DNA of 64,000 nucleotides from assembly GCA_029219585.1 (NCBI GenBank), contig JAQXTR010000062.1:1-64000 (forward strand). The letters run 5' to 3'. Origin of the DNA: Clostridiales bacterium. GTDB taxonomy: Bacteria > Bacillota > Clostridia > UBA1381. This document shows, piece after piece, positions 1 to 64,000 of this stretch (position 1 is its first letter; each line of letters begins with the position of its first letter). The notes below the pieces were generated by a model. That model saw nothing but the letters and a program-made list of their open reading frames with translations, did no database searches and was not told the DNA's origin. The position numbers and the translations under genes are program-made.

Positions 1-1
1 A

Positions 2-121
2 ACAGTCTGTCCGCAGAAATGTATTGATGTACAGCCTGTCAGAATAAATCAGACTAACTGTCTGCATTGCGGCAACTGCGCTTCAATATGTCCGTTTAAT
101 GCCATTGAGAAAAGAGGCTGA
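2..121 (+). CDS. 4Fe-4S ferredoxin-domain protein, C-terminal end
   Basis: The window opens inside a reading frame that ends at a TGA at 119-121. The visible 39 residues hold the end of one cluster motif (VCPQKC) and a complete CxxCxxCxxxCP motif (NCLHCGNCASICPFNAI), so this is a bacterial-type two-[4Fe-4S] ferredoxin domain at a C-terminus. Many Clostridia carry flavodoxin-ferredoxin fusions (EFR1 type) with this kind of tail, but the N-terminus lies outside the window, so the full architecture is unknown. The stop is only 4 nt before the next start at 126, so it is almost certainly co-transcribed with the macrodomain and sirtuin genes. It would supply an electron carrier next to an ADP-ribosylation pair. 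Confidence 0.85.
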   Translation, partial: TVCPQKCIDVQPVRINQTNCLHCGNCASICPFNAIEKRG

Positions 122-125
122 TACT

Positions 126-896
126 ATGACGCAAAATGAAAGAGTATATTTTTTGCTTGATTATCTTATAAAAGAGTCCGCGGGGTATTCGGATATCAAC
201 ATCCCGTTTGAAACAAAACAGCAAAAACAATTATTGCGTTCACTAATGAACATACGCGAACCGAAACCCGTCACAGAGAAATTTTTGAGAATACAAAACG
301 AATATCTCAAAGAAGAAACACAGAATAAAGGCATCACAGATGTAAATAATCTCATTCCTGTCCGTGACAGATTGTGTATTTGGCAGGGCGATATAACAAC
401 CTTAAAATGCGGGGCGATTGTAAATGCGGCGAACTCTGCTATGCTTGGCTGCTTTGTTCCGTGTCATGGGTGTATTGATAATGCAATTCATACCTATGCC
501 GGTGTTCAGCTTCGTGCAGAATGTAACAGGATAATGAAAGAACAAGGCTACGAAGAACCGACAGGTCAGGCAAAAATCACAGGTGCATATAATCTGCCCT
601 GTGATTATATTATTCATACGGTAGGTCCCGTCATTTGCGGCAGATTAACCGAGAAAGACTGTGCTTTGCTTAAATCCTGCTATATTGAATGTTTGAAAGC
701 CGCAGAGGAACACAATATTAAATCAATTGCATTTTGCTGCATTTCGACGGGAGAATTTCACTTTCCGAATGAAACAGCGGCAGAAATTGCAGTTGATACA
801 GTTACAAAATATTTGAAAAATTCAGATATAGAAAGGGTGATTTTTAATGTATTTAAGGACAGGGACAAGGAAATCTACACAAAATTACTCGTATAA
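126..896 (+). CDS. Zinc-type macrodomain protein-ADP-ribose hydrolase (SirTM-linked)
   Basis: A 256-residue protein. An N-terminal helical segment (about 1-75) precedes a macrodomain with QGDIT (about 87-91), IVNAAN (98-103) and, near 108-118, a Cys/His-rich GCFVPCHGCID. That cluster is typical of the zinc-containing macrodomains linked to class M sirtuins, which remove ADP-ribose that the sirtuin places on a protein. An ATG at 99 is in frame, but the ATG at 126 has AGAGG at the usual distance and starts after the upstream stop, so I chose 126. It overlaps the sirtuin gene by 50 nt, which suggests tight co-expression. Substrate and lipoate partners (GcvH-L, LplA2) are not visible here. Family assignment is firm; the zinc role is by family analogy. 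Confidence 0.9.
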   Translation: MTQNERVYFLLDYLIKESAGYSDINIPFETKQQKQLLRSLMNIREPKPVTEKFLRIQNEYLKEETQNKGITDVNNLIPVRDRLCIWQGDITTLKCGAIVNAANSAMLGCFVPCHGCIDNAIHTYAGVQLRAECNRIMKEQGYEEPTGQAKITGAYNLPCDYIIHTVGPVICGRLTEKDCALLKSCYIECLKAAEEHNIKSIAFCCISTGEFHFPNETAAEIAVDTVTKYLKNSDIERVIFNVFKDRDKEIYTKLLV

Positions 897-1719
897 TATA
901 AACCGTCTGAAAGAAAAAGTTGAAACTGCCGACGCAATCCTTATCGGTGCGGGCGCCGGACTCTCCGCATCTGCCGGATTTGAATATTCGGGAGAACGGT
1001 TTGACAGATACTTTTCGGACTTTAAAGCTAAATACGGCATTACGGATATGTATTCGGGAGGATTTTATCCCTATCAGACACTTGAAGAATACTGGGCTTG
1101 GTGGTCAAGACAAATTCTTATAAACCGCTATGATGTTGAAATCGGTAAACCGTACAAGGATTTACTGACGCTTGTCAAAGATAGGGATTATTTTGTGCTT
1201 ACAACAAATGTAGACCATCAATTTCAGCTTGCCGGCTTTGATAAAAAGCGGCTGTTTTATACCCAGGGCGATTATGGTCTTTTTCAATGCTCAAAGCCTT
1301 GCTGTAATAAAACATACAATAATGAGCTTGTTATAAAAGAAATGGTAAAACAACAACATGATATGAAAATTCCAACTGAGCTTATTCCAAAATGCCCTGT
1401 ATGCGGTGCATATACTACAATGAATTTGCGATGTGATAATAGCTTTGTTCAGGACGATGGCTGGTATGAGGCGGCAAGCCGTTATAAAGAATTTGTACAA
1501 CGCAATAGTGATGCGAATATCCTCTTTCTTGAATTGGGCGTAGGTGCAAATACGCCGGGTATTATAAAATATCCGTTCTGGCAGATGACGGCTCAAAACG
1601 AAAATGCAGTTTATGCTTGTATCAATATGGGTATGGCTATAGCCCCTGATGAAATAAAGCGACAGTCAATATGTATTGACGCTGATATTGGTATGGTGTT
1701 GTCGGAGCTTATAGTATAA
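847..1719 (+). CDS. Class M sirtuin (SirTM), putative protein ADP-ribosyltransferase
   Basis: A 290-residue Sir2-fold protein. Visible are the NAD-binding GAGAGLSAS (34-42), TTNVDHQF (119-126) where ordinary sirtuins have TQNxDxLH, and TQGDYG (139-144), where Gln140 stands in the place of the catalytic histidine. Zinc cysteines are C148/C152 or C153 and C183/C186. Replacement of the catalytic His by Gln is a hallmark of SirTM, a class reported to ADP-ribosylate lipoylated carrier protein rather than deacetylate. The ATG at 847 has AAAGGGTGA just upstream, inside the macrodomain gene. A strong hairpin terminator follows the stop. Enzyme activity is inferred from family; no carrier-protein gene lies in the visible part of the operon. 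Confidence 0.9.
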   Translation: MYLRTGTRKSTQNYSYNINRLKEKVETADAILIGAGAGLSASAGFEYSGERFDRYFSDFKAKYGITDMYSGGFYPYQTLEEYWAWWSRQILINRYDVEIGKPYKDLLTLVKDRDYFVLTTNVDHQFQLAGFDKKRLFYTQGDYGLFQCSKPCCNKTYNNELVIKEMVKQQHDMKIPTELIPKCPVCGAYTTMNLRCDNSFVQDDGWYEAASRYKEFVQRNSDANILFLELGVGANTPGIIKYPFWQMTAQNENAVYACINMGMAIAPDEIKRQSICIDADIGMVLSELIV

Positions 1720-1722
1720 TGA

Positions 1723-1757
1723 AACGTTGTATCCTGAACTTGGGATACAACGTTTTT
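1723..1757 (+). terminator. Rho-independent terminator after the sirtuin gene
   Basis: Perfect 12-bp stem AACGTTGTATCC / GGATACAACGTT with an 8-nt loop, running into five T residues. It begins directly after the sirtuin stop and closes the ferredoxin-macrodomain-sirtuin transcript. Confidence 0.9.
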
Positions 1758-1826
1758 CATAATCACGATAAAATTTTTTCAAAGATTTTTTTGAAATTAA
1801 AATCTCAATATATCGCATAACAGCGT

Positions 1827-1871
1827 AAAAGTCACCTTCAGGTAACAGTCCAAAAGTCACCGGTAGGTAAC
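1827..1871 (+). promoter_or_regulatory. Two tandem palindromic operator-like repeats
   Basis: Two 20-bp copies, at 1827-1846 and 1852-1871, read AAAAGTCACC-NNN-AGGTAAC. Each has dyad symmetry (GTcACC...GGTaAC), and they are 25 bp apart, between two and three helical turns. They lie just upstream of the -35 at 1894. HxlR/MarR-type regulators often control NAD(P)H-binding oxidoreductases through sites like this. No regulator gene is adjacent, so the binding protein is unknown. Confidence 0.55.
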
Positions 1872-1893
1872 TACAGCACAAAAAAGTGCGTAC

Positions 1894-1922
1894 TTTACAG
1901 ATTATTGAATAGGTGCTATACT
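1894..1922 (+). promoter_or_regulatory. Sigma-A promoter for the oxidoreductase gene
   Basis: TTTACA (1894-1899), 17-bp spacer, TATACT (1917-1922). The start site would be near 1929, giving a leader of about 90 nt before the ATG at 2019. I see no known riboswitch in the leader. Confidence 0.75.
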
Positions 1923-2018
1923 GTAATCACAGAGAGGAAAAGACGAGCGTACGGCATCTTTTGCAATGTGGAATTTTAACTAAAAATTATAAATAAAAAT
2001 TGAAAGGATTGATATTTT

Positions 2019-2648
2019 ATGAAAATCGCAGTAATATGCGCAAACGGAAAATCAGGTCAGTTAATAGTAAAGGAAGCAATAAACAGAGGCTTTGATGTGA
2101 CGGCTGTTGTAAGAGGAGAAAATAAGTCAGAAGCAAAAAAGGAAATTATCAAAGATTTATTTGACCTTACCAAAGAAGATTTAAAGGGCTTTGATGCAGT
2201 GGTTGACGCTTGTGGTGCCTGGACTCCAGAAACTCTGGACGTTATTCCAAACGCAGTGAAAAAGCTTTGCGAATTATTGACAGGAACAGACACAAGACTT
2301 CTTATTGTCGGTGGAGCAGGCAGTCTTTATGTGAATAAAGAACACACTCTGACAGTTGCTGATGGCAAGGACTTTCCCGACGCTTTCAAACCGCTTGCGG
2401 CAGTACATCAGACTGCACTCGATTATTTGAGAGGTGTAAATGATGTAAAATGGACTTATATAAGTCCCGCCGCAGATTTTCAGGCAGACGGAGAAAAAAC
2501 AGGAAAATATATTTTAGCAGGCGAAGATTTCACACTAAACGACAAGGGCGAAAGCGTAATCAGCTATGCAGATTATGCCGTTGCTATGGTGGACGAGATA
2601 GTGAACGGCAACCATATTCAACAGAGAATAAGCGTTGTTGGGGAATAA
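2019..2648 (+). CDS. NAD(P)-binding (NmrA/SDR-like) oxidoreductase
   Basis: A 209-residue Rossmann-fold protein. The N-terminal MKIAVICANGKSGQLIV is the dinucleotide-binding loop of the atypical SDR/NAD(P)H-binding family (YtfG/NmrA-like); VVDACGAW and LLIVGGAGSLYV form later strands, and YISPAADF is the usual C-terminal-half motif. The ATG at 2019 has AAAGGA about 10 nt upstream. The gene is monocistronic, between its own promoter and a hairpin terminator. Such genes are commonly induced by electrophile or quinone stress through HxlR-type regulators, which fits the duplicated operator upstream. The substrate cannot be told from sequence. Confidence 0.85.
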   Translation: MKIAVICANGKSGQLIVKEAINRGFDVTAVVRGENKSEAKKEIIKDLFDLTKEDLKGFDAVVDACGAWTPETLDVIPNAVKKLCELLTGTDTRLLIVGGAGSLYVNKEHTLTVADGKDFPDAFKPLAAVHQTALDYLRGVNDVKWTYISPAADFQADGEKTGKYILAGEDFTLNDKGESVISYADYAVAMVDEIVNGNHIQQRISVVGE

Positions 2649-2661
2649 TTTCTTTATATGC

Positions 2662-2696
2662 AAACAGAGGGTGTCGCACAGCGACACCCTCTGTTT
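2662..2696. terminator. Bidirectional terminator between convergent genes
   Basis: Perfect 16-bp inverted repeat with an ACA loop (AAACAGAGGGTGTCGC and its complement), placed between the convergent oxidoreductase and ilvC genes. The T/A-rich ends allow it to act on both strands. Confidence 0.85.
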
Positions 2697-2705
2697 ATGT
2701 TTAAA

Positions 2706-3680
2706 TTATTCTGCGTACTTATCTTCCTTGCTCCATGCATAGAACTTACGGATCTCGTTACCTACAGTTTCAAGCTGATGCTCGCTATTTAGCTGACGAG
2801 TTGCAATAAAGTGTGCACGGCCGTTGTTGTTCTCTGCAATCCACTTTGAAGCAAATGTACCGTCCTGGATTTCCTCAAGAACTTTTTTCATTTCCTTCTT
2901 AGTCTCATCTGTTACAAGACGCTTACCTGTCTCGTAATCACCGAACTCTGCAGTATCTGAAATTGAATATCTCATCTTACTAAATCCACCTGCGTAGATA
3001 AGGTCTACGATAAGCTTCATTTCGTGGATACATTCAAAGTATGCATTTCTGGGGTCATAGCCTGCCTCAACAAGTGTCTCAAAACCTGCCTGCATCAAAG
3101 CTGTAACGCCGCCGCAAAGAACTGCCTGCTCACCGAACAAGTCTGTCTCTGTCTCGCACTGGAATGTTGTTTCAAGTATAGCCGCTCTTGCACCGCCGAT
3201 ACCTGCACCGTATGCCAATGCAACGTCAAGTGCTCTGCCTGTTGCGTCCTGCTCAATAGCTACAAGACAAGGAACACCCTTGCCCTCCTCGTACTCTGAA
3301 CGTACTGTATGACCAGGTCCCTTCGGAGCGATCATAGCAACGTCAACAGTTGCAGGGGGAACTATCTGCTTGAAGTGGATATTGAAACCGTGAGCAAACA
3401 TAAGCATATTGCCATCCTCAAGGTTAGGCTCAATATCATTTTTGTAAATCTGAGCTTGTTTCTCGTCAGGAGTAAGTATCATAATGATATCTGCCTTTTT
3501 TGCAGCCTCAGCTGTTTCGTATACCGGGATACCGTAGCTCTCAGCCTTTGCAGCACTCTTTGAGCCTTTTCTAAGACCAACGATAACGTCAACACCGCTG
3601 TCCTTTAGGTTCTTTGCGTGTGCATGACCCTGTGAACCGTAGCCGATGATTGCTACTGTCTTTCCGTTTAGCAGCTGCAT
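2706..3680 (-). CDS. ilvC: Ketol-acid reductoisomerase, lacking its usual N-terminal start
   Basis: The 324-residue open frame contains nearly all of class [25 protein letters not shown] (NAD(P)-binding), GLRKGSKS (cofactor loop), [10 protein letters not shown] and the metal-binding [16 protein letters not shown]. It converts acetolactate to dihydroxy-isovalerate in valine, isoleucine and leucine synthesis. The natural start appears to be the ATG at 3734 with its own AGAGGT site, but the 12th codon from there is TAA (3699-3701), where relatives have Tyr. The open frame resumes at the ATG at 3680, which has only a weak ribosome site. Either translation reinitiates there, or the gene is damaged, or the base is an error. 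It is the last gene of ilvB-ilvN-ilvC, 69 nt after ilvN. Confidence 0.9.
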
Positions 3681-3734
3681 ATTACAGTCGCTTTCATATT
3701 AAACTCTTGCTTCATGATCTAATGATTTTGCCAT
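3681..3734 (-). other. ilvC: Original ilvC start region interrupted by an in-frame TAA
   Basis: From the ATG at 3734 the frame reads MAKSLDHEARV, then TAA (3699-3701), then YESDCN and the ATG at 3680. The residues on both sides of the stop match the family pattern (V-Y-Y-E-x-D-x-N before [13 protein letters not shown]), so one base change (TAA from TAT or TAC) explains the interruption. The strong AGAGGT ribosome site belongs to this upstream ATG. Confidence 0.85.
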
Positions 3735-3803
3735 TTTGTATTACCTCTTTCCTTAATACGTATGAAATTTATAAAAACGCCCGAAAGCATTTTTGTCTTA
3801 AGT

Positions 3804-4304
3804 TTATTTGTCTATTTTGAGCGTATTAGCACCACGCTCAAGGGCAGTCATACCCGTACGTGCGATTTCCTCAATGCCGTAAGTATCAAGCATATTCAAA
3901 AACGCTTCTATTTTCTGGTCTGAGCCTGTTACCTCAGCTGTGACGGTTGTCGGAGCAATATCAATGATATTTGCTCTGAATACGTTTGCAATTCCAATTA
4001 CCTCACTGCGATTTTTCGCATTTGTTTTAATCTTAACAAGCACAAGACCACGTTTTACCACGTCGCACTCACGAAGTGTCTTTATCTTTACAACCTCAAG
4101 AATTTTCGACAATTGCTTTGAGATTTGCTCAACCATATACATATCGCCTCTGACCTCGATAGTAATACGTGAAAATCTATCGTCTGCCATAGCTCCGACA
4201 GAAAGTGAGTCGATATTAAAGCCGCGGCGAGTAAAAAGTCCCACTACTCTTGAAAGAACACCGGCGCTGTTCTCAACAAGAACGGATAATGTATATTTCT
4301 CCAT
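3804..4304 (-). CDS. ilvN: Acetolactate synthase small (regulatory) subunit
   Basis: A 166-residue ACT-domain protein: VENSAGVLSRVVGLFTRRGF (about 9-28) is the classic ACT valine-binding start of IlvN/IlvH, followed by the second ALS small-subunit domain. It confers valine feedback control on the large subunit. The ATG at 4304 is preceded by AAGGAGG lying inside the end of ilvB. A TTG at 4307 is in frame, but spacing favours the ATG. The ilvB stop is at 4308-4310, so the two subunits are translationally linked. Confidence 0.95.
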   Translation of the reverse strand: MEKYTLSVLVENSAGVLSRVVGLFTRRGFNIDSLSVGAMADDRFSRITIEVRGDMYMVEQISKQLSKILEVVKIKTLRECDVVKRGLVLVKIKTNAKNRSEVIGIANVFRANIIDIAPTTVTAEVTGSDQKIEAFLNMLDTYGIEEIARTGMTALERGANTLKIDK

Positions 4305-4307
4305 CAA

Positions 4308-5981
4308 TCACGCCTCCTTCTTTGTATTAAGAGCATTTTCGTTATATGCATCACCTGTAGGCTCGAACGGATTTACGTTGACTACAAGGAAATAACTCTT
4401 GTCGTCGCTTAGCATATCCGCAATTGCACCGTCTATCTCGGAATTTTCCGAAATCTCACCTGTCCTGATACCATAAGCATCTGCAAGCTTGCAGAAGTCA
4501 GGTCCGCCTGTTATGTCAACCATCTGGAAGTTTGAGTTATAGTTAAGATACTGAAGCTCATGCACCATACCAAGGCGGTCATTTTTAAATAATACCATTT
4601 TAACAGGTATACCGTACTGCTTCATTGTACCAAGCTCAACCATATCCATCTGGAAGCTTCCGTCACCCATTATAGCAACTACCGGTAAATCACGCTGTGC
4701 GCAGGATGCACCGATTGCCGCCGGCAAGCCGTAGCCCATTGTACCAAATCCGCCTGATGTCAGGAAATGGTCGGGTTTCTTTATTGTGTAGTGATTTGCA
4801 CTCCAAATCTGGTTCTGTCCTACTTCAGTTGTTAGGTAAATCTCTGAATTTGTAATCGCCGAAAGTCTTTCAAGGAAATATTTCGGGTTTACAAAGCCTG
4901 TGTCCTCACTCACCTGTACACGGCTTGTTTCGTTGCGGAGCTCATGTGCCTCATCTATCCATTCTTGTGATGTTTTATAGTCGCCCACAACATTAATAAG
5001 CTGCTCCGTTACGTCTTTAATATCACCTACAACAGGGATTTTCGGTAAAGTATTCTTTCCTATTTCCGCCGGATCTATATCCACGTGAACAAGCTTTTTC
5101 ACCTTTTCAAGGCCTTTTATGTTAGCAATACTTCTGTCACCTAATCTTGTACCCAACGCAAGGATAAAATCCGAACGGTTAAGAAGTACATTCGCACATT
5201 TCTTACCGTGCGAGCCTATCATACCGTAATAGCTGTCGCTGTCTGTAGGCACAACGCCTAAGCCCATCATAGTAGACACGACAGGAACATTTGTAAGCTC
5301 CACAAATTTTCTTACCTCGTCTACTGCCTCTGAACAGCATACACCGCCGCCCGCAAGAATTATAGGCTTTTTTGCCTTTCTTAATGCGTCTGCGACCTTC
5401 TTTATCTGAGACTCGTTTGCTTTGCCTACAAGCTTATAGCCACGAAGATTTATTTCACGTTCTCCAACCTCATCATCGTAGTCATCTGCAAGCACGTCTA
5501 ACGGAAAATCTATAAGTACGGGGCCAGGTCTGCCTGTAGTTGCGATATGGAACGCCTCATCAACAATTCTCGGAATATCTGACACGTCCTTTACAAGATA
5601 GCTATGCTTTGTAAATGGCAATGTCGCACCGATTATGTCTACCTCCTGGAAAGCGTCCTTACCGATAAGCTCACGCTTAACCTGACCTGTAATTGCTACC
5701 ATAGGAATGGAGTCCATATATGCTGTAGCTATGGCAGTTATAAGATTGGTTGCTCCGGGGCCCGATGTTGCCGTACACACACCTGCTACATGGTTTACTC
5801 TGCCGTAGCCTGATGCCATGTGTGCCGCACCCTGCTCGTTTCGTGTAAGAACGTAGTCAATAGACGAACGGGATATACTGTCAACGAAGGGAGCATTTGA
5901 TGCACCCGGATAGCCGAACACTACCTTGACACCGTTTGCCTCTAAGGCTTTAACCGCTATATCTGCACCATTCATACCCAA
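4308..5981 (-). CDS. ilvB: Acetolactate synthase large (catalytic) subunit
   Basis: A 557-residue ThDP enzyme that condenses two pyruvates, or pyruvate with 2-oxobutyrate. Visible are VFGYPGASNAPFVD, the catalytic glutamate in TRNEQGAAHMASGYGR (about residue 49), the central domain AGGGV, and the ThDP/Mg motif MGDGSFQMDMVELGT in the C-terminal third. The likely start is TTG at 5981, 8 nt after GGAGG. An ATG two codons later (5975) would be 14 nt away, though it gives a more family-like MNGADI start. The gene leads the ilvBNC unit behind a good promoter at 6020-6048. No T-box or leader peptide is visible. Confidence 0.95.
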   Translation of the reverse strand: MGMNGADIAVKALEANGVKVVFGYPGASNAPFVDSISRSSIDYVLTRNEQGAAHMASGYGRVNHVAGVCTATSGPGATNLITAIATAYMDSIPMVAITGQVKRELIGKDAFQEVDIIGATLPFTKHSYLVKDVSDIPRIVDEAFHIATTGRPGPVLIDFPLDVLADDYDDEVGEREINLRGYKLVGKANESQIKKVADALRKAKKPIILAGGGVCCSEAVDEVRKFVELTNVPVVSTMMGLGVVPTDSDSYYGMIGSHGKKCANVLLNRSDFILALGTRLGDRSIANIKGLEKVKKLVHVDIDPAEIGKNTLPKIPVVGDIKDVTEQLINVVGDYKTSQEWIDEAHELRNETSRVQVSEDTGFVNPKYFLERLSAITNSEIYLTTEVGQNQIWSANHYTIKKPDHFLTSGGFGTMGYGLPAAIGASCAQRDLPVVAIMGDGSFQMDMVELGTMKQYGIPVKMVLFKNDRLGMVHELQYLNYNSNFQMVDITGGPDFCKLADAYGIRTGEISENSEIDGAIADMLSDDKSYFLVVNVNPFEPTGDAYNENALNTKKEA

Positions 5982-6019
5982 GCTTCATTCCTCCTTTTTT
6001 TTAATTTAGATTACCTTTT

Positions 6020-6048
6020 ATTGTATCAGTAAAATGCTAAAAAGTCAA
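6020..6048 (-). promoter_or_regulatory. Sigma-A promoter of ilvBNC
   Basis: On the minus strand TTGACT (6043-6048), 17-bp spacer, TACAAT (6020-6025). The leader to the TTG start is only about 30 nt, too short for an attenuator. Confidence 0.8.
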
Positions 6049-6067
6049 TATTTTTTCGATATAATTC

Positions 6068-7897
6068 TTATTTTTTCTTTCTTGATGCCTCTTTTGCACG
6101 TAAATCTGTCTGCAAAATACGTTTTCTCATACGCAATGACTCGGGAGTAACCTCCAACAGTTCATCCTCGGCTATAAAGTCAAGACATTCTTCAAGTGTC
6201 ATTGATTTAGGCGGAACAAGCTTTAAGGCATCGTCCGAGCCTGATGCACGAGTATTAGTTGCGTGCTTTTTCTTGCAGACGTTTACTGTTATATCCTCGT
6301 TACGTGAACATTCGCCCACTATCATTCCCTCGTACACCTGCACGTTGGGGCCAATGAATAACGTTCCTCTGTCCTGTGCGTTAAACAGGCCGTATGTTAT
6401 ACTCTCGCCGTTCTCCCAGGCGATAAGAGTTCCACGGTTGCGAGGTGCAAAATCGCCTTTATACGGCTCGTAGTCCTCAAGAATACTGTTTACAATGGCA
6501 GTACCCTTTGTGGCAGTCATTATCTCGCTTCTAAATCCAATAAGACCTCGTGAGGGAATTAAAAACTCAATCCTTGTATAATTCTGTGCTGTTGGTGACA
6601 TATCAGTCATGGTACCCATACGGTTTACCACCTGATCAATAACCGCACCTGTGTAGTCTGACGGAACATCTACCGTAAGTCTTTCTATAGGCTCACAATT
6701 AACTCCGTCAATCTCTTTAAATATAACAACAGGGTTAGATACCTGAAATTCGTACCCTTCACGGCGCATATTTTCTATAAGCACCGACAGATGCAATTCT
6801 CCTCTGCCTGATACGGTAAACGCCTCTGTTGTATCTGTGTCCTCAACACGCAGACTTACGTTAGAGTCAAGCTCCTTATACAGTCTTTCACGCAGATGAC
6901 GTGAGGTAACAAACTTACCCTCTTTTCCTGCAAAGGGGCTATCGTTCACGCTGAATGTCATTGACAGTACAGGATCGTCAATCTTTACAAACGGCAACGG
7001 CTCAAGGCAGTCGGGCGCACATATTGTCTCGCCTATATTTATATCGGTAATGCCCGATATTGCCACAACGTCACCTGCGCCAACCTCGTCTGTAACGGCC
7101 TTTGACAGACCGTCAAAGGTATATAGCTTAGTCGCCTTTGCATGACCTGTCTTGCCATCGGCACGACAAATCGCAAGCGACATATTAGTTGTAATTTTGC
7201 CTCTCTGAATTTTACCTACAGCTATTCTGCCTGTATAATCATCATAGTCGATATTCGATACAAGCATCTGGAATGGTCCTTCATCTTCGCAATGAGGGCA
7301 TGGTATTTCACGAACTATTAATTCAAACAGCTCTTTCAAATCCTCTGACGGGCTTTCAGGATCGTACTCCGCCGTAGCCCATCCGTCACGGCCTGATGCA
7401 AATATAACAGGAGTGTCAAGCTGTTCTTCCGTTGCACCAAGGTCGATAAACAGCTCCAACACCTCGTCTACGACCTCGTAAGGACGTGCATTAGGTCTGT
7501 CAACCTTGTTTACGACTATTACAGGCTGTAGATTTAATGCTAAAGCCTTTGAAAGAACGAAACGTGTCTGCGGCATACATCCCTCAAAGGCATCCACCAA
7601 CAGAAGAACACCGTCTACCATTTCAAGGCCTCTCTCAACCTCACCGCCGAAATCCGCATGGCCCGGGGTGTCAATTATATTGATTTTTGTATCCTTATAC
7701 CATAATGAGGTGTTTTTTGCAAGTATGGTTATACCACGCTCACGCTCAAGATCATTTGAGTCCATCACTCGCTCGTCAACAGCTTCATTTTCACGAAATG
7801 TACCGCTCTGTGCAAGCATAGCATCGACAAGTGTGGTTTTGCCATGGTCAACGTGGGCGATTATTGCTATATTTCTTATGTTTTCTCTCTTTACCAA
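6068..7897 (-). CDS. typA: Ribosome-associated GTPase TypA/BipA
   Basis: A 609-residue translational GTPase. It has G1 AHVDHGKTT (about 14-22), switch I ERGITI, G3 DTPGHADFGGE, G4 NKVD, then EF-G-like domains and the BipA-specific C-terminal domain (RGTLI...GLFNAQDRGTLFIGP). TypA acts in 50S assembly and stress or cold adaptation. The start is TTG at 7897 with GAGAGGA about 10 nt upstream; no better ATG exists. It follows the 29-residue membrane miniprotein gene on the same strand and probably belongs to the argJ-tadA-SLH transcript. Confidence 0.95.
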   Translation of the reverse strand: MVKRENIRNIAIIAHVDHGKTTLVDAMLAQSGTFRENEAVDERVMDSNDLERERGITILAKNTSLWYKDTKINIIDTPGHADFGGEVERGLEMVDGVLLLVDAFEGCMPQTRFVLSKALALNLQPVIVVNKVDRPNARPYEVVDEVLELFIDLGATEEQLDTPVIFASGRDGWATAEYDPESPSEDLKELFELIVREIPCPHCEDEGPFQMLVSNIDYDDYTGRIAVGKIQRGKITTNMSLAICRADGKTGHAKATKLYTFDGLSKAVTDEVGAGDVVAISGITDINIGETICAPDCLEPLPFVKIDDPVLSMTFSVNDSPFAGKEGKFVTSRHLRERLYKELDSNVSLRVEDTDTTEAFTVSGRGELHLSVLIENMRREGYEFQVSNPVVIFKEIDGVNCEPIERLTVDVPSDYTGAVIDQVVNRMGTMTDMSPTAQNYTRIEFLIPSRGLIGFRSEIMTATKGTAIVNSILEDYEPYKGDFAPRNRGTLIAWENGESITYGLFNAQDRGTLFIGPNVQVYEGMIVGECSRNEDITVNVCKKKHATNTRASGSDDALKLVPPKSMTLEECLDFIAEDELLEVTPESLRMRKRILQTDLRAKEASRKKK

Positions 7898-7926
7898 TGT
7901 CTTTGTGTCCTCTCATATTATTTTCG

Positions 7927-8016
7927 TCAGAACAGCGAAACTGCTCCTACAACGAATGTTAATACCATTATTCCTGCTATAACAAAACAGGTTATCTGTA
8001 CTGCTTTTTTACTCAT
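7927..8016 (-). CDS. 29-residue single-span membrane miniprotein (Prli42/DUF4044-like)
   Basis: A small frame, ATG at 8016 and TGA at 7927-7929, with GGAGGA at 8026-8031. The protein starts MSKKAVQ and continues with one hydrophobic helix (about residues 7-29, ending GAVSLF). A basic N-terminus and one C-terminal helix match the tiny Firmicute membrane proteins annotated as DUF4044 or, in Listeria, Prli42, which anchors the stressosome. The resemblance is in size and layout, not a confirmed alignment. It lies between an SLH protein and typA, 29 nt before the typA start. Confidence 0.65.
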   Translation of the reverse strand: MSKKAVQITCFVIAGIMVLTFVVGAVSLF

Positions 8017-8032
8017 TTCACATTTTCCTCCA

Positions 8033-8719
8033 CTATTTATTCAGAACTCTTAATATGACAGTTGATGCCTGTGCACGTGTTGCGGTATCAGTTGGGTTAA
8101 ACATATTATTGTCCATACCGTCCATAAACCCGTTTTTAACGGCTTGTGCAACTGATGCTTCTGCCCATTTGCTTATGCTTTGGGCATCTGCAAACTCAAT
8201 TTCCGTATCTGACGTCTTGTTGTTTGTAATAATTGTTCTTGTATATTGATACATATACTGTGTAAGAACAGCCATTTCCTCACGTGTTATGGGGTTATTG
8301 CCGTTAAACTGACCTGTATATATCACCTTTGTTGAGGTTGCTTTGCCCTCCTCATCCACTGTATATTGAACCTTTTCAGAATAGTTAAGCACCATATCCT
8401 TCGGTACAAGTCCGCAGTCTAATGCGCCCTGTAAATAATCGGCATACCAATCGTTTCCGTTTGCGTCAAGACATTCACCCTCACGCATAGGCTTTGTACT
8501 TACGCCTGTTGTCTCCATTATCATCTTAAGATACTGCGCCCGTGTTACAGTCGCATCAGGCATAAATAAAGTATCGGTAACACCGTTTACTATACCTTTA
8601 TCGGCAAGAGTAACTATAGAGTCCTTTGCCCAGTGGTTATCTATATCTGTAAAGCTTGTAGCAAATGCCGTATTTGCCGATAAACACAGCATCAGCGCTA
8701 AAATCGCTATTTTTTTCAT
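8033..8719 (-). CDS. Secreted SLH-domain surface protein
   Basis: A 228-residue protein with a clear signal peptide (residues 1-20, cleavage after ANTAFA). An SLH domain follows directly (about 21-65, SFTDIDNHWAKDSIVTLADK), then a middle part of unclear fold (about 70-165), and a second SLH motif near the C-terminus (about 175-228, FADAQSISKWAEASVAQAV). SLH domains bind pyruvylated secondary cell-wall polymer, so the protein is expected on the cell surface. The start at 8719 has AAAGGA upstream. It sits 4 nt after tadA, an odd place for a surface protein but consistent with operon read-through. No enzymatic domain is recognised. Confidence 0.85.
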   Translation of the reverse strand: MKKIAILALMLCLSANTAFATSFTDIDNHWAKDSIVTLADKGIVNGVTDTLFMPDATVTRAQYLKMIMETTGVSTKPMREGECLDANGNDWYADYLQGALDCGLVPKDMVLNYSEKVQYTVDEEGKATSTKVIYTGQFNGNNPITREEMAVLTQYMYQYTRTIITNNKTSDTEIEFADAQSISKWAEASVAQAVKNGFMDGMDNNMFNPTDTATRAQASTVILRVLNK

Positions 8720-8723
8720 ATTA

Positions 8724-9179
8724 TCATTTCCTTTCGCGTAAATCCTTAAAAAACTGTTGTATTACTTCTCTGCATTCGTCTTCAAGTATTCCGCCTGTTA
8801 CCTGCGTTGTAAAATTACACAAGTTCATATCCAACAGGTTTATCTTTGAGCCTGCACAACCCGACTTCTTATCGGATGCACCGTAAAAAACACGTTCTAT
8901 ACGTGCGTTAAGTATTGCACCTGCACACATGGGGCATGGCTCCAATGTAACGTACATTTCACAGCGTGGCAACCGCCAGCCGCCTAACTTTTTGCAGGCA
9001 CGCTCTATGGCAGTTATTTCCGCATGATACACAGCGTTTTTCTTTGTCTCACGCCTGTTGTATGCACGAGATATAATCTCGCCGTCACGAACAATTACCG
9101 CTCCAACAGGCATTTCACCCAACGCCATTGCACGCCGTGCCTGACGGAGTGCCTCACGCATAAATTTCTCTTCACTCAA
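8724..9179 (-). CDS. tadA: tRNA-specific adenosine deaminase
   Basis: A 151-residue cytidine-deaminase-fold enzyme that makes inosine-34 in tRNA-Arg(ACG). The active-site HAE (52-54) and PCPMC (81-85) zinc motifs are intact, and the length is normal. The ATG at 9179 overlaps the argJ stop by 4 nt, indicating translational coupling. Confidence 0.95.
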   Translation of the reverse strand: MSEEKFMREALRQARRAMALGEMPVGAVIVRDGEIISRAYNRRETKKNAVYHAEITAIERACKKLGGWRLPRCEMYVTLEPCPMCAGAILNARIERVFYGASDKKSGCAGSKINLLDMNLCNFTTQVTGGILEDECREVIQQFFKDLRERK

Positions 9180-10399
9180 CTCCGATAGTCCCCGTTTATC
9201 TTAACATAATCGTACGTCAAATCGCAGCCCCATGCCTTTGCCGAAGCTTGTCCGAGGTTAAGATTGACATCAATAAATATATCCTCACGTAAAAGCAGTT
9301 CCTTTGCCAGCTCCTCCGAGAACGGAACACCTGCGCCGTTACGGCATACAGGCAGTACGCCAACGTCTGAACGAAAATCTACATCAACTTTGTTTATATC
9401 AAAGTCAGCCTCGGCATAGCCTATAGCACACAGGACTCTGCCCCAGTTCGCATCTGCACCGAACATTGCACATTTTAATAAAGGCGAACGAATAACACTC
9501 TTTGCTACAATTATGGCAGTGTCAACATCAGGTGCACCGCTTACAGTACATTCGAGGAGCTTTGTAGCACCCTCTCCGTCTTTTGCAAGCATCTTTGTAA
9601 GCTCGCTCATTACTATATATAACGCCTGCTTAAAGACCTCATAATCCTCATTAGGCTCTGTGATTTCACGATTATCCGCAAGTGCGTTTGCGTGTAAAAG
9701 TATTGTATCGTTTGTAGACGTGTCACCGTCAACGCTCAAGCAGTTATACGTAACCTTGACAATTTCGGAAAGTGCCTTCTGAAGCATCGGTACTGAAACC
9801 GATGCATCGGTTGTAATAAAGTTCAGGGTCGTTGCCATATTGGGGTGAATCATACCACTGCCCTTTGCCATACCGCCAAGACGGCAAGTCTTACCGTCAA
9901 GCTCAAATTCCACGGCATATTCCTTTTTCACGGTATCTGTAGTCATAATAGCCGTTGCGGCACGTTCGTTGCCGTCATACGCAAGACCGTTTGCAAGTGC
10001 CTCTACACTGTTTTCTATCGGCTCAATAGGCAGAATTTGTCCTATAACGCCTGTTGATGCAACGAGGACTTCATCAGGGGATATCCCCAACGCATCGGCT
10101 GCCAATCTGCACATTGCCTCCGCTTTTTCCTCGCCATCGGCATTACAGGTATTCGCATTTTTTGAGTTCATTATTACAGCACGTGCTACACCGTTTGTAT
10201 TTTCAAGATGTGACTTTGTCACAATAATAGGTGCGCCCTTAACCTTATTCGTTGTGTACACACCCGCAGTATTTGCAGGAACGTCAGACACGTAAAGCCC
10301 CAAATCGTTTTTATCAGGGTTTGAATTTAATCCGCAGTTTAAGCCGTTAGCTTTATATCCCTTTGCGGCACAAACTCCGCCGTCTATGTATTTATACAT
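9176..10399 (-). CDS. argJ: Bifunctional glutamate N-acetyltransferase / ornithine acetyltransferase
   Basis: A 407-residue ArgJ. The self-cleavage site lies in KGSGMIHPNMATT, with the nucleophile Thr190 after Ala189; this splits the chain into alpha and beta parts. It recycles the acetyl group between N-acetylornithine and glutamate in arginine synthesis. Other features are STGVIG (about 115-120) and the C-terminal GRDxNWGR-like DANWGRVLCAIGYA. No other arginine gene is nearby; it heads the tadA-SLH-miniprotein-typA stretch. Whether this copy is bifunctional or only an ornithine acetyltransferase cannot be told from sequence. Confidence 0.95.
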   Translation of the reverse strand: MYKYIDGGVCAAKGYKANGLNCGLNSNPDKNDLGLYVSDVPANTAGVYTTNKVKGAPIIVTKSHLENTNGVARAVIMNSKNANTCNADGEEKAEAMCRLAADALGISPDEVLVASTGVIGQILPIEPIENSVEALANGLAYDGNERAATAIMTTDTVKKEYAVEFELDGKTCRLGGMAKGSGMIHPNMATTLNFITTDASVSVPMLQKALSEIVKVTYNCLSVDGDTSTNDTILLHANALADNREITEPNEDYEVFKQALYIVMSELTKMLAKDGEGATKLLECTVSGAPDVDTAIIVAKSVIRSPLLKCAMFGADANWGRVLCAIGYAEADFDINKVDVDFRSDVGVLPVCRNGAGVPFSEELAKELLLREDIFIDVNLNLGQASAKAWGCDLTYDYVKINGDYRS

Positions 10400-10416
10400 A
10401 TCATTAACTCCTCTTT

Positions 10417-10474
10417 AAAATATTAAAAGGCTGTTGAATTTATCGCAGATATCTGCAACTAAAGCCAATCAGCC
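10417..10474 (-). terminator. Terminator between the CorC-like gene and argJ
   Basis: On the minus strand GGCTGaTTG (10466-10474) pairs with CAAcAGCC (10429-10436), with an internal perfect GCAGATATCTGC palindrome (10445-10456), followed by TTTTAATATTTT. A second, smaller hairpin (GAGtCGGTT / AACCGtCTC) lies just before it. It could terminate or attenuate read-through into argJ. Confidence 0.6.
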
Positions 10475-10510
10475 CCTGAGACGGTTTCAACTCAACCGAC
10501 TCGTTTATTC

Positions 10511-11773
10511 TTAATCTTCTTCGTCCTCTTCAGGCTCGAACAGTTTAGTAACAATTATCTCCGTAACACGTCTTGGATCACGCTTTGAAACACATACCTG
10601 AAGCGGTCCGAACATAAACTCCTCTCCCACTCTCGGTATCTTTCCAAACTCCTCAACTACCCAACCGCCAACGGTTGAATGGTCGGTTTCCTCCTCCATA
10701 CCAAACAGCTCGAACATATCGTCAAGATCGGCTGTTGAACGGACCTTGTACTTATTGTCGGAAATCTTGACAAACGGCTCTACTACCGTATCATGCTCGT
10801 CCCAGATTTCACCTACAAGCTCCTCCAGAATATCCTCAAGCGTAACTATTCCAACTGTACCGCCGAACTCGTCAAGGATAATTGCCATGTGAGATTTTTT
10901 CGATTGCAATGTTCTTAAAAGCTCGGATATCTTCATTGACGGCACAACGAATATCGGCTCTGTCATAACAGAACTTAAGGACTGCTGTGTACGTCTCATT
11001 ATCGCAAAATCCTTCTGATTAAGTACACCTATGATATTATCAATTGTGTCTCGGTAGACAGGCAGACGTGAAAAGCCTTTTTCAAACTGACTTGATATTT
11101 CCTCAATGCTGTCCTCGATATCTATAGCCACCAAATCAACACGGCTTGTATAAATATCCTCAACCTCAATATCGTCAAACTCTATGGCATTTCTTATAAG
11201 CTCACTCTCGTTCTGGTCAATTTCACCATCATTGTGAGCCTCCTCAACCATAGTTATAAGCTCTTCTTCCGTTACGCCTCGTTCTTCGTCTGCCTTAACG
11301 AATTTATAAATAAGCTTTTGCCAAATAGAAACGAACCAATTTATGGGTTTAAACAGCGTCATAAGCACCGCCATTATGGGCGATGCAAACATCGTAAAAC
11401 TTTCAGGTGTATTTTTTGCTAAGCTTTTCGGAGTTATCTCACCGAATATAAGTACCACAACAGTAATTACTATTGTTGCAACTGTTGCACCAAGCTCTTC
11501 GTTTAACAGGTCTATAAAAAGAACTGTTGCAATAGCTGTAGCTGCTATGTTTACAAGGTTGTTTCCGATAAGTATAGTAGATAACAGAGAGTCCATATCC
11601 TCTGAAACCTTCAGTGCCTTTTTTGCACGTTTGTTGCCTTCGCCTGCAAGTGATTTCAGTCTGATTTTATTAGCTGAAAAGAATGCCGTCTCTGTCGCAG
11701 AAAAAAACGCTGATAGTACTACCAGAATTACAAGCACTATTATTTTAGAAAAATATTGCGGCGTACTGCCCAT
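10511..11773 (-). CDS. CorC/HlyC-family membrane protein (DUF21, CBS pair)
   Basis: A 420-residue protein. The N-terminal DUF21 membrane domain (about 1-190) contains SAFFSATETAFFSANKIRLKSL and further hydrophobic spans. A CBS-domain pair follows (about 205-325, with AIILDEFGGTVGIVTLEDILEELVGEIWDE) and then a CorC_HlyC domain (about 340-410). The family is linked to magnesium or cobalt efflux and ion homeostasis; the hemolysin name is historical. The start ATG at 11773 has AAGGAG upstream. It has its own promoter at 11874-11902. Confidence 0.9.
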   Translation of the reverse strand: MGSTPQYFSKIIVLVILVVLSAFFSATETAFFSANKIRLKSLAGEGNKRAKKALKVSEDMDSLLSTILIGNNLVNIAATAIATVLFIDLLNEELGATVATIVITVVVLIFGEITPKSLAKNTPESFTMFASPIMAVLMTLFKPINWFVSIWQKLIYKFVKADEERGVTEEELITMVEEAHNDGEIDQNESELIRNAIEFDDIEVEDIYTSRVDLVAIDIEDSIEEISSQFEKGFSRLPVYRDTIDNIIGVLNQKDFAIMRRTQQSLSSVMTEPIFVVPSMKISELLRTLQSKKSHMAIILDEFGGTVGIVTLEDILEELVGEIWDEHDTVVEPFVKISDNKYKVRSTADLDDMFELFGMEEETDHSTVGGWVVEEFGKIPRVGEEFMFGPLQVCVSKRDPRRVTEIIVTKLFEPEEDEED

Positions 11774-11873
11774 AAAAAATGCTTCTCCTTAAAAGCCACA
11801 CATAATATATATCTCGGTGGCCGGAATACTCAACGGCCGATACATATATGCTCATTCATACATTACCGATTTT

Positions 11874-11902
11874 ATTATACAATATACAGCATAAAAAATC
11901 AA
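11874..11902 (-). promoter_or_regulatory. Sigma-A promoter of the CorC-like gene
   Basis: Minus strand TTGATT (11897-11902), 17-bp spacer, TATAAT (11874-11879). The -35 overlaps the last codons of the yihY-like gene. The leader (about 95 nt) contains a short GGCCG/CGGCC hairpin near 11820-11840. Confidence 0.75.
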
Positions 11903-12831
11903 GTGTTTTTCTCATTTTTTTTACGCTTTTTTACCCTGTTTCGCAACATACGCATACCGATACGCCAAAAATATCCGTTTTGGATGTGTTTATTTATCTC
12001 AGCACCCACTAAAAGTGAATATATACAAAAGAAGAGCCACAGCATAAGAAGTATAATCGCAGTCAGACTGCCGTATATATAGGAAACGCCGGGGAAATAT
12101 GTGATGTATATTGACATACAGTATGACACCAAAAGCCAGCCCGCAGCAGTTACCGCCGCGCCCCATATCTGTTGGCGGTATTTATTTTTTCTTTGCGGAA
12201 GGAATGTAAACAACGCCGCAAACATAAGCACGAACAACACAAAGAAAATCAACGTCTTAAACCGCATAATCAACGCTATTATATAATGTGCTACAATAAA
12301 TTCTGCGTCAAAGAACTGCATTATTGAGTTTCCGAAAAGCAAAACAACAATGCTTGCGATAATCATAGCCACAAGGAAAACGTTATAAAATAACGAGATA
12401 ATTCTCATTCTTATCCAGCTCTGTTCTCTCTCTTTGCCGTAAATCTCATTCAGTCCGCAGTATATTGCCATCGTACCCTTTGATGATGACCACAGAAGCG
12501 TTATAAATGCCGCCGAAAACAGGGCGAGCGATTCTGTTCGGTAAAACACCTCCGTCAGGATTTCCGCAATAAACAACGCCACCTGTTCAGGAAGCATTTT
12601 ATCAAACGTTGTTATAACCTCCTGCAAATCTATGTTTATAATGTATTTAAGGCACAGGACCAAAAGCATCATAAACGGCACAGCCGAAAGTACAATCCAG
12701 AATGCAGATTGTGCGGCATATAAGCCTACGTTATCCTTTAATATATCATCTACAAATTCTGTAACAAAGTGTTTTACGTGAGCATAAACGCTCATTTTTG
12801 TTGCAGTCTTTTTATTTTCACCGCTTACCAT
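11899..12831 (-). CDS. YihY/BrkB-family inner membrane protein
   Basis: About 310 residues with five to six hydrophobic helices. Family marks are DNVGLYAAQSAFWIVLSAVPF near the N-terminus, SSSKGTMAIYCGLNEIYG in the middle, and the C-terminal GAEINKHIQNGY. Once called ribonuclease BN, the family is now regarded as a membrane protein of unclear function. TTG at 12843 is in frame, but GGAGGG (12844-12849) directly abuts it, so the ATG at 12831 is the better start. Confidence 0.9.
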   Translation of the reverse strand: MVSGENKKTATKMSVYAHVKHFVTEFVDDILKDNVGLYAAQSAFWIVLSAVPFMMLLVLCLKYIINIDLQEVITTFDKMLPEQVALFIAEILTEVFYRTESLALFSAAFITLLWSSSKGTMAIYCGLNEIYGKEREQSWIRMRIISLFYNVFLVAMIIASIVVLLFGNSIMQFFDAEFIVAHYIIALIMRFKTLIFFVLFVLMFAALFTFLPQRKNKYRQQIWGAAVTAAGWLLVSYCMSIYITYFPGVSYIYGSLTAIILLMLWLFFCIYSLLVGAEINKHIQNGYFWRIGMRMLRNRVKKRKKNEKNT

Positions 12832-12885
12832 AACAATTTCCAACCCTCCGAATTTGCATACAGGAAACTATATTTTGTAAATTAT

Positions 12886-12914
12886 ATTATATCAGGTATT
12901 TTATGATAAGTCCA
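12886..12914 (-). promoter_or_regulatory. Probable promoter of the yihY-like gene
   Basis: Minus strand TGGACT (12909-12914), 17-bp spacer, TATAAT (12886-12891). The -35 is weaker than consensus. It sits in the gap after the galactokinase-like gene. Confidence 0.55.
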
Positions 12915-12927
12915 TACTTTTTTTAAA

Positions 12928-13764
12928 TTATTTTACAACGGCAAGATTTGGCGAGTATCCCATAGCGGATTTGTATTCGTTATTTATGCGGATAATGGCA
13001 CTGTCAGTCCTATCCTTTTCGCAAAATGCTATAATGCCGCAGCCGCATATTTTTGATGCACGTACACCGTCGGCACTCCTTACGGCATTAATCCCCTGCA
13101 TAAGCTCCTCTGACGGTGATAGCAAGCGTTCGACGGAGTTTTGTGATTCATTTACCATATCGAAAAATGTATCTGTACGGCACTCCTTTAAGCCCGTAAC
13201 CGATGCTTTTATGCGTTCATATTCACTTATATGAAATCGGTCTGTCAGCTCTGCAGGAGCGACTAATCTGTTTTTTCTTGTACGCATCAGTATTATGTTA
13301 TATTCACCAAGCGGCATTGGTATGCTCTTTGCAGTATCGCCCTCCTTTACGGCACACCAACCATAAGGAGCGTATCTTTCGCACAAAGCCACAGTGTCAT
13401 ACTCGCCTATAAGTCTGCCTGTACTGCCCATTTCCCGTAATATAGCATTTATAGCATACAATACTGTATCTTTCATACCCTTTACGTCAGGTATGTCAAC
13501 ACTGTATAGAATTTGAGCACCCCTGCCGTTTTTAACAAAATGCACATCGCACACGTTAGTGTCGCAGTTGAGGACCTTTAACACATCTCCGCACTGTCTG
13601 CCGTACACACGCACACCGCAGTCCAATGTCATTATCAGGCTGTTTTTCCCTCCGTCAAATATGGTGCATGGCAGTCCCGTCTTTTTAAAAAACAGTCTGC
13701 CGCTCGTTTTTCCATATCTGGCGTAAAAGTCACGTTTTAGGTCTATAGATTTTTCAGTGTACAT
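12928..13764 (-). CDS. Degenerate galactokinase-like (GHMP) protein
   Basis: A protein of 278 residues from the ATG at 13764, which has GGAG 9 nt upstream; a TTG at 13779 is less likely. The order of segments follows galactokinase: RDFYARYG near the N-terminus, a sugar-loop position with GGK then LDCGVRVYGR, a VPL-like PMPLGEYNIILMRTRKNR, a long helix with RFHISEYERIKA, and the C-terminal GCGIIAFCEKD and EYKSAMGYSPNLAVV. However, the substrate motif GRVNLIGEH reads GLPCTIFDG, and the ATP loop PxGxGLSSSA is absent; the chain is about 110 residues shorter than usual. It is therefore unlikely to be a kinase and may bind a sugar or regulate. Assignment is by eye and moderately sure. Confidence 0.6.
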   Translation of the reverse strand: MYTEKSIDLKRDFYARYGKTSGRLFFKKTGLPCTIFDGGKNSLIMTLDCGVRVYGRQCGDVLKVLNCDTNVCDVHFVKNGRGAQILYSVDIPDVKGMKDTVLYAINAILREMGSTGRLIGEYDTVALCERYAPYGWCAVKEGDTAKSIPMPLGEYNIILMRTRKNRLVAPAELTDRFHISEYERIKASVTGLKECRTDTFFDMVNESQNSVERLLSPSEELMQGINAVRSADGVRASKICGCGIIAFCEKDRTDSAIIRINNEYKSAMGYSPNLAVVK

Positions 13765-13819
13765 AATTTTATTCTCCAATCATATAATTAATTCATATAT
13801 AATTTAACCAATAAAACAG

Positions 13820-13848
13820 TTGACAATTCAGAAAAAAAATAGTATAAT
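13820..13848 (+). promoter_or_regulatory. Consensus sigma-A promoter of greA
   Basis: TTGACA (13820-13825), 17-bp A-rich spacer, TATAAT (13843-13848): a perfect consensus match, as expected for a highly expressed housekeeping gene. Confidence 0.9.
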
Positions 13849-13884
13849 AGGGATTGATTATAATTTTTGAAAGGTAATGATATT

Positions 13885-14382
13885 ATGTCAGAAAACAAGG
13901 AAATCATCTTAACCACCGAGGGTAAAGCAAAGCTTGAGGCAGAGCTTTCACACCTTATAAGCGTAACACGTAAGGAGGTTTCCGAAAAAATCAAGGAAGC
14001 ACGTTCCTTCGGTGATTTGTCCGAGAACGCAGAGTATGACGCCGCAAAGGACGAGCAAGCAGAGGTAGAGGCAAGAATTAGCCAGCTTGAGAATATGCTC
14101 AAACATTCAAAGGTTGCCGAATCTGAATCTGATGACGTCATTTCGGTAGGCAAAAAAGTAACTCTTGAATTTTTCGGCGAGCTTGCAGAGCTTATGGGTA
14201 TGACAGGCAAGGCTGAGTATACAATAGTAGGTTCATCTGAGGCAGACCCTGCACTTAACAAGCTTTCCTACGAATCACCCATCGGCTCAGCTTGTTTAAA
14301 TAAAGCCGTAGGTGATAACGTTAAAGCCGAAACACCTGGCGGTATTGTTGAGTTTAAGGTACTAAATATAGAAAAAGCATAA
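13885..14382 (+). CDS. greA: Transcription elongation factor GreA
   Basis: A 165-residue protein. It has the N-terminal coiled-coil (LTTEGKAKLEAELSHL, then SFGDLSENAEYDAAKDEQAEVEARI at the tip) and the C-terminal FKBP-like domain ending in SPIGSACLNKAVGD. The acidic D/E pair at the coiled-coil tip (about 43-46) that stimulates RNA polymerase cleavage is intact. The ATG at 13885 has AAAGG 10 nt upstream; the longer in-frame TTG at 13867 would contain the ribosome site itself. Monocistronic, with promoter and terminator both visible. Confidence 0.95.
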   Translation: MSENKEIILTTEGKAKLEAELSHLISVTRKEVSEKIKEARSFGDLSENAEYDAAKDEQAEVEARISQLENMLKHSKVAESESDDVISVGKKVTLEFFGELAELMGMTGKAEYTIVGSSEADPALNKLSYESPIGSACLNKAVGDNVKAETPGGIVEFKVLNIEKA

Positions 14383-14388
14383 AATTAG

Positions 14389-14422
14389 AATTGCTCTGGC
14401 TTTAGTCAGAGTGATTTTTTTT
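14389..14422 (+). terminator. Terminator of greA
   Basis: Stem AATTGCTCTGG / TCAGAGTGATT (with G-T pairs), 6-nt loop, then eight T residues. It begins 6 nt after the greA stop. Confidence 0.85.
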
Positions 14423-14467
14423 GAATATTCCCCCGCCCCACTAATATAGTATAATGAGGTGGTATTT

Positions 14468-15481
14468 ATGATAAGTATACTTATTGTTTCATATTCGATT
14501 ATTGCGGCAATAATAGGTGCTGGCTTTGCATCAGGTCAGGAGATGCTTTTATATTTTGTCTGCTTTAAAAAATACGGTGCTATAGGAATAATCGTCACAG
14601 CCGCCGCTTTTACATTCTTCGTATATACCGTACTAAACACCTGCTTGAAACGTTCATATCACGAATACGATATGTTTTTATCCATTTTTACCCACACAGC
14701 AATAAAAAGAATAATAAAGATTGTGACACTCGTTTTTTCCTTTGCTGTATATGGTGCAATGATTTCCGCCGCAGGCGAAATGCTCTACGATACATTTGCA
14801 ATACCACGAGCTGCATCAACACTGATATGTGCGTGTTTTGCAACAATTCTTCTATACATCTGCAACAACAGAATTTTTACATTAAACGCTGTATTGGGCA
14901 TAGTCCTTGTAATACTTATAATTTTTTCCGCACTTTATATGTTAAGCTATCGAGAATACCATACATTTTCCCCACAGCTCCCCCTGTCATTGAGCAGTGC
15001 GCTTATATATTCGGGATATAACCTTGTGTCTCTGACACCTGTACTTGTCATTTTATCAAAAAAGCTTAAGACGCAATCACAAGCGGCAGGGGTTGCTCTT
15101 TGCGTCGGTATCGTATCACTCGTCATTATGAGTATGATATTCTATTTGATTTCAATATATTGGGGAAAAATACCACTTGGCGAGATACCTATGCTGACGC
15201 TTGCACGCCGCCAGAATTCTGCATTTTCTGCCATATACACCTTTGTATTAGGCTCAGCTATTCTCACTACCCTGATTTCCTCGGGAGGGAGCCTGTGCGA
15301 CTCACTAAGAATAAAAGGGAAGCTTATACCTATCTCCTTATTATCAGCAGGCGGATACTTACTCTCAAGCTTTGGCTTTTCAAGGCTTATTGACACAGCG
15401 TATAGATTTTGCGGTATAGCGGGGCTTCTGATTTGTATAATTATAAGCATAGGTTGTCTGTGTCAAAACAAATGCTCATAA
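14468..15481 (+). CDS. YkvI-like membrane transporter
   Basis: About 337 residues, nearly all hydrophobic, with roughly ten membrane helices. The N-terminal IIGAGFASGQEMLLYF is the hallmark of the YkvI family, distantly related to neurotransmitter:sodium symporter-fold amino-acid transporters. The substrate is unknown. The ATG at 14468 lies 5 nt after GAGGTGG; the in-frame GTG at 14459 overlaps that ribosome site. It stands alone between the greA terminator and the tRNA cluster. Confidence 0.85.
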   Translation: MISILIVSYSIIAAIIGAGFASGQEMLLYFVCFKKYGAIGIIVTAAAFTFFVYTVLNTCLKRSYHEYDMFLSIFTHTAIKRIIKIVTLVFSFAVYGAMISAAGEMLYDTFAIPRAASTLICACFATILLYICNNRIFTLNAVLGIVLVILIIFSALYMLSYREYHTFSPQLPLSLSSALIYSGYNLVSLTPVLVILSKKLKTQSQAAGVALCVGIVSLVIMSMIFYLISIYWGKIPLGEIPMLTLARRQNSAFSAIYTFVLGSAILTTLISSGGSLCDSLRIKGKLIPISLLSAGGYLLSSFGFSRLIDTAYRFCGIAGLLICIIISIGCLCQNKCS

Positions 15482-15568
15482 AAATTCGTTTTTTAGCGTA
15501 TAATTGTGATTTTAAAAGTATTTTAGAGATATTTATATATTTTACTGTAATTTCGAGATATTTCTCGC

Positions 15569-15597
15569 TTGCAAAAAATAAGTTATTATGGTATCAT
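15569..15597 (+). promoter_or_regulatory. Promoter of the tRNA cluster
   Basis: TTGCAA (15569-15574), 17-bp spacer, TATCAT (15592-15597), about 40 nt upstream of tRNA-Pro. Confidence 0.65.
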
Positions 15598-15600
15598 AAA

Positions 15601-15633
15601 CAAGTCGTTTGACGACAGGTATGAAACGACTTG
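15601..15633 (+). repeat. Leader hairpin before tRNA-Pro
   Basis: Perfect 10-bp inverted repeat CAAGTCGTTT (15601-15610) / AAACGACTTG (15624-15633), beginning near the expected start site and ending 5 nt before the tRNA. It may be part of the primary transcript removed by RNase P, or a processing or stability signal. Confidence 0.6.
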
Positions 15634-15638
15634 ACTGC

Positions 15639-15715
15639 CGGGATGTAGCGCAGTTTGGTAGCGCATCTGGTTTGGGACCAGAGGGCCGCAGGTTCGAATC
15701 CTGTCATCCCGACCA
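15639..15715 (+). tRNA. tRNA-Pro (anticodon TGG)
   Basis: 77 nt with encoded CCA. Acceptor CGGGATG/CATCCCG; anticodon loop TTTGGGA on a TCTGG/CCAGA stem; T-arm GGTTCGAATCC. Confidence 0.95.
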
Positions 15716-15724
15716 AGAATTTAT

Positions 15725-15800
15725 GGGAGTTTAGCTCAGCTGGGAGAGCATCTGCCTTACAAGCAGAGGGTCACAGGTTCGAGCCCTGTAACTCCCACCA
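15725..15800 (+). tRNA. tRNA-Val (anticodon TAC)
   Basis: 76 nt with encoded CCA. Acceptor GGGAGTT/AACTCCC; loop CTTACAA on a TCTGC/GCAGA stem; T-arm GGTTCGAGCCC. Confidence 0.95.
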
Positions 15801-15813
15801 CAATTCATAATAT

Positions 15814-15889
15814 GCTGGTGTAGCTCAATTGGCAGAGCAGCTGATTTGTAATCAGCAGGTTGCGGGTTCGAGTCCCATCACCAGCTCCA
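15814..15889 (+). tRNA. tRNA-Thr (anticodon TGT)
   Basis: 76 nt with encoded CCA. Acceptor GCTGGTG/CACCAGC; loop TTTGTAA on a GCTGA/TCAGC stem. Confidence 0.95.
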
Positions 15890-15890
15890 A

Positions 15891-15912
15891 CGGGACAAGG
15901 TTTCTTGTCCCG
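15891..15912 (+). repeat. Hairpin between tRNA-Thr and tRNA-Tyr
   Basis: Perfect 9-bp stem CGGGACAAG / CTTGTCCCG with a GTTT loop, immediately after the CCA of tRNA-Thr. No T-run follows (TATAATAT instead), so it is more likely a processing element than a terminator. Confidence 0.6.
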
Positions 15913-15920
15913 TATAATAT

Positions 15921-16005
15921 GGGAGAGTTCCCGAGTGGCCAAAGGGGACAGACTGTAAATCTGCTGCTTATAGCTTCGGTGGTTCGAATCCACCCTCTCC
16001 CACCA
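15921..16005 (+). tRNA. tRNA-Tyr (anticodon GTA)
   Basis: 85 nt with encoded CCA and a long variable arm, as in bacterial class II tRNA-Tyr. Acceptor GGGAGAG/CTCTCCC; loop CTGTAAA on an ACAGA/TCTG stem. Confidence 0.95.
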
Positions 16006-16008
16006 GAA

Positions 16009-16047
16009 AAAACGGCAATTTTTGAAAAAAAGTTGTCGTTTTATTTT
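16009..16047 (+). terminator. Terminator of the tRNA cluster
   Basis: Stem AAAACGGCAA / TTGTCGTTTT (one G-T pair), loop about 14 nt, followed by TTTTATTTT. It starts 4 nt after tRNA-Tyr. Confidence 0.75.
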
Positions 16048-16229
16048 GTATTTTTATCTTTTATCTCTTCTTTGTTCTCTATTATCTAAGATAAAATTGT
16101 CGTTTTCAGTTAAAAGATAAATGAGAAGAAATAAAAGAGTTTGATTTTTACCCAAAACATTTTATTGGTAAATTTGCACTATTAATGGTAAATTATTTGG
16201 TTTTAAAGTGACATTTTTGATATTTCATC

Positions 16230-16258
16230 TTGACATATCAAGTAAAATGTGATACTAT
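16230..16258 (+). promoter_or_regulatory. Orphan sigma-A promoter
   Basis: TTGACA (16230-16235), 17-bp spacer, TACTAT (16253-16258), in a 424-nt gap with no protein gene (16006-16429). A perfect hairpin terminator lies about 57 nt downstream. The rest of the gap, 16048-16229, is AT-rich and shows nothing recognisable. Confidence 0.75.
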
Positions 16259-16264
16259 GTATAA

Positions 16265-16355
16265 TGCAAGACGGAACATCATTAACCCGTTCCATAATAG
16301 TTCTTGTTTATCTTAAACAACCGTCACTTGCCAGAAGTGACGGTTGTTTGTTTGT
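16265..16355 (+). ncRNA. Candidate small RNA of about 90 nt
   Basis: It runs from the expected start of the orphan promoter to the end of a rho-independent terminator. The predicted RNA has a small hairpin GGAAC (16273-16277) / GTTCC (16289-16293), a single-stranded AU-rich middle (about 16294-16314) and a 15-bp terminator stem. A frame starting at ATG 16264 runs through the terminator without a ribosome site, so I do not consider it coding. No known RNA family is recognised. It converges on the stalk-domain gene. Confidence 0.5.
16315..16352 (+). terminator. Strong terminator ending the candidate small RNA
   Basis: Perfect 15-bp stem AAACAACCGTCACTT / AAGTGACGGTTGTTT with a 5-nt loop, followed by GTTTGTTTG. 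It could also end the opposing stalk-domain transcript. Confidence 0.85.
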
Positions 16356-16429
16356 AGACAAAAACAGTCATACCAACCATCGGGTTTTTGCCTGTGTCTA
16401 TCGAGTCATATTATTTCATATTTCAGTTT

Positions 16430-17140
16430 TTATTCAAATTTACCATCGGATATACCATAGTACAAATCATACGTATTTAATGGTTCTTCACTGACTAATT
16501 CTATCTTCATCTGCAATGCACCATTCAAAGGAATTGTGACTTTTTGTGCCAAGTCATCATATTTTAAATCTTTTGTATATGCGATAATTCCATCAAGATA
16601 AACATTCAGCTTGGCATCTGCACGTGTTGTATCATCAATATGACCTACAGTGAAAGAAACTGAATTAAATCTACCATTAAGATTGTACAGTGCCTCTGCA
16701 GTTCCTGCAGGGTTCCACAAATACATTGTATATCCATTAGTATATTTTTTTCCTGACATCGTGAAATACGCATTGTTTGTCAGTCTGTATTCCTTACATT
16801 CCTTATACTGATAAGGTCCGCATACATCAAGCCAGTTCTCGGTATCTCCCGGCTTTGCACCAAGATACACAACTTTTTCAACACCATCCCAATCTACTGA
16901 TTTACCCACAGCCTGACCTACTGCACGAACGGGAAGGTATGTAGTTCCATTGTAAATAAATGGCTCGACTTTCTCGCCGTCTCCGTCTCTGGGGTCAAGT
17001 TCTTCTCCATCAATAAAGATTTTTATGTTATCATAAAACACATCAATCGTTTCTGATCTGGATGCCGCATAGGATATACCGCCCGTTAGCAATACACCCA
17101 TCAACAAACCTATTGCTATACCTTTTAATTTTTCTTTCAT
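16430..17140 (-). CDS. Secreted stalk-domain protein with NPCBM-like C-terminal half
   Basis: A 236-residue protein with a signal peptide or N-terminal anchor (about 1-26, ending GGISYAAS). Next is a copper-amine-oxidase-N-like stalk domain (about 33-95: IKIFIDGEELDP, PFIYNGTTYLPVRAVGQAVGKSVDWD). The C-terminal half (about 115-230, YTNGYTMYLW, SVSFTVGHIDD, LNVYLDGIIAYTKDL) resembles the NPCBM carbohydrate-binding fold. It is probably extracellular and binds wall or dietary glycans. Single gene; no clear promoter was found upstream, though an inverted repeat lies at 17224-17277. Confidence 0.8.
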   Translation of the reverse strand: MKEKLKGIAIGLLMGVLLTGGISYAASRSETIDVFYDNIKIFIDGEELDPRDGDGEKVEPFIYNGTTYLPVRAVGQAVGKSVDWDGVEKVVYLGAKPGDTENWLDVCGPYQYKECKEYRLTNNAYFTMSGKKYTNGYTMYLWNPAGTAEALYNLNGRFNSVSFTVGHIDDTTRADAKLNVYLDGIIAYTKDLKYDDLAQKVTIPLNGALQMKIELVSEEPLNTYDLYYGISDGKFE

Positions 17141-17223
17141 AATTGTTCTCCATTCTGCCGCTAAAGTGTCAGCACAAATCAGAATAAAAGTGCGCGGGCA
17201 GGCGGCTATTTTTTATTTTATAA

Positions 17224-17277
17224 GTCATTTGTGAACGCACTTTTTAGGGTAGTGTTTTATGTTCATTCGCAAATGAC
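17224..17277. repeat. Inverted repeat upstream of the stalk-domain gene
   Basis: GTCATTTG (17224-17231) and CAAATGAC (17270-17277), with partial extension of the arms, about 85 nt upstream of the start at 17140. It could be an operator or RNA hairpin. The rest of the 254-nt gap (17141-17394) holds one terminator. Confidence 0.4.
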
Positions 17278-17293
17278 AACTCCCCATTTAAAC

Positions 17294-17335
17294 ATAGTCC
17301 CATCACTAATGTTTTCGCAAAAATGATGGGACTAT
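17294..17335 (-). terminator. Terminator after the GGGtGRT gene
   Basis: Perfect 12-bp stem ATAGTCCCATCA / TGATGGGACTAT with an 18-nt loop, about 60 nt after the stop of the minus-strand gene. The following T-run is weak. Confidence 0.65.
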
Positions 17336-17394
17336 AATTGTTCAGTTTTATCTCACTCAAAACGAGCAAGTACTATGTTAAAAAATCTGAAAAA

Positions 17395-18396
17395 TTACTT
17401 TTTCATTGCTTCCTCAACTGCAACGGCAACTGCAACAGTCATACCAACCATTGGGTTATTACCTGCGCCGATAAGTCCCATCATCTCAACGTGAGCCGGA
17501 ACTGATGATGAACCTGCAAACTGAGCGTCAGAGTGCATACGGCCCATTGTATCTGTCATACCGTATGAAGCCGGACCTGCTGCCATGTTATCCGGATGAA
17601 GTGTTCTTCCTGTACCGCCGCCTGATGCAACTGAGAAGTACTTCTTACCCTGCTCGATACATTCCTTCTTGTATGTACCTGCAACAGGATGCTGGAAACG
17701 TGTCGGGTTAGTTGAGTTACCTGTGATTGAAACGTCAACACCCTCAAGATGCATGATTGCAACACCCTCACGAACATCATCTGCGCCATAGCAGTTAACC
17801 TTTGATCTCTCACCTGTTGAGTACGGAATTCTCTCAACAACCTCAACCTTACCTGTGTAATAGTCGAACTGTGTACGGCAGTATGTGAAGCCGTTAATTC
17901 TTGAAATGATCTTTGCAGCATCCTTTCCAAGACCGTTAAGGATAACTCTGAGCGGTTCCTTACGCGCCTTGTTAGCTGATCTTGCAAGACCGATAGCACC
18001 CTCTGCAGCAGCGAATGACTCGTGTCCTGCCAAGAATGCGAAGCACTTTGTCTCCTCACGGAGAAGCATAGCACCAAGGTTACCGTGACCGAGACCAACC
18101 TTACGATCATCGGCAACTGAACCCGGAATACAGAATGACTGCAGACCTACACCGATTTTCTCAGCAGCCTCTGCAGCTGTTGTTACACCGTCAGCAATAG
18201 CGATTGCCGCACCTACAATGTATGCCCAACAAGCGTTCTCAAAGCAGATCGGCTGAATTCCTTTTACAATATTATATACATCAAGCCCCTTGCTCTTGCA
18301 AAGCGCCTCAGCAGCCTCAAGCGACTCAATGCCGTGCTTAGAAAGCTCCGCATTAATCTGGTCTATTCTTCTTTCATAACTTTCGAACAATGCCAT
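17395..18396 (-). CDS. GGGtGRT-family protein of unknown function
   Basis: A 333-residue protein with the eponymous motif SGGGTGRTLHPDN (about residues 262-274) and further conserved stretches rich in Gly and His (GLGHGNLGAMLLREETKCFAFLAGHESFAAAEGA, about 102-136). The family is conserved in anaerobic bacteria and methanogens, usually beside a NifU-like scaffold gene, exactly as here (18 nt gap). No signal peptide, membrane segment or known catalytic motif is visible. The C-terminal third is rich in small residues. A role with iron-sulfur proteins is guessed only from the neighbour. Confidence 0.8.
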   Translation of the reverse strand: MALFESYERRIDQINAELSKHGIESLEAAEALCKSKGLDVYNIVKGIQPICFENACWAYIVGAAIAIADGVTTAAEAAEKIGVGLQSFCIPGSVADDRKVGLGHGNLGAMLLREETKCFAFLAGHESFAAAEGAIGLARSANKARKEPLRVILNGLGKDAAKIISRINGFTYCRTQFDYYTGKVEVVERIPYSTGERSKVNCYGADDVREGVAIMHLEGVDVSITGNSTNPTRFQHPVAGTYKKECIEQGKKYFSVASGGGTGRTLHPDNMAAGPASYGMTDTMGRMHSDAQFAGSSSVPAHVEMMGLIGAGNNPMVGMTVAVAVAVEEAMKK

Positions 18397-18414
18397 TTTC
18401 GTTACCTCCTCTGA

Positions 18415-19107
18415 TTATTCATGTCTCGGGTCGAGAAGCTTAACAGCGTCATCAACTCTACCATACTGACCTGAAGCCTTCTCAAGAGCCTCGTTAGCAT
18501 CCATACCCTTAGCGATGTTCTCCATCATCTTGCCGAGGTGGACGAACTTGTAGCCGATAATTGTGTCATTCTCATCAACTGCAATCTTTGTGATATAACC
18601 CTCAGCAAGTTCAAGATAACGTGGACCTTTTTCAAGAGTTGCGTACGTTGTACCAACCTGTGAACGGAGACCCTTGCCGAGATCCTCAAGACCTGCACCG
18701 ATCGGGAGACCGTCCTCTGAGAATGCTGTCTGAGTACGTCCGTAAACGATCTGGAGGAACAACTCTCTCATTGCTGTGTTGATAGCATCACATACGAGGT
18801 CAGTATTGAGTGCCTCAAGAATTGTTTTTCCTACAAGGATTTCAGCTGCCATAGCTGCTGAATGAGTCATGCCTGAGCAGCCTACAGTTTCAACGAGAGC
18901 CTCCTGAATAACGCCCTCCTTGACATTAAGTGTAAGCTTACATGTACCCTGCTGCGGCGCACACCAGCCGATGCCGTGCGTCAAGCCTGAAATGTCCTTA
19001 ACTTCCTTAGCCTGAGTCCACTTTCCTTCCTGAGGAATCGGAGCCGGACCGTGATATGTACCCTTAGCTAAAGGACACATGTTTTCAACTTCTGCTGAAT
19101 ACTTCAT
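18415..19107 (-). CDS. NifU-like iron-sulfur cluster scaffold protein
   Basis: A 230-residue protein whose central part follows the NifU/IscU N-terminal fold (GIGWCAPQQGTCKLTLNVKEGVIQEALVETVGCSGMTHSAAMAAEILVGKTILEAL, about 46-101). Cysteines are at the WCAP, GTC and GCSG positions, plus an N-terminal ENMCPLAKG. The extra C-terminal region (about 140-230) is peculiar to the versions paired with GGGtGRT proteins. It heads the two-gene unit with its own promoter. It may build or hold clusters for a specific partner rather than act in general Isc/Suf assembly. Confidence 0.8.
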   Translation of the reverse strand: MKYSAEVENMCPLAKGTYHGPAPIPQEGKWTQAKEVKDISGLTHGIGWCAPQQGTCKLTLNVKEGVIQEALVETVGCSGMTHSAAMAAEILVGKTILEALNTDLVCDAINTAMRELFLQIVYGRTQTAFSEDGLPIGAGLEDLGKGLRSQVGTTYATLEKGPRYLELAEGYITKIAVDENDTIIGYKFVHLGKMMENIAKGMDANEALEKASGQYGRVDDAVKLLDPRHE

Positions 19108-19222
19108 AGTTATTTTTCTCCTTTCAACGATTACACAGACGGGAAAAGCCTGTATAACATTTGCTTGATGAATTTCTTCGGTGATACTGATTCAAGGCAC
19201 CGTAAATTCATTCTTATTTCTT

Positions 19223-19251
19223 ATTATACCACAAATTTTTTAGTTGTTCAA
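19223..19251 (-). promoter_or_regulatory. Sigma-A promoter of the NifU-like/GGGtGRT pair
   Basis: Minus strand TTGAAC (19246-19251), 17-bp spacer, TATAAT (19223-19228). The leader of about 110 nt has a small ACAG...CTGT hairpin but no recognised riboswitch. Confidence 0.75.
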
Positions 19252-19330
19252 TATTAAATTTGTGATTTTCTTAACATTAATGTATACAAAATTTACGCTT
19301 TGTCTTTCTTATATATCAATACATTGACTA

Positions 19331-20725
19331 TCAGCCCATCAATTCCGCATCAATTGCCGCCGCAGCCTTCTTTCCGGCGCCCATAGCAAGAATGACCGTA
19401 GCCGCGCCCGTTACAACGTCGCCGCCGGCATAAACCTTAGCCTTTGTTGTAAGTCCGTCCTCATCAGCAATAATACAGCCCTTCCTGTTTGTCTCAAGAC
19501 CTTCGGTCGTCTGACGGATAAGAGGATTAGGTGTCTGACCGATAGCCACAACAATCGTATCCATTTCAAGAACCTCTTGACTGCCCTCAACCGGAACAGG
19601 TCTTCTTCTGCCGCTTTCATCAGGCTCGCCAAGCTCCATATGGATTACCTCCATACCTGTTACCCAACCGTCCTCATTTCCGAGAATCTTTGTTGGGTTC
19701 TGGAGAAGCTTGAATATAACGCCTTCCTGCTCCGCATGCTCTACCTCTTCCTTACGCGCCGGAAGTTCATCCTTGCCGCGTCGATAAACAATATATACAT
19801 TTTCCGCTCCAAGTCTCTTTGCGCTTCTTGCAGCGTCCATAGCAACATTTCCGCCGCCCAGTACAGCAACATTTTTACCTACAAATACCGGTGTATCATA
19901 CTCCGGGAAATTGTAGCCCTTCATAAGATTAATTCTTGTGAGGAACTCGTTAGCGGAGTAAACACCGTTGAGGCTCTCGCCTTCAATACCCATAAATCTA
20001 GGCAGTCCCGCACCGGATCCTATGTAAACCGCATCATAGCCCATTTCATTGAAAAGCTCGTCAACCGTCAGTGTTCTGCCTATGATTACATCCGTTTCTA
20101 TATCAACACCCATCTTCTTAAGGTTTGAAATTTCCTTCTGAACAATATCCTTCGGTAATCTGAACTCCGGAATACCATACATAAGAACACCGCCGGCTGT
20201 GTGGAATGCCTCATAAACAGTTACAGCGTAGCCTCTCTTTGCCAGATCACCCGCAACGGTCAGTCCCGACGGACCCGAACCTACTACTGCAATCTTCTTG
20301 CCGTTCGGCTCCGGAATGTCAAATGTATCCTCAACATGAGCCATATGATAATCGGCTGCGAATCTTTCAAGACGGCCTATACCTACCGGCTCACCCTTTA
20401 TACCGCGGACGCACTTGGACTCACACTGCTTCTCCTGCGGGCATACTCTGCCGCACACTGCCGGCAGTGCATTTGTTTCCTTGATTTTTTGATAAGCGCC
20501 CTCGAAATCGCCTTCCTTCATTTTAGCAATGAATTCAGGGATCTTAACCGATACCGGACAACCTTCCATACATGGCTTGTTCTTACAGTTAAGACATCTC
20601 TGCGCCTCGTCAATTGCCATTTCGGCGGTATATCCTGTTGTAACCTCTAAAAAGTTTTTGTTTCTTACGTCCGGTGCCTGCTCAGGCATCGGATTCTTGT
20701 CTAATCTCATATTCGGCTTTGCCAT
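19331..20725 (-). CDS. nfnB: NfnB-type NADP-dependent oxidoreductase (GltD-like)
   Basis: A 464-residue flavoprotein. It has N-terminal iron-sulfur cysteines (CLNCKNKPCMEGCPVSVKIPEF, then CGRVCPQEKQCESKCV), the FAD motif VVGSGPSGLTVAGDLAKRG, and the NADP motif VLGGGNVAMDAARSAKRLG. It is often annotated as glutamate synthase small subunit, but no large subunit is present and it follows nfnA directly (21 nt). That arrangement fits NfnAB, the bifurcating NADH-dependent ferredoxin:NADP+ oxidoreductase of anaerobes. A SudA-like sulfide dehydrogenase is the alternative. Confidence 0.9.
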   Translation of the reverse strand: MAKPNMRLDKNPMPEQAPDVRNKNFLEVTTGYTAEMAIDEAQRCLNCKNKPCMEGCPVSVKIPEFIAKMKEGDFEGAYQKIKETNALPAVCGRVCPQEKQCESKCVRGIKGEPVGIGRLERFAADYHMAHVEDTFDIPEPNGKKIAVVGSGPSGLTVAGDLAKRGYAVTVYEAFHTAGGVLMYGIPEFRLPKDIVQKEISNLKKMGVDIETDVIIGRTLTVDELFNEMGYDAVYIGSGAGLPRFMGIEGESLNGVYSANEFLTRINLMKGYNFPEYDTPVFVGKNVAVLGGGNVAMDAARSAKRLGAENVYIVYRRGKDELPARKEEVEHAEQEGVIFKLLQNPTKILGNEDGWVTGMEVIHMELGEPDESGRRRPVPVEGSQEVLEMDTIVVAIGQTPNPLIRQTTEGLETNRKGCIIADEDGLTTKAKVYAGGDVVTGAATVILAMGAGKKAAAAIDAELMG

Positions 20726-20746
20726 TTGATGTGTTCCTCCTTACGA

Positions 20747-21598
20747 TTATTCGGGTCTGTTCGTTCTGCCTATACGACAATGACCCTCCGCACATGAGCG
20801 CGCCTCATAATCCTTAAACATTCTGCCGCGCTTCATCGCACTGTCCCAATCTATCTTATGACCGTCAAAGTCCGGGCCGTCAACGCACGCAAACTTTGTT
20901 TCACCGCCTACGATTATACGGCATCCGCCGCACATACCTGTACCGTCAATCATAACCGGATTCATGCTTACCATTGTCGGAATATCATACTTCTCCGTAA
21001 GCTTGCATACAAATTTCATCATTACAAGCGGTCCGATTGCGATAACCTCGTCAAACTTCGCACCCGCCTGTATTTCCTTCTCAAGCATATCGGTAACAAA
21101 GCCCTGAGTGCCGTTTGAACCGTCATCCGTTGCGACGATAAGCTTATCTGCTATTTCCTTAAGCTCATCCTCAAGTATTACAAGATCCTTGTTTCTGAAG
21201 CCTGTGATTACAGTCACATCAGCACCGAGCTCATGGAGCTTCTTCGCCTGCGGATATGCAATAGCCGTTCCCAGACCGCCGCCTATTACAGCATACTTCT
21301 TTGAACCGTCAAGCGGAGTAGGCTGTCCAAGCGGTCCTGCGAAATCCAACAGTTCTTCTCCCGCCTCCATTGCGCCGAGATCCTTTGTTGTCTTTCCTAC
21401 TATCTGGACAATAATTGTTACCGTTCCTTTGTCTCTGTCATATCCGGCAATAGTAAACGGCACACGCTCACCGAACTCATCAATCCTAAGAATAATGAAC
21501 TGTCCCGGTTCAGCCTTGCGCGCAACAAGCGGTGCCTCAACCTCCATGAGGAATACCGTCGGGTTGAGCATTTCTTTTTTTAAAATTTTGTAAGCCAT
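20747..21598 (-). CDS. nfnA: NfnA-type FAD/NAD-binding, [2Fe-2S] subunit
   Basis: A 283-residue protein of the dihydroorotate-dehydrogenase-electron-transfer type. It has the FAD-binding barrel (GERVPFTIAGYD), the NAD-binding GGGLGTAIAYPQAKKL, and the [2Fe-2S] cysteines in GTGMCGGCRIIVGGETKFACVDGPDFDG. It partners NfnB in coupling NADH and reduced ferredoxin to NADP+ reduction. GAGGTGA lies before the ATG at 21598, and a promoter at 21660-21688 drives the pair. Confidence 0.9.
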   Translation of the reverse strand: MAYKILKKEMLNPTVFLMEVEAPLVARKAEPGQFIILRIDEFGERVPFTIAGYDRDKGTVTIIVQIVGKTTKDLGAMEAGEELLDFAGPLGQPTPLDGSKKYAVIGGGLGTAIAYPQAKKLHELGADVTVITGFRNKDLVILEDELKEIADKLIVATDDGSNGTQGFVTDMLEKEIQAGAKFDEVIAIGPLVMMKFVCKLTEKYDIPTMVSMNPVMIDGTGMCGGCRIIVGGETKFACVDGPDFDGHKIDWDSAMKRGRMFKDYEARSCAEGHCRIGRTNRPE

Positions 21599-21659
21599 AA
21601 TTTCACCTCATTATATATTTGCCCATCTTAATTGGGCCTTTATTCTAAAGCCTGTTATT

Positions 21660-21688
21660 ATTTTATCATACTTTAATCAATTATGCAA
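21660..21688 (-). promoter_or_regulatory. Promoter of nfnAB
   Basis: Minus strand TTGCAT (21683-21688), 17-bp spacer, TAAAAT (21660-21665). A small GCCCA/TGGGC hairpin lies in the leader (about 21631-21647). Confidence 0.65.
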
Positions 21689-21869
21689 TAGATATTTGTT
21701 TTTTATTTTATAAACTTTTTATTAGTAAACTTTTTATTGAATATTATCGGCATGATTTTGGAAAAATACAACAAAACACGCCGTCATCCGTCAGTTTATA
21801 CGGCGCTATGTGTTCTTTCTACCTCAACTCCGGTAAGAATAACTTATTTAAAATTAATGAAATTTTGGC

Positions 21870-21898
21870 TTGAAATCCCATGCTCTTTGTAGTATAAT
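21870..21898 (+). promoter_or_regulatory. Promoter of the alcohol dehydrogenase gene
   Basis: TTGAAA (21870-21875), 17-bp spacer, TATAAT (21893-21898), 44 nt before the start. The rest of the 343-nt divergent gap (21599-21941) is AT-rich and shows no other feature. Confidence 0.8.
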
Positions 21899-21941
21899 AA
21901 ATACATAATATCAGAGAGATTACATACGAGGAGAAATTTAT

Positions 21942-23084
21942 ATGAAAAGCTTCGAAATTCGTACTAAAATATATTTTGGTGACGGTGCTTTGGACAGACT
22001 TATTGAACTGCCGTATAAAAAGATTATGGTTATTACAGATCCGTTTATAGAAAAAAGCGGTCTGCTTACACTTGTCACCGACCGCCTTTCACAGGCATTC
22101 ATTGATTTCAGGGTATTTTCGGACGTTGTACCCGATCCGCCGCTCGAAAAAATTGAGCGGGGTGTAAAGGTATTGCTTGAATATGCTCCCGACTGTATCG
22201 TTGCTATCGGCGGCGGCAGCGCTATTGACTCGGCAAAGTCAATCCGTGAATTTTCAACACGTGCAGCCGGAACAGAAATTGCTCTTATAGCTATTCCAAC
22301 AACCTCAGGCACCGGCTCGGAGGTTACAAGCTTTGCCGTTGTTTCGGATACTCAGAACAACATCAAATATCCCCTTGTCAGTAATTCTATGCTCCCCACG
22401 GAGGCAATTCTTGACGCCGACCTTGTAAAAAGCGTTCCGGCATCGGTTACAGCGGACACCGGTATGGATGTACTGACGCATGCCATTGAGGCTTATGTAA
22501 GTATAAATAACAATGAATTTTCTGCGGCGCTTGCAGAAAAAGCCATTGAAATATGCGGCACCTTCCTTCTCCGCTCCTACCTTGATAATAATGATACACA
22601 CGCAAGAAAGAAGATGCACGTTGCCTCATGCCTTGCAGGCCTTGCCTTCAACAGCGCATCGCTCGGTCTGAATCACGGTATAGCGCACGCTTTAGGCGGA
22701 CGCTTTCACATCCCCCACGGCAGAGCCAATGCGATTGTTCTTCCCTACGTGATTGAGTTCAACTCCGGAATAAACAAGCACTCCAAGAGCAAAAAGGAAT
22801 ATCCGAAGTGTGTTGAGAAATATTGCAATGTCGCAAAGCTTCTCGGAGTTAATAACTTCAATGAAATTACAACAATCCGCGCTCTTGTGGGCTGGATTCA
22901 GTTTATGAATAAGGAAATGAATATTCCGCTTTCGGTTTCACAGTGCGGAATCGAAAAAAGCGAGTACATGAATGCCGTTGAGTCAATGGCGGAAAAGGCT
23001 ATCGCAGACGCATGCACTGCCACAAATCCTCGTGTGCCGTCAAAAGCGGAGGTTATGCTGCTTCTTGAGCATATGTATGATTAA
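21942..23084 (+). CDS. Iron-containing alcohol dehydrogenase, PduQ-like
   Basis: A 380-residue group III alcohol dehydrogenase: NAD-binding GGGSAIDSAKSI (about 90-101), IPTTSGTGSEVTSFAV, and metal-binding GMDVLTHAIEAYV with GLNHGIAHALGGRFHIPHGRANA. It resembles PduQ/EutG-type 1-propanol or ethanol dehydrogenases that reoxidise NADH. No microcompartment genes lie nearby, so it is probably a free fermentative enzyme. GAGGAG sits 8 nt before the ATG. Monocistronic. Confidence 0.9.
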   Translation: MKSFEIRTKIYFGDGALDRLIELPYKKIMVITDPFIEKSGLLTLVTDRLSQAFIDFRVFSDVVPDPPLEKIERGVKVLLEYAPDCIVAIGGGSAIDSAKSIREFSTRAAGTEIALIAIPTTSGTGSEVTSFAVVSDTQNNIKYPLVSNSMLPTEAILDADLVKSVPASVTADTGMDVLTHAIEAYVSINNNEFSAALAEKAIEICGTFLLRSYLDNNDTHARKKMHVASCLAGLAFNSASLGLNHGIAHALGGRFHIPHGRANAIVLPYVIEFNSGINKHSKSKKEYPKCVEKYCNVAKLLGVNNFNEITTIRALVGWIQFMNKEMNIPLSVSQCGIEKSEYMNAVESMAEKAIADACTATNPRVPSKAEVMLLLEHMYD

Positions 23085-23086
23085 TT

Positions 23087-23110
23087 AAACAGGGCGGCAG
23101 CGCCCTGTTT
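23087..23110. terminator. Hairpin between the convergent dehydrogenase and azlD genes
   Basis: Perfect 10-bp stem AAACAGGGCG / CGCCCTGTTT with a 4-nt loop; the flanking T/A runs are short. Probably bidirectional. Confidence 0.75.
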
Positions 23111-23131
23111 GTCGGAAATTGCTTTATTTAA

Positions 23132-23437
23132 TTATATAATCAGCAGCACCGCATATACTGCCGCGCTTGCCAAGGCGGCAACAGTACAAAGCCCTCCGCC
23201 GCAGAATGCCGCAATCAACGCCACGGCAGCACCGGCTATTCCGGCAGCAGTATTTCCTACCGCATAAAACATTGCCGGAAAGGTCATTGTCCCCAGCACC
23301 GTATACGGTATGTAGGCAAGAAATGAACGCAGAAATCGGTTATGTATTTTTTTTCGTATTAAGGTCAAAGGAAGGACGCGTATAAGATACGTTACTGTAA
23401 ACATTATAAAAAGATATATGAGAAATCTGCTATTCAT
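23132..23437 (-). CDS. azlD: AzlD-family branched-chain amino-acid exporter subunit
   Basis: A 101-residue protein with about three membrane helices, typical of the small AzlD/AzlH partner: TYLIRVLPLTLIRKKI near the N-terminus and FLAYIPYTVLGTMTFPAMF. It overlaps azlC by 8 nt. It is the last gene of the long dnaG operon-like run. Confidence 0.9.
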   Translation of the reverse strand: MNSRFLIYLFIMFTVTYLIRVLPLTLIRKKIHNRFLRSFLAYIPYTVLGTMTFPAMFYAVGNTAAGIAGAAVALIAAFCGGGLCTVAALASAAVYAVLLII

Positions 23438-24137
23438 CCTGTTCTTCTCCTCCCTCCGGGAATATTAACGCACCCGCAGCGGATGCAATAACGGCGCAGA
23501 TTATAATCGCAAATCCGCTTGATATACTCTCAAACAGCTTTACATAATGCAGACAGCAGCTTATTGCCACAGCAAGCATTGTTACCGTTAGATATGCTCT
23601 GCTTTTTTTCATGGCCGGAACTATAATGGCTATAAACATTCCGTATATGGAAACTGACAGAGCAGAACACAGCTTATCCGGCAGCAAAGCGCCGAATACC
23701 GCTCCTGCCGCTGTTCCGAGTGACCACCCTATATACGGCAGTACAGCAAGCCCGAAAAAGTACACCGGACGAACTTTCTTAGAACGGCTTGCCGCTACCG
23801 CGAAAATCTCATCGGTCAGTGCATGACCAAGCAATAGGGCGTGAAGCCGCGTAAATGATTTATCCAGCTTCTGTGACAATGATATACCCATAAGCGCGTA
23901 ACGCAGATTAATTACAAACTGCGAAAGCGCCATTTCTATGTATGAACCTCCGGAGGTTATTATTCCTATTGACGCAAACTGCCCTGCTGAGGTCAGATTA
24001 GTCATAGAAATTATTATTGCCTCAACGGGAGAAAGTCCGGCAGCGACTGCGGCAATGCCGAACGAAAAGGATACCGCAAGATAGCCAACGGCTATCGGCA
24101 GTCCGTCTATAATTCCTGTTTTAAATATTGCTTTCAT
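23430..24137 (-). CDS. azlC: AzlC-family branched-chain amino-acid exporter subunit
   Basis: A 235-residue membrane protein: GLPIAVGYLAVSFSFGIAA at the N-terminus, NLTSAGQFASIG, and FVINLRYALMGISLS are AzlC/YgaZ signatures. With AzlD it exports branched-chain amino acids or their analogues. The start is 2 nt after the upstream acetyltransferase stop. Confidence 0.9.
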   Translation of the reverse strand: MKAIFKTGIIDGLPIAVGYLAVSFSFGIAAVAAGLSPVEAIIISMTNLTSAGQFASIGIITSGGSYIEMALSQFVINLRYALMGISLSQKLDKSFTRLHALLLGHALTDEIFAVAASRSKKVRPVYFFGLAVLPYIGWSLGTAAGAVFGALLPDKLCSALSVSIYGMFIAIIVPAMKKSRAYLTVTMLAVAISCCLHYVKLFESISSGFAIIICAVIASAAGALIFPEGGEEQDE

Positions 24138-24139
24138 AA

Positions 24140-24634
24140 TTATGATTCAAATATCTTCTCCATTACGTAATCATCCATAACAAAACCGCCGCCTATATCA
24201 GTCACAAGGCTGCGTGTCTTGTGAAATCCTCTATTTTCATATACTGTAATTGAACCGCTATTGTATTTATTTACCGTCAGATACCATTTCCCTGCATCAG
24301 GAAAATCTGCACGGAGTCTGTTTAACAGCTGTGTTGCAACTCCCTTCCTGCGCTTATCGGCTCTCACATAAATCTTGCTTATAAAGATTGTGCCGCAGCC
24401 CTCATCATGTATGCCGAGATAACCGCAGAGCTCGTCACCGTCGTATGCCATATAATATCTGTAACCGTCCTTATCCACAGCTTTTTTCAATGCCCGGTAT
24501 GACTGAAATTTTTCAACCATATAGTCTATCTGCTCCGGTGAAAGAATAGAAACAAAGAATTCGTGCCATATAATTTCAGCAAGCTCAGCTATACTCTTAA
24601 TATCCTCATCATTTTCCGCAATTCTCACCAACAT
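24140..24634 (-). CDS. GNAT-family N-acetyltransferase
   Basis: A 164-residue protein with the acetyl-CoA loop VRADKRRKGVATQLLNRL (about 91-108) and the C-terminal VNKYNSGSITVYENRGFHKTRS strand, typical of the GNAT fold. The substrate is unknown. It overlaps the end of the upstream flavodoxin-domain gene by 26 nt and lies 2 nt before azlC, so the three are translationally linked. Confidence 0.9.
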   Translation of the reverse strand: MLVRIAENDEDIKSIAELAEIIWHEFFVSILSPEQIDYMVEKFQSYRALKKAVDKDGYRYYMAYDGDELCGYLGIHDEGCGTIFISKIYVRADKRRKGVATQLLNRLRADFPDAGKWYLTVNKYNSGSITVYENRGFHKTRSLVTDIGGGFVMDDYVMEKIFES

Positions 24635-25685
24635 ACTCTATAATCCTTTCTGTCGCCCTGTCAATCCTTTTAAAATCATCTGCATCAGGCTTTAATATTA
24701 CCTCAAGCGGCTTCATAATCTGTCTCAGTCCCATTGCACTGAGTGTTTTGTCTATCAGCTTTGTTCCGTCGCCCGACCATCCGTAGGAGCCGAATACAAA
24801 ATACGGTGTTCCCTTTTTGTTAAGCAAATCAATGCCCGTTACCGCATCCCATATACTTTTGGGCGCGCTGCGGTTAATTGTATCTGTACCGACAATAATC
24901 ACATCGGCGGCATTGAGCATATCTGCATTGTTTTTCGTCTTATTTGCATCGAAAACCGAAACGTCAAAAGCGTTTGCAAGCCTTCCTGCCAGCCTATCTG
25001 CGAGGGCTCTTGTATAGCCGTATCGGCTTGAACAGATTACCACCGCCTTAATTGAATCGGGACGCTCCGTATGACACCATCTGCGGTATAATCCAAACAC
25101 CTCATCCGGCAAAGCACTCATACATACAGTTCCCTGCGGCATAGTTTTGCCGTATGCGGGATAAATTGCTCGTATACTCTCTTTTTCAAGCCTTTCCGAC
25201 GCAGAAAGGACAAATCTCTTGTTGACAGCCAGTCTTTCATTAAACTCATTTTTTAAATCGACCGCGGAATCATTAAAGCCTGAAAATGCCTCACTGGAAA
25301 ATAACACACCGTCATATAACGCCATGCACGAATCCACCCACGAAATATTCGGAGTTATAAAAAACCGTATTCCTCCATGCTCCATTCCGTCCTTTATAAG
25401 CTTCTCATTGACCGGACGATTTACTATCTGCTTTATATTGCGCAGTCCCGCCGCTGTGGCATAAACCTCTATATCCGGCTTCGTTTCAAGTACTCTTTCA
25501 AGACCGCCGGTAAATTCGGATTTTGCCGTAAGCAGAATAACGGCATCCGAGGATGCCGCTGTTTTTATGTAAGACTCGGAGAGTTCTTCAGGTACTCCAC
25601 CTATTGTAAACCGTTTTCCCTCCGTCGTGACAGTATAAAAGTTATACTGTCCTTCCTTATAAACATTAATATTACTTGCAGACAA
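24609..25685 (-). CDS. Degenerate flavodiiron-like protein (FprA fold, no iron ligands) with flavodoxin domain
   Basis: About 358 residues from TTG at 25685. Longer in-frame starts run deep into prmA. The N-terminal half aligns by eye with the beta-lactamase domain of flavodiiron proteins, but the HxExDH motif reads TAKSEF (about residues 53-58), the later His of HWPE is Ser (NISWVD), the Asp of SADGFG is Glu (SSEAFS), and the His of PLHGP is Tyr (YPAYGK). The C-terminal flavodoxin domain (CSSRYGYTRALADRL, about 215-230) looks intact and should bind FMN. It cannot be a diiron oxygen or NO reductase. It may be an electron carrier or a sensor. The intact relative lies at 43440-45233. Confidence 0.75.
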   Translation of the reverse strand: MSASNINVYKEGQYNFYTVTTEGKRFTIGGVPEELSESYIKTAASSDAVILLTAKSEFTGGLERVLETKPDIEVYATAAGLRNIKQIVNRPVNEKLIKDGMEHGGIRFFITPNISWVDSCMALYDGVLFSSEAFSGFNDSAVDLKNEFNERLAVNKRFVLSASERLEKESIRAIYPAYGKTMPQGTVCMSALPDEVFGLYRRWCHTERPDSIKAVVICSSRYGYTRALADRLAGRLANAFDVSVFDANKTKNNADMLNAADVIIVGTDTINRSAPKSIWDAVTGIDLLNKKGTPYFVFGSYGWSGDGTKLIDKTLSAMGLRQIMKPLEVILKPDADDFKRIDRATERIIEYVGENCGK

Positions 25686-26637
25686 TGGACCACCAGTCCT
25701 TTCTTCTCTGCATATCAACCACCTCAAAGCCCTGCTCAATAAGAGCCGCTTTAACCTCCTCCTGTCTGCCGTCTATAATGCCGGAGGTGATAAATACTCC
25801 GCCCTCCTTCATATATTCACGCGCAGCAGGAGCAAGTCCTATTATAACATCCGCGACAATATTCGCAGCAACAACCTCATACTTATGCTGAGACAGAATC
25901 TCCTTAACATCCGGATCCGATACCACATTACCGCTGATAACAGTATATACGCCTCTGTCAATATCGTTCATTGCGGCATTCTCGTATGCCGTATCAATAC
26001 AGTTCGGGTCAATATCTACCGCAAATGCCTCCTTTGCACCAAGAAGCAGCGATACAACAGAAAGTATGCCGCTTCCGCAGCCCAGATCAAGCATTCTGCA
26101 GCCCGGTGTGATATACTTTTCCAGCTGTTCAAGACAAAGCTGCGTTGTCTGATGCGATCCTGTTCCGAAGCTCATGCCCGGATTTATATTAAATACTATT
26201 CTGCCGGTAGGCTCTTTAAGCTCCTCCCATTCGGGCTTGATAAGAAGCTTTTGTCCGATCTCAATCGGATGAAAATACTGCTTCCAGACATTTGCCCAGT
26301 CCTCTGTCCTTGTTCCCTCAATCTCAACCTCAAGTCTGCCGAAGATATTATCCTCGTTCATCCCGTTAAGCTCTGCTATTGAGCCGCGGATTCCGGTTAA
26401 AAGCTCGTGTCCCGAAATATCATCGCTCACATAAGCTATAACCCTCGTTTCCCCCTCCATACGCTTAACAAGATCATCATCAACATAGTCCCAATAATCC
26501 TTTGTTTCCTCCAGAAAATCCTTGAACTCTGTTTCATCCTCTATCTCAAGCCCGGTTATACCAAGCTGCATAAGTCTGCCGCTTACCGGCTCTATACCCT
26601 CTGTGGTTGTGTAAACCGTTACCTTAATCCAATCCAT
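25672..26637 (-). CDS. prmA: Ribosomal protein L11 methyltransferase
   Basis: A 321-residue protein: an N-terminal substrate-recognition domain (MDWIKVTVYTTTEG) and a SAM-binding domain with MLDLGCGSGILSVVSLLLGA and VVAANIVADVIIGLAP (NxxxNI-type motif). It trimethylates L11. The start at 26637 has GAGGG 6 nt upstream; an in-frame ATG further upstream at 26664 lies within the rpoD end. It follows rpoD by 16 nt. Confidence 0.95.
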   Translation of the reverse strand: MDWIKVTVYTTTEGIEPVSGRLMQLGITGLEIEDETEFKDFLEETKDYWDYVDDDLVKRMEGETRVIAYVSDDISGHELLTGIRGSIAELNGMNEDNIFGRLEVEIEGTRTEDWANVWKQYFHPIEIGQKLLIKPEWEELKEPTGRIVFNINPGMSFGTGSHQTTQLCLEQLEKYITPGCRMLDLGCGSGILSVVSLLLGAKEAFAVDIDPNCIDTAYENAAMNDIDRGVYTVISGNVVSDPDVKEILSQHKYEVVAANIVADVIIGLAPAAREYMKEGGVFITSGIIDGRQEEVKAALIEQGFEVVDMQRRKDWWSIVCK

Positions 26638-26653
26638 ACTGTACCCTCTTGCA

Positions 26654-27778
26654 TTAATAATCAAGGAAATCCTTAAGCTTCTTTGAACGGCTGGGATGTC
26701 TCAGCTTTCGGAGCGCCTTCGCCTCAATCTGTCTTATACGCTCACGCGTAACTTTAAATTCGCGTCCCACCTCTTCAAGAGTATGCGGTGTTCCGTCAAT
26801 CAAACCGAAACGGAGCTGAAGCACCTTTGATTCACGCTTTGTAAGCGTCTGCAGCACATCATCAAGCTGTTCCTTTAAAAGCACATAGCTTGCGCTGTCA
26901 TCCGGTGCGGGAGCGTCATCATCCTTAATAAAGTCACCCAGATGGCTGTCCTCCTCCTCACCGATAGGCGTCTCCAGAGATACAGGCTCCTGCGAAATCT
27001 TTGAAATTTCGCGCACCTTCTCCACCGACATATTAAGCCCTTTTGCAAGCTCCTCATGCGACGGCTCACGTCCAAGCTCCTGAACAAGCTGACGCTGAAC
27101 ACGCACAAGCTTATTGATTGTTTCTACCATATGAACAGGGATTCTGATTGTTCTCGCCTGATCGGCAATGGCTCTTGTAATGGCCTGTCTTATCCACCAT
27201 GTCGCATAGGTTGAAAACTTGTAGCCCTTTGTATAGTCAAATTTATCCACTGCACGAATAAGCCCGAGATTTCCCTCCTGTATCAGATCAAGGAACAGCA
27301 TTCCGCGCCCGACATATCTTTTAGCAATACTTACAACAAGACGCAGGTTTGCTTCGGCAAGTTTTTTCTTAGCCTCCTCATCTCCCTCAGACATCTTTCT
27401 TGCAAGCTCGGTTTCCTCATCCGCCGAGAGAAGATTAACCTTTCCGATTTCCTTAAGATACATCTTAACATGGTCATCTATGTTAATGCCTTCCGGAACC
27501 GAGAGATCCTCCAACTCTTCTTTGGTAACCTCGATTTCCTCCATCTCCTTGAACTCTTCGACAAGTTCAACCTTTTCACTCTCAAATCTGTCATAGGTCT
27601 TTTCCATTTCCTCGGCTGTGACCTCGAATTCGTCAAGAGCATCCGCAATTTCCTTATAGGTGAGATAGCCGCGCTTTTTTCCGCGCTCAAGAAGCTCACG
27701 TTTTACGATACGCTTCTTTTCAACTATTTCCTTATGCTCCTCTGAGGCAGCATTCGAAAGTTCTTTTCCTGTACTCAT
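26654..27778 (-). CDS. rpoD: Primary sigma factor RpoD (sigma-A)
   Basis: A 374-residue primary sigma factor. Region 1.1 is short. Region 2 has [36 protein letters not shown] and [18 protein letters not shown]; region 3 [12 protein letters not shown]; and region 4 the helix-turn-helix [30 protein letters not shown]. This matches the TTGACA/TATAAT promoters across the window. The ATG at 27778 has GGAGG close upstream; a longer in-frame start (27811) lies inside dnaG. Second gene of the dnaG-rpoD macromolecular-synthesis unit. Confidence 0.97.
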
Positions 27779-27792
27779 AGTATTCCTCCATG

Positions 27793-29616
27793 TTAAATAT
27801 TCGACATCCACCGATTGCGTTCCTCCTGAAGCTGTCTTTCCTGCTTCATCAGCTCGTTTATTTTTATCGGATCGGTTTCAGCCTTTTTCATTGTTTCAAG
27901 CTTGTTTTTCTTCACTGTATATATAAGCTCATACAGTGTCCTGTCGTTATCGCTGTATTCCTCTCTGTTAAAAAACACAGCCGCTGCCACATCAGCCGCA
28001 GCGTTATCACCTGAAAACTCGTTTGTGATAGCTCCGTGATCAGGTTCCTCGCCCCTTACGGCATATTCATGAATCCTCTTTGCAAGAGTTTTATATACCT
28101 CATTTGAAAACTCCTCCGGCTCCATAATTTTAAAAGCAATAAGACATAACCGCTTATTCTGCGCCATTAGCGAAAGTATACGCTTTTCCGCCTCAAGCAC
28201 GGCGCTCGTAACACGCTCCTCCGGTTTCTTTTCTCTGTTCACCTTGGCAGCCTCTCTGCGTTTATACTCCTCCATTGTTGCCGCAGGCGCAGAACGTCTG
28301 CTTCTTGTCCTGCTCCTGTACTCATTGCATTTTCCCAATATGGACTGCTCGGATATGCCTGTATCCGATGCTGTTTTTTTTATGTATGCTTCAACCTCCA
28401 CGGGGTTTGCTATTCCCGCAAGGATTTTTGCTGTTTCCTCGACAAAACGAATCTTTCCGTCCGTATCTGTCAGATCATACTGTTTTTTCACAAGCGATAT
28501 TTTAAATTCGGTCGAGGGCATCGCCCTTTCTATCGCCTTTTTAAAGCCCGAAATACCGTACTTTGAAATATATTCGTCCGGATCCTTGGCTCCGGTTATA
28601 CGTATAACTCTTGATTTTCCCCCTGCACCCGCAATAATATCTATTGCCTTCAGAGCCGCCTTTGTTCCGGCCTCATCCATATCATAACAGATGAGAACCT
28701 CCTCACCGTAGCGCAGAAGAAGCTTCGCCTGCTGCTCCGTTATTGCGGTTCCGAGAGTTGCAACACAGTTGGATATTCCGGCCTGGTGGACGGTTATGAC
28801 ATCCATATAGCCCTCACAGAGTATAATATTTTTCTCTTTTGAATTTTTAGCAAGATTAAGCGCGAAAAGATTGCTGCCCTTGTCGAAAACAAGTGTTTGG
28901 GGCGAATTCAGATATTTTGCAAGCTTAAATCCGCTTGGCAGCTCATTGCTTCCCAACACTCTTCCTCCGAAGCCTATTACCTTTCCCCGTACATTTATAA
29001 TAGGAAACATTACACGATTACGGTACTTGTCCACCGGATCTCCCTTGCGTTCGACCGCAAGCCCCGCTTCAAGTATCTGTTTATCATTATACCCTTTTTT
29101 CCTGAGGAAATTTATCAGCGAATCCTTTGAATCCGGCGCATATCCGAGTCCGAATTTTATAATCGTCTTTTTATTGAGCTTTCTTGACGCAAAATATCCC
29201 CTTGCATTTAGTCCTATATTGGCATCCATAAGACAATCATAGAAAAACCGCGCCGCAAGCTTGTTCATTTCAAGCATTATTTCCTTTTTCTGCGTAAGCG
29301 CATTGGACTGCCTCATACCGTTTTCAGGAATTGTTATTCCCGCGCGTTCGGCAAGCTGGCGCATCGCGTCCTGATAATCAAGACCCTCAAGACGCATCAC
29401 AAGCTGAACAAAGTTCCCGCTCGCTCCGCAGCCGAAGCAGTGAAACAGCTGTTTTTCGCGGTCAATATGAAAGGAAGGAGTTTTTTCATTATGGAACGGA
29501 CAACACGCCATATACCCTCTCCCGCTTCTCTTCAAGGTCATAAATGATGACGCATAATCTACAATATCATTAGCCATACATATCTCACTGAAAAGCTCAT
29601 CAGAAACAAACGGCAT
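27793..29616 (-). CDS. dnaG: DNA primase
   Basis: A 607-residue primase. The N-terminal zinc finger ([26 protein letters not shown], about 40-65), the catalytic core, and the Toprim motif [17 protein letters not shown] with [12 protein letters not shown] are all intact. The C-terminal part is the DnaB-binding helical domain. It makes RNA primers at the fork. It heads the transcript with rpoD, as in most Firmicutes, but rpsU is not next to it. Confidence 0.97.
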
Positions 29617-29702
29617 GCTTCACCCCTCCCGATAAATCTCATAATTACAATATATTATTAACATAATATACAAATTTATACATTATCCTGAATCCCATAC
29701 AT

Positions 29703-29732
29703 ATTATATTTACCGCAAATCCGGAAAATCAA
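29703..29732 (-). promoter_or_regulatory. Promoter of the dnaG-rpoD unit
   Basis: Minus strand TTGATT (29727-29732), 18-bp spacer, TATAAT (29703-29708), giving a leader of about 80 nt. The rest of the 304-nt gap 29617-29920 is AT-rich; apart from the hisF terminator I see nothing in it. Confidence 0.65.
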
Positions 29733-29870
29733 ACAAAAAAATTAATCTTTTTCTGCCGGTTTAATATTTCGACACCGAAATCCGTTTTCCCTTGTTTATA
29801 TTTTATTTTTGTAATTTATTAATAGTAATATTCATTATTCTTTTTAATGGTTTTGTTAAATTTGACTCAC

Positions 29871-29900
29871 AATAAATAGGGACGTTCAAAACCGCCCCTA
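29871..29900 (-). terminator. Terminator after hisF
   Basis: Minus strand TAGGGGCG (29893-29900) / CGTCCCTA (29877-29884) with one mismatch and an 8-nt loop, followed by TTTATT. Confidence 0.65.
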
Positions 29901-29920
29901 AGGTATTCTTCAATTATTTA

Positions 29921-30682
29921 TTACAGTCTGACGCTCTCGCCGTTTTCGGCAAGATACCTTTTCAGTTCGCATATTTCAATTTCCTTGAAATGAAACAGGC
30001 TTGCTGCCAGTACCGCATCCGCTTTGCCGTCTGTAAACGCATCGAGAAAATGCTCCATCGCTCCTGCGCCGCCTGAGGCAATTACAGGAATGTTCACGCT
30101 CTGCGAAACAGCTCTTGTAAGCTCCAGATCATAACCGGCTTTTGTTCCGTCACAGTCCATGCTTGTGAGAAGTATTTCGCCCGCGCCCAGCTGCTCCGCC
30201 TGTTTTGCCCACTTAACGGCGTCTATGCCCGTATTCACACGTCCGCCGTTGAGGTATACCTCCCAGCCGCTTCCGTCCGTCCTGCGCTTTGCGTCAATCG
30301 CTACAACCACACACTGAGAGCCGAAGCGCTGCGCAGCTTCCCGTATAAGCTCAGGATTTTTTACCGCCGCGCTGTTTACACTAACCTTATCCGCGCCCGC
30401 GTTAAGGATTGTTCTGAAATCCTCAACCGTCCTTATTCCTCCTCCTACTGTAAACGGAATAAATACACGCCGCGCAACCGCCTCAACCATATCAACAACC
30501 GTATTTCTCGCATCCGATGACGCTGTAATATCAAGAAATACCAGTTCGTCAGCGCCCGCCTTGTCATATACCGCGGCGCATTCCACCGGATCGCCCGCGT
30601 CTACAAGATTTACGAAATTCACACCTTTTACAACTCGTCCTCTGTTGACATCAAGGCAGGGGATTATTCTCTTTGCATACAT
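29921..30682 (-). CDS. hisF: Imidazole glycerol phosphate synthase, cyclase subunit
   Basis: A 253-residue TIM-barrel enzyme. The catalytic aspartates are in [14 protein letters not shown] (Asp11) and VVAIDAKR (about Asp130); phosphate-binding [10 protein letters not shown] and [11 protein letters not shown] are intact. It makes imidazole glycerol phosphate and AICAR using ammonia from HisH. Its ATG shares one base with the hisH stop (TAATG). Only hisH and hisF of the pathway are in the window. Confidence 0.97.
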
Positions 30683-31293
30683 TATTCATCGCCTCCCTTT
30701 AAAGCAAGAAACCGCCTGAGAATTTCCATTCCCGCATCGCCGCTCTTTTCCGGATGGAACTGAGTGGCAAATACATTCCCACGTTCAACCGCTACCGCCA
30801 GCGGCGCGCCGTATTCGGTATAAGCCGAAACTAAATCCTCCTCATCAGGCTTTATGTAATATGAATGAACAAAATATACAAATGGCTCATCATGCGGAAG
30901 TATGCGGCTTTCCTTTGCAAGGGTTATATTATTCCATCCCATATGCGGAATTTTAAGACCTGCTTCTGGGATTTTCACAACTCTTCCCTTAAATATCCCC
31001 AGACCTTCAACGCCCGGACACTCCTCGCTTTCCTCAAAAAGAAGCTGCAAGCCCAGACAAATGCCTAAAAACGGTCTTTTGCCGTCCGCCGCCGCGCGCA
31101 CCACCTCCGTAAGTCCCTTTTCGCCAAGACTTCTCATCGCATCACCGAACGCGCCTACACCGGGCAGAATAACATGCTCCGCACCTAAAATTTTTTCCCT
31201 GTCACTTGTTATAACGCACTCCGCTCCCAGAAATTCAAGAGCGTTTTTTACACTGTGCAGATTACCCGCACCGTAATCTATTACTGCAACCAT
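30682..31293 (-). CDS. hisH: Imidazole glycerol phosphate synthase, glutaminase subunit
   Basis: A 203-residue class I glutamine amidotransferase: [11 protein letters not shown] at the N-terminus, the nucleophile Cys in [13 protein letters not shown] (about 76-88), and the His/Glu pair in [12 protein letters not shown] near the C-terminus. It supplies ammonia to HisF. First gene of the pair, with its own promoter. Confidence 0.97.
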
Positions 31294-31328
31294 TTAATTA
31301 ACCTCGTATTCAAAAAAAATATATTTGT

Positions 31329-31357
31329 ATTTTATCACATATATAAGAATAATTCAA
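31329..31357 (-). promoter_or_regulatory. Promoter of hisHF
   Basis: Minus strand TTGAAT (31352-31357), 17-bp spacer, TAAAAT (31329-31334). Confidence 0.7.
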
Positions 31358-31404
31358 TATATTCACAATTTATTTTAAAAAAATTCATAAAAAACTCTTT
31401 CATA

Positions 31405-31432
31405 TTGACAATTTCTATGTTATAATTATAGT
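31405..31432 (+). promoter_or_regulatory. Promoter of the first two-component system
   Basis: TTGACA (31405-31410), 16-bp spacer, TATAGT (31427-31432), about 45 nt before the start at 31478. Confidence 0.65.
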
Positions 31433-31477
31433 CAATCGAGTTAATGTTTTCTTTTTATTTGCAAAGGAGTGATAAAT

Positions 31478-32161
31478 ATGGCAACAAAGGTTTTGGTTAC
31501 CGATGATGATCTTAATATTGTTAAGCTTATAAAGCTGTATCTTGAAAAGGAGGATTATGATGTGCTTACCGCTAACAACGGTAAAGAAGCTCTTGAAGTT
31601 TTCAAAAATGATAAGCCTGATATAATAATCCTTGATATAATGATGCCGGAAATGGACGGCAATGAGGTATGCAGAGAGATCCGAAAGAGCTCTGATGTTC
31701 CTATTATAATGCTTACAGCAAAGGGTGAAACCTTCGATAAGGTTCTTAGCCTTGAGCTTGGCGCTGACGACTACCTTGTAAAGCCCTTTGAGATGAAGGA
31801 GCTGATAGCGAGAATGAAGGCAATTCTCCGCAGAAGCGAGAACAAGGGTACATCGAACGGCGAATGTGTTTCCTTTGACAAGCTTGAAGTAAATCTAACC
31901 AATTATGAATTAAAAATTGACGGTCGGATTCTTGAAATACCGCCTAAGGAGCTTGAACTGCTCTATTTTCTCGCCTCTAACCCAAACAGGGTTTTCACAC
32001 GCGAACAGCTGCTTGAAAAGGTATGGGGCTTTGATTATTTCGGCGACTCCCGCACTGTTGATGTTCATATCAAGCGTCTGCGCGAAAAGCTTGAAGGTAT
32101 TGAAGCCAACTGGCAGCTGAAAACCGTATGGGGCGTCGGCTATAAATTCGAGGTGCGCTGA
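31478..32161 (+). CDS. OmpR-family response regulator
   Basis: A 227-residue regulator. The receiver domain has acidic residues near the N-terminus (VTDDD), the phospho-acceptor Asp in IIILDIMMPEMDG (about residue 51) and Lys in LVKPFEMKEL. The C-terminal winged helix has FTREQLLEKVWGFDYFGDSRTVDVHIKRLREKL. GGAG lies 8 nt before the ATG at 31478; an in-frame GTG at 31469 overlaps that site. It is followed 2 nt later by its kinase. Targets are unknown. Confidence 0.93.
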   Translation: MATKVLVTDDDLNIVKLIKLYLEKEDYDVLTANNGKEALEVFKNDKPDIIILDIMMPEMDGNEVCREIRKSSDVPIIMLTAKGETFDKVLSLELGADDYLVKPFEMKELIARMKAILRRSENKGTSNGECVSFDKLEVNLTNYELKIDGRILEIPPKELELLYFLASNPNRVFTREQLLEKVWGFDYFGDSRTVDVHIKRLREKLEGIEANWQLKTVWGVGYKFEVR

Positions 32162-32163
32162 CT

Positions 32164-33579
32164 ATGTTTAAAAGTATTTTCGGGCGTATGTTCTGGACAT
32201 ACGCCATACTTTTGCTGCTTGTCCATACTACAATATCTCTTTCCATGACAATGCTGCTTACAAAATTCAACGAGCGCAAGCAGGTGGAATTGGTCGCATC
32301 CGTGGCGCAAACTATTGAGTACTGGACCTCGGAGCTTCAGGTGACGCAAACGGATGCAAAATCCGCTCAGGCATACGAGCGTATGCTTTACGGATGGAGC
32401 CGGCTGATCTCAGCGGATATAACGGTGGTGAGTCTGGACGGAGATATTTTTGAAAGCACCTGCGGTATAAGCAGTATTCCCGACAGTATGCAGGAAAATC
32501 TCAATAATGACTATATAACATTGAAAAAATCGGATTTCGGGAATTTTTATGAGCATGATGTTCTGACAATCTCGTTTCCTATTCATTATAAGGACAATAA
32601 GATAGGCACCATCCTTTTCAATCTCGGTCTCCCTGAGCTGAGACGAACGGTTATGGAGCTTCTGTTTATGTTTATAATATCATCGCTCATTGCGATAACC
32701 TTTGCTTTTGTTCTTGTATATATACAGGCAAAAAAGATTTCCGCACCGATTGTCAGTATGAATAATGCGGCACGAAAGATTGCAGCAGGCAACTTCAGCG
32801 AAAGAGTGCAGGTTACAACAAATGATGAGATAGGTCAGCTTGCATCCACCTTCAATTTTATGGCAAGCTCCATTGAAAAATCCGAACAGAACAGACAGCG
32901 TTTTATTTCAGATGTCTCTCATGAGCTGCGCACACCAATGACGAGTATCTCCGGATTTGTCCAAGGAATGCTGGATGGTACTATTACGGATGAGGAGCGC
33001 GGCGATTACCTTAAAATTGTCCTTGACGAATCCACAAGGCTTACGAAGCTTGTAAATGATATGCTGGAGATGTCAAAGATGCAGTCGGACAACTTCAAGC
33101 TTGACATAACCCCGTTTGATATAAACGAGCTTATCTGCACATGTATTATAAGTCTTGAAAAGCGCATAGATGATAAGGGACTTGATGTGAATGTTGATTT
33201 CCGACCGGACAAGCTCATAACGCTTGGCGATAAATATCAAATTCAGCGTGTTATACTAAACCTTCTTGACAATGCTGTTAAATTCAGTCATACAGGCACG
33301 TCAATCAATATAAGTACATGGATTGCCGATGGAAAAGCGCATATTGCTGTTTGTGATACCGGTGATATCGTCGATGACAGCGATTTGAAGCACTTATTTG
33401 ACCGTTTCTATAAAACAGATATGTCAAGGGAAAAGGACAGAACCGGAGCCGGACTGGGACTGTCGCTTGTACAGAATATTATCCGTCTGCATAATCAGAT
33501 AATAACCGCATCCTGCGTTCCCGACGAAAACGGTAAAACAGGTACAACAACCTTTGAATTTACACTAGAAGTGAAATAA
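32164..33579 (+). CDS. Sensor histidine kinase with unusual ATP-binding G1 box
   Basis: A 471-residue membrane kinase: first membrane helix about 8-32, an extracytoplasmic sensor region (about 33-160), a second helix (about 162-190), HAMP (192-243), and HisKA with the phospho-His in FISDVSHELRTPMTSISGF. The ATP-binding domain has an N box (NLLDNAVKF) and G2 (GAGLGLSLVQ). The G1 box reads DTGDIVDD instead of DxGxGI, so ATP binding may be altered. It is partner of the regulator just upstream. The stimulus is unknown. Confidence 0.9.
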   Translation: MFKSIFGRMFWTYAILLLLVHTTISLSMTMLLTKFNERKQVELVASVAQTIEYWTSELQVTQTDAKSAQAYERMLYGWSRLISADITVVSLDGDIFESTCGISSIPDSMQENLNNDYITLKKSDFGNFYEHDVLTISFPIHYKDNKIGTILFNLGLPELRRTVMELLFMFIISSLIAITFAFVLVYIQAKKISAPIVSMNNAARKIAAGNFSERVQVTTNDEIGQLASTFNFMASSIEKSEQNRQRFISDVSHELRTPMTSISGFVQGMLDGTITDEERGDYLKIVLDESTRLTKLVNDMLEMSKMQSDNFKLDITPFDINELICTCIISLEKRIDDKGLDVNVDFRPDKLITLGDKYQIQRVILNLLDNAVKFSHTGTSINISTWIADGKAHIAVCDTGDIVDDSDLKHLFDRFYKTDMSREKDRTGAGLGLSLVQNIIRLHNQIITASCVPDENGKTGTTTFEFTLEVK

Positions 33580-33580
33580 A

Positions 33581-33623
33581 AAAAACCGCATATCACGTTT
33601 TTTCGCCGTGATATGCGGTTTTA
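33581..33623. terminator. Bidirectional terminator after the kinase gene
   Basis: Perfect stem AAAACCGCATATCACG / CGTGATATGCGGTTTT with T-rich loop and A/T tails on both sides, between convergent genes. Confidence 0.9.
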
Positions 33624-34097
33624 TTAATCCTTGAAATAATTGAAGTCCTCGTCCCTCTCAAATTCCTCCAGAATATCCTCTGTTCTTTCAATGAACTGCG
33701 GATACCGAGCAAACATCCTGACAACTTCAGCCGTGTGCATTCTGTACCTATCATTATAGTATTCATGCCGCAGCTGCGGTGTACCGAACAATTTGTCTGC
33801 TTCAATATCCTTTCTGACATTCACCCGCGCCTGAGCCTTCATCAGATAATACGGATTAATATCCATTTCAAGCAGCATCGGCTCGTGTACGTGCAATATA
33901 TCGAAAATACTGCAGTCATATATTTCCGTCATCTGAATGAAAATCGAAACCGGCAGTCTTGGGCTTTCGGTTTCATATTTTATAAGCGTGCTTCTTGAAA
34001 TTCCCAAAAGCTTTGCCGCCTCCTCCTGGCTCAAGCCCGCGCGCTTTCGCAGATACCGTATTCTGGGTCCGTAGTTGTTTATCGGTTCGTCTGTCAT
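33624..34097 (-). CDS. XRE-family helix-turn-helix regulator
   Basis: A 157-residue protein. The N-terminal HTH is clear (YGPRIRYLRKRAGLSQEEAAKLLGISRSTLIKYETE, about 9-44). The remaining C-terminal region (about 60-157) is acidic and has no recognised domain. Its ATG overlaps the fumarase alpha stop as ATGA, so the two are co-translated. It may regulate its own operon. Confidence 0.85.
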   Translation of the reverse strand: MTDEPINNYGPRIRYLRKRAGLSQEEAAKLLGISRSTLIKYETESPRLPVSIFIQMTEIYDCSIFDILHVHEPMLLEMDINPYYLMKAQARVNVRKDIEADKLFGTPQLRHEYYNDRYRMHTAEVVRMFARYPQFIERTEDILEEFERDEDFNYFKD

Positions 34098-34936
34098 ATC
34101 GTTGCTACTGCGTGCCTTGTCGCATGACAGTTTATGTTCACGGCAACAGGCAGTCCTGCTATATGTGTGGGGAACGTTTCAATATTTACGGCAAGGGCTG
34201 TTGTTGTTCCGCCCAATCCCGCAGGTCCTATGCCAAGCATATTTATCTTTTTGAGAAGCTCCTCTTCAAGCTCCTTGTAATACGGATTTTCGTTGCGTAT
34301 TGTTATATCACGGGTAAGAGCCTTCTTTGAAAGCACCGCCGCCTTATCCATTGTTCCGCCAATTCCGACGCCTACCACGATCGGAGGACATGGATTTGCT
34401 CCCGCATGGCGTACCGTGTCTATTACAAAATCTATTACACCCTGCAGACCGTCTGACGGATTGAGCATCTTCAGTCCGCCCTTATTCTCACTCCCGAAGC
34501 CCTTCGGCGCAAATGTCAGCTTGATTTTGTCGCCCGGCACATAATCGTAATAGATTACAGCCGGTGTGTTGTCCTTTGTATTTACACGATCAAGAGGATC
34601 CTTTACAACTGACTTTCTGAGATACCCTTCCGTATATCCCTGTGAAACGCCTTTGTTGATAGCATCTGTAAGAGTGTCACCCTCTACAAATACCTCCTTG
34701 CCTATTTCCACAAAGAATACCGCCATACCGGTATCCTGACATATCGGAACCTCTTTTCTGTCCGCTATATCCGCATTGTCGATAAGATTCTTAAGAACGC
34801 CCTTTGAAACCTCGGACTGCTCTGTCTTTATACCCTGCTCTATAGCATCCCTTATATCCTTGTTCAGATGGCAGGTTGCGCCTATGCACATATCTCTCAC
34901 TGCCTTTGTTATTTCTTTACTGTTTATTACTCTCAT
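34094..34936 (-). CDS. Class I fumarate hydratase / tartrate dehydratase alpha subunit
   Basis: A 280-residue protein, the normal length of the separate alpha subunit. Family motifs are CHLNKDI, VPICQDTGMAVFFVEIG, GFGSENKGGLKML and NPCPPIVVGVGIGGTMDKAA; the cysteines in these segments bind the [4Fe-4S] cluster. It needs a beta subunit, usually the next gene, but here an XRE regulator follows. The chosen start (ATG 34936) has AAAGGCGG upstream; the longer frame runs into the glycosyltransferase gene. Confidence 0.9.
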   Translation of the reverse strand: MRVINSKEITKAVRDMCIGATCHLNKDIRDAIEQGIKTEQSEVSKGVLKNLIDNADIADRKEVPICQDTGMAVFFVEIGKEVFVEGDTLTDAINKGVSQGYTEGYLRKSVVKDPLDRVNTKDNTPAVIYYDYVPGDKIKLTFAPKGFGSENKGGLKMLNPSDGLQGVIDFVIDTVRHAGANPCPPIVVGVGIGGTMDKAAVLSKKALTRDITIRNENPYYKELEEELLKKINMLGIGPAGLGGTTTALAVNIETFPTHIAGLPVAVNINCHATRHAVATI

Positions 34937-34955
34937 ATTAAACACCGCCTTTAAA

Positions 34956-37900
34956 TTATAATAATACCCATGAATCAAACCATTTAAGGAACTTTTCAGC
35001 ATATCCGTAATCACACGGTTGTCCGCTGAGTACCGGGTAGTACATCGCAAACAGCAAGATCGCTATACCCGCATAAATAAATGCCGTCATCATTACCGCC
35101 CTGCGGTTCTTTTCCTTTACATCCTCCCACACGGTCAGGATTGAATACCCAAGCATGAGAACTGTAAACGGAACACATGGGAAATAATGATAAATATATG
35201 TTGTTCTCACAACAAGCACCCATGGCAAAAGCTCCACAAAATAACCTATTATAAGGAACAATGCAACATGGTTTGATTTCTGTTTTATACTGTCATCGTA
35301 GGTAAGTGTGAGCAGCAGTGCTCCCACCATAACTACCGAATAGAACACCATGCACGGGAACAGTCTTTCGAGCTTTTCACTGCCGCTGCCCGCAGCATAT
35401 GATGCAGCGCAGAATACCGCAAAAACAAGTGCGTATATACCTGCAAAATAATATTTATTTACTCCGAAATATTTTCTTTCCTTCAGCGGAATCGTAATTG
35501 TCAGTGCCGTCATATATGCCAGCGCGCCTATACCCAGCCACCATACAGCCGGATTTCCGAAGGAGCTGATTCCCTGCTTCAACCCGCTGTCAAGCGTATT
35601 TGAGAAATACCATATCGGCCGATACATTATAGGCCACTCATACCAATGCGATGAATACGGATGCGTTGATCCTGCCACCGTCTTGCTGTGATATGTGTAC
35701 ATTGAATTTGCATTTTCGACAATTGTCTTCAGTCCGTGTCCGCTTGGTGTATTCATATACGGAATATACGCCATCGTATAAATAACAATAGGTACAATAA
35801 CGAACATAACAACACAGAAGCCCAAAGTAATCAGAGTATTCCTCTGGAAATTATCTATAACCGTCTTATGAGAAATACCCGAGGTGCTTCCCTTTGGTGT
35901 TCTCATTGCTATTCTGTATTCCTGATACCGCTCATAAACCGTGTAGAAGAATATTACTGCAAGACCGGCTGCCGCATAAAGGCCTGTCCACTTACTTGCC
36001 CATGCAAGTCCGAAGAATATACCCGACAGCCCCAACGGTATTAGCGTCTTCTTTAACGGCGTATCATAGAAGCTCATCCTATAATATTTGTACATATAAT
36101 AGTACATGAGTATGATGAAGAAGGTTACATACACATCTATTGTTGCAATTCTGGTCTGAGCAAAATGCATGAAGTCGAATGTGAACAACAGCGTTGTAAC
36201 AATTGTAAGCCAGCTCTTTTTGAGTATTCGTTTTGCAAACAAATACATTATCGGAATCATAAGGATACCGAACAGTGTACCCGCTACTCTCCAACCGAAC
36301 GGATTCATCCCGAATGCTCTTATACCAAGACTCATAAATACCTTGCCGAGCGGCGGATGCGTCCACTCATAGACGCTCATATGATGAATAAATTCATATG
36401 CGGTACGCGCATGATATATTTCATCAAAATAGGTTCCTGACATGAAATCCTTGCTCCATGACGCCATTTCCTGCTCATCAAAGAGGGCTGCAACGCGGCT
36501 GTCCTCCATGTTTACCGGCTTTATCTGATTCCCTTCACCGTCAAGGAAGCATATCTCCTTAAGCGCCAACGGCTCGGCATCTGTAGTATCCGTTGAAACC
36601 ACTACATACCTTGCCTTTGTATTTGTGTCCTTAATCGTCCAGTAAAATACCGCTCCTGAGGTATTATTGTCCTCAAGCACTTCTCTCTTATTTTTATCAA
36701 GATACTTAAAGTCAATATTTCTGTTTTCATTAAGCTCTCTTGCACCGTTATAAAATTCGGTCTTGGCGATCTCCTTTTCCTCGCCGAAATCAATAGTAAC
36801 CGCAGCATCGGAAATTACCGTTTCTGTTTCAGGCGCGTACATATTACCAAGATTTATAAAGGCTATTACGGAATAAACAGCAATTATTGCCACCATAGCT
36901 GCAAAGTCTGTTTTGGTGAGCTTTGTTTTTGATTCACTCACTCTGAATTTATCCACGGCGCTCTTCTTTGCATTCGCCGCAGCAATCTGACGACTGAGCT
37001 TGTTAGAGGAGCTCCCCTTTGAACGTGATACTCCGTGGTTTTTCACAGCCGCCTTCACAGGTTCCGTATAATGTACATAATCCTTATTGATTACATACAC
37101 GAAGAATATACTGATTAAAATGTTTATAACCGAGGCTATCGCAACAACGGGGTTTCTGAAATAAGCATTAATGTCCTGATTATATATGAACAGTATCCAT
37201 GCCATATTGAAAAACTGCGACAGAGAAAACAGTCCATACATTGTGTAGTTCTTAGTATTCGGAATCGTAATAAGAGCAAACAGAAGCATTATTATACATG
37301 GGAACGCATATCTCTCATGCATTTTTATTGCAAGCATATATACGCCGAAATTAAGAATAAATGCAGTAATATAATACTTTGCCGGACTTTTGCTCTTAAA
37401 GAACACATATGCCGAATATGCCACAACAACTGCTATCATAAGATATCCGAATACCGTTGATACGGGGCCCAGAGCCTCCCAGTTCTTTCCCACAGCGGCA
37501 TAAATATTAAACGCATTGATTGTCATATACTGATACTCTCCGAGAGTTTCCGTATACTGCTTTATAATCGTACTTATGCCCTCCGCAGGATTACTTCCGA
37601 ACGGCATGAACAAAACAAGCATCATGGCAACCGCCGCCAAGGCCCATACAACATACTTTACCAGCTTCTTTGCATTAAAGCCGTCCTGCAGAAATACCTC
37701 GTCTATTACTGCAAATATCAGAACAGGCGTAAAGAACAGCGCCTGAGGCTTTATAAGTATTCCTATTGCAAACATGAAGAAAGCCGGAACAAGCTTCTTT
37801 TCCGATGCAAAATATACAGCAAGCAGACAGAATAGCGCAAGAACACTGTCGATCTGTCCCCATATTGAGCTGTCCATTATAACTGCCGGGTTCAGAAGAA

Positions 37901-38366
37901 ATACTGCGGCAAAGGCAGCGGAAACATCATCGCTGAATTTTCTTGACGCCAACTTATAAGTAAGCCAGCCCATAACCATATCGGCAATTATTGCCGGAAG
38001 CTTTATTACAAGCTGCTGGGCGCCTCCGGAAAGACTCAGTCCGTTCTTTATTGCTCCGAGTACCCACATAACGTAAACATAACCCGGAGGATAATCATGA
38101 AAGCCTTCGGAAACATAGAACTGTGTAATCCCTTCCTTAAAGATACGGTCCGACCAGCCTACAAAGCAGCCCATATCCGTCGGATGACCGTAATAGCACA
38201 GCGCTCCGATAATATGAGCAATCAGACCGGCAGCCATAACGGCAATAATATACATTGCATTGTTTTCTTTAGTCGCCGAAAGCCCGACAGCCTCCTTCAT
38301 ATAAAGCTGCCATGCCGCACCCCCGAAAACAGTAGCCAGAATCACAACAAAAATAATTGATGTCAT
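34956..38366 (-). CDS. Large two-module membrane glycosyltransferase with PMT (GT39) C-terminal half
   Basis: A 1136-residue polytopic protein. The N-terminal module (about 1-430) is a GT-C-type glycosyltransferase with DMGCFVGWSDRIF and FHDYPPGYVYVMWVLG. A basic linker and a soluble, probably external, beta-rich segment follow (about 430-640). The C-terminal module (about 640-1136) has protein O-mannosyltransferase marks: YFDEIYHARTAYE, WTHPPLGKVFMSLGIRAFG and many helices. It likely uses a lipid-linked sugar to modify surface proteins or polymers, such as the SLH or stalk proteins in the window (inference). It lies between ridA and the fumarase gene on the minus strand. Confidence 0.85.
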   Translation of the reverse strand: MTSIIFVVILATVFGGAAWQLYMKEAVGLSATKENNAMYIIAVMAAGLIAHIIGALCYYGHPTDMGCFVGWSDRIFKEGITQFYVSEGFHDYPPGYVYVMWVLGAIKNGLSLSGGAQQLVIKLPAIIADMVMGWLTYKLASRKFSDDVSAAFAAVFLLNPAVIMDSSIWGQIDSVLALFCLLAVYFASEKKLVPAFFMFAIGILIKPQALFFTPVLIFAVIDEVFLQDGFNAKKLVKYVVWALAAVAMMLVLFMPFGSNPAEGISTIIKQYTETLGEYQYMTINAFNIYAAVGKNWEALGPVSTVFGYLMIAVVVAYSAYVFFKSKSPAKYYITAFILNFGVYMLAIKMHERYAFPCIIMLLFALITIPNTKNYTMYGLFSLSQFFNMAWILFIYNQDINAYFRNPVVAIASVINILISIFFVYVINKDYVHYTEPVKAAVKNHGVSRSKGSSSNKLSRQIAAANAKKSAVDKFRVSESKTKLTKTDFAAMVAIIAVYSVIAFINLGNMYAPETETVISDAAVTIDFGEEKEIAKTEFYNGARELNENRNIDFKYLDKNKREVLEDNNTSGAVFYWTIKDTNTKARYVVVSTDTTDAEPLALKEICFLDGEGNQIKPVNMEDSRVAALFDEQEMASWSKDFMSGTYFDEIYHARTAYEFIHHMSVYEWTHPPLGKVFMSLGIRAFGMNPFGWRVAGTLFGILMIPIMYLFAKRILKKSWLTIVTTLLFTFDFMHFAQTRIATIDVYVTFFIILMYYYMYKYYRMSFYDTPLKKTLIPLGLSGIFFGLAWASKWTGLYAAAGLAVIFFYTVYERYQEYRIAMRTPKGSTSGISHKTVIDNFQRNTLITLGFCVVMFVIVPIVIYTMAYIPYMNTPSGHGLKTIVENANSMYTYHSKTVAGSTHPYSSHWYEWPIMYRPIWYFSNTLDSGLKQGISSFGNPAVWWLGIGALAYMTALTITIPLKERKYFGVNKYYFAGIYALVFAVFCAASYAAGSGSEKLERLFPCMVFYSVVMVGALLLTLTYDDSIKQKSNHVALFLIIGYFVELLPWVLVVRTTYIYHYFPCVPFTVLMLGYSILTVWEDVKEKNRRAVMMTAFIYAGIAILLFAMYYPVLSGQPCDYGYAEKFLKWFDSWVLL

Positions 38367-38396
38367 AAGCTTTTAATGTACTTCCTTTCTTTGTAT

Positions 38397-38768
38397 TTAC
38401 AACTCCGCTATGGCCTCAACCTCAAGAAGCACATCCTTTGGAAGCCTTGCAACCTCTACGCATGAACGCGCCGGAAACGGCTCTGTAAAGTATTTTGCAT
38501 AAATACCGTTGATCGCTGCGAAATCATCCATATTCTTTATGAATACCGTTGTCTTCACCACGTTATCAATGCTGCTGCCCGCCGCCTCTATGAGGTTCTT
38601 TACATTTGTGAGCGCCTGCTCCGCCTGAGCTTCCACGCCCTCCGGAATGACACCGGTTGCGGGGTCTACCGGAATCTGTCCCGAACAGAAAAGCATTCCG
38701 CCGGCCTTTATCGCCTGCGAATACGGTCCGATTGCCGACGGCGCCTTATGCGTTGAAATCTGTTTCAT
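38397..38768 (-). CDS. ridA: RidA-family enamine/imine deaminase
   Basis: A 123-residue YjgF/RidA protein. [23 protein letters not shown] (about 15-37) and the C-terminal [21 protein letters not shown], with the catalytic Arg, are intact. It clears reactive 2-aminoacrylate-type enamines made by PLP enzymes. It heads the minus-strand run to the XRE gene. Confidence 0.95.
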
Positions 38769-38801
38769 TATATATCACTCTCCTAAATGTTTATATATCC
38801 T

Positions 38802-38830
38802 ATTGTACTACAAAAATGCAGAAATATCAA
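38802..38830 (-). promoter_or_regulatory. Promoter of the ridA run
   Basis: Minus strand TTGATA (38825-38830), 17-bp spacer, TACAAT (38802-38807). Confidence 0.7.
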
Positions 38831-38921
38831 GTACTTTCAGAAAATATTACATAGATACAATGGCTATTTATTGCAAATTTATTCAAAATAACAAAACCAT
38901 TTTATATTAACAAAAAATATA

Positions 38922-38950
38922 TTGACAAATTTCCGAATTTATTGTAAAAT
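38922..38950 (+). promoter_or_regulatory. Promoter of the leuA leader
   Basis: TTGACA (38922-38927), 17-bp spacer, TAAAAT (38945-38950). The start site is near 38957, about 30 nt before the leader peptide and 190 nt before leuA. Confidence 0.8.
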
Positions 38951-38986
38951 ACCCTTAACAGATTACAAATGATTGGAGTGCTATAT

Positions 38987-39034
38987 ATGTATTACATCGT
39001 AACAGCACAATTTAATCTACTGCTAGCAGACTGA
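38987..39034 (+). CDS. 15-residue leucine leader peptide
   Basis: ATG at 38987 with GGAG 8 nt upstream and TGA at 39032-39034. The peptide reads MYYIVTAQFNLLLAD. The three adjacent leucine codons are CTA CTG CTA, and the preceding Ile and Val are also branched-chain residues. With a terminator downstream and leuA after it, this is the layout of a ribosome-mediated attenuator: scarcity of charged tRNA-Leu stalls the ribosome at the Leu codons. Confidence 0.75.
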   Translation: MYYIVTAQFNLLLAD

Positions 39035-39043
39035 ATCGGCAAC

Positions 39044-39107
39044 GTGGTCGTCAGTTTTTTCTGCGTGTATGCGGGATTTTGTCGAACCACAGGGTTCGAT
39101 TTTTTTG
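39044..39107 (+). terminator. leuA attenuator: antiterminator strand and terminator
   Basis: The terminator is TCGAACC (39082-39088) / GGTTCGA (39093-39099) followed by a run of T to 39106. An upstream strand GTGGTCG (39044-39050) can instead pair with CGAACCAC (39083-39090), with one bulge, and mask the 5' half of the terminator. The two pairings exclude each other, as required for attenuation. Confidence 0.7.
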
Positions 39108-39148
39108 TATCATGACATATCTGCGTGTTTATATAAAGGAGGGTATTT

Positions 39149-40819
39149 ATGAACTATCAAAAATATACCAGAATGTATCACCCCATTCCTCTGAAGAACA
39201 GAGAATGGTGTGACAAGGAAATTACACATGCCCCGATCTGGTGCAGCGTTGATCTCCGTGACGGAAACCAGGCATTGTATTCCCCAATGACAATTGATGA
39301 AAAAATAGAGTTTTTTGAGTTCCTTGTTAAGCTCGGCTTTAAGGAGATCGAGGTAGGCTTCCCTGCCGCCTCATCAACGGAGTTTGACTTTATACGCCGT
39401 CTTATAGAAGAGAACAGAATCCCTGACGATGTTTCGATTCAGGTTCTTACTCAGGCAAGAGAGCATATCATAACAAAGACAATTGAATGTCTTAAAGGCG
39501 CCAAAAACGCTATTGTTCATCTTTATAACTCAACCTCAACGCTTCAGCGTGACGTTGTTTTCAGCAAGAATAGGGATGAAATCAAGCAGCTTGCCATCGA
39601 CGGTGCAAAGCTCGTAAAGGAGCTTGTTGATGCCGAGCTTGACGGCAATATCCGCTATGAATATTCACCCGAAAGCTTTACCTGCACCGAGCCTGAATAT
39701 GCGGTTGATGTTGTAAATGCGGTAAATGAGATATTCTGCCCGACGCCTGACAGAAAGGTTATTATAAACCTTCCTTCGACAATTGAGGTTGCAACGGCAA
39801 ATGTCTATGCCGATCAGATTGAGTATATGTGCAAAAACCTCAATAACCGCGAAAGTCTTATAATCAGCGTTCATGCGCATAACGACCGCGGAACAGGCGT
39901 CGCATCCTCAGAGCTTGCTCTGCTTGCGGGAGCGGACAGGGTTGAGGGTACGCTGTTCGGCAACGGTGAGAGAACAGGAAACACCGACCTTGTAACTGTC
40001 GCTCTTAATATGTTCTCCCAGGGCATAGATCCGGAGCTTGACCTGAGCAATATTGACGAGGCGATAGCTATGTTTGAAAAGTGTAATAAAATGCCTGTTG
40101 ATCCGCGCCATCCATATGCAGGAGATATGGCATATGTTGCATTCTCCGGCAGTCACCAGGACGCTATCAAAAAGAGCTTTGACCGCTTCGAGGAGCATCC
40201 CGACAACAAATGGGCCAACCCGTATCTTACAATAGACCCCGCCGATATAGGCAGAAAATATGAGCCTATTATGATCAATTCACAGAGCGGCAAGGGCGGC
40301 GTGAGCTACGTTATGGAAAACAAGTACGGATATACACTTCCCAAGAAAATGCTTACGGAGTTCTCCTCCATTATCAATGACCTTTCGGATGAAAAGCATA
40401 CCGTTCTTGAAAACGAGGAAATCCATACAGCCTTTAAGGATACATACATGAACCTTAAGACGCCTATCAAAACATATTCATACCGTTCGCAGAATGACGA
40501 TGCTGTGACAACAGTACATGCGACCATTGAATATAACGGCAGGGTTTCATCAATAACCGGAACAGGAAACGGACCGCTTGACGCACTTTGCGCCGGTCTC
40601 AGACGTTTCCTTAACATTGATTTTGAGATATGCGAATATACAGAGCATGCCCTTGAACGCTCGTCATCATCAAAGGCAGCAACCTATATTGCCATAAGGG
40701 ATAACGATGACGATGCCAAGGTATTCTGGGGTGTTGGGGTCCATGAGAACATCAACACTGCTTCAATTTATGCTCTTGTCAGCGCGGCTAACAGAATGCT
40801 TGATGCACTGCAAAAATAA
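39149..40819 (+). CDS. leuA: 2-isopropylmalate synthase
   Basis: A 556-residue protein of the longer LeuA class. The N-terminal TIM barrel has SVDLRDGNQALYSPM (metal-binding Asp) and HAHNDRGTGVASSELALLAGADRVEGTLFGNGERTGNTDL (HxH ligands). The C-terminal regulatory domain contains VHATIEYNGRVSSITGTGNGPLDAL. It commits 2-oxoisovalerate to leucine. GGAGGG lies before the ATG. leuCDB do not follow; a terminator does. Confidence 0.95.
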   Translation: MNYQKYTRMYHPIPLKNREWCDKEITHAPIWCSVDLRDGNQALYSPMTIDEKIEFFEFLVKLGFKEIEVGFPAASSTEFDFIRRLIEENRIPDDVSIQVLTQAREHIITKTIECLKGAKNAIVHLYNSTSTLQRDVVFSKNRDEIKQLAIDGAKLVKELVDAELDGNIRYEYSPESFTCTEPEYAVDVVNAVNEIFCPTPDRKVIINLPSTIEVATANVYADQIEYMCKNLNNRESLIISVHAHNDRGTGVASSELALLAGADRVEGTLFGNGERTGNTDLVTVALNMFSQGIDPELDLSNIDEAIAMFEKCNKMPVDPRHPYAGDMAYVAFSGSHQDAIKKSFDRFEEHPDNKWANPYLTIDPADIGRKYEPIMINSQSGKGGVSYVMENKYGYTLPKKMLTEFSSIINDLSDEKHTVLENEEIHTAFKDTYMNLKTPIKTYSYRSQNDDAVTTVHATIEYNGRVSSITGTGNGPLDALCAGLRRFLNIDFEICEYTEHALERSSSSKAATYIAIRDNDDDAKVFWGVGVHENINTASIYALVSAANRMLDALQK

Positions 40820-40907
40820 ACATACGACAGTGTTAACTGTATTAAGCTTATAAACAATTTGATATAGACTATTTTCGGATTTTACTTTATAATCCTATAA
40901 AAAACAC

Positions 40908-40952
40908 GCAGACACCACGGTTATCCTCCATGGTGTCTGCATATTTTTTTAT
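40908..40952 (+). terminator. Terminator of leuA
   Basis: 13-bp stem GCAGACACCACGG / CCATGGTGTCTGC (one mismatch), 7-nt loop, followed by ATATTTTTTTAT. It lies about 90 nt after the stop. Confidence 0.85.
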
Positions 40953-41000
40953 TTTTGATTCCAAACAGCCGAATATACCGGCAGTCCTAACAAATCCGTA

Positions 41001-41627
41001 TTACTTCAGCTTAAACGCCGTTCCTATCATATCGCCCGCAAGCTCTCCGTAAAGCTGAACTGTTACGTTCATAACCTCTTCATCGTTATACGCATAGGTT
41101 TTCTGAACCGTTGCCGCCTGTCCTGATTCTATAGGCTGTGTTGCTGCCGTAACATTTACACCCTCGACACCGACAGCCGCCATAGGTGAGAAGCTTGCAC
41201 CGTTTTCTGTAGCTTCAACATCAAAGAGTCCGTCAAAGGCTACCGGTTCTGCCGTATCGTTTTTGAAGGTGAATGCAACGACAACTGCCTTTCCGTCATT
41301 GGTATCTACAAGCTTTGCGCTGTCTATGGAAACCTTTATACCGCTGATTTCACCGCTCGCCTTAAGCGAAGCATCCTCCGGCTCTGTTTGCTCAAGCTTT
41401 TCACCCTTTACTTTATTCATGTCGACCTCGTCAACAGCACCCTCCTGCTTTGTTCCGATCACATTTCCGTCTTTATCTGTAGGGTACTTTGCCTCTTCAG
41501 TCGCCGATGCCGCCGTATTTGTATCCGCACCGCGGTCCGCATTGTTATCTGCTTTCCTGCCGCCGCACGACGCCATTGTCAGCATGAGCATTGCCGCAAG
41601 CATTACCGCTATACTTTTCTTTTTCAT
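41001..41627 (-). CDS. Secreted lipoprotein with DUF5067/DUF4352-like domain
   Basis: A 208-residue protein with a lipoprotein signal peptide (lipobox LTMASC, Cys21). A low-complexity acidic linker (about 22-85) precedes a beta-sandwich-like domain (about 90-208, SGIKVSIDSAKLVDTNDGKAVVVAFTFKNDTAEPVAF), which looks like the extracellular DUF5067/DUF4352 families. Function is unknown. It is probably membrane-anchored on the outside. Monocistronic, with a likely promoter at 41691-41719. Confidence 0.8.
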   Translation of the reverse strand: MKKKSIAVMLAAMLMLTMASCGGRKADNNADRGADTNTAASATEEAKYPTDKDGNVIGTKQEGAVDEVDMNKVKGEKLEQTEPEDASLKASGEISGIKVSIDSAKLVDTNDGKAVVVAFTFKNDTAEPVAFDGLFDVEATENGASFSPMAAVGVEGVNVTAATQPIESGQAATVQKTYAYNDEEVMNVTVQLYGELAGDMIGTAFKLK

Positions 41628-41690
41628 TTCTTCATACCTTTCCTTTCTGTCAATTCAGTTCCGCATTATACTCCTTATGCGGTCTTGTAT

Positions 41691-41719
41691 ATACTAACAC
41701 AATCAAATAAAAAAATCAA
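41691..41719 (-). promoter_or_regulatory. Promoter of the lipoprotein gene
   Basis: Minus strand TTGATT (41714-41719), 17-bp spacer, TAGTAT (41691-41696). Confidence 0.6.
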
Positions 41720-41777
41720 GTATTTAAAAAAAATTTCACACTTCATTAATTATTTTCACACATTTCTTATTTTTTAA

Positions 41778-41806
41778 TTGACTTATTTCAAGCTTTTGTG
41801 TATAAT
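41778..41806 (+). promoter_or_regulatory. Promoter of malQ
   Basis: TTGACT (41778-41783), 17-bp spacer, TATAAT (41801-41806), 44 nt before the start. Confidence 0.8.
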
Positions 41807-41849
41807 TAAATCAATAAACATTTAATAAAGTACACATAGGAGGAAAAAG

Positions 41850-43337
41850 ATGAGAGCAAGCGGAATATTAATGCATATTTCATCTCTGCCGTCAAAATAC
41901 GGTATAGGCACCATGGGTAAGGAGGCATATGACTTCGTTGACTTCCTTGTCCGGGCAAAGCAAACATATTGGCAGATACTGCCCATATGCCCGACCGGCT
42001 ACGGTGATTCTCCATATCAGTCCTTTTCAACTCATGCCGGAAACCCATATTTTATTGATCTTGATATGCTGGCTGAGGACGGACTGCTTGAAGAAGACGA
42101 TTTTGCCGGCATAAACTGGGGCACAAATCCGCAATACGTTGATTATGAAAGAATTTATCAAAACCGTTTTGATGTACTCAGAAAGGCATACGATAATTTT
42201 AAAGAACAGGACAGACGTCTTTTTGATACATTTATCGAAAAAAATGATATGTGGATTTCAAATTACGCTTTGTTTATGTCCATAAAGGACTTCTATGACG
42301 GTAAACCATGGCTTGAATGGGACGAGGGCTTAAAGCACCGTGACCCTCATTCTCTCTGGCTCTTCAAGGAGGCGCACTCGGATGATGTTGAATTCTGGGA
42401 ATTTTTGCAGTTCAAATTCTTTGAGCAGTGGACAAAGCTGAAGGAATATGCTAACTCTAACGGTATACGGATTATAGGAGATATTCCGATTTATGTAGCG
42501 CTTGACTCCGCAGACGTTTGGGTATTCCCCGATTTGTTTGATCTGGACGAGGAGCTTATGCCGAAGACCGTTGCGGGCTGTCCCCCGGATGCCTTTTCAA
42601 GCACGGGTCAGCTGTGGGGCAACCCGATTTACAACTGGGCAAGACATGAGGAAACGAACTACAACTGGTGGATTGACCGGCTTCACAGCGCTGTTGAGCT
42701 TTATGATATTGTACGTATTGACCACTTCCGTGGCTTTGACAGCTATTATTCAATCCCGTTCGGAGATGATACAGCAGAAAACGGAAAATGGGAAACAGGA
42801 CCCGGAATTGAATTTTTCCGCTTTGTCGAGTCACAGCTCGGCAAGCTCCCGATAATTGCCGAGAATCTTGGTTTTCTTACCCCCTCCGTTACCGAAATGC
42901 TTGCCGACAGCGGTTTTCCGGGCATGAAGGTGCTTGAATTTGCCTTTGATCCGCGCGAGGAAAGCAATTATCTCCCGTACACATATAATAAAAACTGCGC
43001 AGTATATATCGGTACACATGACAATAACACAATCAAGGGCTGGATTCAGGAGCTGGACGAGGAAACTCTCGAATTCTGCACAAGGTTTCTTAACTTTACA
43101 GGCAGCACGGACAGCGAGTTTATATGGACATTTATAAAAACCGCCTTTGCGTGCGTAGGCGATACTCTTGTTATACAGATGCAGGATTTCCTTGAGCTTG
43201 GCGCAGAAGCAAGAATGAATACTCCGTCGGTTCCCCACGGCAACTGGCAATGGAGAATGAAGCCCGGCGTCTGCACAAAGAAGCTTGCAGCCAAAATCGC
43301 CCGAATAACAGGAACATACGGCAGATGCCCCAGATAA
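41850..43337 (+). CDS. malQ: 4-alpha-glucanotransferase (amylomaltase)
   Basis: A 495-residue GH77 enzyme. SGILMHISSLPSKYGIGTMG at the N-terminus, GDIPIYVALDSADVW, the nucleophile Asp in YDIVRIDHFRGFDSYY, IAENLGFLT (acid/base Glu) and GTHDNNTIKGW are intact. It rearranges maltodextrins in glycogen or starch use. AGGAGG precedes the ATG. A small GTTCAG/CTGAAC hairpin follows the stop, before the flavodiiron gene. Confidence 0.95.
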   Translation: MRASGILMHISSLPSKYGIGTMGKEAYDFVDFLVRAKQTYWQILPICPTGYGDSPYQSFSTHAGNPYFIDLDMLAEDGLLEEDDFAGINWGTNPQYVDYERIYQNRFDVLRKAYDNFKEQDRRLFDTFIEKNDMWISNYALFMSIKDFYDGKPWLEWDEGLKHRDPHSLWLFKEAHSDDVEFWEFLQFKFFEQWTKLKEYANSNGIRIIGDIPIYVALDSADVWVFPDLFDLDEELMPKTVAGCPPDAFSSTGQLWGNPIYNWARHEETNYNWWIDRLHSAVELYDIVRIDHFRGFDSYYSIPFGDDTAENGKWETGPGIEFFRFVESQLGKLPIIAENLGFLTPSVTEMLADSGFPGMKVLEFAFDPREESNYLPYTYNKNCAVYIGTHDNNTIKGWIQELDEETLEFCTRFLNFTGSTDSEFIWTFIKTAFACVGDTLVIQMQDFLELGAEARMNTPSVPHGNWQWRMKPGVCTKKLAAKIARITGTYGRCPR

Positions 43338-43439
43338 AAGAAACAGTTCAGTCATTTTTGCTGAACGGTTGTAATCAATTTCAGTTCTCAATTAATTAAA
43401 AATATAAAATGCCGCAATAAGCGGGGAAAGAAGGACAAT

Positions 43440-45233
43440 ATGAATATAACAAACGACATCCGGTACGTTGGCGTAAATGACCGGGAAATTGATCTCTTTG
43501 AGGGACAGTACATTGTTCCCAACGGTATGGCATATAATTCATATGTCATTATTGACGAAAAAATTGCAGTTATGGATACTGTCGACGCTAATTTCACGCA
43601 TAAATGGCTTGACAATATTGACAACGCACTCGGAGGCAGGAAGCCGGATTACCTCATTGTTCAGCACATGGAGCCGGATCATTCCGCAAATATCGACATA
43701 TTTATGAAAACATATCCGGAGGCGGTTGTTGTTTCCTCAGCAAAAGCCTTCGTTATGATGCAGAACTTTTTCGGTACGGATTATTCCGGCAGAAATATAG
43801 TTGTAGGGGAAGGCGACACCCTGACACTCGGCTCTCATACACTGACATTCGTCACCGCGCCTATGGTGCATTGGCCGGAGGTTATAGTTACCTATGACAG
43901 CTATGACAAAGTGCTGTTTTCCGCTGACGGCTTCGGCAAATTCGGAGCGCTTGACGCAGATGAGGACTGGGCATGCGAGGCAAGAAGATACTACATCGGA
44001 ATTGTCGGCAAATACGGCGAACAGGTACAGGCTCTGTTAAAAAAGGCGGCAGCACTGGATATTGAAAAAATCTGTCCTCTGCACGGGCCTATTCTCACAG
44101 AAAATCTCGGCTACTATCTCAATCTCTATAATATATGGTCCTCATACGGAATTGAAAGTGAAGGCATTATGATTGCATATACCTCAGTTTACGGTCATAC
44201 CAAAAAGGCTGTAGAGCTGCTGGCAGAAAAGCTTCGTGAAAAGGGCTGTCCAAAAGTTGTTGTTAACGATCTTGCCAGATGCGACATGGCAGAAGCGGTC
44301 GAGGATGCCTTCCGTTACGGCAAGCTGGTGCTTGCAACAACTACCTATAATGCGGATATATTCCCGTTTATGAGAAGCTTTATTGAGCATCTGACCGAAC
44401 GTAATTATCAGAACCGCACCATAGCCCTTATAGAAAACGGAAGCTGGGCACCGCTTGCAGCAAAGGTTATGAAGGGGATGTTTGCAAACAGTAAAAACAT
44501 TCTCTTTGCCAATACCACGGTAAAAATCAAATCGGCTCTTAACAGCGAAAGCACAGAACAGCTGGATGCTTTGGCCAATGAGCTTTGCCTGGATTATATG
44601 GCTCAAAGCGACAAGACTGCAGATAAGAATAACATGAATGCACTCTTTAACATAGGGTACGGTCTGTATGTTGTAACCTCAAGCGACGGAAAAAAGGACA
44701 ACGGGCTTATTGTGAACACCGTCACTCAGGTCACCAATACCCCAAACCGCGTTGCTGTTACTATTAACAAGCAAAACTACTCACACCATATCATAGAGCA
44801 GACCGGTATTATGAATGTAAACTGTCTTTCCGTTGACGCTCCGTTTAAGGTGTTTGAAACCTTTGGTTTCCAAAGTGGCAGAACGGTTGACAAATTCGCG
44901 GACTGTACTCCGCTGCGCAGTGATAACGGCCTTGTTTTTCTACCCAGGTATATAAACTCATTTATGTCGCTGAAGGTTGAGAAGTATATTGATCTCGGAA
45001 CACACGGAATGTTTATCTGCTCTGTTACGGAGGCGAGAGTTATCTCTGACCGTGAGACAATGACATACACATATTATCTGGATAATGTTAAACCAAAGCC
45101 GAAGACAGAAGGCAAAAAGGGCTTCGTCTGCAAGGTATGCGGATGGGTTTACGAGGGTGATGAGCTGCCCGATGATATTATATGTCCGCTCTGTAAACAC
45201 GGTGCTGCGGATTTTGAAGAAATAAAGGACTGA
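43440..45233 (+). CDS. Four-module flavodiiron protein (diiron, flavodoxin, flavin reductase, rubredoxin)
   Basis: A 597-residue fusion. (1) Diiron beta-lactamase domain (1-245) with ligands in QHMEPDHSANID, VHWPEV, SADGFG and CPLHGPIL. (2) Flavodoxin (about 250-395) with AYTSVYGHTKKAVELL. (3) Flavin-reductase-like domain (about 398-550: FNIGYGLYVVTSSDG). (4) C-terminal rubredoxin (about 557-597) with CKVCGWVYEGDELPDD and CPLCKHGAADFEEI. Flavodiiron proteins reduce oxygen or NO; the extra domains bring electrons within one chain. It suits a strict anaerobe's oxygen defence. AAGGA precedes the ATG. Confidence 0.92.
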   Translation: MNITNDIRYVGVNDREIDLFEGQYIVPNGMAYNSYVIIDEKIAVMDTVDANFTHKWLDNIDNALGGRKPDYLIVQHMEPDHSANIDIFMKTYPEAVVVSSAKAFVMMQNFFGTDYSGRNIVVGEGDTLTLGSHTLTFVTAPMVHWPEVIVTYDSYDKVLFSADGFGKFGALDADEDWACEARRYYIGIVGKYGEQVQALLKKAAALDIEKICPLHGPILTENLGYYLNLYNIWSSYGIESEGIMIAYTSVYGHTKKAVELLAEKLREKGCPKVVVNDLARCDMAEAVEDAFRYGKLVLATTTYNADIFPFMRSFIEHLTERNYQNRTIALIENGSWAPLAAKVMKGMFANSKNILFANTTVKIKSALNSESTEQLDALANELCLDYMAQSDKTADKNNMNALFNIGYGLYVVTSSDGKKDNGLIVNTVTQVTNTPNRVAVTINKQNYSHHIIEQTGIMNVNCLSVDAPFKVFETFGFQSGRTVDKFADCTPLRSDNGLVFLPRYINSFMSLKVEKYIDLGTHGMFICSVTEARVISDRETMTYTYYLDNVKPKPKTEGKKGFVCKVCGWVYEGDELPDDIICPLCKHGAADFEEIKD

Positions 45234-45250
45234 TAAATACTCGCATATTA

Positions 45251-45308
45251 AAAGAGAGAGCTGCAAGATACCCTAACGGTATCTTACACATTGCTCTCTC
45301 TTTTATTA
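45251..45308. terminator. Terminator between convergent flavodiiron and nitrilase genes
   Basis: Outer stem AAAGAGAGAGC / GCTCTCTCTTT with an inner GATACC/GGTATC hairpin, then TTTTATT. It probably works in both directions. Confidence 0.85.
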
Positions 45309-45336
45309 TTCATTTCCATGCCTGTCAGAGCTTTAC

Positions 45337-46122
45337 TTATAACAGCAGAAGCTTCTTATACAAGCTTTTCTTCCGACTGGCAAGAACAGGAAACTGCGCT
45401 CTTATCTTATCCGTATCGGACGGAATATCAGCAAAAAGTATGCTATCCTTATACTGCTCCGACTGAGCAATAACATTGCCGAGCGGATCAACAACCATAC
45501 TGTCGCCGCTGTATTTCAATCCGTTCTGCTCTCCGCAGCAATTTGTTCCTATTATGTAAGCCTGATTTTCAATTGCCCGTGCTTTAAGCAGCGTCATCCA
45601 GTGCTCCCGCCGCGATGCAGGCCAGTTTGCCGCTAAAGTCATTACAGAAGAGCTATCCGCCGCCGCTCTGAAAATTTCAGGAAACCGCAGATCATAGCAT
45701 ATGAAGGTTGAAATTCTATGCCCGGCTATCGAAAAAGGCTTCGGAAGCGTGTTTCCGCTTGCAAAATCCTCATTCTCCCCGCCCATGGCAAAGGAATGTA
45801 TTTTCACATAATCACTTAAAAGTCTGCCGGTTTTATCCGCAACAGCATAATGATTTTCTCCTCTGCCGTTTTTAAGACATACATATCCGAAGCCGACCGC
45901 AATATTATTTTCAAGCGCCGCCTTTTGCATACATCTTATGGTATATCCGTCATTTTCGCCCGTGAGCTTTATGTTCATTGAAAATCCGGTAAAGCTCATC
46001 TCCGGAAAGAAGCATATATCCGCTCCGCCGTCCGCCGCTGCTTTAATCAATTGCAGTCCGCGCCTTAGATTCTCCGCCTTGTTTTCAAATATAATGTCAG
46101 TCTGAAATATTGCAGCTTTCAT
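45337..46122 (-). CDS. Nitrilase-superfamily carbon-nitrogen hydrolase
   Basis: A 261-residue protein with the Glu-Lys-Cys triad: FFPEMSFTGF (Glu), DYVKIHSF (Lys) and STFICYDLRFPEIF (Cys). Size and motifs suggest an omega-amidase/YafV-type enzyme that hydrolyses 2-oxoglutaramate or similar amides, but the substrate is not certain. Last gene of the mutS2-ybaK-DUF1015 run; it starts 4 nt after the upstream stop. Confidence 0.9.
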   Translation of the reverse strand: MKAAIFQTDIIFENKAENLRRGLQLIKAAADGGADICFFPEMSFTGFSMNIKLTGENDGYTIRCMQKAALENNIAVGFGYVCLKNGRGENHYAVADKTGRLLSDYVKIHSFAMGGENEDFASGNTLPKPFSIAGHRISTFICYDLRFPEIFRAAADSSSVMTLAANWPASRREHWMTLLKARAIENQAYIIGTNCCGEQNGLKYSGDSMVVDPLGNVIAQSEQYKDSILFADIPSDTDKIRAQFPVLASRKKSLYKKLLLL

Positions 46123-46126
46123 AGCA

Positions 46127-47389
46127 TCATCTTATTTTCTTAGCTTCAAGATAAAATCTTTTATCCGCCGCCTCACCCATTGAGAAGGTTTTTCTCGGAA
46201 GTGAGCCGTCCTTTATTACGGTTGTAAAAAGATCATTTTTCTCCATGCCGTCCACAATAAAACCGATTGTATCCGGCTTTTCGGTTAAACCTCTTACAAC
46301 ATCCGCGCCGTGTATATAGTCTATCTCACCGCCGCTTGTCGCAAGATACTCATCCAGGAACTTCTGAAGTGTTCCTACGGCAAGATTTGAGGGTGCATCC
46401 GTTATATATACTGTCTTTTCCTTGCCCTGATATGTTATTACTATCTTCTGTCCTCCGTTATCCGTTTCTGCTGTCTGAGGATAATACGAATATAATGCCA
46501 GCTCAACCTGCTCGGGATCAACATCAAATACAACCCTGTGTATAGGCTCAAACTCAAGCGCCTCATCATGAAGATTCATAAGCTCAACCAATGCAAAACG
46601 TGCGGGATGATTTTGCTGCTCCTCATATGATAATGTTTTCTTTATTTCCTCCCAACAGGTCTTTGCCGTCGCAAGAGAGTGGTTTCCGTCGCCTACAGCG
46701 ATTACAAGCACATCCTTGCCCTTTACTCCGTATTTTGCATCAAACTCATCTCTGTCCTCAAGCCCGTGCAGTCCTTTTATAACCGACTCCTTTAATTCTT
46801 CATCCAGCAGCATACCTTTTATATGACCACCGCCCTGCATCAGGTCAAAATCATACAGCACCTGCAATTCGGAAGCCTTCGCCGTTACAGGCTCAACTAC
46901 AGTCTTTTCCCTGTCATCAACAAGCATTAGTATATGCGGCAGCTCCAGAGGGGCATTCTTTCGTATTCTCTGTCTGGGCGGTATTCTTGAAATTATTGTG
47001 CCCTCTGTCGCCCTTACAGCTGACTGAGAACCCTTTGAAAAGTCATAAAATTCGAGGTCAATTCTGCCTACTATGCCATGCCGCACCTTGCCGTTGGGCT
47101 GTGTGCGTTCAACATATATGAAGCTGTCCTTATATTCCTCAAAAATATCCGCCTTGAGATATTCCTCCATTGTTTCGTTTATTCTCTTTATCCTCGCATC
47201 ATCATTCCCATCATTCAGATATGCCTCCGGGAAAATGATATTAAGCGTTGAGGGCGCATTTCCCGCAAGCTCTGCAGCACGTTCCCAGTATTCGGGCTCT
47301 GAGGAATACTGATCGCACGCAACCACGCTCCACCTTGTAAAATCCTGATTCTTTGGCAGCAATATATCTGCCGGCATAAAAATATCCAT
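46127..47389 (-). CDS. DUF1015-family protein
   Basis: A 420-residue protein of the DUF1015 family, found across Firmicutes and often near serine-synthesis genes. Recognisable parts are FTRWSVVACDQYSSEPEYW near the N-terminus and VLVIAVGDGNHSLATAKTCWEEIK in the middle (the GDGNHR/S-A-like core motif). Function is unknown; there is no signal peptide or membrane segment. It lies between the ybaK-like and nitrilase genes with small gaps. Confidence 0.9.
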   Translation of the reverse strand: MDIFMPADILLPKNQDFTRWSVVACDQYSSEPEYWERAAELAGNAPSTLNIIFPEAYLNDGNDDARIKRINETMEEYLKADIFEEYKDSFIYVERTQPNGKVRHGIVGRIDLEFYDFSKGSQSAVRATEGTIISRIPPRQRIRKNAPLELPHILMLVDDREKTVVEPVTAKASELQVLYDFDLMQGGGHIKGMLLDEELKESVIKGLHGLEDRDEFDAKYGVKGKDVLVIAVGDGNHSLATAKTCWEEIKKTLSYEEQQNHPARFALVELMNLHDEALEFEPIHRVVFDVDPEQVELALYSYYPQTAETDNGGQKIVITYQGKEKTVYITDAPSNLAVGTLQKFLDEYLATSGGEIDYIHGADVVRGLTEKPDTIGFIVDGMEKNDLFTTVIKDGSLPRKTFSMGEAADKRFYLEAKKIR

Positions 47390-47400
47390 ATTCCTTCTCC

Positions 47401-47889
47401 TTACTTTATAATATCTGCAAATACGCAGTTTGTCGCTTTCTTTAAATCTCCGGGTGTCATTACCAGAGTAACACCGCAGGTTCCTCCGCTTACGGCAATC
47501 TTTTCAAGAGCCTCAGCTGACGCATTTACATATGTGGGATACTGCTTTTTCATCCCTATAGGCGATACTCCGCCGCGAATATATCCCGTCAGTCCTAAAA
47601 GCTCCTTAACATGTATCATTTCAACCTTCTTGTCCCCCGCTGCCTTGGCAAGCTTTTTCATATCAACCTCGCAGCATACCGGAACACAGGCAACCATGAT
47701 TCCCTTTTTATCACCGCGCGCCACAAGCGTTTTAAATGACATTTCCGGCGCCAGACCGGTAAGCGCGGCAATCTTTTCGCCGAAATCCTCGCCTACCTCT
47801 TCTGTCTCATACTCAATTTCCTCAAACTCTATCTTCTTTGTTCTCAAAAGACGCATTGCGTTTGTTATCACAGGCTTTTTCTTTGCCAA
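47401..47889 (-). CDS. ybaK: YbaK/EbsC-type Cys-tRNA(Pro) deacylase
   Basis: About 162 residues of the YbaK/ProX editing fold: TNAMRLLRTKKIEFEEIEYE at the N-terminus, MSFKTLVARGDKKGIMVACVPV, and GYIRGGVSPIGMKKQYPTYVNASA, typical of Cys-tRNA(Pro) deacylase. It clears Cys mischarged on tRNA-Pro. GTG at 47898 is in frame but abuts AAAGGG (47900-47905); TTG at 47889 has a proper 10-nt gap, so I chose it. Confidence 0.85.
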   Translation of the reverse strand: MAKKKPVITNAMRLLRTKKIEFEEIEYETEEVGEDFGEKIAALTGLAPEMSFKTLVARGDKKGIMVACVPVCCEVDMKKLAKAAGDKKVEMIHVKELLGLTGYIRGGVSPIGMKKQYPTYVNASAEALEKIAVSGGTCGVTLVMTPGDLKKATNCVFADIIK

Positions 47890-47903
47890 CCCTATCACAC
47901 CCT

Positions 47904-50294
47904 TTACTTCAATTCCGCAACCGTTACACCGTCTTCACCCTCACCGAACACGCCCGGTCTCCAGGATTTAACGTATCTGTGTTTTCTGAGCATTTCTCTT
48001 ATATGCTTTTTAAGAACACCTGTTCCCTTGCCGTGTACAATTCTCACCGGAGAAACCCCTGCAAGATAGCAGTCGTCAAGGAATTTCTCAACATTCATCC
48101 AAGCCTCCTCCGGGTACTGTCCACGAACATCAACCTCCGTTGATACGGTCTTTGTTTTTGATTCAAAGGAACGCGTCGGAACAAACTTCTCCGTCATTTC
48201 CTTCTGCCGCTGCTTATCGTTATCTATGCGGCGCAGATTTGACACATGAACGTCCATTTTTATTATTCCCGCCTGCACTCTTGTTTTGCCGTTCCCATCC
48301 GGCGGCTTTATGATGGTAGCCTCCTGATCGAGGTCAAGTATCTTTACCAGCTCACCCGGTCTGAGATTTTTAGGCGGCTCCGCATAGGTCTGCTTAGGCT
48401 TTGAGACACGCTTCATCTTATCGTCTATGCTGTCCTCGCGCTTTTTGAGCTTTTCCCTTGCCTCGCTCGTCTTATCGTCAAGATTTCCTCCCGCCTTAAT
48501 GCCCTTCTGACGCATTCTTTCAAGGTCACGGATGATTTCATTTGCCTCGCTCTTGGCGTCCATGACAATAATTTTAGCCTCTCTGTGCGCATCCTCAAGT
48601 ATTCTCGACTTATTCTCTTTCAGCTTTATCCTCTCGGCTTCGACCTGCTTTCTCAGATCCTTCAGCTCACGTTTCAATCTCGCGTTTTCATCAGCATCAC
48701 GGCGCGCCTCTGCTCTTGCCTGCTCAAGATCGGTTACAACATCCTCAAATCTTATATCCTCATCCGAAAGAATATCACCCGCGCGGTCTATAACCCTCTG
48801 ATCAAGTCCCAGCCGTCTTGAAATTGCAAATGCGTTTGATTTGCCCGGCACACCTATCATCAGCCTGTAGGTAGGCTGCAGTGTCTTTACATCAAACTCG
48901 CAGGATGCGTTTTCCACTCCGTCGGTTGTGAGCGCAAAAATTTTCAGTTCGCTGTAGTGCGTTGTCGCAAGCGTTTTTACTCCCATAAGGCGCAGATGCT
49001 CTATGATTGCTATCGCAAGTGCCGCGCCCTCTGTCGGGTCTGTTCCCGCGCCCAGCTCATCAAACAGTGCGAGTGTGTTATTATCCACATTTTTCAGTAT
49101 CTTTACGATATTCACCATGTGTGACGAGAAGGTTGACAGGCTTTGCTCAATTGACTGCTCATCACCTATATCGGCATATATTTTTGAAAACACTGCCGCG
49201 TCGCTGTTATCCCCTGCCGTAATATGCAGACCTGCCGCCGCCATAACGGAAAGCAATCCCACGGTTTTAAGCGTTACCGTCTTTCCGCCTGTATTCGGGC
49301 CCGTTACGATTAACGAATCTATTTCCTTTCCAAAGGTTATATCATTTGCAACAACCTTGTCCTTATCTATCAGCGGGTGACGCGCACGCTTCAGGTTTAT
49401 TATTCCTTTGCCGTTGAGCCGCGGCTCAGCAGCGTTCATATCAAGTGAAAGCCTGCCCTTTGCAAACATAAAATCCAGCTCTGCAATTACGCGGTAATCA
49501 ACAAATATTTCATGCGAATTCTCCGCAGCTGCCGCGGAAAGCTCAGCTAAAATACGCTCTATCTCCTGCTGCTCCTTGTTGCGCAGATCCCTGATCTCAT
49601 TATTAGAGTTCACAACGCTCATAGGCTCTATGAACATCGTCTGTCCGGTTGCCGAGGTGTCGTGCACAATTCCCGGCACCTCGCTCTTATATTCGGCACG
49701 CACCGGGATTACATATCTGTCCGAACGCATGGTTATGATCGAATCCTGCAAATATTTTTTATAATGGGAGCTGTGAACCATATTGTTTAACGTATCCTTA
49801 ATTTTACCGTTAAGATTTTTCATTCTGCGCCGTATTGCTGAAAGCTCCGCAGACGCATCATCAGCAAGCTCCTCCTCGGAAATTACCGCTCCGTTTATCC
49901 TGTCCTCAAGAGCCTTTGCCGTAAGCAGCTGCCGTCCCATATCACGGAGCAAAGCACATTCCTCCGAGGCTTCCTCAAGGTATGCCTTGAGCCTTCTCGC
50001 CGCGTAAAGAACCCTCGAAATTTCCATAAGCTCACGTATCGCCAGCACTCCGCCCTGCTCCGCGCGCTTTACCGATCCGCGCACGTCCGATACCGACATA
50101 TTTACCGGAGGTGCTCCAAGCTTTAAAAGCGTTGACATTGCCTCAGTTGTCTCCTTCTGAGCCGCCGCAGCCTCCTTTACCGTTGTGTAGGGCTCAAGCC
50201 TGTATATTCTCTTTTTAACCGGCTCTGACTGAGTATAACTCTGCAGCCGCTCCAGTATCTTGTCAAATTCTAATATTTTTAATACCTTTTTCAA
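47904..50294 (-). CDS. mutS2: MutS2 endonuclease/ATPase
   Basis: A 796-residue MutS2. The MutS core with Walker A VTGPNTGGKTVTLKTVGLL, Walker B ALFDELGAGTDPTEGAAL and the TTHYSELK motif is complete. A long coiled-coil region (about 500-640) follows, then a C-terminal Smr nuclease domain (VDVRGQYPEEAWMNVEKFLDDC, RIVHGKGTGVLKKHIREML). It acts in recombination control or collided-ribosome rescue rather than mismatch repair. The start is TTG at 50294 with AGAGGA 8 nt upstream. Confidence 0.95.
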   Translation of the reverse strand: MKKVLKILEFDKILERLQSYTQSEPVKKRIYRLEPYTTVKEAAAAQKETTEAMSTLLKLGAPPVNMSVSDVRGSVKRAEQGGVLAIRELMEISRVLYAARRLKAYLEEASEECALLRDMGRQLLTAKALEDRINGAVISEEELADDASAELSAIRRRMKNLNGKIKDTLNNMVHSSHYKKYLQDSIITMRSDRYVIPVRAEYKSEVPGIVHDTSATGQTMFIEPMSVVNSNNEIRDLRNKEQQEIERILAELSAAAAENSHEIFVDYRVIAELDFMFAKGRLSLDMNAAEPRLNGKGIINLKRARHPLIDKDKVVANDITFGKEIDSLIVTGPNTGGKTVTLKTVGLLSVMAAAGLHITAGDNSDAAVFSKIYADIGDEQSIEQSLSTFSSHMVNIVKILKNVDNNTLALFDELGAGTDPTEGAALAIAIIEHLRLMGVKTLATTHYSELKIFALTTDGVENASCEFDVKTLQPTYRLMIGVPGKSNAFAISRRLGLDQRVIDRAGDILSDEDIRFEDVVTDLEQARAEARRDADENARLKRELKDLRKQVEAERIKLKENKSRILEDAHREAKIIVMDAKSEANEIIRDLERMRQKGIKAGGNLDDKTSEAREKLKKREDSIDDKMKRVSKPKQTYAEPPKNLRPGELVKILDLDQEATIIKPPDGNGKTRVQAGIIKMDVHVSNLRRIDNDKQRQKEMTEKFVPTRSFESKTKTVSTEVDVRGQYPEEAWMNVEKFLDDCYLAGVSPVRIVHGKGTGVLKKHIREMLRKHRYVKSWRPGVFGEGEDGVTVAELK

Positions 50295-50415
50295 ATCTAT
50301 ATTCCTCTTTACTATAATTTATATACTCTCATATCCCGGTACCCGCCCATAAACGGCGCAGTCTTCCGAAAACCCGTCTTGCCGCCTCCAAAATCTGCGA
50401 TGAAACATCAATAAT

Positions 50416-50444
50416 ATTATAACAGAAATAAAGCTATAAAACAA
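50416..50444 (-). promoter_or_regulatory. Promoter of the mutS2 run
   Basis: Minus strand TTGTTT (50439-50444), 17-bp spacer, TATAAT (50416-50421). The leader of about 115 nt is more GC-rich than its surroundings and contains a CGCC/GGGCG hairpin. The other half of the 390-nt gap (50445-50611) shows nothing recognisable. Confidence 0.6.
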
Positions 50445-50611
50445 TATCATATTGAAATTTTCCTGTTTTCACCGCTTGCCAAACAGCAAATTATTTACCT
50501 ATTCTGTTACATATATCTCGTTTCCCGATATTTTAAGCATATAGCCCTTAATCAATCTACCCGCCTATCATTACTCCGAATATTTACACAACAATCAAGC
50601 TGTATATTCAT

Positions 50612-50658
50612 AAAACAAAAAACGGATAAAATCTACAGAAAAATGATTTTATCCGTTT
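50612..50658 (-). terminator. Terminator of the repeat-rich SLH gene
   Basis: Perfect 14-bp stem AAACGGATAAAATC / GATTTTATCCGTTT with an 11-nt loop, followed on the minus strand by TTTTTTGTTT. Confidence 0.9.
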
Positions 50659-50684
50659 CATGTAATCACACTACTGTTCAGAAA

Positions 50685-51656
50685 TTATTCAGCAACCTCT
50701 TCTACAGGCTCCTCTGTAGCTTCTTCCTCTTCAGTTTCTTCTGTTGCTGCCGGAGCTTCAGTTGCCTCAGGTGCCTCTGTTGCCTCAGGCGCTTCTGTTG
50801 CCTCAGGTACTTCTGTTGCCTCCGGCTTCTCTGATGCGTCAGCAAATGTAAGCTTTGTGAGGTATCTCTGTAAAATAGCTGATGTTTCAGCTCTTGTTAC
50901 ATTATCGGCAGGGTTGATTTCCATCTCGTCATTACCCTCGATAATCCCTGATGCCACAGCCCACTTTACAGCTTCTACGGCATACTCTGTGATTGTGTCT
51001 GCATCCGCAAACTCATCAAGCTTCTGAGCTGATGCGTCCTTAGCCTCGTTTGTAAGCTTATATGCCTTATACATTGTTGAAACAATCTGCTCTCTTGTAA
51101 GCTTCTCCGAGCCGCCGAAATCCTCAGCGAGGAACTCATCCATGATACCTGTTTCCGATACCCATGACTCAGCGCCCTCTGCCCACTTCTCGCCTTCTGT
51201 TACAACATCTTCTGTTGAATTAAGTCTATAAAGAATAACTGCGAGCTGATCTCTTGTTACATTATCCTGCGGACCGAAGGTTACGTCGTTATAACCTTTT
51301 ATAAGACCGTTATTATATACATATGTAACTGCATCCGTGAACCATGCATCCTGACAATCCTCAAACGGATTTACTGCCGGAGTCTCTGTCGGAACAGCTG
51401 TCGGCTCTTCTGTTGCTTCCGGAGCCGATGTTGCTTCTTCTGTTGCAGCCTCTGTTGATTCAGGTGCTGATGTTGCTTCTTCTGTTGCAGCCTCTGTTGC
51501 TTCGGGTGCTGATGTTGCTTCTTCTGTTGCAGTCTCTGTTGCTTCTGCTGCTGTTGTGTCTGCTGCAGCTTTTGTTTCATCCGCAGCAAATGCGAGTGAT
51601 GCGCCTGCACTTAATGTCATTGACGCAGCGCATAATAACGCGATAAGTTTTGACAT
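50685..51656 (-). CDS. SLH-domain surface protein with Thr/Glu/Ala/Pro repeats
   Basis: About 323 residues with a signal peptide (about 1-25, ending LAFAAD). A repetitive region (about 30-95) has three 14-residue units of the type ATEEATSAPEATEA. Two to three SLH motifs follow (about 100-275: NPFEDCQDAWFTDAVTYVYNNGLIKGY, FADADTITEYAVEAVKWAVASGIIEG), then a tail of EAPEAT hexapeptides and acidic residues. The repeats look like an extended wall-spanning linker and a possible O-glycosylation target. ATG at 51656 has GGAGG 8 nt upstream. Single gene with a strong terminator. Confidence 0.85.
   Translation of the reverse strand: MSKLIALLCAASMTLSAGASLAFAADETKAAADTTAAEATETATEEATSAPEATEAATEEATSAPESTEAATEEATSAPEATEEPTAVPTETPAVNPFEDCQDAWFTDAVTYVYNNGLIKGYNDVTFGPQDNVTRDQLAVILYRLNSTEDVVTEGEKWAEGAESWVSETGIMDEFLAEDFGGSEKLTREQIVSTMYKAYKLTNEAKDASAQKLDEFADADTITEYAVEAVKWAVASGIIEGNDEMEINPADNVTRAETSAILQRYLTKLTFADASEKPEATEVPEATEAPEATEAPEATEAPAATEETEEEEATEEPVEEVAE
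50755..50828. repeat. 18-bp tandem repeats encoding EAPEAT units
   Basis: Near-identical 18-bp units (GCCTCAGGTGCCTCTGTT type), about four copies, in the C-terminal tail of the SLH gene. Each encodes six residues, so copy changes keep the frame. Confidence 0.75.
51427..51552. repeat. 42-bp tandem repeats, three copies
   Basis: Units begin at 51427, 51469 and 51511 (GATGTTGCTTCTTCTGTTGC and onward) and differ at only a few bases. Each encodes 14 residues in the N-terminal linker of the SLH protein. Confidence 0.85.
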
Positions 51657-51799
51657 GATATTTTCCTCCATGTTCTTTAAATCATTTATCTCCCATTTTT
51701 ATATTCTATCACGATTAAAATATTTTTTCAACAAATTCCGCGAATTTTGTTGAATTGTATAAAAATATTATTGTCATGTATAATTTAATGAGCAGTTTT

Positions 51800-51837
51800 A
51801 ATAACATTTAAGGCGGTCATCACAACTGATAACCGCC
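51800..51837 (-). terminator. Terminator of metY-cysK
   Basis: Minus strand stem GGCGGTTATCA (51827-51837) / TGATGACCGCC (51812-51822), one G-T type pair, 4-nt loop, followed by TTAAATGTTATT. Confidence 0.75.
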
Positions 51838-51855
51838 CTGATATTAATATATTAT

Positions 51856-52788
51856 TCAATCCTGAAACATTGGTGTAGAAAGGTATCTCTCACCCGTATC
51901 CGGCAGCAGTGCAACAATAACCTTGCCCTTATTCTCCGGTCTCTTTGCAAGCTCTGTTGCTGCGTATACCGCAGCGCCGGATGATATTCCCACAAGCACG
52001 CCCTCGTTACGCGCAATTGCTCTGCCCGCAGCAAACGCGTCCTCATTCTCTACCTTTATTATCTCATCATAAACTTCGGTATTAAGTGTGTCAGGCACAA
52101 AACCCGCGCCGATTCCCTGGATCTTATGCGCTCCCGGCTTTCCCTCCGAAAGCACCGGTGAGCCTGCTGGCTCAACAGCTACTATCCTGACATCAGGATT
52201 TTGCGACTTGAGATATTCTCCTACGCCGGAAATTGTGCCGCCTGTACCTACACCTGCTACAAATATGTCTACCTTGCCGTCCGTGTCCGCCCAGATTTCC
52301 GGTCCTGTTGTTTCTCTGTGATACGCGGGGTTGGCAGGATTTGTAAACTGTCCCGGAATAAAGCTGCCGGGGATTTCCTTTGCCAGTTCACCCGCCTTTG
52401 CGATAGCACCCTTCATTCCCTTTGCGCCGTCTGTGAGAACAAGCTCCGCTCCGTATGCTTTGAGAAGATTTCTTCTCTCAATACTCATTGTTTCAGGCAT
52501 TGTTATTATTATCCTGTAGCCTCTCGCCGCAGCAACGGACGCAAGCCCTATACCTGTGTTTCCCGATGTCGGCTCAATAATTACTGAGCCCGGCTTCAGC
52601 AGTCCCTGCGCTTCTGCCTCATCTACCATTGCCTTTGCTATTCTGTCCTTAACCGAGCCCGCCGGATTGAAATATTCCAGCTTACCCAGGATTGTTGCTT
52701 CAAGACCGTTTGCCTTTTCATAGTTTACAAGCTCCAGAAGCGGAGTTCCGCCTATGAGATCTGTAATTTTATGATATACCTTTGCCAT
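51856..52788 (-). CDS. cysK: Cysteine synthase A (O-acetylserine sulfhydrylase)
   Basis: A 310-residue PLP enzyme: [13 protein letters not shown], the PLP Lys in [16 protein letters not shown] (about residue 46), [21 protein letters not shown], the phosphate loop [13 protein letters not shown], and the C-terminal [14 protein letters not shown]. It makes cysteine from O-acetylserine and sulfide. It lies 34 nt after metY, so sulfur assimilation into both homocysteine and cysteine is co-transcribed. Confidence 0.96.
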
Positions 52789-52822
52789 TTAAAAAACCTT
52801 CTTTCTATTACTATAAATAATG

Positions 52823-54121
52823 TTAATCGTTTTCTACAGCCGCAAATGCGTCATCAAGCGCGGCAATAAGGTCATTTACATTCTCAATACCTATTGAAAG
52901 TCTTATTGTGTTAGGCTTTATTCCCTGCTCAGCCAGTTCCTGCTCGCTGCACTGTGAATGTGTTGTCGTTGCCGGATGAATAACTAGAGACTTAACATCC
53001 GCAACATTGGCAAGAAGTGAGAATATCTCAAGATTATCAATAAACTTCTGTGCCTTGGTCTGATCTCCCTTTATTTCGAAGGTGAATATTGATCCGGCGC
53101 CGTTGGGGAAATACTTCTTATAAAGTGCGTGGCTGGGATCATCTTCTAGCGATGGATGATGAACCGCCTCTACCTGCGGATGATTTTTGAGATACTCAAC
53201 TATCCTGAGTGAGTTCTCAACATGCCGCTCTACTCTGAGCGATAGTGTTTCAAGTCCCTGGAGGAATATGAACGCATGGAACGGTGAAAGAGTAGCTCCG
53301 GTATCACGAAGCAGAATTGCTCTTATATATGTTACAAACGCTGCCGCACCGGCGGCCTCTGCAAAGGATACACCATGATATGACGGGTTTGGCTCCGAAA
53401 TCCACGGATATCTTCCCGATGCCTTCCAGTCAAACCTACCGCCGTCAATGATTACACCTCCGATTGCCGTTCCGTGACCTCCGATAAATTTTGTCGCCGA
53501 ATGTACAACTATATCAGCTCCGTGCTCAATCGGTCTTAAAAGATACGGTGTTGCAAAGGTTGAATCGATTACAAGCGGGATGCCGTGCTTATGAGCAATT
53601 TCTGCTACCGCCTCAATATCAATAATATTTGAGTTCGGATTACCGAGGGATTCAATAAAGATTGCCTTCGTATTGCTGTCTATTGCCTTTTCAAATACAT
53701 CTACACCTTCATCCGGATCAACAAATTTGGTCGTTACACCGAATCCCGGTAATGTATGCTCAAGATAGTTGTATGTACCACCGTAAATTGTCTTTGCCGC
53801 CACAATATTCTCACCCTGCTGCGCAAGCGCCTGGAAGGTATATGCCAGAGCCGCCGCACCCGATGCAACTGCAAGGGCTGCAACGCCGCCTTCAAGGGCT
53901 GCCATTCTCTGTTCGAATATATCCTCTGTGGGATTTGTGAGTCTTCCGTAGATATTACCCGCATCACGCAGTCCGAAGCGATCTGCCGCATGCTGTGAAT
54001 TATGGAATACATATGATGTTGTCGCATAAATCGGAACAGCTCTTGCATCCGTAACCGGATCTGCCTTTTCCTGACCCACATGCAGCTGCTTTGTTTCAAA
54101 TCTCCATTCTCTATTTGCCAT
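52823..54121 (-). CDS. metY: O-acetylhomoserine sulfhydrylase
   Basis: A 432-residue Cys/Met-metabolism PLP enzyme: [43 protein letters not shown], the PLP Lys in [23 protein letters not shown], and a long insert ([23 protein letters not shown]) typical of O-acetylhomoserine aminocarboxypropyltransferase rather than cystathionine synthase. It makes homocysteine directly from sulfide. No SAM riboswitch is visible upstream, but a promoter-flanking repeat may bind a regulator. Confidence 0.95.
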
Positions 54122-54186
54122 ATCAATTACCTCTTTTCGTTTTATTTATTCTTTTCCTATCGGATTAGTATGTTTTGGATATTCCT

Positions 54187-54214
54187 AGTATATCATATTT
54201 TTTTGTTTTGTCAA
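54187..54214 (-). promoter_or_regulatory. Promoter of metY-cysK with possible operator
   Basis: Minus strand TTGACA (54209-54214), 16-bp spacer, TATACT (54187-54192). Just downstream are ACTAGGAATATCC and ACTAATCCGATAGGA, two similar elements that could form a CymR/Rrf2-type cysteine-regulon operator. The operator part is tentative. Confidence 0.65.
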
Positions 54215-54368
54215 TACCTTTTTTGAATTTTGTTTAATTTTTATGCAAATATAGATTATTCTTACATATATATTGGTTGTTTTTTCTATATAATAACAGT
54301 ATTTCGGTGACAGAAGCGCAGCTTTATCCTAAAAAATAAAATTTTTTTTATTTTTTTTCGAAATATAC

Positions 54369-54397
54369 TTGATATATCTGTTTATTTTTGATAAAAT
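54369..54397 (+). promoter_or_regulatory. Promoter of the second two-component system
   Basis: TTGATA (54369-54374), 17-bp spacer, TAAAAT (54392-54397), about 90 nt before the start. The divergent gap 54122-54485 holds only this and the metY promoter as far as I can see. Confidence 0.65.
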
Positions 54398-54485
54398 ATA
54401 TGTAATTCAGGTGCAATATTATTGTTATAAATGTCATTGATGAAAAAATCATCATATACTGCGCCGGTACGAAAGGATTTTTACA

Positions 54486-55190
54486 ATGGATGCAACTACT
54501 ATTCTTATAATCGAAGATGAAAAAAATATAAACGATATTCTCGTCTTTACATTTGAACAGGACGGCTACAAGACGGTCTCGGCATATGACGGTCCTATGG
54601 GTATTGACTTATTCAGACAGCATAATCCCGACTTGATCCTGCTTGACTGCAATCTGCCGGGAATGGACGGTATGGACGTGTGCAAGGAAATCAGAAAGGA
54701 ATCCAACGTCCCTATCGTAATGCTTACCGCACGTGAGGACGAGGTTGACAAGGTGCTGGGGCTTGAGCTCGGCGCTGACGATTACATAACAAAGCCGTAT
54801 TCCGCACGTGAGCTTAAAGCACGCGTAAAGGCAATCCTGCGCCGCTCCGAAATATCAAAGGAAGCTGCCGAAAAGCATGAGGACAAGAGCATTATCACCT
54901 CCGGCAACGTCACAATTAATGTTGACCGCTATGAGGTGCGCAAGGACGGAAAAATTATAGACATAACCCTAAGAGAATTTGAGCTTCTTCGTTTCCTCGC
55001 AGAGGCTCCGGATCAGATTTTCTCAAGGGAGGTTCTTCTTGAGAATGTTTGGGGCTACGAGTACCTCGGTGACGTGCGTACCGTTGACGTTACAATAAGG
55101 CGTCTGAGAGAAAAGATAGAGGATGATCCGAGTCTGCCCCGTTACATAATAACAAAGCGCAGCATAGGCTACTATTTCAATAAAATATAA
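54486..55190 (+). CDS. OmpR-family response regulator (WalR/PhoP-like)
   Basis: A 234-residue regulator: LIIEDEKNINDILVF, the phospho-acceptor Asp in LILLDCNLPGMDG (about residue 56), LGADDYITKPYSAREL, and a C-terminal winged helix (FSREVLLENVWGYEYLGDVRTVDVTIRRLREKIE). The sequence style fits WalR or PhoP of Firmicutes, controlling wall or phosphate genes; the target cannot be settled without yycH/yycI or pho neighbours, which are absent. The kinase follows 21 nt later. Confidence 0.92.
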   Translation: MDATTILIIEDEKNINDILVFTFEQDGYKTVSAYDGPMGIDLFRQHNPDLILLDCNLPGMDGMDVCKEIRKESNVPIVMLTAREDEVDKVLGLELGADDYITKPYSARELKARVKAILRRSEISKEAAEKHEDKSIITSGNVTINVDRYEVRKDGKIIDITLREFELLRFLAEAPDQIFSREVLLENVWGYEYLGDVRTVDVTIRRLREKIEDDPSLPRYIITKRSIGYYFNKI

Positions 55191-55211
55191 TAAAAAAGGA
55201 CTGAAATCATT

Positions 55212-57020
55212 ATGTTCAAAAGCATACGCATGAAAATCACAGTCCTGTTTGTGCTGCTTATGGCTTCTATTGAGCTGATTATAGGTCTGTCGGGAATTCT
55301 CAGCTCCGTGCGTTATTTCCACAACACCTTTGATGAGGCAGTATCGAATGTATTTAACAGTGATACAAAAGAGCTGCTTACCGATGCCGCTACGGCGGTA
55401 TCCGTATCCGAAACAGAAACCGAGCTTGTCATGAATGAATCCGGTCCGGATAACATAAAGAAAATTGCCGATATTGTGAACGTACACGCCAATGAGCTTG
55501 GTCTGGACAGATCGGCTATTTTCTGCGTTCTTGACTCTGCCGGTACTGTTGAGTATTCAAGCTGCGGCTCGGACGTTATTGAATCGTCTCCCGTTATAGA
55601 CGCAGCTCTTGCGGGAGAAGAAAACAGGAACACCGCAGTTACGCACAGATATATAGATTACGCGCTTCCGCTCAAAAGCGGTGATAACGTGCGGTATGTA
55701 GTATACATAAAGGATACGCTGTCGACGCAAAAAGCGGTATCGGACAGACTTATAAAAAACCTTATTACAGAGCTTCTTTTCTCACTTATCGCAGCTTATA
55801 TTGCAGCAACAATTCTTGCCTCCGCAATGACACGACCGATAAAGAAAATAACAAAACAGACAATGCAGCTTGCAGACGGTGAGATAACCTCGCTTCCCGA
55901 ATCAGAACGTGAAGATGAAATAGGAGAACTGTCCAATGCTCTTTTCTATCTTTCCGAGCTTCGCAGGGAGCATGCCGATAAAACAACCTCCGAAAAAATC
56001 AAGCTTGAAAAGATACTGCAAAGTATGAGCGATGGTATTATGGCATTTGACATGAAGGGTAAGCTTATTCATATTAACCCCGAGGCAAAGCGTCTTTTAA
56101 ACAGGAAATTTGTTGATGATATAATGTTCAATACATTCTTTAAGGAAATCAATCTTGATGACGTAACGCTTGAGGCAATGCAGTATATGCCGACTGATGA
56201 TTTTGAACGTGAGGTTCATATAAACGGTCAGATGCTACAGTTCAATTTTACAGTCTATTCAAGAGACAGCAGCGAGGGCGGCATAATCGTTATTGTGCAC
56301 GATGTTACAAAGCATGAACGGCTTGAAAGCGCACGGCGCGATTTTGTTGCAAACGTTTCACATGAGCTGAGGACGCCGCTTACAGTCATAAAATCATATG
56401 CGGACATCCTTGCCGACACCCCGGACGCAAAGCCGGAGATTCGCACACGCTTCCTTGATACCATATCATCGGAGACCGACAGAATGACAAAGATCATATC
56501 CGATCTCCTCACGCTGTCAAAGCTTGACGAAAATGCAAACTATACAAGGCCTGTTGATGATATTGATATCCGGGCGATGCTTGAAGGGCTTGTCGAAAGA
56601 CTTTCTCTTACGGCTAAGAAGAAAAACCAGTCTTTGACATATACACCGATAAACGACGTGCCCAAGATTCCGGGAGACCGCGACGGTCTTGAAAGAGCGA
56701 TTTCAAACATAATAATAAACGCGCTTAAATATACTCCTTCCGGTGGTGAGATTCATGTATTCTCAAGCAATGTGTATAATGACATTCTTATAAAGGTGTC
56801 CGACAACGGCATAGGAATCCCTAAAGAACAGATTCCTCATATATTCGATCGCTTCTACAGAGTTGACAAAGCGCGCTCCCGTGACAAGGGCGGCACAGGG
56901 CTTGGTCTGGCTATCGCAAAGGAAACGGTTGAATCCGCATTCCACGGCAAAATCACAATTACAAGTGATCTTAACAAGGGCACGGACGTAACCGTTAGCA
57001 TTCCTACACAAAAAAAATAA
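55212..57020 (+). CDS. Sensor histidine kinase with HAMP and PAS domains (WalK/PhoR-like)
   Basis: A 602-residue kinase: membrane helices at about 8-30 and 190-212, an extracellular Cache-like sensor between them, HAMP (about 213-265) and PAS (about 275-375). HisKA has the phospho-His in DFVANVSHELRTPLTVIKSYADI. A complete ATP-binding domain follows (NIIINALKYTP, DNGIGIPKEQIPHIFDRFYR, GGTGLGLAIAKETVE). It resembles WalK/PhoR. Partner of the preceding regulator. A hairpin terminator follows the stop. Confidence 0.93.
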   Translation: MFKSIRMKITVLFVLLMASIELIIGLSGILSSVRYFHNTFDEAVSNVFNSDTKELLTDAATAVSVSETETELVMNESGPDNIKKIADIVNVHANELGLDRSAIFCVLDSAGTVEYSSCGSDVIESSPVIDAALAGEENRNTAVTHRYIDYALPLKSGDNVRYVVYIKDTLSTQKAVSDRLIKNLITELLFSLIAAYIAATILASAMTRPIKKITKQTMQLADGEITSLPESEREDEIGELSNALFYLSELRREHADKTTSEKIKLEKILQSMSDGIMAFDMKGKLIHINPEAKRLLNRKFVDDIMFNTFFKEINLDDVTLEAMQYMPTDDFEREVHINGQMLQFNFTVYSRDSSEGGIIVIVHDVTKHERLESARRDFVANVSHELRTPLTVIKSYADILADTPDAKPEIRTRFLDTISSETDRMTKIISDLLTLSKLDENANYTRPVDDIDIRAMLEGLVERLSLTAKKKNQSLTYTPINDVPKIPGDRDGLERAISNIIINALKYTPSGGEIHVFSSNVYNDILIKVSDNGIGIPKEQIPHIFDRFYRVDKARSRDKGGTGLGLAIAKETVESAFHGKITITSDLNKGTDVTVSIPTQKK

Positions 57021-57028
57021 ATATCACG

Positions 57029-57056
57029 CGGCGGTTATGGGACCGCCGTTTTTTTT
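57029..57056 (+). terminator. Terminator of the second two-component system
   Basis: Perfect 7-bp GC-rich stem CGGCGGT / ACCGCCG with a 6-nt loop and eight T residues. The end of the convergent flippase gene (57035) lies inside it. Confidence 0.88.
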
Positions 57057-58348
57057 CGTGACAAGCTGAGCAGATTAATTACCATTCCAACGAAAAAAGC
57101 TGCATTTGTGCCTATGATAGCACCGTAAATATTAAATTCCGGTCTTGCTGTCAAAACCGCCGAAAAAGCAAGCTTTATAAGCGCCGCCGTAATTGATGCG
57201 GCAAACGCGCGCCATATATATCCCATAGACTGCAGTATTGCGCCGGAAATCTGCATAACACATATAAAAAGCACAGACGGAGCAGCCATTTTCAGCATCG
57301 GAGCGCTGTAGGTATTATGGAACAATATCTCAAGCACAAGATCCCCGAACAAACACAGACCAATAACGGAGGTGACCCCTGCAGCTGCACAAAGTCCTAC
57401 CGCCCGCCGCGTAACGGAGCGTATTCTCCCTGTATTCCCGACCGCAGCAGCACCCGAAATAATGGGAATAACACTTACTCCCAGGGTTGCGAGAAAGCCT
57501 GACGGCAGATTAATCACCGTCATTGCATAACCCGTATATGCACCGTAAACAAACCTGGCCCTTTCCGTTGACAGCCCGGCGCGCAGCAATCCCGCACGAA
57601 TTACAGAGGTGTCGCAAACAGAAAGAGCCGAGCCTGCCACTGACATAAAAAGCATCGGCAGTGCAATATCAGTAAGCTCCTTTAATATCTCACGGCGGCT
57701 TTCTACAGTACGCTTTACCTTTTCTACAGACAGCATATACCAGACTGCCAGCATCAGTGTTGCCGCAGCCTCACCTATTGTGACCCCTGCCGCCGCTCCC
57801 GCCGCGGCATATTCCGTTCCCATATACAGCAGAACGACAGCCAGCGCATAGCCTGCTCCAAGCTTTATAAATGACTCTACCACCTGTGAAACCGCCGTGG
57901 GAACCATATCTGATTTCCCCTGAAAACCGCTCTTTACCGCCGTGCCGCAGGCAACAAGAAAAATTGACGGAGAAATAGCTCTTATAGCCCATCCCGCCTG
58001 CTCCTCCTTCATTGCAAGCGCAAAGAAATCTGCGCCTGCCCAGAGAACCGCGCTGCCTATAAATCCTATCACCGCGAGTATAACAGTAGAAATAAACACC
58101 GTTTCCCTTGCCCGCCCCGGCTCATTTTTTGCATGTGCCGCCGCGGTAAGCTTCTGCACCGCAAACGGAGTCCCCGCTACAACAAACGACAAAAACATTA
58201 TATACACAGTGAAGGCGGTGTTATAGACCGCCATTCCCTCCTCATGTATTATGTACGTAAGAGGAATTTTCAGCACCGCACCCAGAACCTTAGATATGAT
58301 ATTTGCAATCATAAGTACCACCGCGCCTGATAAAAAAGATTTTTTCAC
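57035..58348 (-). CDS. SpoVB/MurJ-type polysaccharide flippase (MOP superfamily)
   Basis: A 437-residue protein with about 12-14 membrane helices. The N-terminal LMIANIISKVLGAVLKIPLTYIIHEEGMAVYNTAFTVYIMFLSF and GTPFAVQKLTAAA are typical of the SpoVB-like lipid-linked-oligosaccharide flippases used in peptidoglycan or spore cortex synthesis. The start is GTG at 58348 with GGTGGTGA upstream. Its 3' end overlaps the terminator of the opposing kinase gene. Confidence 0.88.
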   Translation of the reverse strand: MKKSFLSGAVVLMIANIISKVLGAVLKIPLTYIIHEEGMAVYNTAFTVYIMFLSFVVAGTPFAVQKLTAAAHAKNEPGRARETVFISTVILAVIGFIGSAVLWAGADFFALAMKEEQAGWAIRAISPSIFLVACGTAVKSGFQGKSDMVPTAVSQVVESFIKLGAGYALAVVLLYMGTEYAAAGAAAGVTIGEAAATLMLAVWYMLSVEKVKRTVESRREILKELTDIALPMLFMSVAGSALSVCDTSVIRAGLLRAGLSTERARFVYGAYTGYAMTVINLPSGFLATLGVSVIPIISGAAAVGNTGRIRSVTRRAVGLCAAAGVTSVIGLCLFGDLVLEILFHNTYSAPMLKMAAPSVLFICVMQISGAILQSMGYIWRAFAASITAALIKLAFSAVLTARPEFNIYGAIIGTNAAFFVGMVINLLSLSRKKTAVP

Positions 58349-58369
58349 AATAAATCACCACCGAATATC

Positions 58370-58398
58370 TTGTAATACATTAATATTTGTGGTATAAT
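58370..58398 (+). promoter_or_regulatory. Promoter of aroA
   Basis: TTGTAA (58370-58375), 17-bp spacer, TATAAT (58393-58398), 43 nt before the ATG. Confidence 0.75.
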
Positions 58399-58440
58399 CC
58401 AAATATACAATTTAATTTTCGAAAGGAAAGATAATACATA

Positions 58441-59706
58441 ATGGATATAAGAAAAATGCGGAGCGTCCGCGGCGAAATAACGATTCCCGGTGATAAGTCA
58501 ATCTCACACCGCGCCGTTATGCTCGGTTCGCTTGCCGACGGCATAACACATATAAGCGGATTTCTAAAGGGCGCTGACTGTCTTTCAACAATAGATTGTT
58601 TTCGCGCTATGGGAATAAAAATTGATATTGACGGCAGCGATGTCACTGTTTACGGCAAAGGACTGCACGGGCTTAATAAGCCCCAAAAAACACTGTATAC
58701 CGGCAACAGCGGCACGACTACCAGACTGCTTTGCGGGATACTTGCCGGACAGCCGTTTGATACAGATATAACCGGTGACGCATCTATATGCAAGCGTCCC
58801 ATGGGACGGGTTACAAAGCCGCTTTCGCTTATGGGAGCGGATATTGAAAACGAATACTGTCCGCTGCATATACACGGCACAAGACTTCACGGTATGGAAT
58901 ATAACATGACCGTTGCTTCAGCTCAGGTAAAGACAGCCCTGATCCTTGCGGGTCTGTACGCTGAAGGTGATACGATAATTCATGAAATCGAAAAATCCCG
59001 TGACCACACAGAGCTTATGCTTGCGGCAATGGGAGCAAATCTCGAAACAAACGGACTTACGATTAAGGTAGGAAAAACAGATTTCTTAAAAGCGCAGGAC
59101 ATACTTGTACCCGGAGATATATCCTCTGCCGCATTTTTCATAGTTCTGGGGGCAATCATGCCTGATTCGGAGATAATAATAAGAAATGTCGGAATTAATC
59201 CGACAAGAACAGGAATTATAGATGTTATGCGGGCAATGGGCGCGAACATGGAGCTTATAAACGAGCATACTGCCGCAGGCGAGCCGGTTGCCGACATTGT
59301 AATCCGCAGCTCAGAGCTTCACGGTACGGAAATCGCCGGAGCTATCATCCCTCGGCTTATTGATGAGCTGCCGGTTATTGCCGCGGCTGCGGTGTTTGCC
59401 GAAGGAAAAACCGTTATACGTGATGCGCAGGAGCTTAAGGTCAAGGAAACAAACCGCATAAGAGCAGTTGTGGATGAATTCCGAAAATGCGGTATAGACA
59501 TTGAAGAAACCGCAGACGGAATGATTATAACAGGCGGTAAGCCTATACACGGCGCTGATTTTGCAGCCTACGGCGACCACCGCATGGCAATGAGTCTTGC
59601 AATCCTTTCTCAGCTTGCCGACGGTGAATCTACACTTGATGACAGCAGCTGCGTCGATGTAAGCTATCCCGGATTTTTTGAGGATTTTTACGGGCTCGAA
59701 AAATAA
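58441..59706 (+). CDS. aroA: 3-phosphoshikimate 1-carboxyvinyltransferase (EPSP synthase)
   Basis: A 421-residue EPSP synthase: GDKSISHRAVMLGSLADG near the N-terminus (catalytic Lys), YTGNSGTTTRLLCGIL, ASAQVKTALILAGLYAEG, DELPVIAAAAVFAEG and GDHRMAMSLAI, all intact. It joins PEP to shikimate-3-phosphate in aromatic amino-acid synthesis. GAAAGGAAAG precedes the ATG. No other shikimate gene is adjacent. Confidence 0.96.
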   Translation: MDIRKMRSVRGEITIPGDKSISHRAVMLGSLADGITHISGFLKGADCLSTIDCFRAMGIKIDIDGSDVTVYGKGLHGLNKPQKTLYTGNSGTTTRLLCGILAGQPFDTDITGDASICKRPMGRVTKPLSLMGADIENEYCPLHIHGTRLHGMEYNMTVASAQVKTALILAGLYAEGDTIIHEIEKSRDHTELMLAAMGANLETNGLTIKVGKTDFLKAQDILVPGDISSAAFFIVLGAIMPDSEIIIRNVGINPTRTGIIDVMRAMGANMELINEHTAAGEPVADIVIRSSELHGTEIAGAIIPRLIDELPVIAAAAVFAEGKTVIRDAQELKVKETNRIRAVVDEFRKCGIDIEETADGMIITGGKPIHGADFAAYGDHRMAMSLAILSQLADGESTLDDSSCVDVSYPGFFEDFYGLEK

Positions 59707-59730
59707 ACTCCTAAGCTGCGCCAAAGAACA

Positions 59731-59753
59731 AGGGACGGTCGCATTCCGTCCCT
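59731..59753. terminator. Hairpin between convergent aroA and aminopeptidase genes
   Basis: Perfect 8-bp stem AGGGACGG / CCGTCCCT with a 7-nt loop; the T-run is weak. Probably serves both genes. Confidence 0.65.
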
Positions 59754-59758
59754 CTCCG

Positions 59759-61063
59759 TTATCTAATCAACTCAAGCTGTCCGCCGCATCCGGCTTTTAT
59801 TGTTGTGTTATAAAATTCCGTCAGCAGCTTTTCCATATATTCCGTATCCTTTGCCCCTGCGGTTTCATACGCGGAGTGCATCGCAAGCTGCGCCAATCCT
59901 ATATCGGCAGACATCACTGATATGTGACGGTTCATGAGATTGCCGAGCGTTGAACCTCCGGCTATATCGCTGCGATTGTGATACTCCTGAACAGGTACTC
60001 CGGCACGCTCGGCAAGGGTTTTTACAAATGCCGCCGATACCGCATCTGTTGTATATCTGCCCGACGCATTGAATTTCAGCACCACACCGCCGTTTAAGGC
60101 AGGACGATTTATGGGATCGGCCTTTGCTGCATAGTTTGGATGCATCGCATGGGCATTATCAACCGACATAACAAAGCTTGACGCAAGACGGCGCATATAT
60201 TCTGAACTGCTCACACCCAACGCTTCGTTAATTCTTACAATCACGTCATTGAAAAATGTTGATTCTGCTCCCTGACGTGTAAGTGAACCGGTTTCCTCAT
60301 TATCAAATGCCGCATAAATCCTCAGCATCTCATTTTTCTGCGAGGTTTTCATCGAATTGAGCAGCGCCGAAAGTGAGATATAAACATTTTCAAGATTGTC
60401 TATTCTTCCGCTTGCTATAAATTCATTATCCGCGCCGAACACCGTTCCCTTTTCACGGTTATATAAATAAAGATCACAGCCCTTTATATTTTCCGATTTT
60501 ACATCCGCCGTATCGGCAATCAAATCAATCAGCTTTTTCTGCGCTCCCTCCGAACGCAGTATAGGCAGCATCTCGTTCTGTATGTTTGCCCGCTCCTCAG
60601 ACCGTGCTTTTCCCATATGAACTGCCAGCGACGGTATTACCGCAATATCACGGTCTATATTTACGAGAATTTCTTTTATTGTACCGCCTACCTCCGCTGC
60701 GATTCTTCCTGCAACAGAAAGCGGTCTGTCAAACCACGTCTCACGTGCCATGCCGCCATAGCCCTCAATATTGAGACGAATTAAACCGTTTATCCCCGTC
60801 AGCTCCGGTGAGGCTTTAAGCTTAAAGGACGGTGAATCCGTATGGGACGCACACACGCAAAGTCCCGCATAATTACACAACGGCACCTCAAAGGCTATTA
60901 TTGATGAGCCGTTGCGCATTACAAAATATCTGCCGCCTTTTTGCAGCTTCCATTCCTCAAATTCGTATAGTTCTTCAAAGCCGTTTTTCATCAGTATACT
61001 CTTCACGTTTGCCGCAGCGTGGAATGCCGTAGGCGATACGTTTATAAAATCTATTACTTTCAT
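59759..61063 (-). CDS. M18-family aminopeptidase
   Basis: A 434-residue metallopeptidase. Zinc-binding and catalytic motifs are ASHTDSPSFKLK (about 92-103), DNEFIASGRIDNLENVY, AAFDNEETGSLTRQGAEST (catalytic Glu) and SVDNAHAMHPNYAAKADP, with His in the C-terminal part (AMHSAYETAGAKD). It removes N-terminal, usually acidic, residues from cytosolic peptides. It starts right at the end of the radical SAM gene, so the two are co-translated. Confidence 0.93.
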   Translation of the reverse strand: MKVIDFINVSPTAFHAAANVKSILMKNGFEELYEFEEWKLQKGGRYFVMRNGSSIIAFEVPLCNYAGLCVCASHTDSPSFKLKASPELTGINGLIRLNIEGYGGMARETWFDRPLSVAGRIAAEVGGTIKEILVNIDRDIAVIPSLAVHMGKARSEERANIQNEMLPILRSEGAQKKLIDLIADTADVKSENIKGCDLYLYNREKGTVFGADNEFIASGRIDNLENVYISLSALLNSMKTSQKNEMLRIYAAFDNEETGSLTRQGAESTFFNDVIVRINEALGVSSSEYMRRLASSFVMSVDNAHAMHPNYAAKADPINRPALNGGVVLKFNASGRYTTDAVSAAFVKTLAERAGVPVQEYHNRSDIAGGSTLGNLMNRHISVMSADIGLAQLAMHSAYETAGAKDTEYMEKLLTEFYNTTIKAGCGGQLELIR

Positions 61064-61681
61064 TTACTGTCGCTCCTTATAATCCTCAAACGGTCTTATT
61101 CTGTACGTCACGCCGAGTCTTTGACAAATCTCCGAGCACTGCCGCTCTTCTTCCTTTGTTATGGTCGTAGCAACAGTTGAAAGAATAACCCTTCCGACAT
61201 ATTTTTTTACCTCTCCGGCAAATTCCAGCATTGCGTCAAATGAATCTATACCATATCTGCATTTTGTTATTTCATAATAACGCTCTTTGTTCGGCGTGTT
61301 AAGGCTTATTGAAACAACATCTATTCTTCCCTCAAAGTCCGGCGCCGTATTTTTATCCCATATGAGATTTGCCATACCGTTTGTGTTTATTCTTATCGGC
61401 AGCTTTGTTATTGTTCTCAGAAAATCACATACATTGAAAATATCATATAATCTTTCCGACGGCTCTCCGAAGCCGCAGAACACGATCTCATCATACTTTG
61501 AAAGATCGCGCTTTCTAAACTCCTCAATTACCTCCTCTACCGAAGGCTCACGTTCAAGCCAAAGGTCGCCGTAAAGGCTTTTGCTTCCCTTCTCCTGTCT
61601 TAAACAGAATGAACAGGCGCACGGGCATCTGTTTGTCATATTTACATACAGACCTTTATGAACCTCATACAAAATTGTCAT
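61064..61681 (-). CDS. TatD-link radical SAM protein
   Basis: A 205-residue radical SAM enzyme with RCPCACSFCLRQ, a CxxxCxxC cluster motif (about 17-24), FCGFGEPSERLYD and RINTNGMANLIWD. These match the family annotated as tatD-link radical SAM, usually encoded beside or fused to a TatD nuclease; TatD is not in the window. ATG at 61681 has AAAGGAG upstream; the longer frame start (61720) is less likely. The reaction is unknown. Confidence 0.85.
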   Translation of the reverse strand: MTILYEVHKGLYVNMTNRCPCACSFCLRQEKGSKSLYGDLWLEREPSVEEVIEEFRKRDLSKYDEIVFCGFGEPSERLYDIFNVCDFLRTITKLPIRINTNGMANLIWDKNTAPDFEGRIDVVSISLNTPNKERYYEITKCRYGIDSFDAMLEFAGEVKKYVGRVILSTVATTITKEEERQCSEICQRLGVTYRIRPFEDYKERQ

Positions 61682-61770
61682 TTTATTACTCCTTTCAGTC
61701 CCGTTTATATCCCTCATCAAATTTTTTGCAGAATTTCGTTCTTTTTATGGGACAATTCTCAAAAAAGGAC

Positions 61771-61799
61771 TTGCATTTTAAAAAAAATTATGTTATAAT
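61771..61799 (+). promoter_or_regulatory. Promoter under LexA control
   Basis: TTGCAT (61771-61776), 17-bp spacer, TATAAT (61794-61799), directly followed by two LexA boxes that would cover the start site. Confidence 0.8.
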
Positions 61800-61800
61800 A

Positions 61801-61827
61801 CGAACAGATGTTCGGAACAAATGTTCG
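61801..61827 (+). promoter_or_regulatory. Tandem LexA (SOS) boxes
   Basis: CGAACAGATGTTCG (61801-61814) is a perfect match to the Gram-positive LexA consensus CGAACRNRYGTTYG. A second site, GGAACAAATGTTCG (61814-61827), differs at one end base. They start 2 nt after the -10, the usual repression position. The downstream gene is the 49-residue membrane protein. This shows SOS control, though no LexA gene is in the window. Confidence 0.9.
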
Positions 61828-61866
61828 TTCCGCTAGCATATTTCTTACAGAAAGGAACTTATAAGC

Positions 61867-62016
61867 ATGGAACCATATACTTACTTTATAATAGCTGTAA
61901 TTTTATTATTAATATCATTCGGAGCATCTGCCCCGGTCGCGGCATCCGCAACGCTTGCGGTTTCTGTGATTATGTTTGCCGGCGGACTGCTCACAAAGCT
62001 TGTACTGCGCCGATAA
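61867..62016 (+). CDS. 49-residue small membrane protein under SOS control
   Basis: ATG at 61867 with AAAGGA about 10 nt upstream and TAA at 62014-62016. The peptide begins MEPYTYFIIAVILLLI and ends GLLTKLVLRR: two hydrophobic stretches (about 5-20 and 24-43), a small-residue hinge (GASAPVAASA) and a basic tail likely inside the cell. No family is recognised. The LexA-controlled promoter makes it a candidate DNA-damage effector, comparable in size and layout to SidA, DidA or TisB, which block division or depolarise the membrane. That analogy is inference; it is not a LysM-type YneA. Confidence 0.75.
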   Translation: MEPYTYFIIAVILLLISFGASAPVAASATLAVSVIMFAGGLLTKLVLRR

Positions 62017-62143
62017 AAAAGCTTCGGAATTCCTCCGTCGGCGCTGTACGGCTGTTTTGCACTTACGTATACCGTATCTCAAAACAAACTATATTATACT
62101 ACCCTGTTATTCAAATTTCAAGCTTTTTTCACAAAATTATATT

Positions 62144-62180
62144 GCTCCGGCTGTATTATTATTGCATTCGGGGCTTTTTT
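62144..62180 (+). terminator. Terminator after the SOS membrane protein
   Basis: Stem GCTCCG (62144-62149) / CGGGGC (62169-62174) with a G-T pair and a 19-nt loop, then TTTTTT. The 3' half and the T-run form the spacer of the next promoter. Confidence 0.65.
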
Positions 62181-62190
62181 ATGCTATAAT
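62162..62190 (+). promoter_or_regulatory. Promoter of the ECF transporter genes
   Basis: TTGCAT (62162-62167), 17-bp spacer, TATAAT (62185-62190), about 44 nt before the start at 62234. It overlaps the preceding terminator. Confidence 0.75.
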
Positions 62191-62233
62191 CTATCAGAGC
62201 TTGGTTCTCGAAATTTACAAGGTGATATTAATT

Positions 62234-63934
62234 ATGATAGAAATAAACAGTCTGACCCGCACATTCAGCGGTGAGATGATTCTTGACGGAATAAATCTGA
62301 ACATAGAGAAAGGATCTTTCACGGCAATTCTGGGAAGAAACGGTTCGGGAAAATCTACGCTTGCAAAGCATCTTAACGCCATCCTCATACCTGAGAACGG
62401 TGATGTTTTTGTTGACGGAATCAATACAAAGAATGAACAAAAAATATTCGATGTTCGCGAACGTGTGGGAATGGTATTCCAGAATCCCGAATCCCAGGCT
62501 GTCGCATCAATCGTTGAGGATGACACAGCCTTTGCTCCGGAAAACTTAGGTCTTTCTGAGGATGAAATTCTGCGCCGTGTTGAATACGCGCTTGATGCCG
62601 CCGGAATTTCACATCTGCGTCACAGAGCAATAAATACATTGTCCGGCGGGCAGAAGCAGCTTGCGGCAGTGTCGGGAATACTCGCAATGCGTCCGGAATA
62701 TATGGTGTTTGACGAGGGAACCTCAATGCTTGATCCGCTGGCAAGAAAGCGCATTATTGACTGCGTTATGCGGCTTAAAAATGAATTTGGAATAAGTATT
62801 ATATGGATAACACATTATATGGAGGAGGCAGCTGCCGCAGACCGCGTTATTGTACTGGATAACGGACATATTACAGCAGACGGCACACCCGCTGAAATTT
62901 TCTCGGATTACGAGCTGATTTCACACTCAGGGCTTGATATACCTCAATGCACCCGTCTTTGTCTTATGCTGAGAAAAAGCGGTCTGCATATTCCGTATAT
63001 TGCCCCGGATATAAACACATGCGCAAAACAGATTGCAAAATCGGTCAGCGGAAAATTCTCTCCTTCAGAGACTTTCTGCGAAACAAAGCCGCAATACAGA
63101 ATATCGCTGAAGAATATTTCATACTCCTATTCCTCACCCGCCGGCAGAACAGATGCCGTTTCACACATTACAGAGGATATAAGCACAGGAATTACGGCTG
63201 TAATAGGACGCACAGGAAGCGGAAAATCCACGCTTGCGGAAATCATCGCAGGTATAACCGAACCGGACAGCGGCTTCGTCACGATTGACGACAGACCGTT
63301 AAAGGAATGCACCAAAGAAATCGGTATGGTATTTCAAAATCCGGAATATCAGCTGTTTGCCGAAACGATATATGAAGATATAGCATACGGTCCTAAAAAT
63401 CTCGGACTGACCGGAAATGTGCTTGATGCTCGTGTAAAAGAGGCGGCAGAGCTGACAGGTCTTACGCAAAAACAGCTTGAAGCAGCCCCATATGAGCTTT
63501 CCGGCGGTCAGAAGCGTCTTGCGGCGCTTGCCGGAATTCTTGCAATGGAGCCGTCTGTTCTTGTTCTTGACGAGCCTGCAGCAGGGCTTGACCCTATCGG
63601 CAGACAGCATATATTTTCAATTCTTAATAAATTGAAACAAGTCCGACATAACATGACAATTATTTTTGTAACGCATTCTATGGAAGATGCCGCTCAATAT
63701 GCGGATGACATAATGGTTCTTTGTAACGGCAGCGCAGCCGCTCACGGAACACCTCATGAAATTTTTACAAACGAAAAACTGCTTGCCGAATGCGGGCTTG
63801 ACAGCCCCGAAATGTCAAAGCTCTCCTCCGCGCTCAGAAGCTTCGGAGCAGACATCGGTGCGGCGCTCACGGTGCAGGAGGCTCACAATGCGGTTATGAG
63901 TATTGCGAAGGGAGGCTCCGGTGATGCTTCGTGA
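62234..63934 (+). CDS. Fused EcfA1-EcfA2 ATPase of an energy-coupling-factor transporter
   Basis: A 566-residue double ABC ATPase. First domain: ILGRNGSGKSTLAKHLN, LSGGQKQLAAVSGIL and MVFDEGTSMLDPLARKR, the EcfA1 style. Second domain (from about residue 295): VIGRTGSGKSTLAEIIAG, LSGGQKRLAALAGIL and VLVLDEPAAGLDPIGRQ, the EcfA2 style. Each family usually makes two separate proteins. ATG at 62234 has AAGGTGA 9 nt upstream. ecfT overlaps the end. It powers vitamin or metal uptake via S components that are not in the window. Confidence 0.92.
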   Translation: MIEINSLTRTFSGEMILDGINLNIEKGSFTAILGRNGSGKSTLAKHLNAILIPENGDVFVDGINTKNEQKIFDVRERVGMVFQNPESQAVASIVEDDTAFAPENLGLSEDEILRRVEYALDAAGISHLRHRAINTLSGGQKQLAAVSGILAMRPEYMVFDEGTSMLDPLARKRIIDCVMRLKNEFGISIIWITHYMEEAAAADRVIVLDNGHITADGTPAEIFSDYELISHSGLDIPQCTRLCLMLRKSGLHIPYIAPDINTCAKQIAKSVSGKFSPSETFCETKPQYRISLKNISYSYSSPAGRTDAVSHITEDISTGITAVIGRTGSGKSTLAEIIAGITEPDSGFVTIDDRPLKECTKEIGMVFQNPEYQLFAETIYEDIAYGPKNLGLTGNVLDARVKEAAELTGLTQKQLEAAPYELSGGQKRLAALAGILAMEPSVLVLDEPAAGLDPIGRQHIFSILNKLKQVRHNMTIIFVTHSMEDAAQYADDIMVLCNGSAAAHGTPHEIFTNEKLLAECGLDSPEMSKLSSALRSFGADIGAALTVQEAHNAVMSIAKGGSGDAS

Positions 63935-64000
63935 TATTACCATAGGACGTTATATAAATACCCTCTCACCGCTGCACCGCGCAGATGCAAGAACAAAAAT
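63924..64000 (+). CDS. ecfT: EcfT transmembrane subunit, N-terminal fragment
   Basis: ATG at 63924 with GGAGG 8 nt upstream. The visible MLRDITIGRYINTLSPLHRA and the following DARTK match the start of EcfT proteins (MLRDITIGQY...LDPRTK). It overlaps the ATPase by 11 nt and runs off the window end. Confidence 0.85.
   Translation, partial: MLRDITIGRYINTLSPLHRADARTK

Follow-up and report, generated by a model that had tools for sequence, protein, structure and literature searches.

Which mechanism controls entry of transcription into leuA in the window, the 64-kb stretch of clostridial DNA analyzed here as a whole? In this group of Clostridia, leuA is usually controlled by a T-box. A preliminary description of the locus had proposed instead a leucine leader peptide and ribosome-mediated attenuation. 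That reading is supported by a conserved peptide with a leucine run, by competing RNA helices and by compensatory changes, and the element is, with a probability of about 0.93, a ribosome-mediated transcription attenuator responsive to charged tRNA-Leu. The leader very probably lets transcription into leuA continue only when leucine is short.

The components of the leader are listed in Table 1. The promoter, the 15-residue peptide with its CTA-CTG-CTA leucine codons and the T-rich terminator followed by leuA were all found where they had been described. Relatives carry a comparable promoter at the same place and a GAGG/GGAG-type site ahead of the leader ATG, and the frame of the short, translatable ORF is kept in them. 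The leader is approximately 150-190 nt long. The product of leuA matched TIGR00970 with 726.9 bits against a curated cut-off of 697.4, and the gene next to it lies on the opposite strand. The sequence TCTGCGTGT occurs twice in the leader, at 39059-39067 within the small hairpin and at 39120-39128, past the terminator and ahead of the leuA ribosome site.

Table 1. Features of the leuA leader in the window
Feature	Position	Strand	Details	Basis
Sigma-70-type promoter	38922-38950	+	TTGACA 38922-38927, 17-nt spacer, TAAAAT 38945-38950; 11 of 12 consensus positions	consensus scan
Leader peptide ribosome binding site	38975-38978	+	GGAG	sequence
Leader peptide ORF	38987-39034	+	15 codons, ATG to TGA, MYYIVTAQFNLLLAD-stop	predicted
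Regulatory codons	39017-39025	+	CTA CTG CTA, Leu11-Leu13	sequence
Protector hairpin 1:2	39029-39056	+	39029-39034 with 39051-39056; 39037-39040 with 39047-39050; spans the leader stop codon	
Strand 2, antiterminator 5' half	39044-39054	+	39044-39050 plus 39052-39054	
Small hairpin inside the antiterminator loop	39059-39076	+	-6.1 kcal/mol; brings strands 2 and 3 together	
Strand 3, antiterminator 3' half	39079-39090	+	39079-39081, 39083-39084, 39086-39090; overlaps the terminator 5' arm	
Intrinsic terminator 3:4	39082-39106	+	39082-39088 with 39093-39099; U tract 39100-39106 (seven T)	
leuA ribosome binding site	39136-39143	+	AAGGAGGG; outside the switch helices	sequence
leuA, 2-isopropylmalate synthase	39149-40819	+	556 aa, TIGR00970 type; start ATG 39149	

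The coordinates of both pairings in the preliminary description proved correct, the alternative pairing (39044-39050 with 39083-39090) containing one bulged A, and computation found the antiterminator and the terminator to be mutually exclusive. Two elements absent from that description were also present: the protector hairpin, which overlaps the end of the leader ORF and measures -9.4 kcal/mol when folded alone, and the hairpin in the antiterminator loop. Together they complete a textbook Trp/Leu-type attenuator. The intrinsic terminator ahead of the structural gene, whose stem covaries, folds at -10.8 kcal/mol (z = -4.0), and 200 dinucleotide shuffles yielded one fold of equal or greater stability; for the fold of 39028-39106 (z = -3.2), 200 shuffles likewise yielded one. 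Members of the genus have a hairpin at the place of the small hairpin, as judged by eye, though its sequence differs.

LeuA relatives were drawn from the window's family (70 genomes) and from genome contigs (43 loci), and 23 distinct leaders upstream of leuA were aligned (alignment A1), with several more leaders found beyond it. The preliminary description had tied its reading to conservation of the peptide and the alternative stems, and this expectation was borne out: several genera of the family retain the Leu-run peptide, the three helices that compete and the placement ahead of leuA, with compensatory changes. In relatives the leader peptide ends with N-[LN]-x-LLL(L)-[S, TD, AD]-stop or a near variant. 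The run of codons for the end product of the pathway comprises two to five leucines, in one case with a Met interruption, and usually stands just ahead of the stop. The N-terminal residues vary, the start, frame, Leu run and stop are kept, and nearly all changes within the run are synonymous. CTA accounts for 53 of the 93 leucine codons of the leader runs and for 37 of approximately 1,540 (2.4%) in the genes of the window.

The helices of the switch were conserved by pairing in A1. For hairpin 1:2 plus the terminator, 99.7% of cells form standard pairs, compared with a shuffled mean of 93.7%; six pairs are altered on both sides, in 39 cells, and when the partners were slid by 1-3 columns, at most 48% of cells paired. 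Hairpin 1:2 is paired in 98.6-100% of cells across the 23 sequences, with pair changes, and five of the eight terminator pairs show both-sided changes among relatives. The antiterminator 2:3, the strands of which are common to both other helices, is paired in 97.5% of cells (at most 53% in the slid controls), with a both-sided change from U-A to G-C in two sequences, L052 and L054. The divergent members L085, L086, L087 and L090 keep all three helices in quite different sequences, and their 2:3 duplexes measure -13 to -20 kcal/mol.

Additional sequence was observed between the attenuator and leuA in some relatives. In L072 (approximately 1200-1500) and in L036, an extra 130-280 nt or so lies 3' of the terminator; that of L072 contains inverted repeats, and these stretches are perhaps small mobile insertions. 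In L085, a unit of about 65 nt (TTTTCATTAGCTGCGTTTGCGAAGC...) is directly repeated, with two to three copies in the last 280 nt before leuA, between the leader and the gene.

Translation of the predicted peptide, ribosome stalling and leucine-dependent read-through would operate as follows. RNA polymerase would start at the promoter and a ribosome would begin the 15-codon leader. When leucine is plentiful, the ribosome would clear the rare CTA/CTG codons fast and reach the UGA at 39032; with the ribosome there, or gone and hairpin 1:2 re-formed, strand 2 would be barred from strand 3, so that with these strands unpaired to each other the terminator stem (39082-39099) would form and transcription would end ahead of leuA. 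When charged tRNA-Leu is scarce, the ribosome would stall at Leu12 or Leu13 and cover strand 1 (39029-39035) but not strand 2, which would be free to pair with strand 3, blocking the terminator and allowing leuA to be transcribed.

This scheme was illustrated by folding the window RNA with the ribosome-covered nucleotides removed, a calculation at equilibrium with an assumed ribosome reach of about 15-16 nt. The terminator probability was 0.997 with no ribosome and 0.88 when the mask ended at 39029, with the A site at Leu11. It was 0.02 with a mask to 39032 (Leu12 stall), 0.13 with a mask to 39035 (Leu13) and 0.97 with a mask to 39044 (stop codon). The stop-codon state hinges on one nucleotide of footprint, a mask to 39043 giving a terminator probability of 0.09 with the antiterminator favored. 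Thus, for termination to occur in rich medium, the ribosome may have to be released and 1:2 to form again. In the equilibrium fold before strand 4 is transcribed, 2:3 is favored over 1:2 even without a ribosome, and equilibrium masking across relatives was not uniform, being less clean in some.

Control of translation initiation offers another explanation for a leucine run ahead of leuA. In the LEU element published for actinobacterial leuA (PMC1262725), which also precedes the gene with a Leu-run ORF, the leucine codons pair with the leuA Shine-Dalgarno sequence in a pseudoknot. Possible pairings of this kind were seen in some relatives; in the window, however, such pairing measures a weak -4.3 kcal/mol, and the relatives do not share a register. 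Judged by the codon pairing, the window does not qualify as a LEU element. The leuA Shine-Dalgarno sequence also lies outside the switch, which has a strong intrinsic terminator and a conserved antiterminator. A LEU-type mechanism is thus very unlikely.

The place of the element in Clostridia calls for comparison with a variant T-box, in which uncharged tRNA-Leu would bind the leader and stabilize the antiterminator, the Leu-rich ORF being incidental. Related leuA genes are indeed under T-box control. Among distant LeuA relatives of this type, those of Clostridium, Oscillospiraceae and other groups (L065, L068, L070 and L073) have T-boxes that exceed the Rfam gathering score, as do the second leuA copies L091 and L093 within the window's family. 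Strand 2 also contains GUGGU, which resembles the T-box bulge. However, a search of the window with the T-box covariance model (RF00230), which covers stem I, the specifier loop and the T-box bulge, gave no match at the gathering score or at E values up to 10, and the leader, at its length, has neither stem I nor a specifier. The GUGGUC motif is fully accounted for by the pairs it forms with strand 1 and strand 3, and it varies together with them (L051, L052 and L054), and the Leu-run frame is conserved with rare codons. A T-box at this position is therefore extremely unlikely. At E values up to 10, the window matched neither Rfam Leu_leader nor leu-phe_leader, the only two matches being chance ones to unrelated families. 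In the window's genome as a whole, only two T-box matches were found, both below the gathering score, before thrS and an ileS-like gene, names given by inspection of sequence.

The attenuator reading was also set against chance. Both strands of the 64 kb were searched for ORFs 8-30 codons in length that contain three leucines in a row and have an intrinsic terminator at most 130 nt away. Only the leader ORF, counted at both of its nested ATGs, qualified, and 30 Markov-shuffled windows contained one such ORF in total. Thus, the association of leader ORF and terminator is more than chance. A terminator that is unregulated or controlled by a protein, with a meaningless short ORF, would accord with the peptide's translation being a prediction, but the chance control, the conserved frame with mostly synonymous leucine changes and the covariation of mutually exclusive helices make it extremely improbable.

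The distribution of the attenuator was followed with a covariance model, R1, built from A1. R1 detected the element in 29 genomes of the family at E <= 6e-13, in five genera, with one copy each adjoining leuA, and in G009, of a sixth genus, at the right place with an E value of 0.005. The divergent family members L086, L087 and L090 were missed by R1; divergent members of two more genera, three in all, were recognized by eye only. No strong match occurred elsewhere in the 29 genomes. In G027, a strong R1 copy ends one contig (C78), and on a second contig leuA has a partial copy ahead of it; the C78 copy was rejected as a second copy at another gene. Since the match ends its contig and the leuA contig begins inside the leader, the two are probably one locus that was split. 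Outside the family, no strong match was found in the order or in 391 genomes of the class; the filters of the class scan were strict and only a few candidates in each genome were scored, which could have let divergent versions there escape. A match in G064 (E 0.004) near a spo0A-like gene was taken as chance; the match in G085 had an E value of 0.007.

Several members of the genus have no leader. In L032, L037, L039, L040 and L063, the promoter lies close ahead of the leuA ribosome site, and neither a leader ORF nor a terminator intervenes. Thus, the attenuator is dispensable. On the LeuA tree, the leader label changes at least three times on well-supported branches, which is in keeping with repeated loss, although the count alone cannot separate losses from gains. 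Overall, the element is likely to represent an unnamed RNA family, a classical leader-peptide attenuator that stands where other Clostridia have a T-box and that disappeared on several occasions through clean removal of the stretch separating promoter and gene. Two genomes whose main leuA is without a leader, G002 and G004, carry the second paralogue (L091 and L093, respectively; approximately 54% identical) under its T-box.

Other amino acid biosynthetic genes of the window's genome were inspected as well. No leader peptide was seen before its three ilvB genes or before trpE. One of the former, an ilvB-type acetolactate synthase-like gene at 4371-5975 on the minus strand of the window, has a promoter and no visible leader attenuator upstream. 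Upstream of trpE (L129, G000:C19:7978-9345, minus strand) are approximately 8-10 triplets of the (U/G/A)AG type spaced by 2-3 nt, followed by a strong intrinsic terminator, and the same genome encodes a TRAP protein (L130, G000:C27:27800-27997, minus strand; mtrB type, PF02081, E 5.9e-35). In the window's family, trp is probably under TRAP-controlled attenuation.

The comparative evidence strongly supports a classical attenuator for leuA that appears new as a family and in its taxonomic place, with a mechanism that would be ordinary and textbook. No account of this clostridial leader was found in the literature searched, subscription papers lying mostly outside the search. In Clostridia, for which surveys list T-boxes controlling branched-chain synthesis, the element is a well-supported addition of the leader-peptide kind. 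Leader-peptide, T-box and leaderless forms all occur within one leuA lineage, so that the replacement of one attenuation mechanism by another can be traced in it. With the covariance model, leuA leaders can be annotated in these gut bacteria, most of which are uncultured.

Both E. coli (leuL) and Salmonella are known to control leucine genes through a leader-peptide attenuator. Compared with the leuL attenuator of these bacteria (Rfam Leu_leader), the window element has no Rfam match and a shorter leader, its three leucine codons are placed two codons ahead of the stop, and it would control a single TIGR00970-type leuA, the next gene being on the other strand. The leuA of Actinobacteria, too, belongs to the longer type. 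The LEU elements of Actinobacteria share the Leu-run ORF ahead of leuA but form a pseudoknot in which leucine codons pair with the Shine-Dalgarno sequence (PMC1262725), whereas the window has an intrinsic terminator and no conserved pairing of that kind. T-box leuA leaders (RF00230) serve the same gene family, and a Leu-specific T-box would also antiterminate at low charged tRNA-Leu; in these leaders, however, the RNA reads the tRNA directly, and the T-box match present in distant leuA relatives is absent from the window element. T-box control of branched-chain synthesis has been recorded in Bacillales and Clostridia, but not in Staphylococci, Listeria and several Streptococci (PMC2494555). 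For the ilv-leu operon of S. aureus, a leucine-rich leader-peptide attenuator is supported genetically, and such attenuators are predicted in Lactococcus lactis and Streptococcus (PMC5794164). Like that of S. aureus, the window element would control branched-chain synthesis in a Firmicute by leader-peptide attenuation and not by a T-box. In S. aureus, however, the peptide has 26 aa and the attenuator precedes ilvD of a long operon (PMC5794164), whereas the peptide of the window has 15 aa and one Leu run and precedes leuA in Clostridia.
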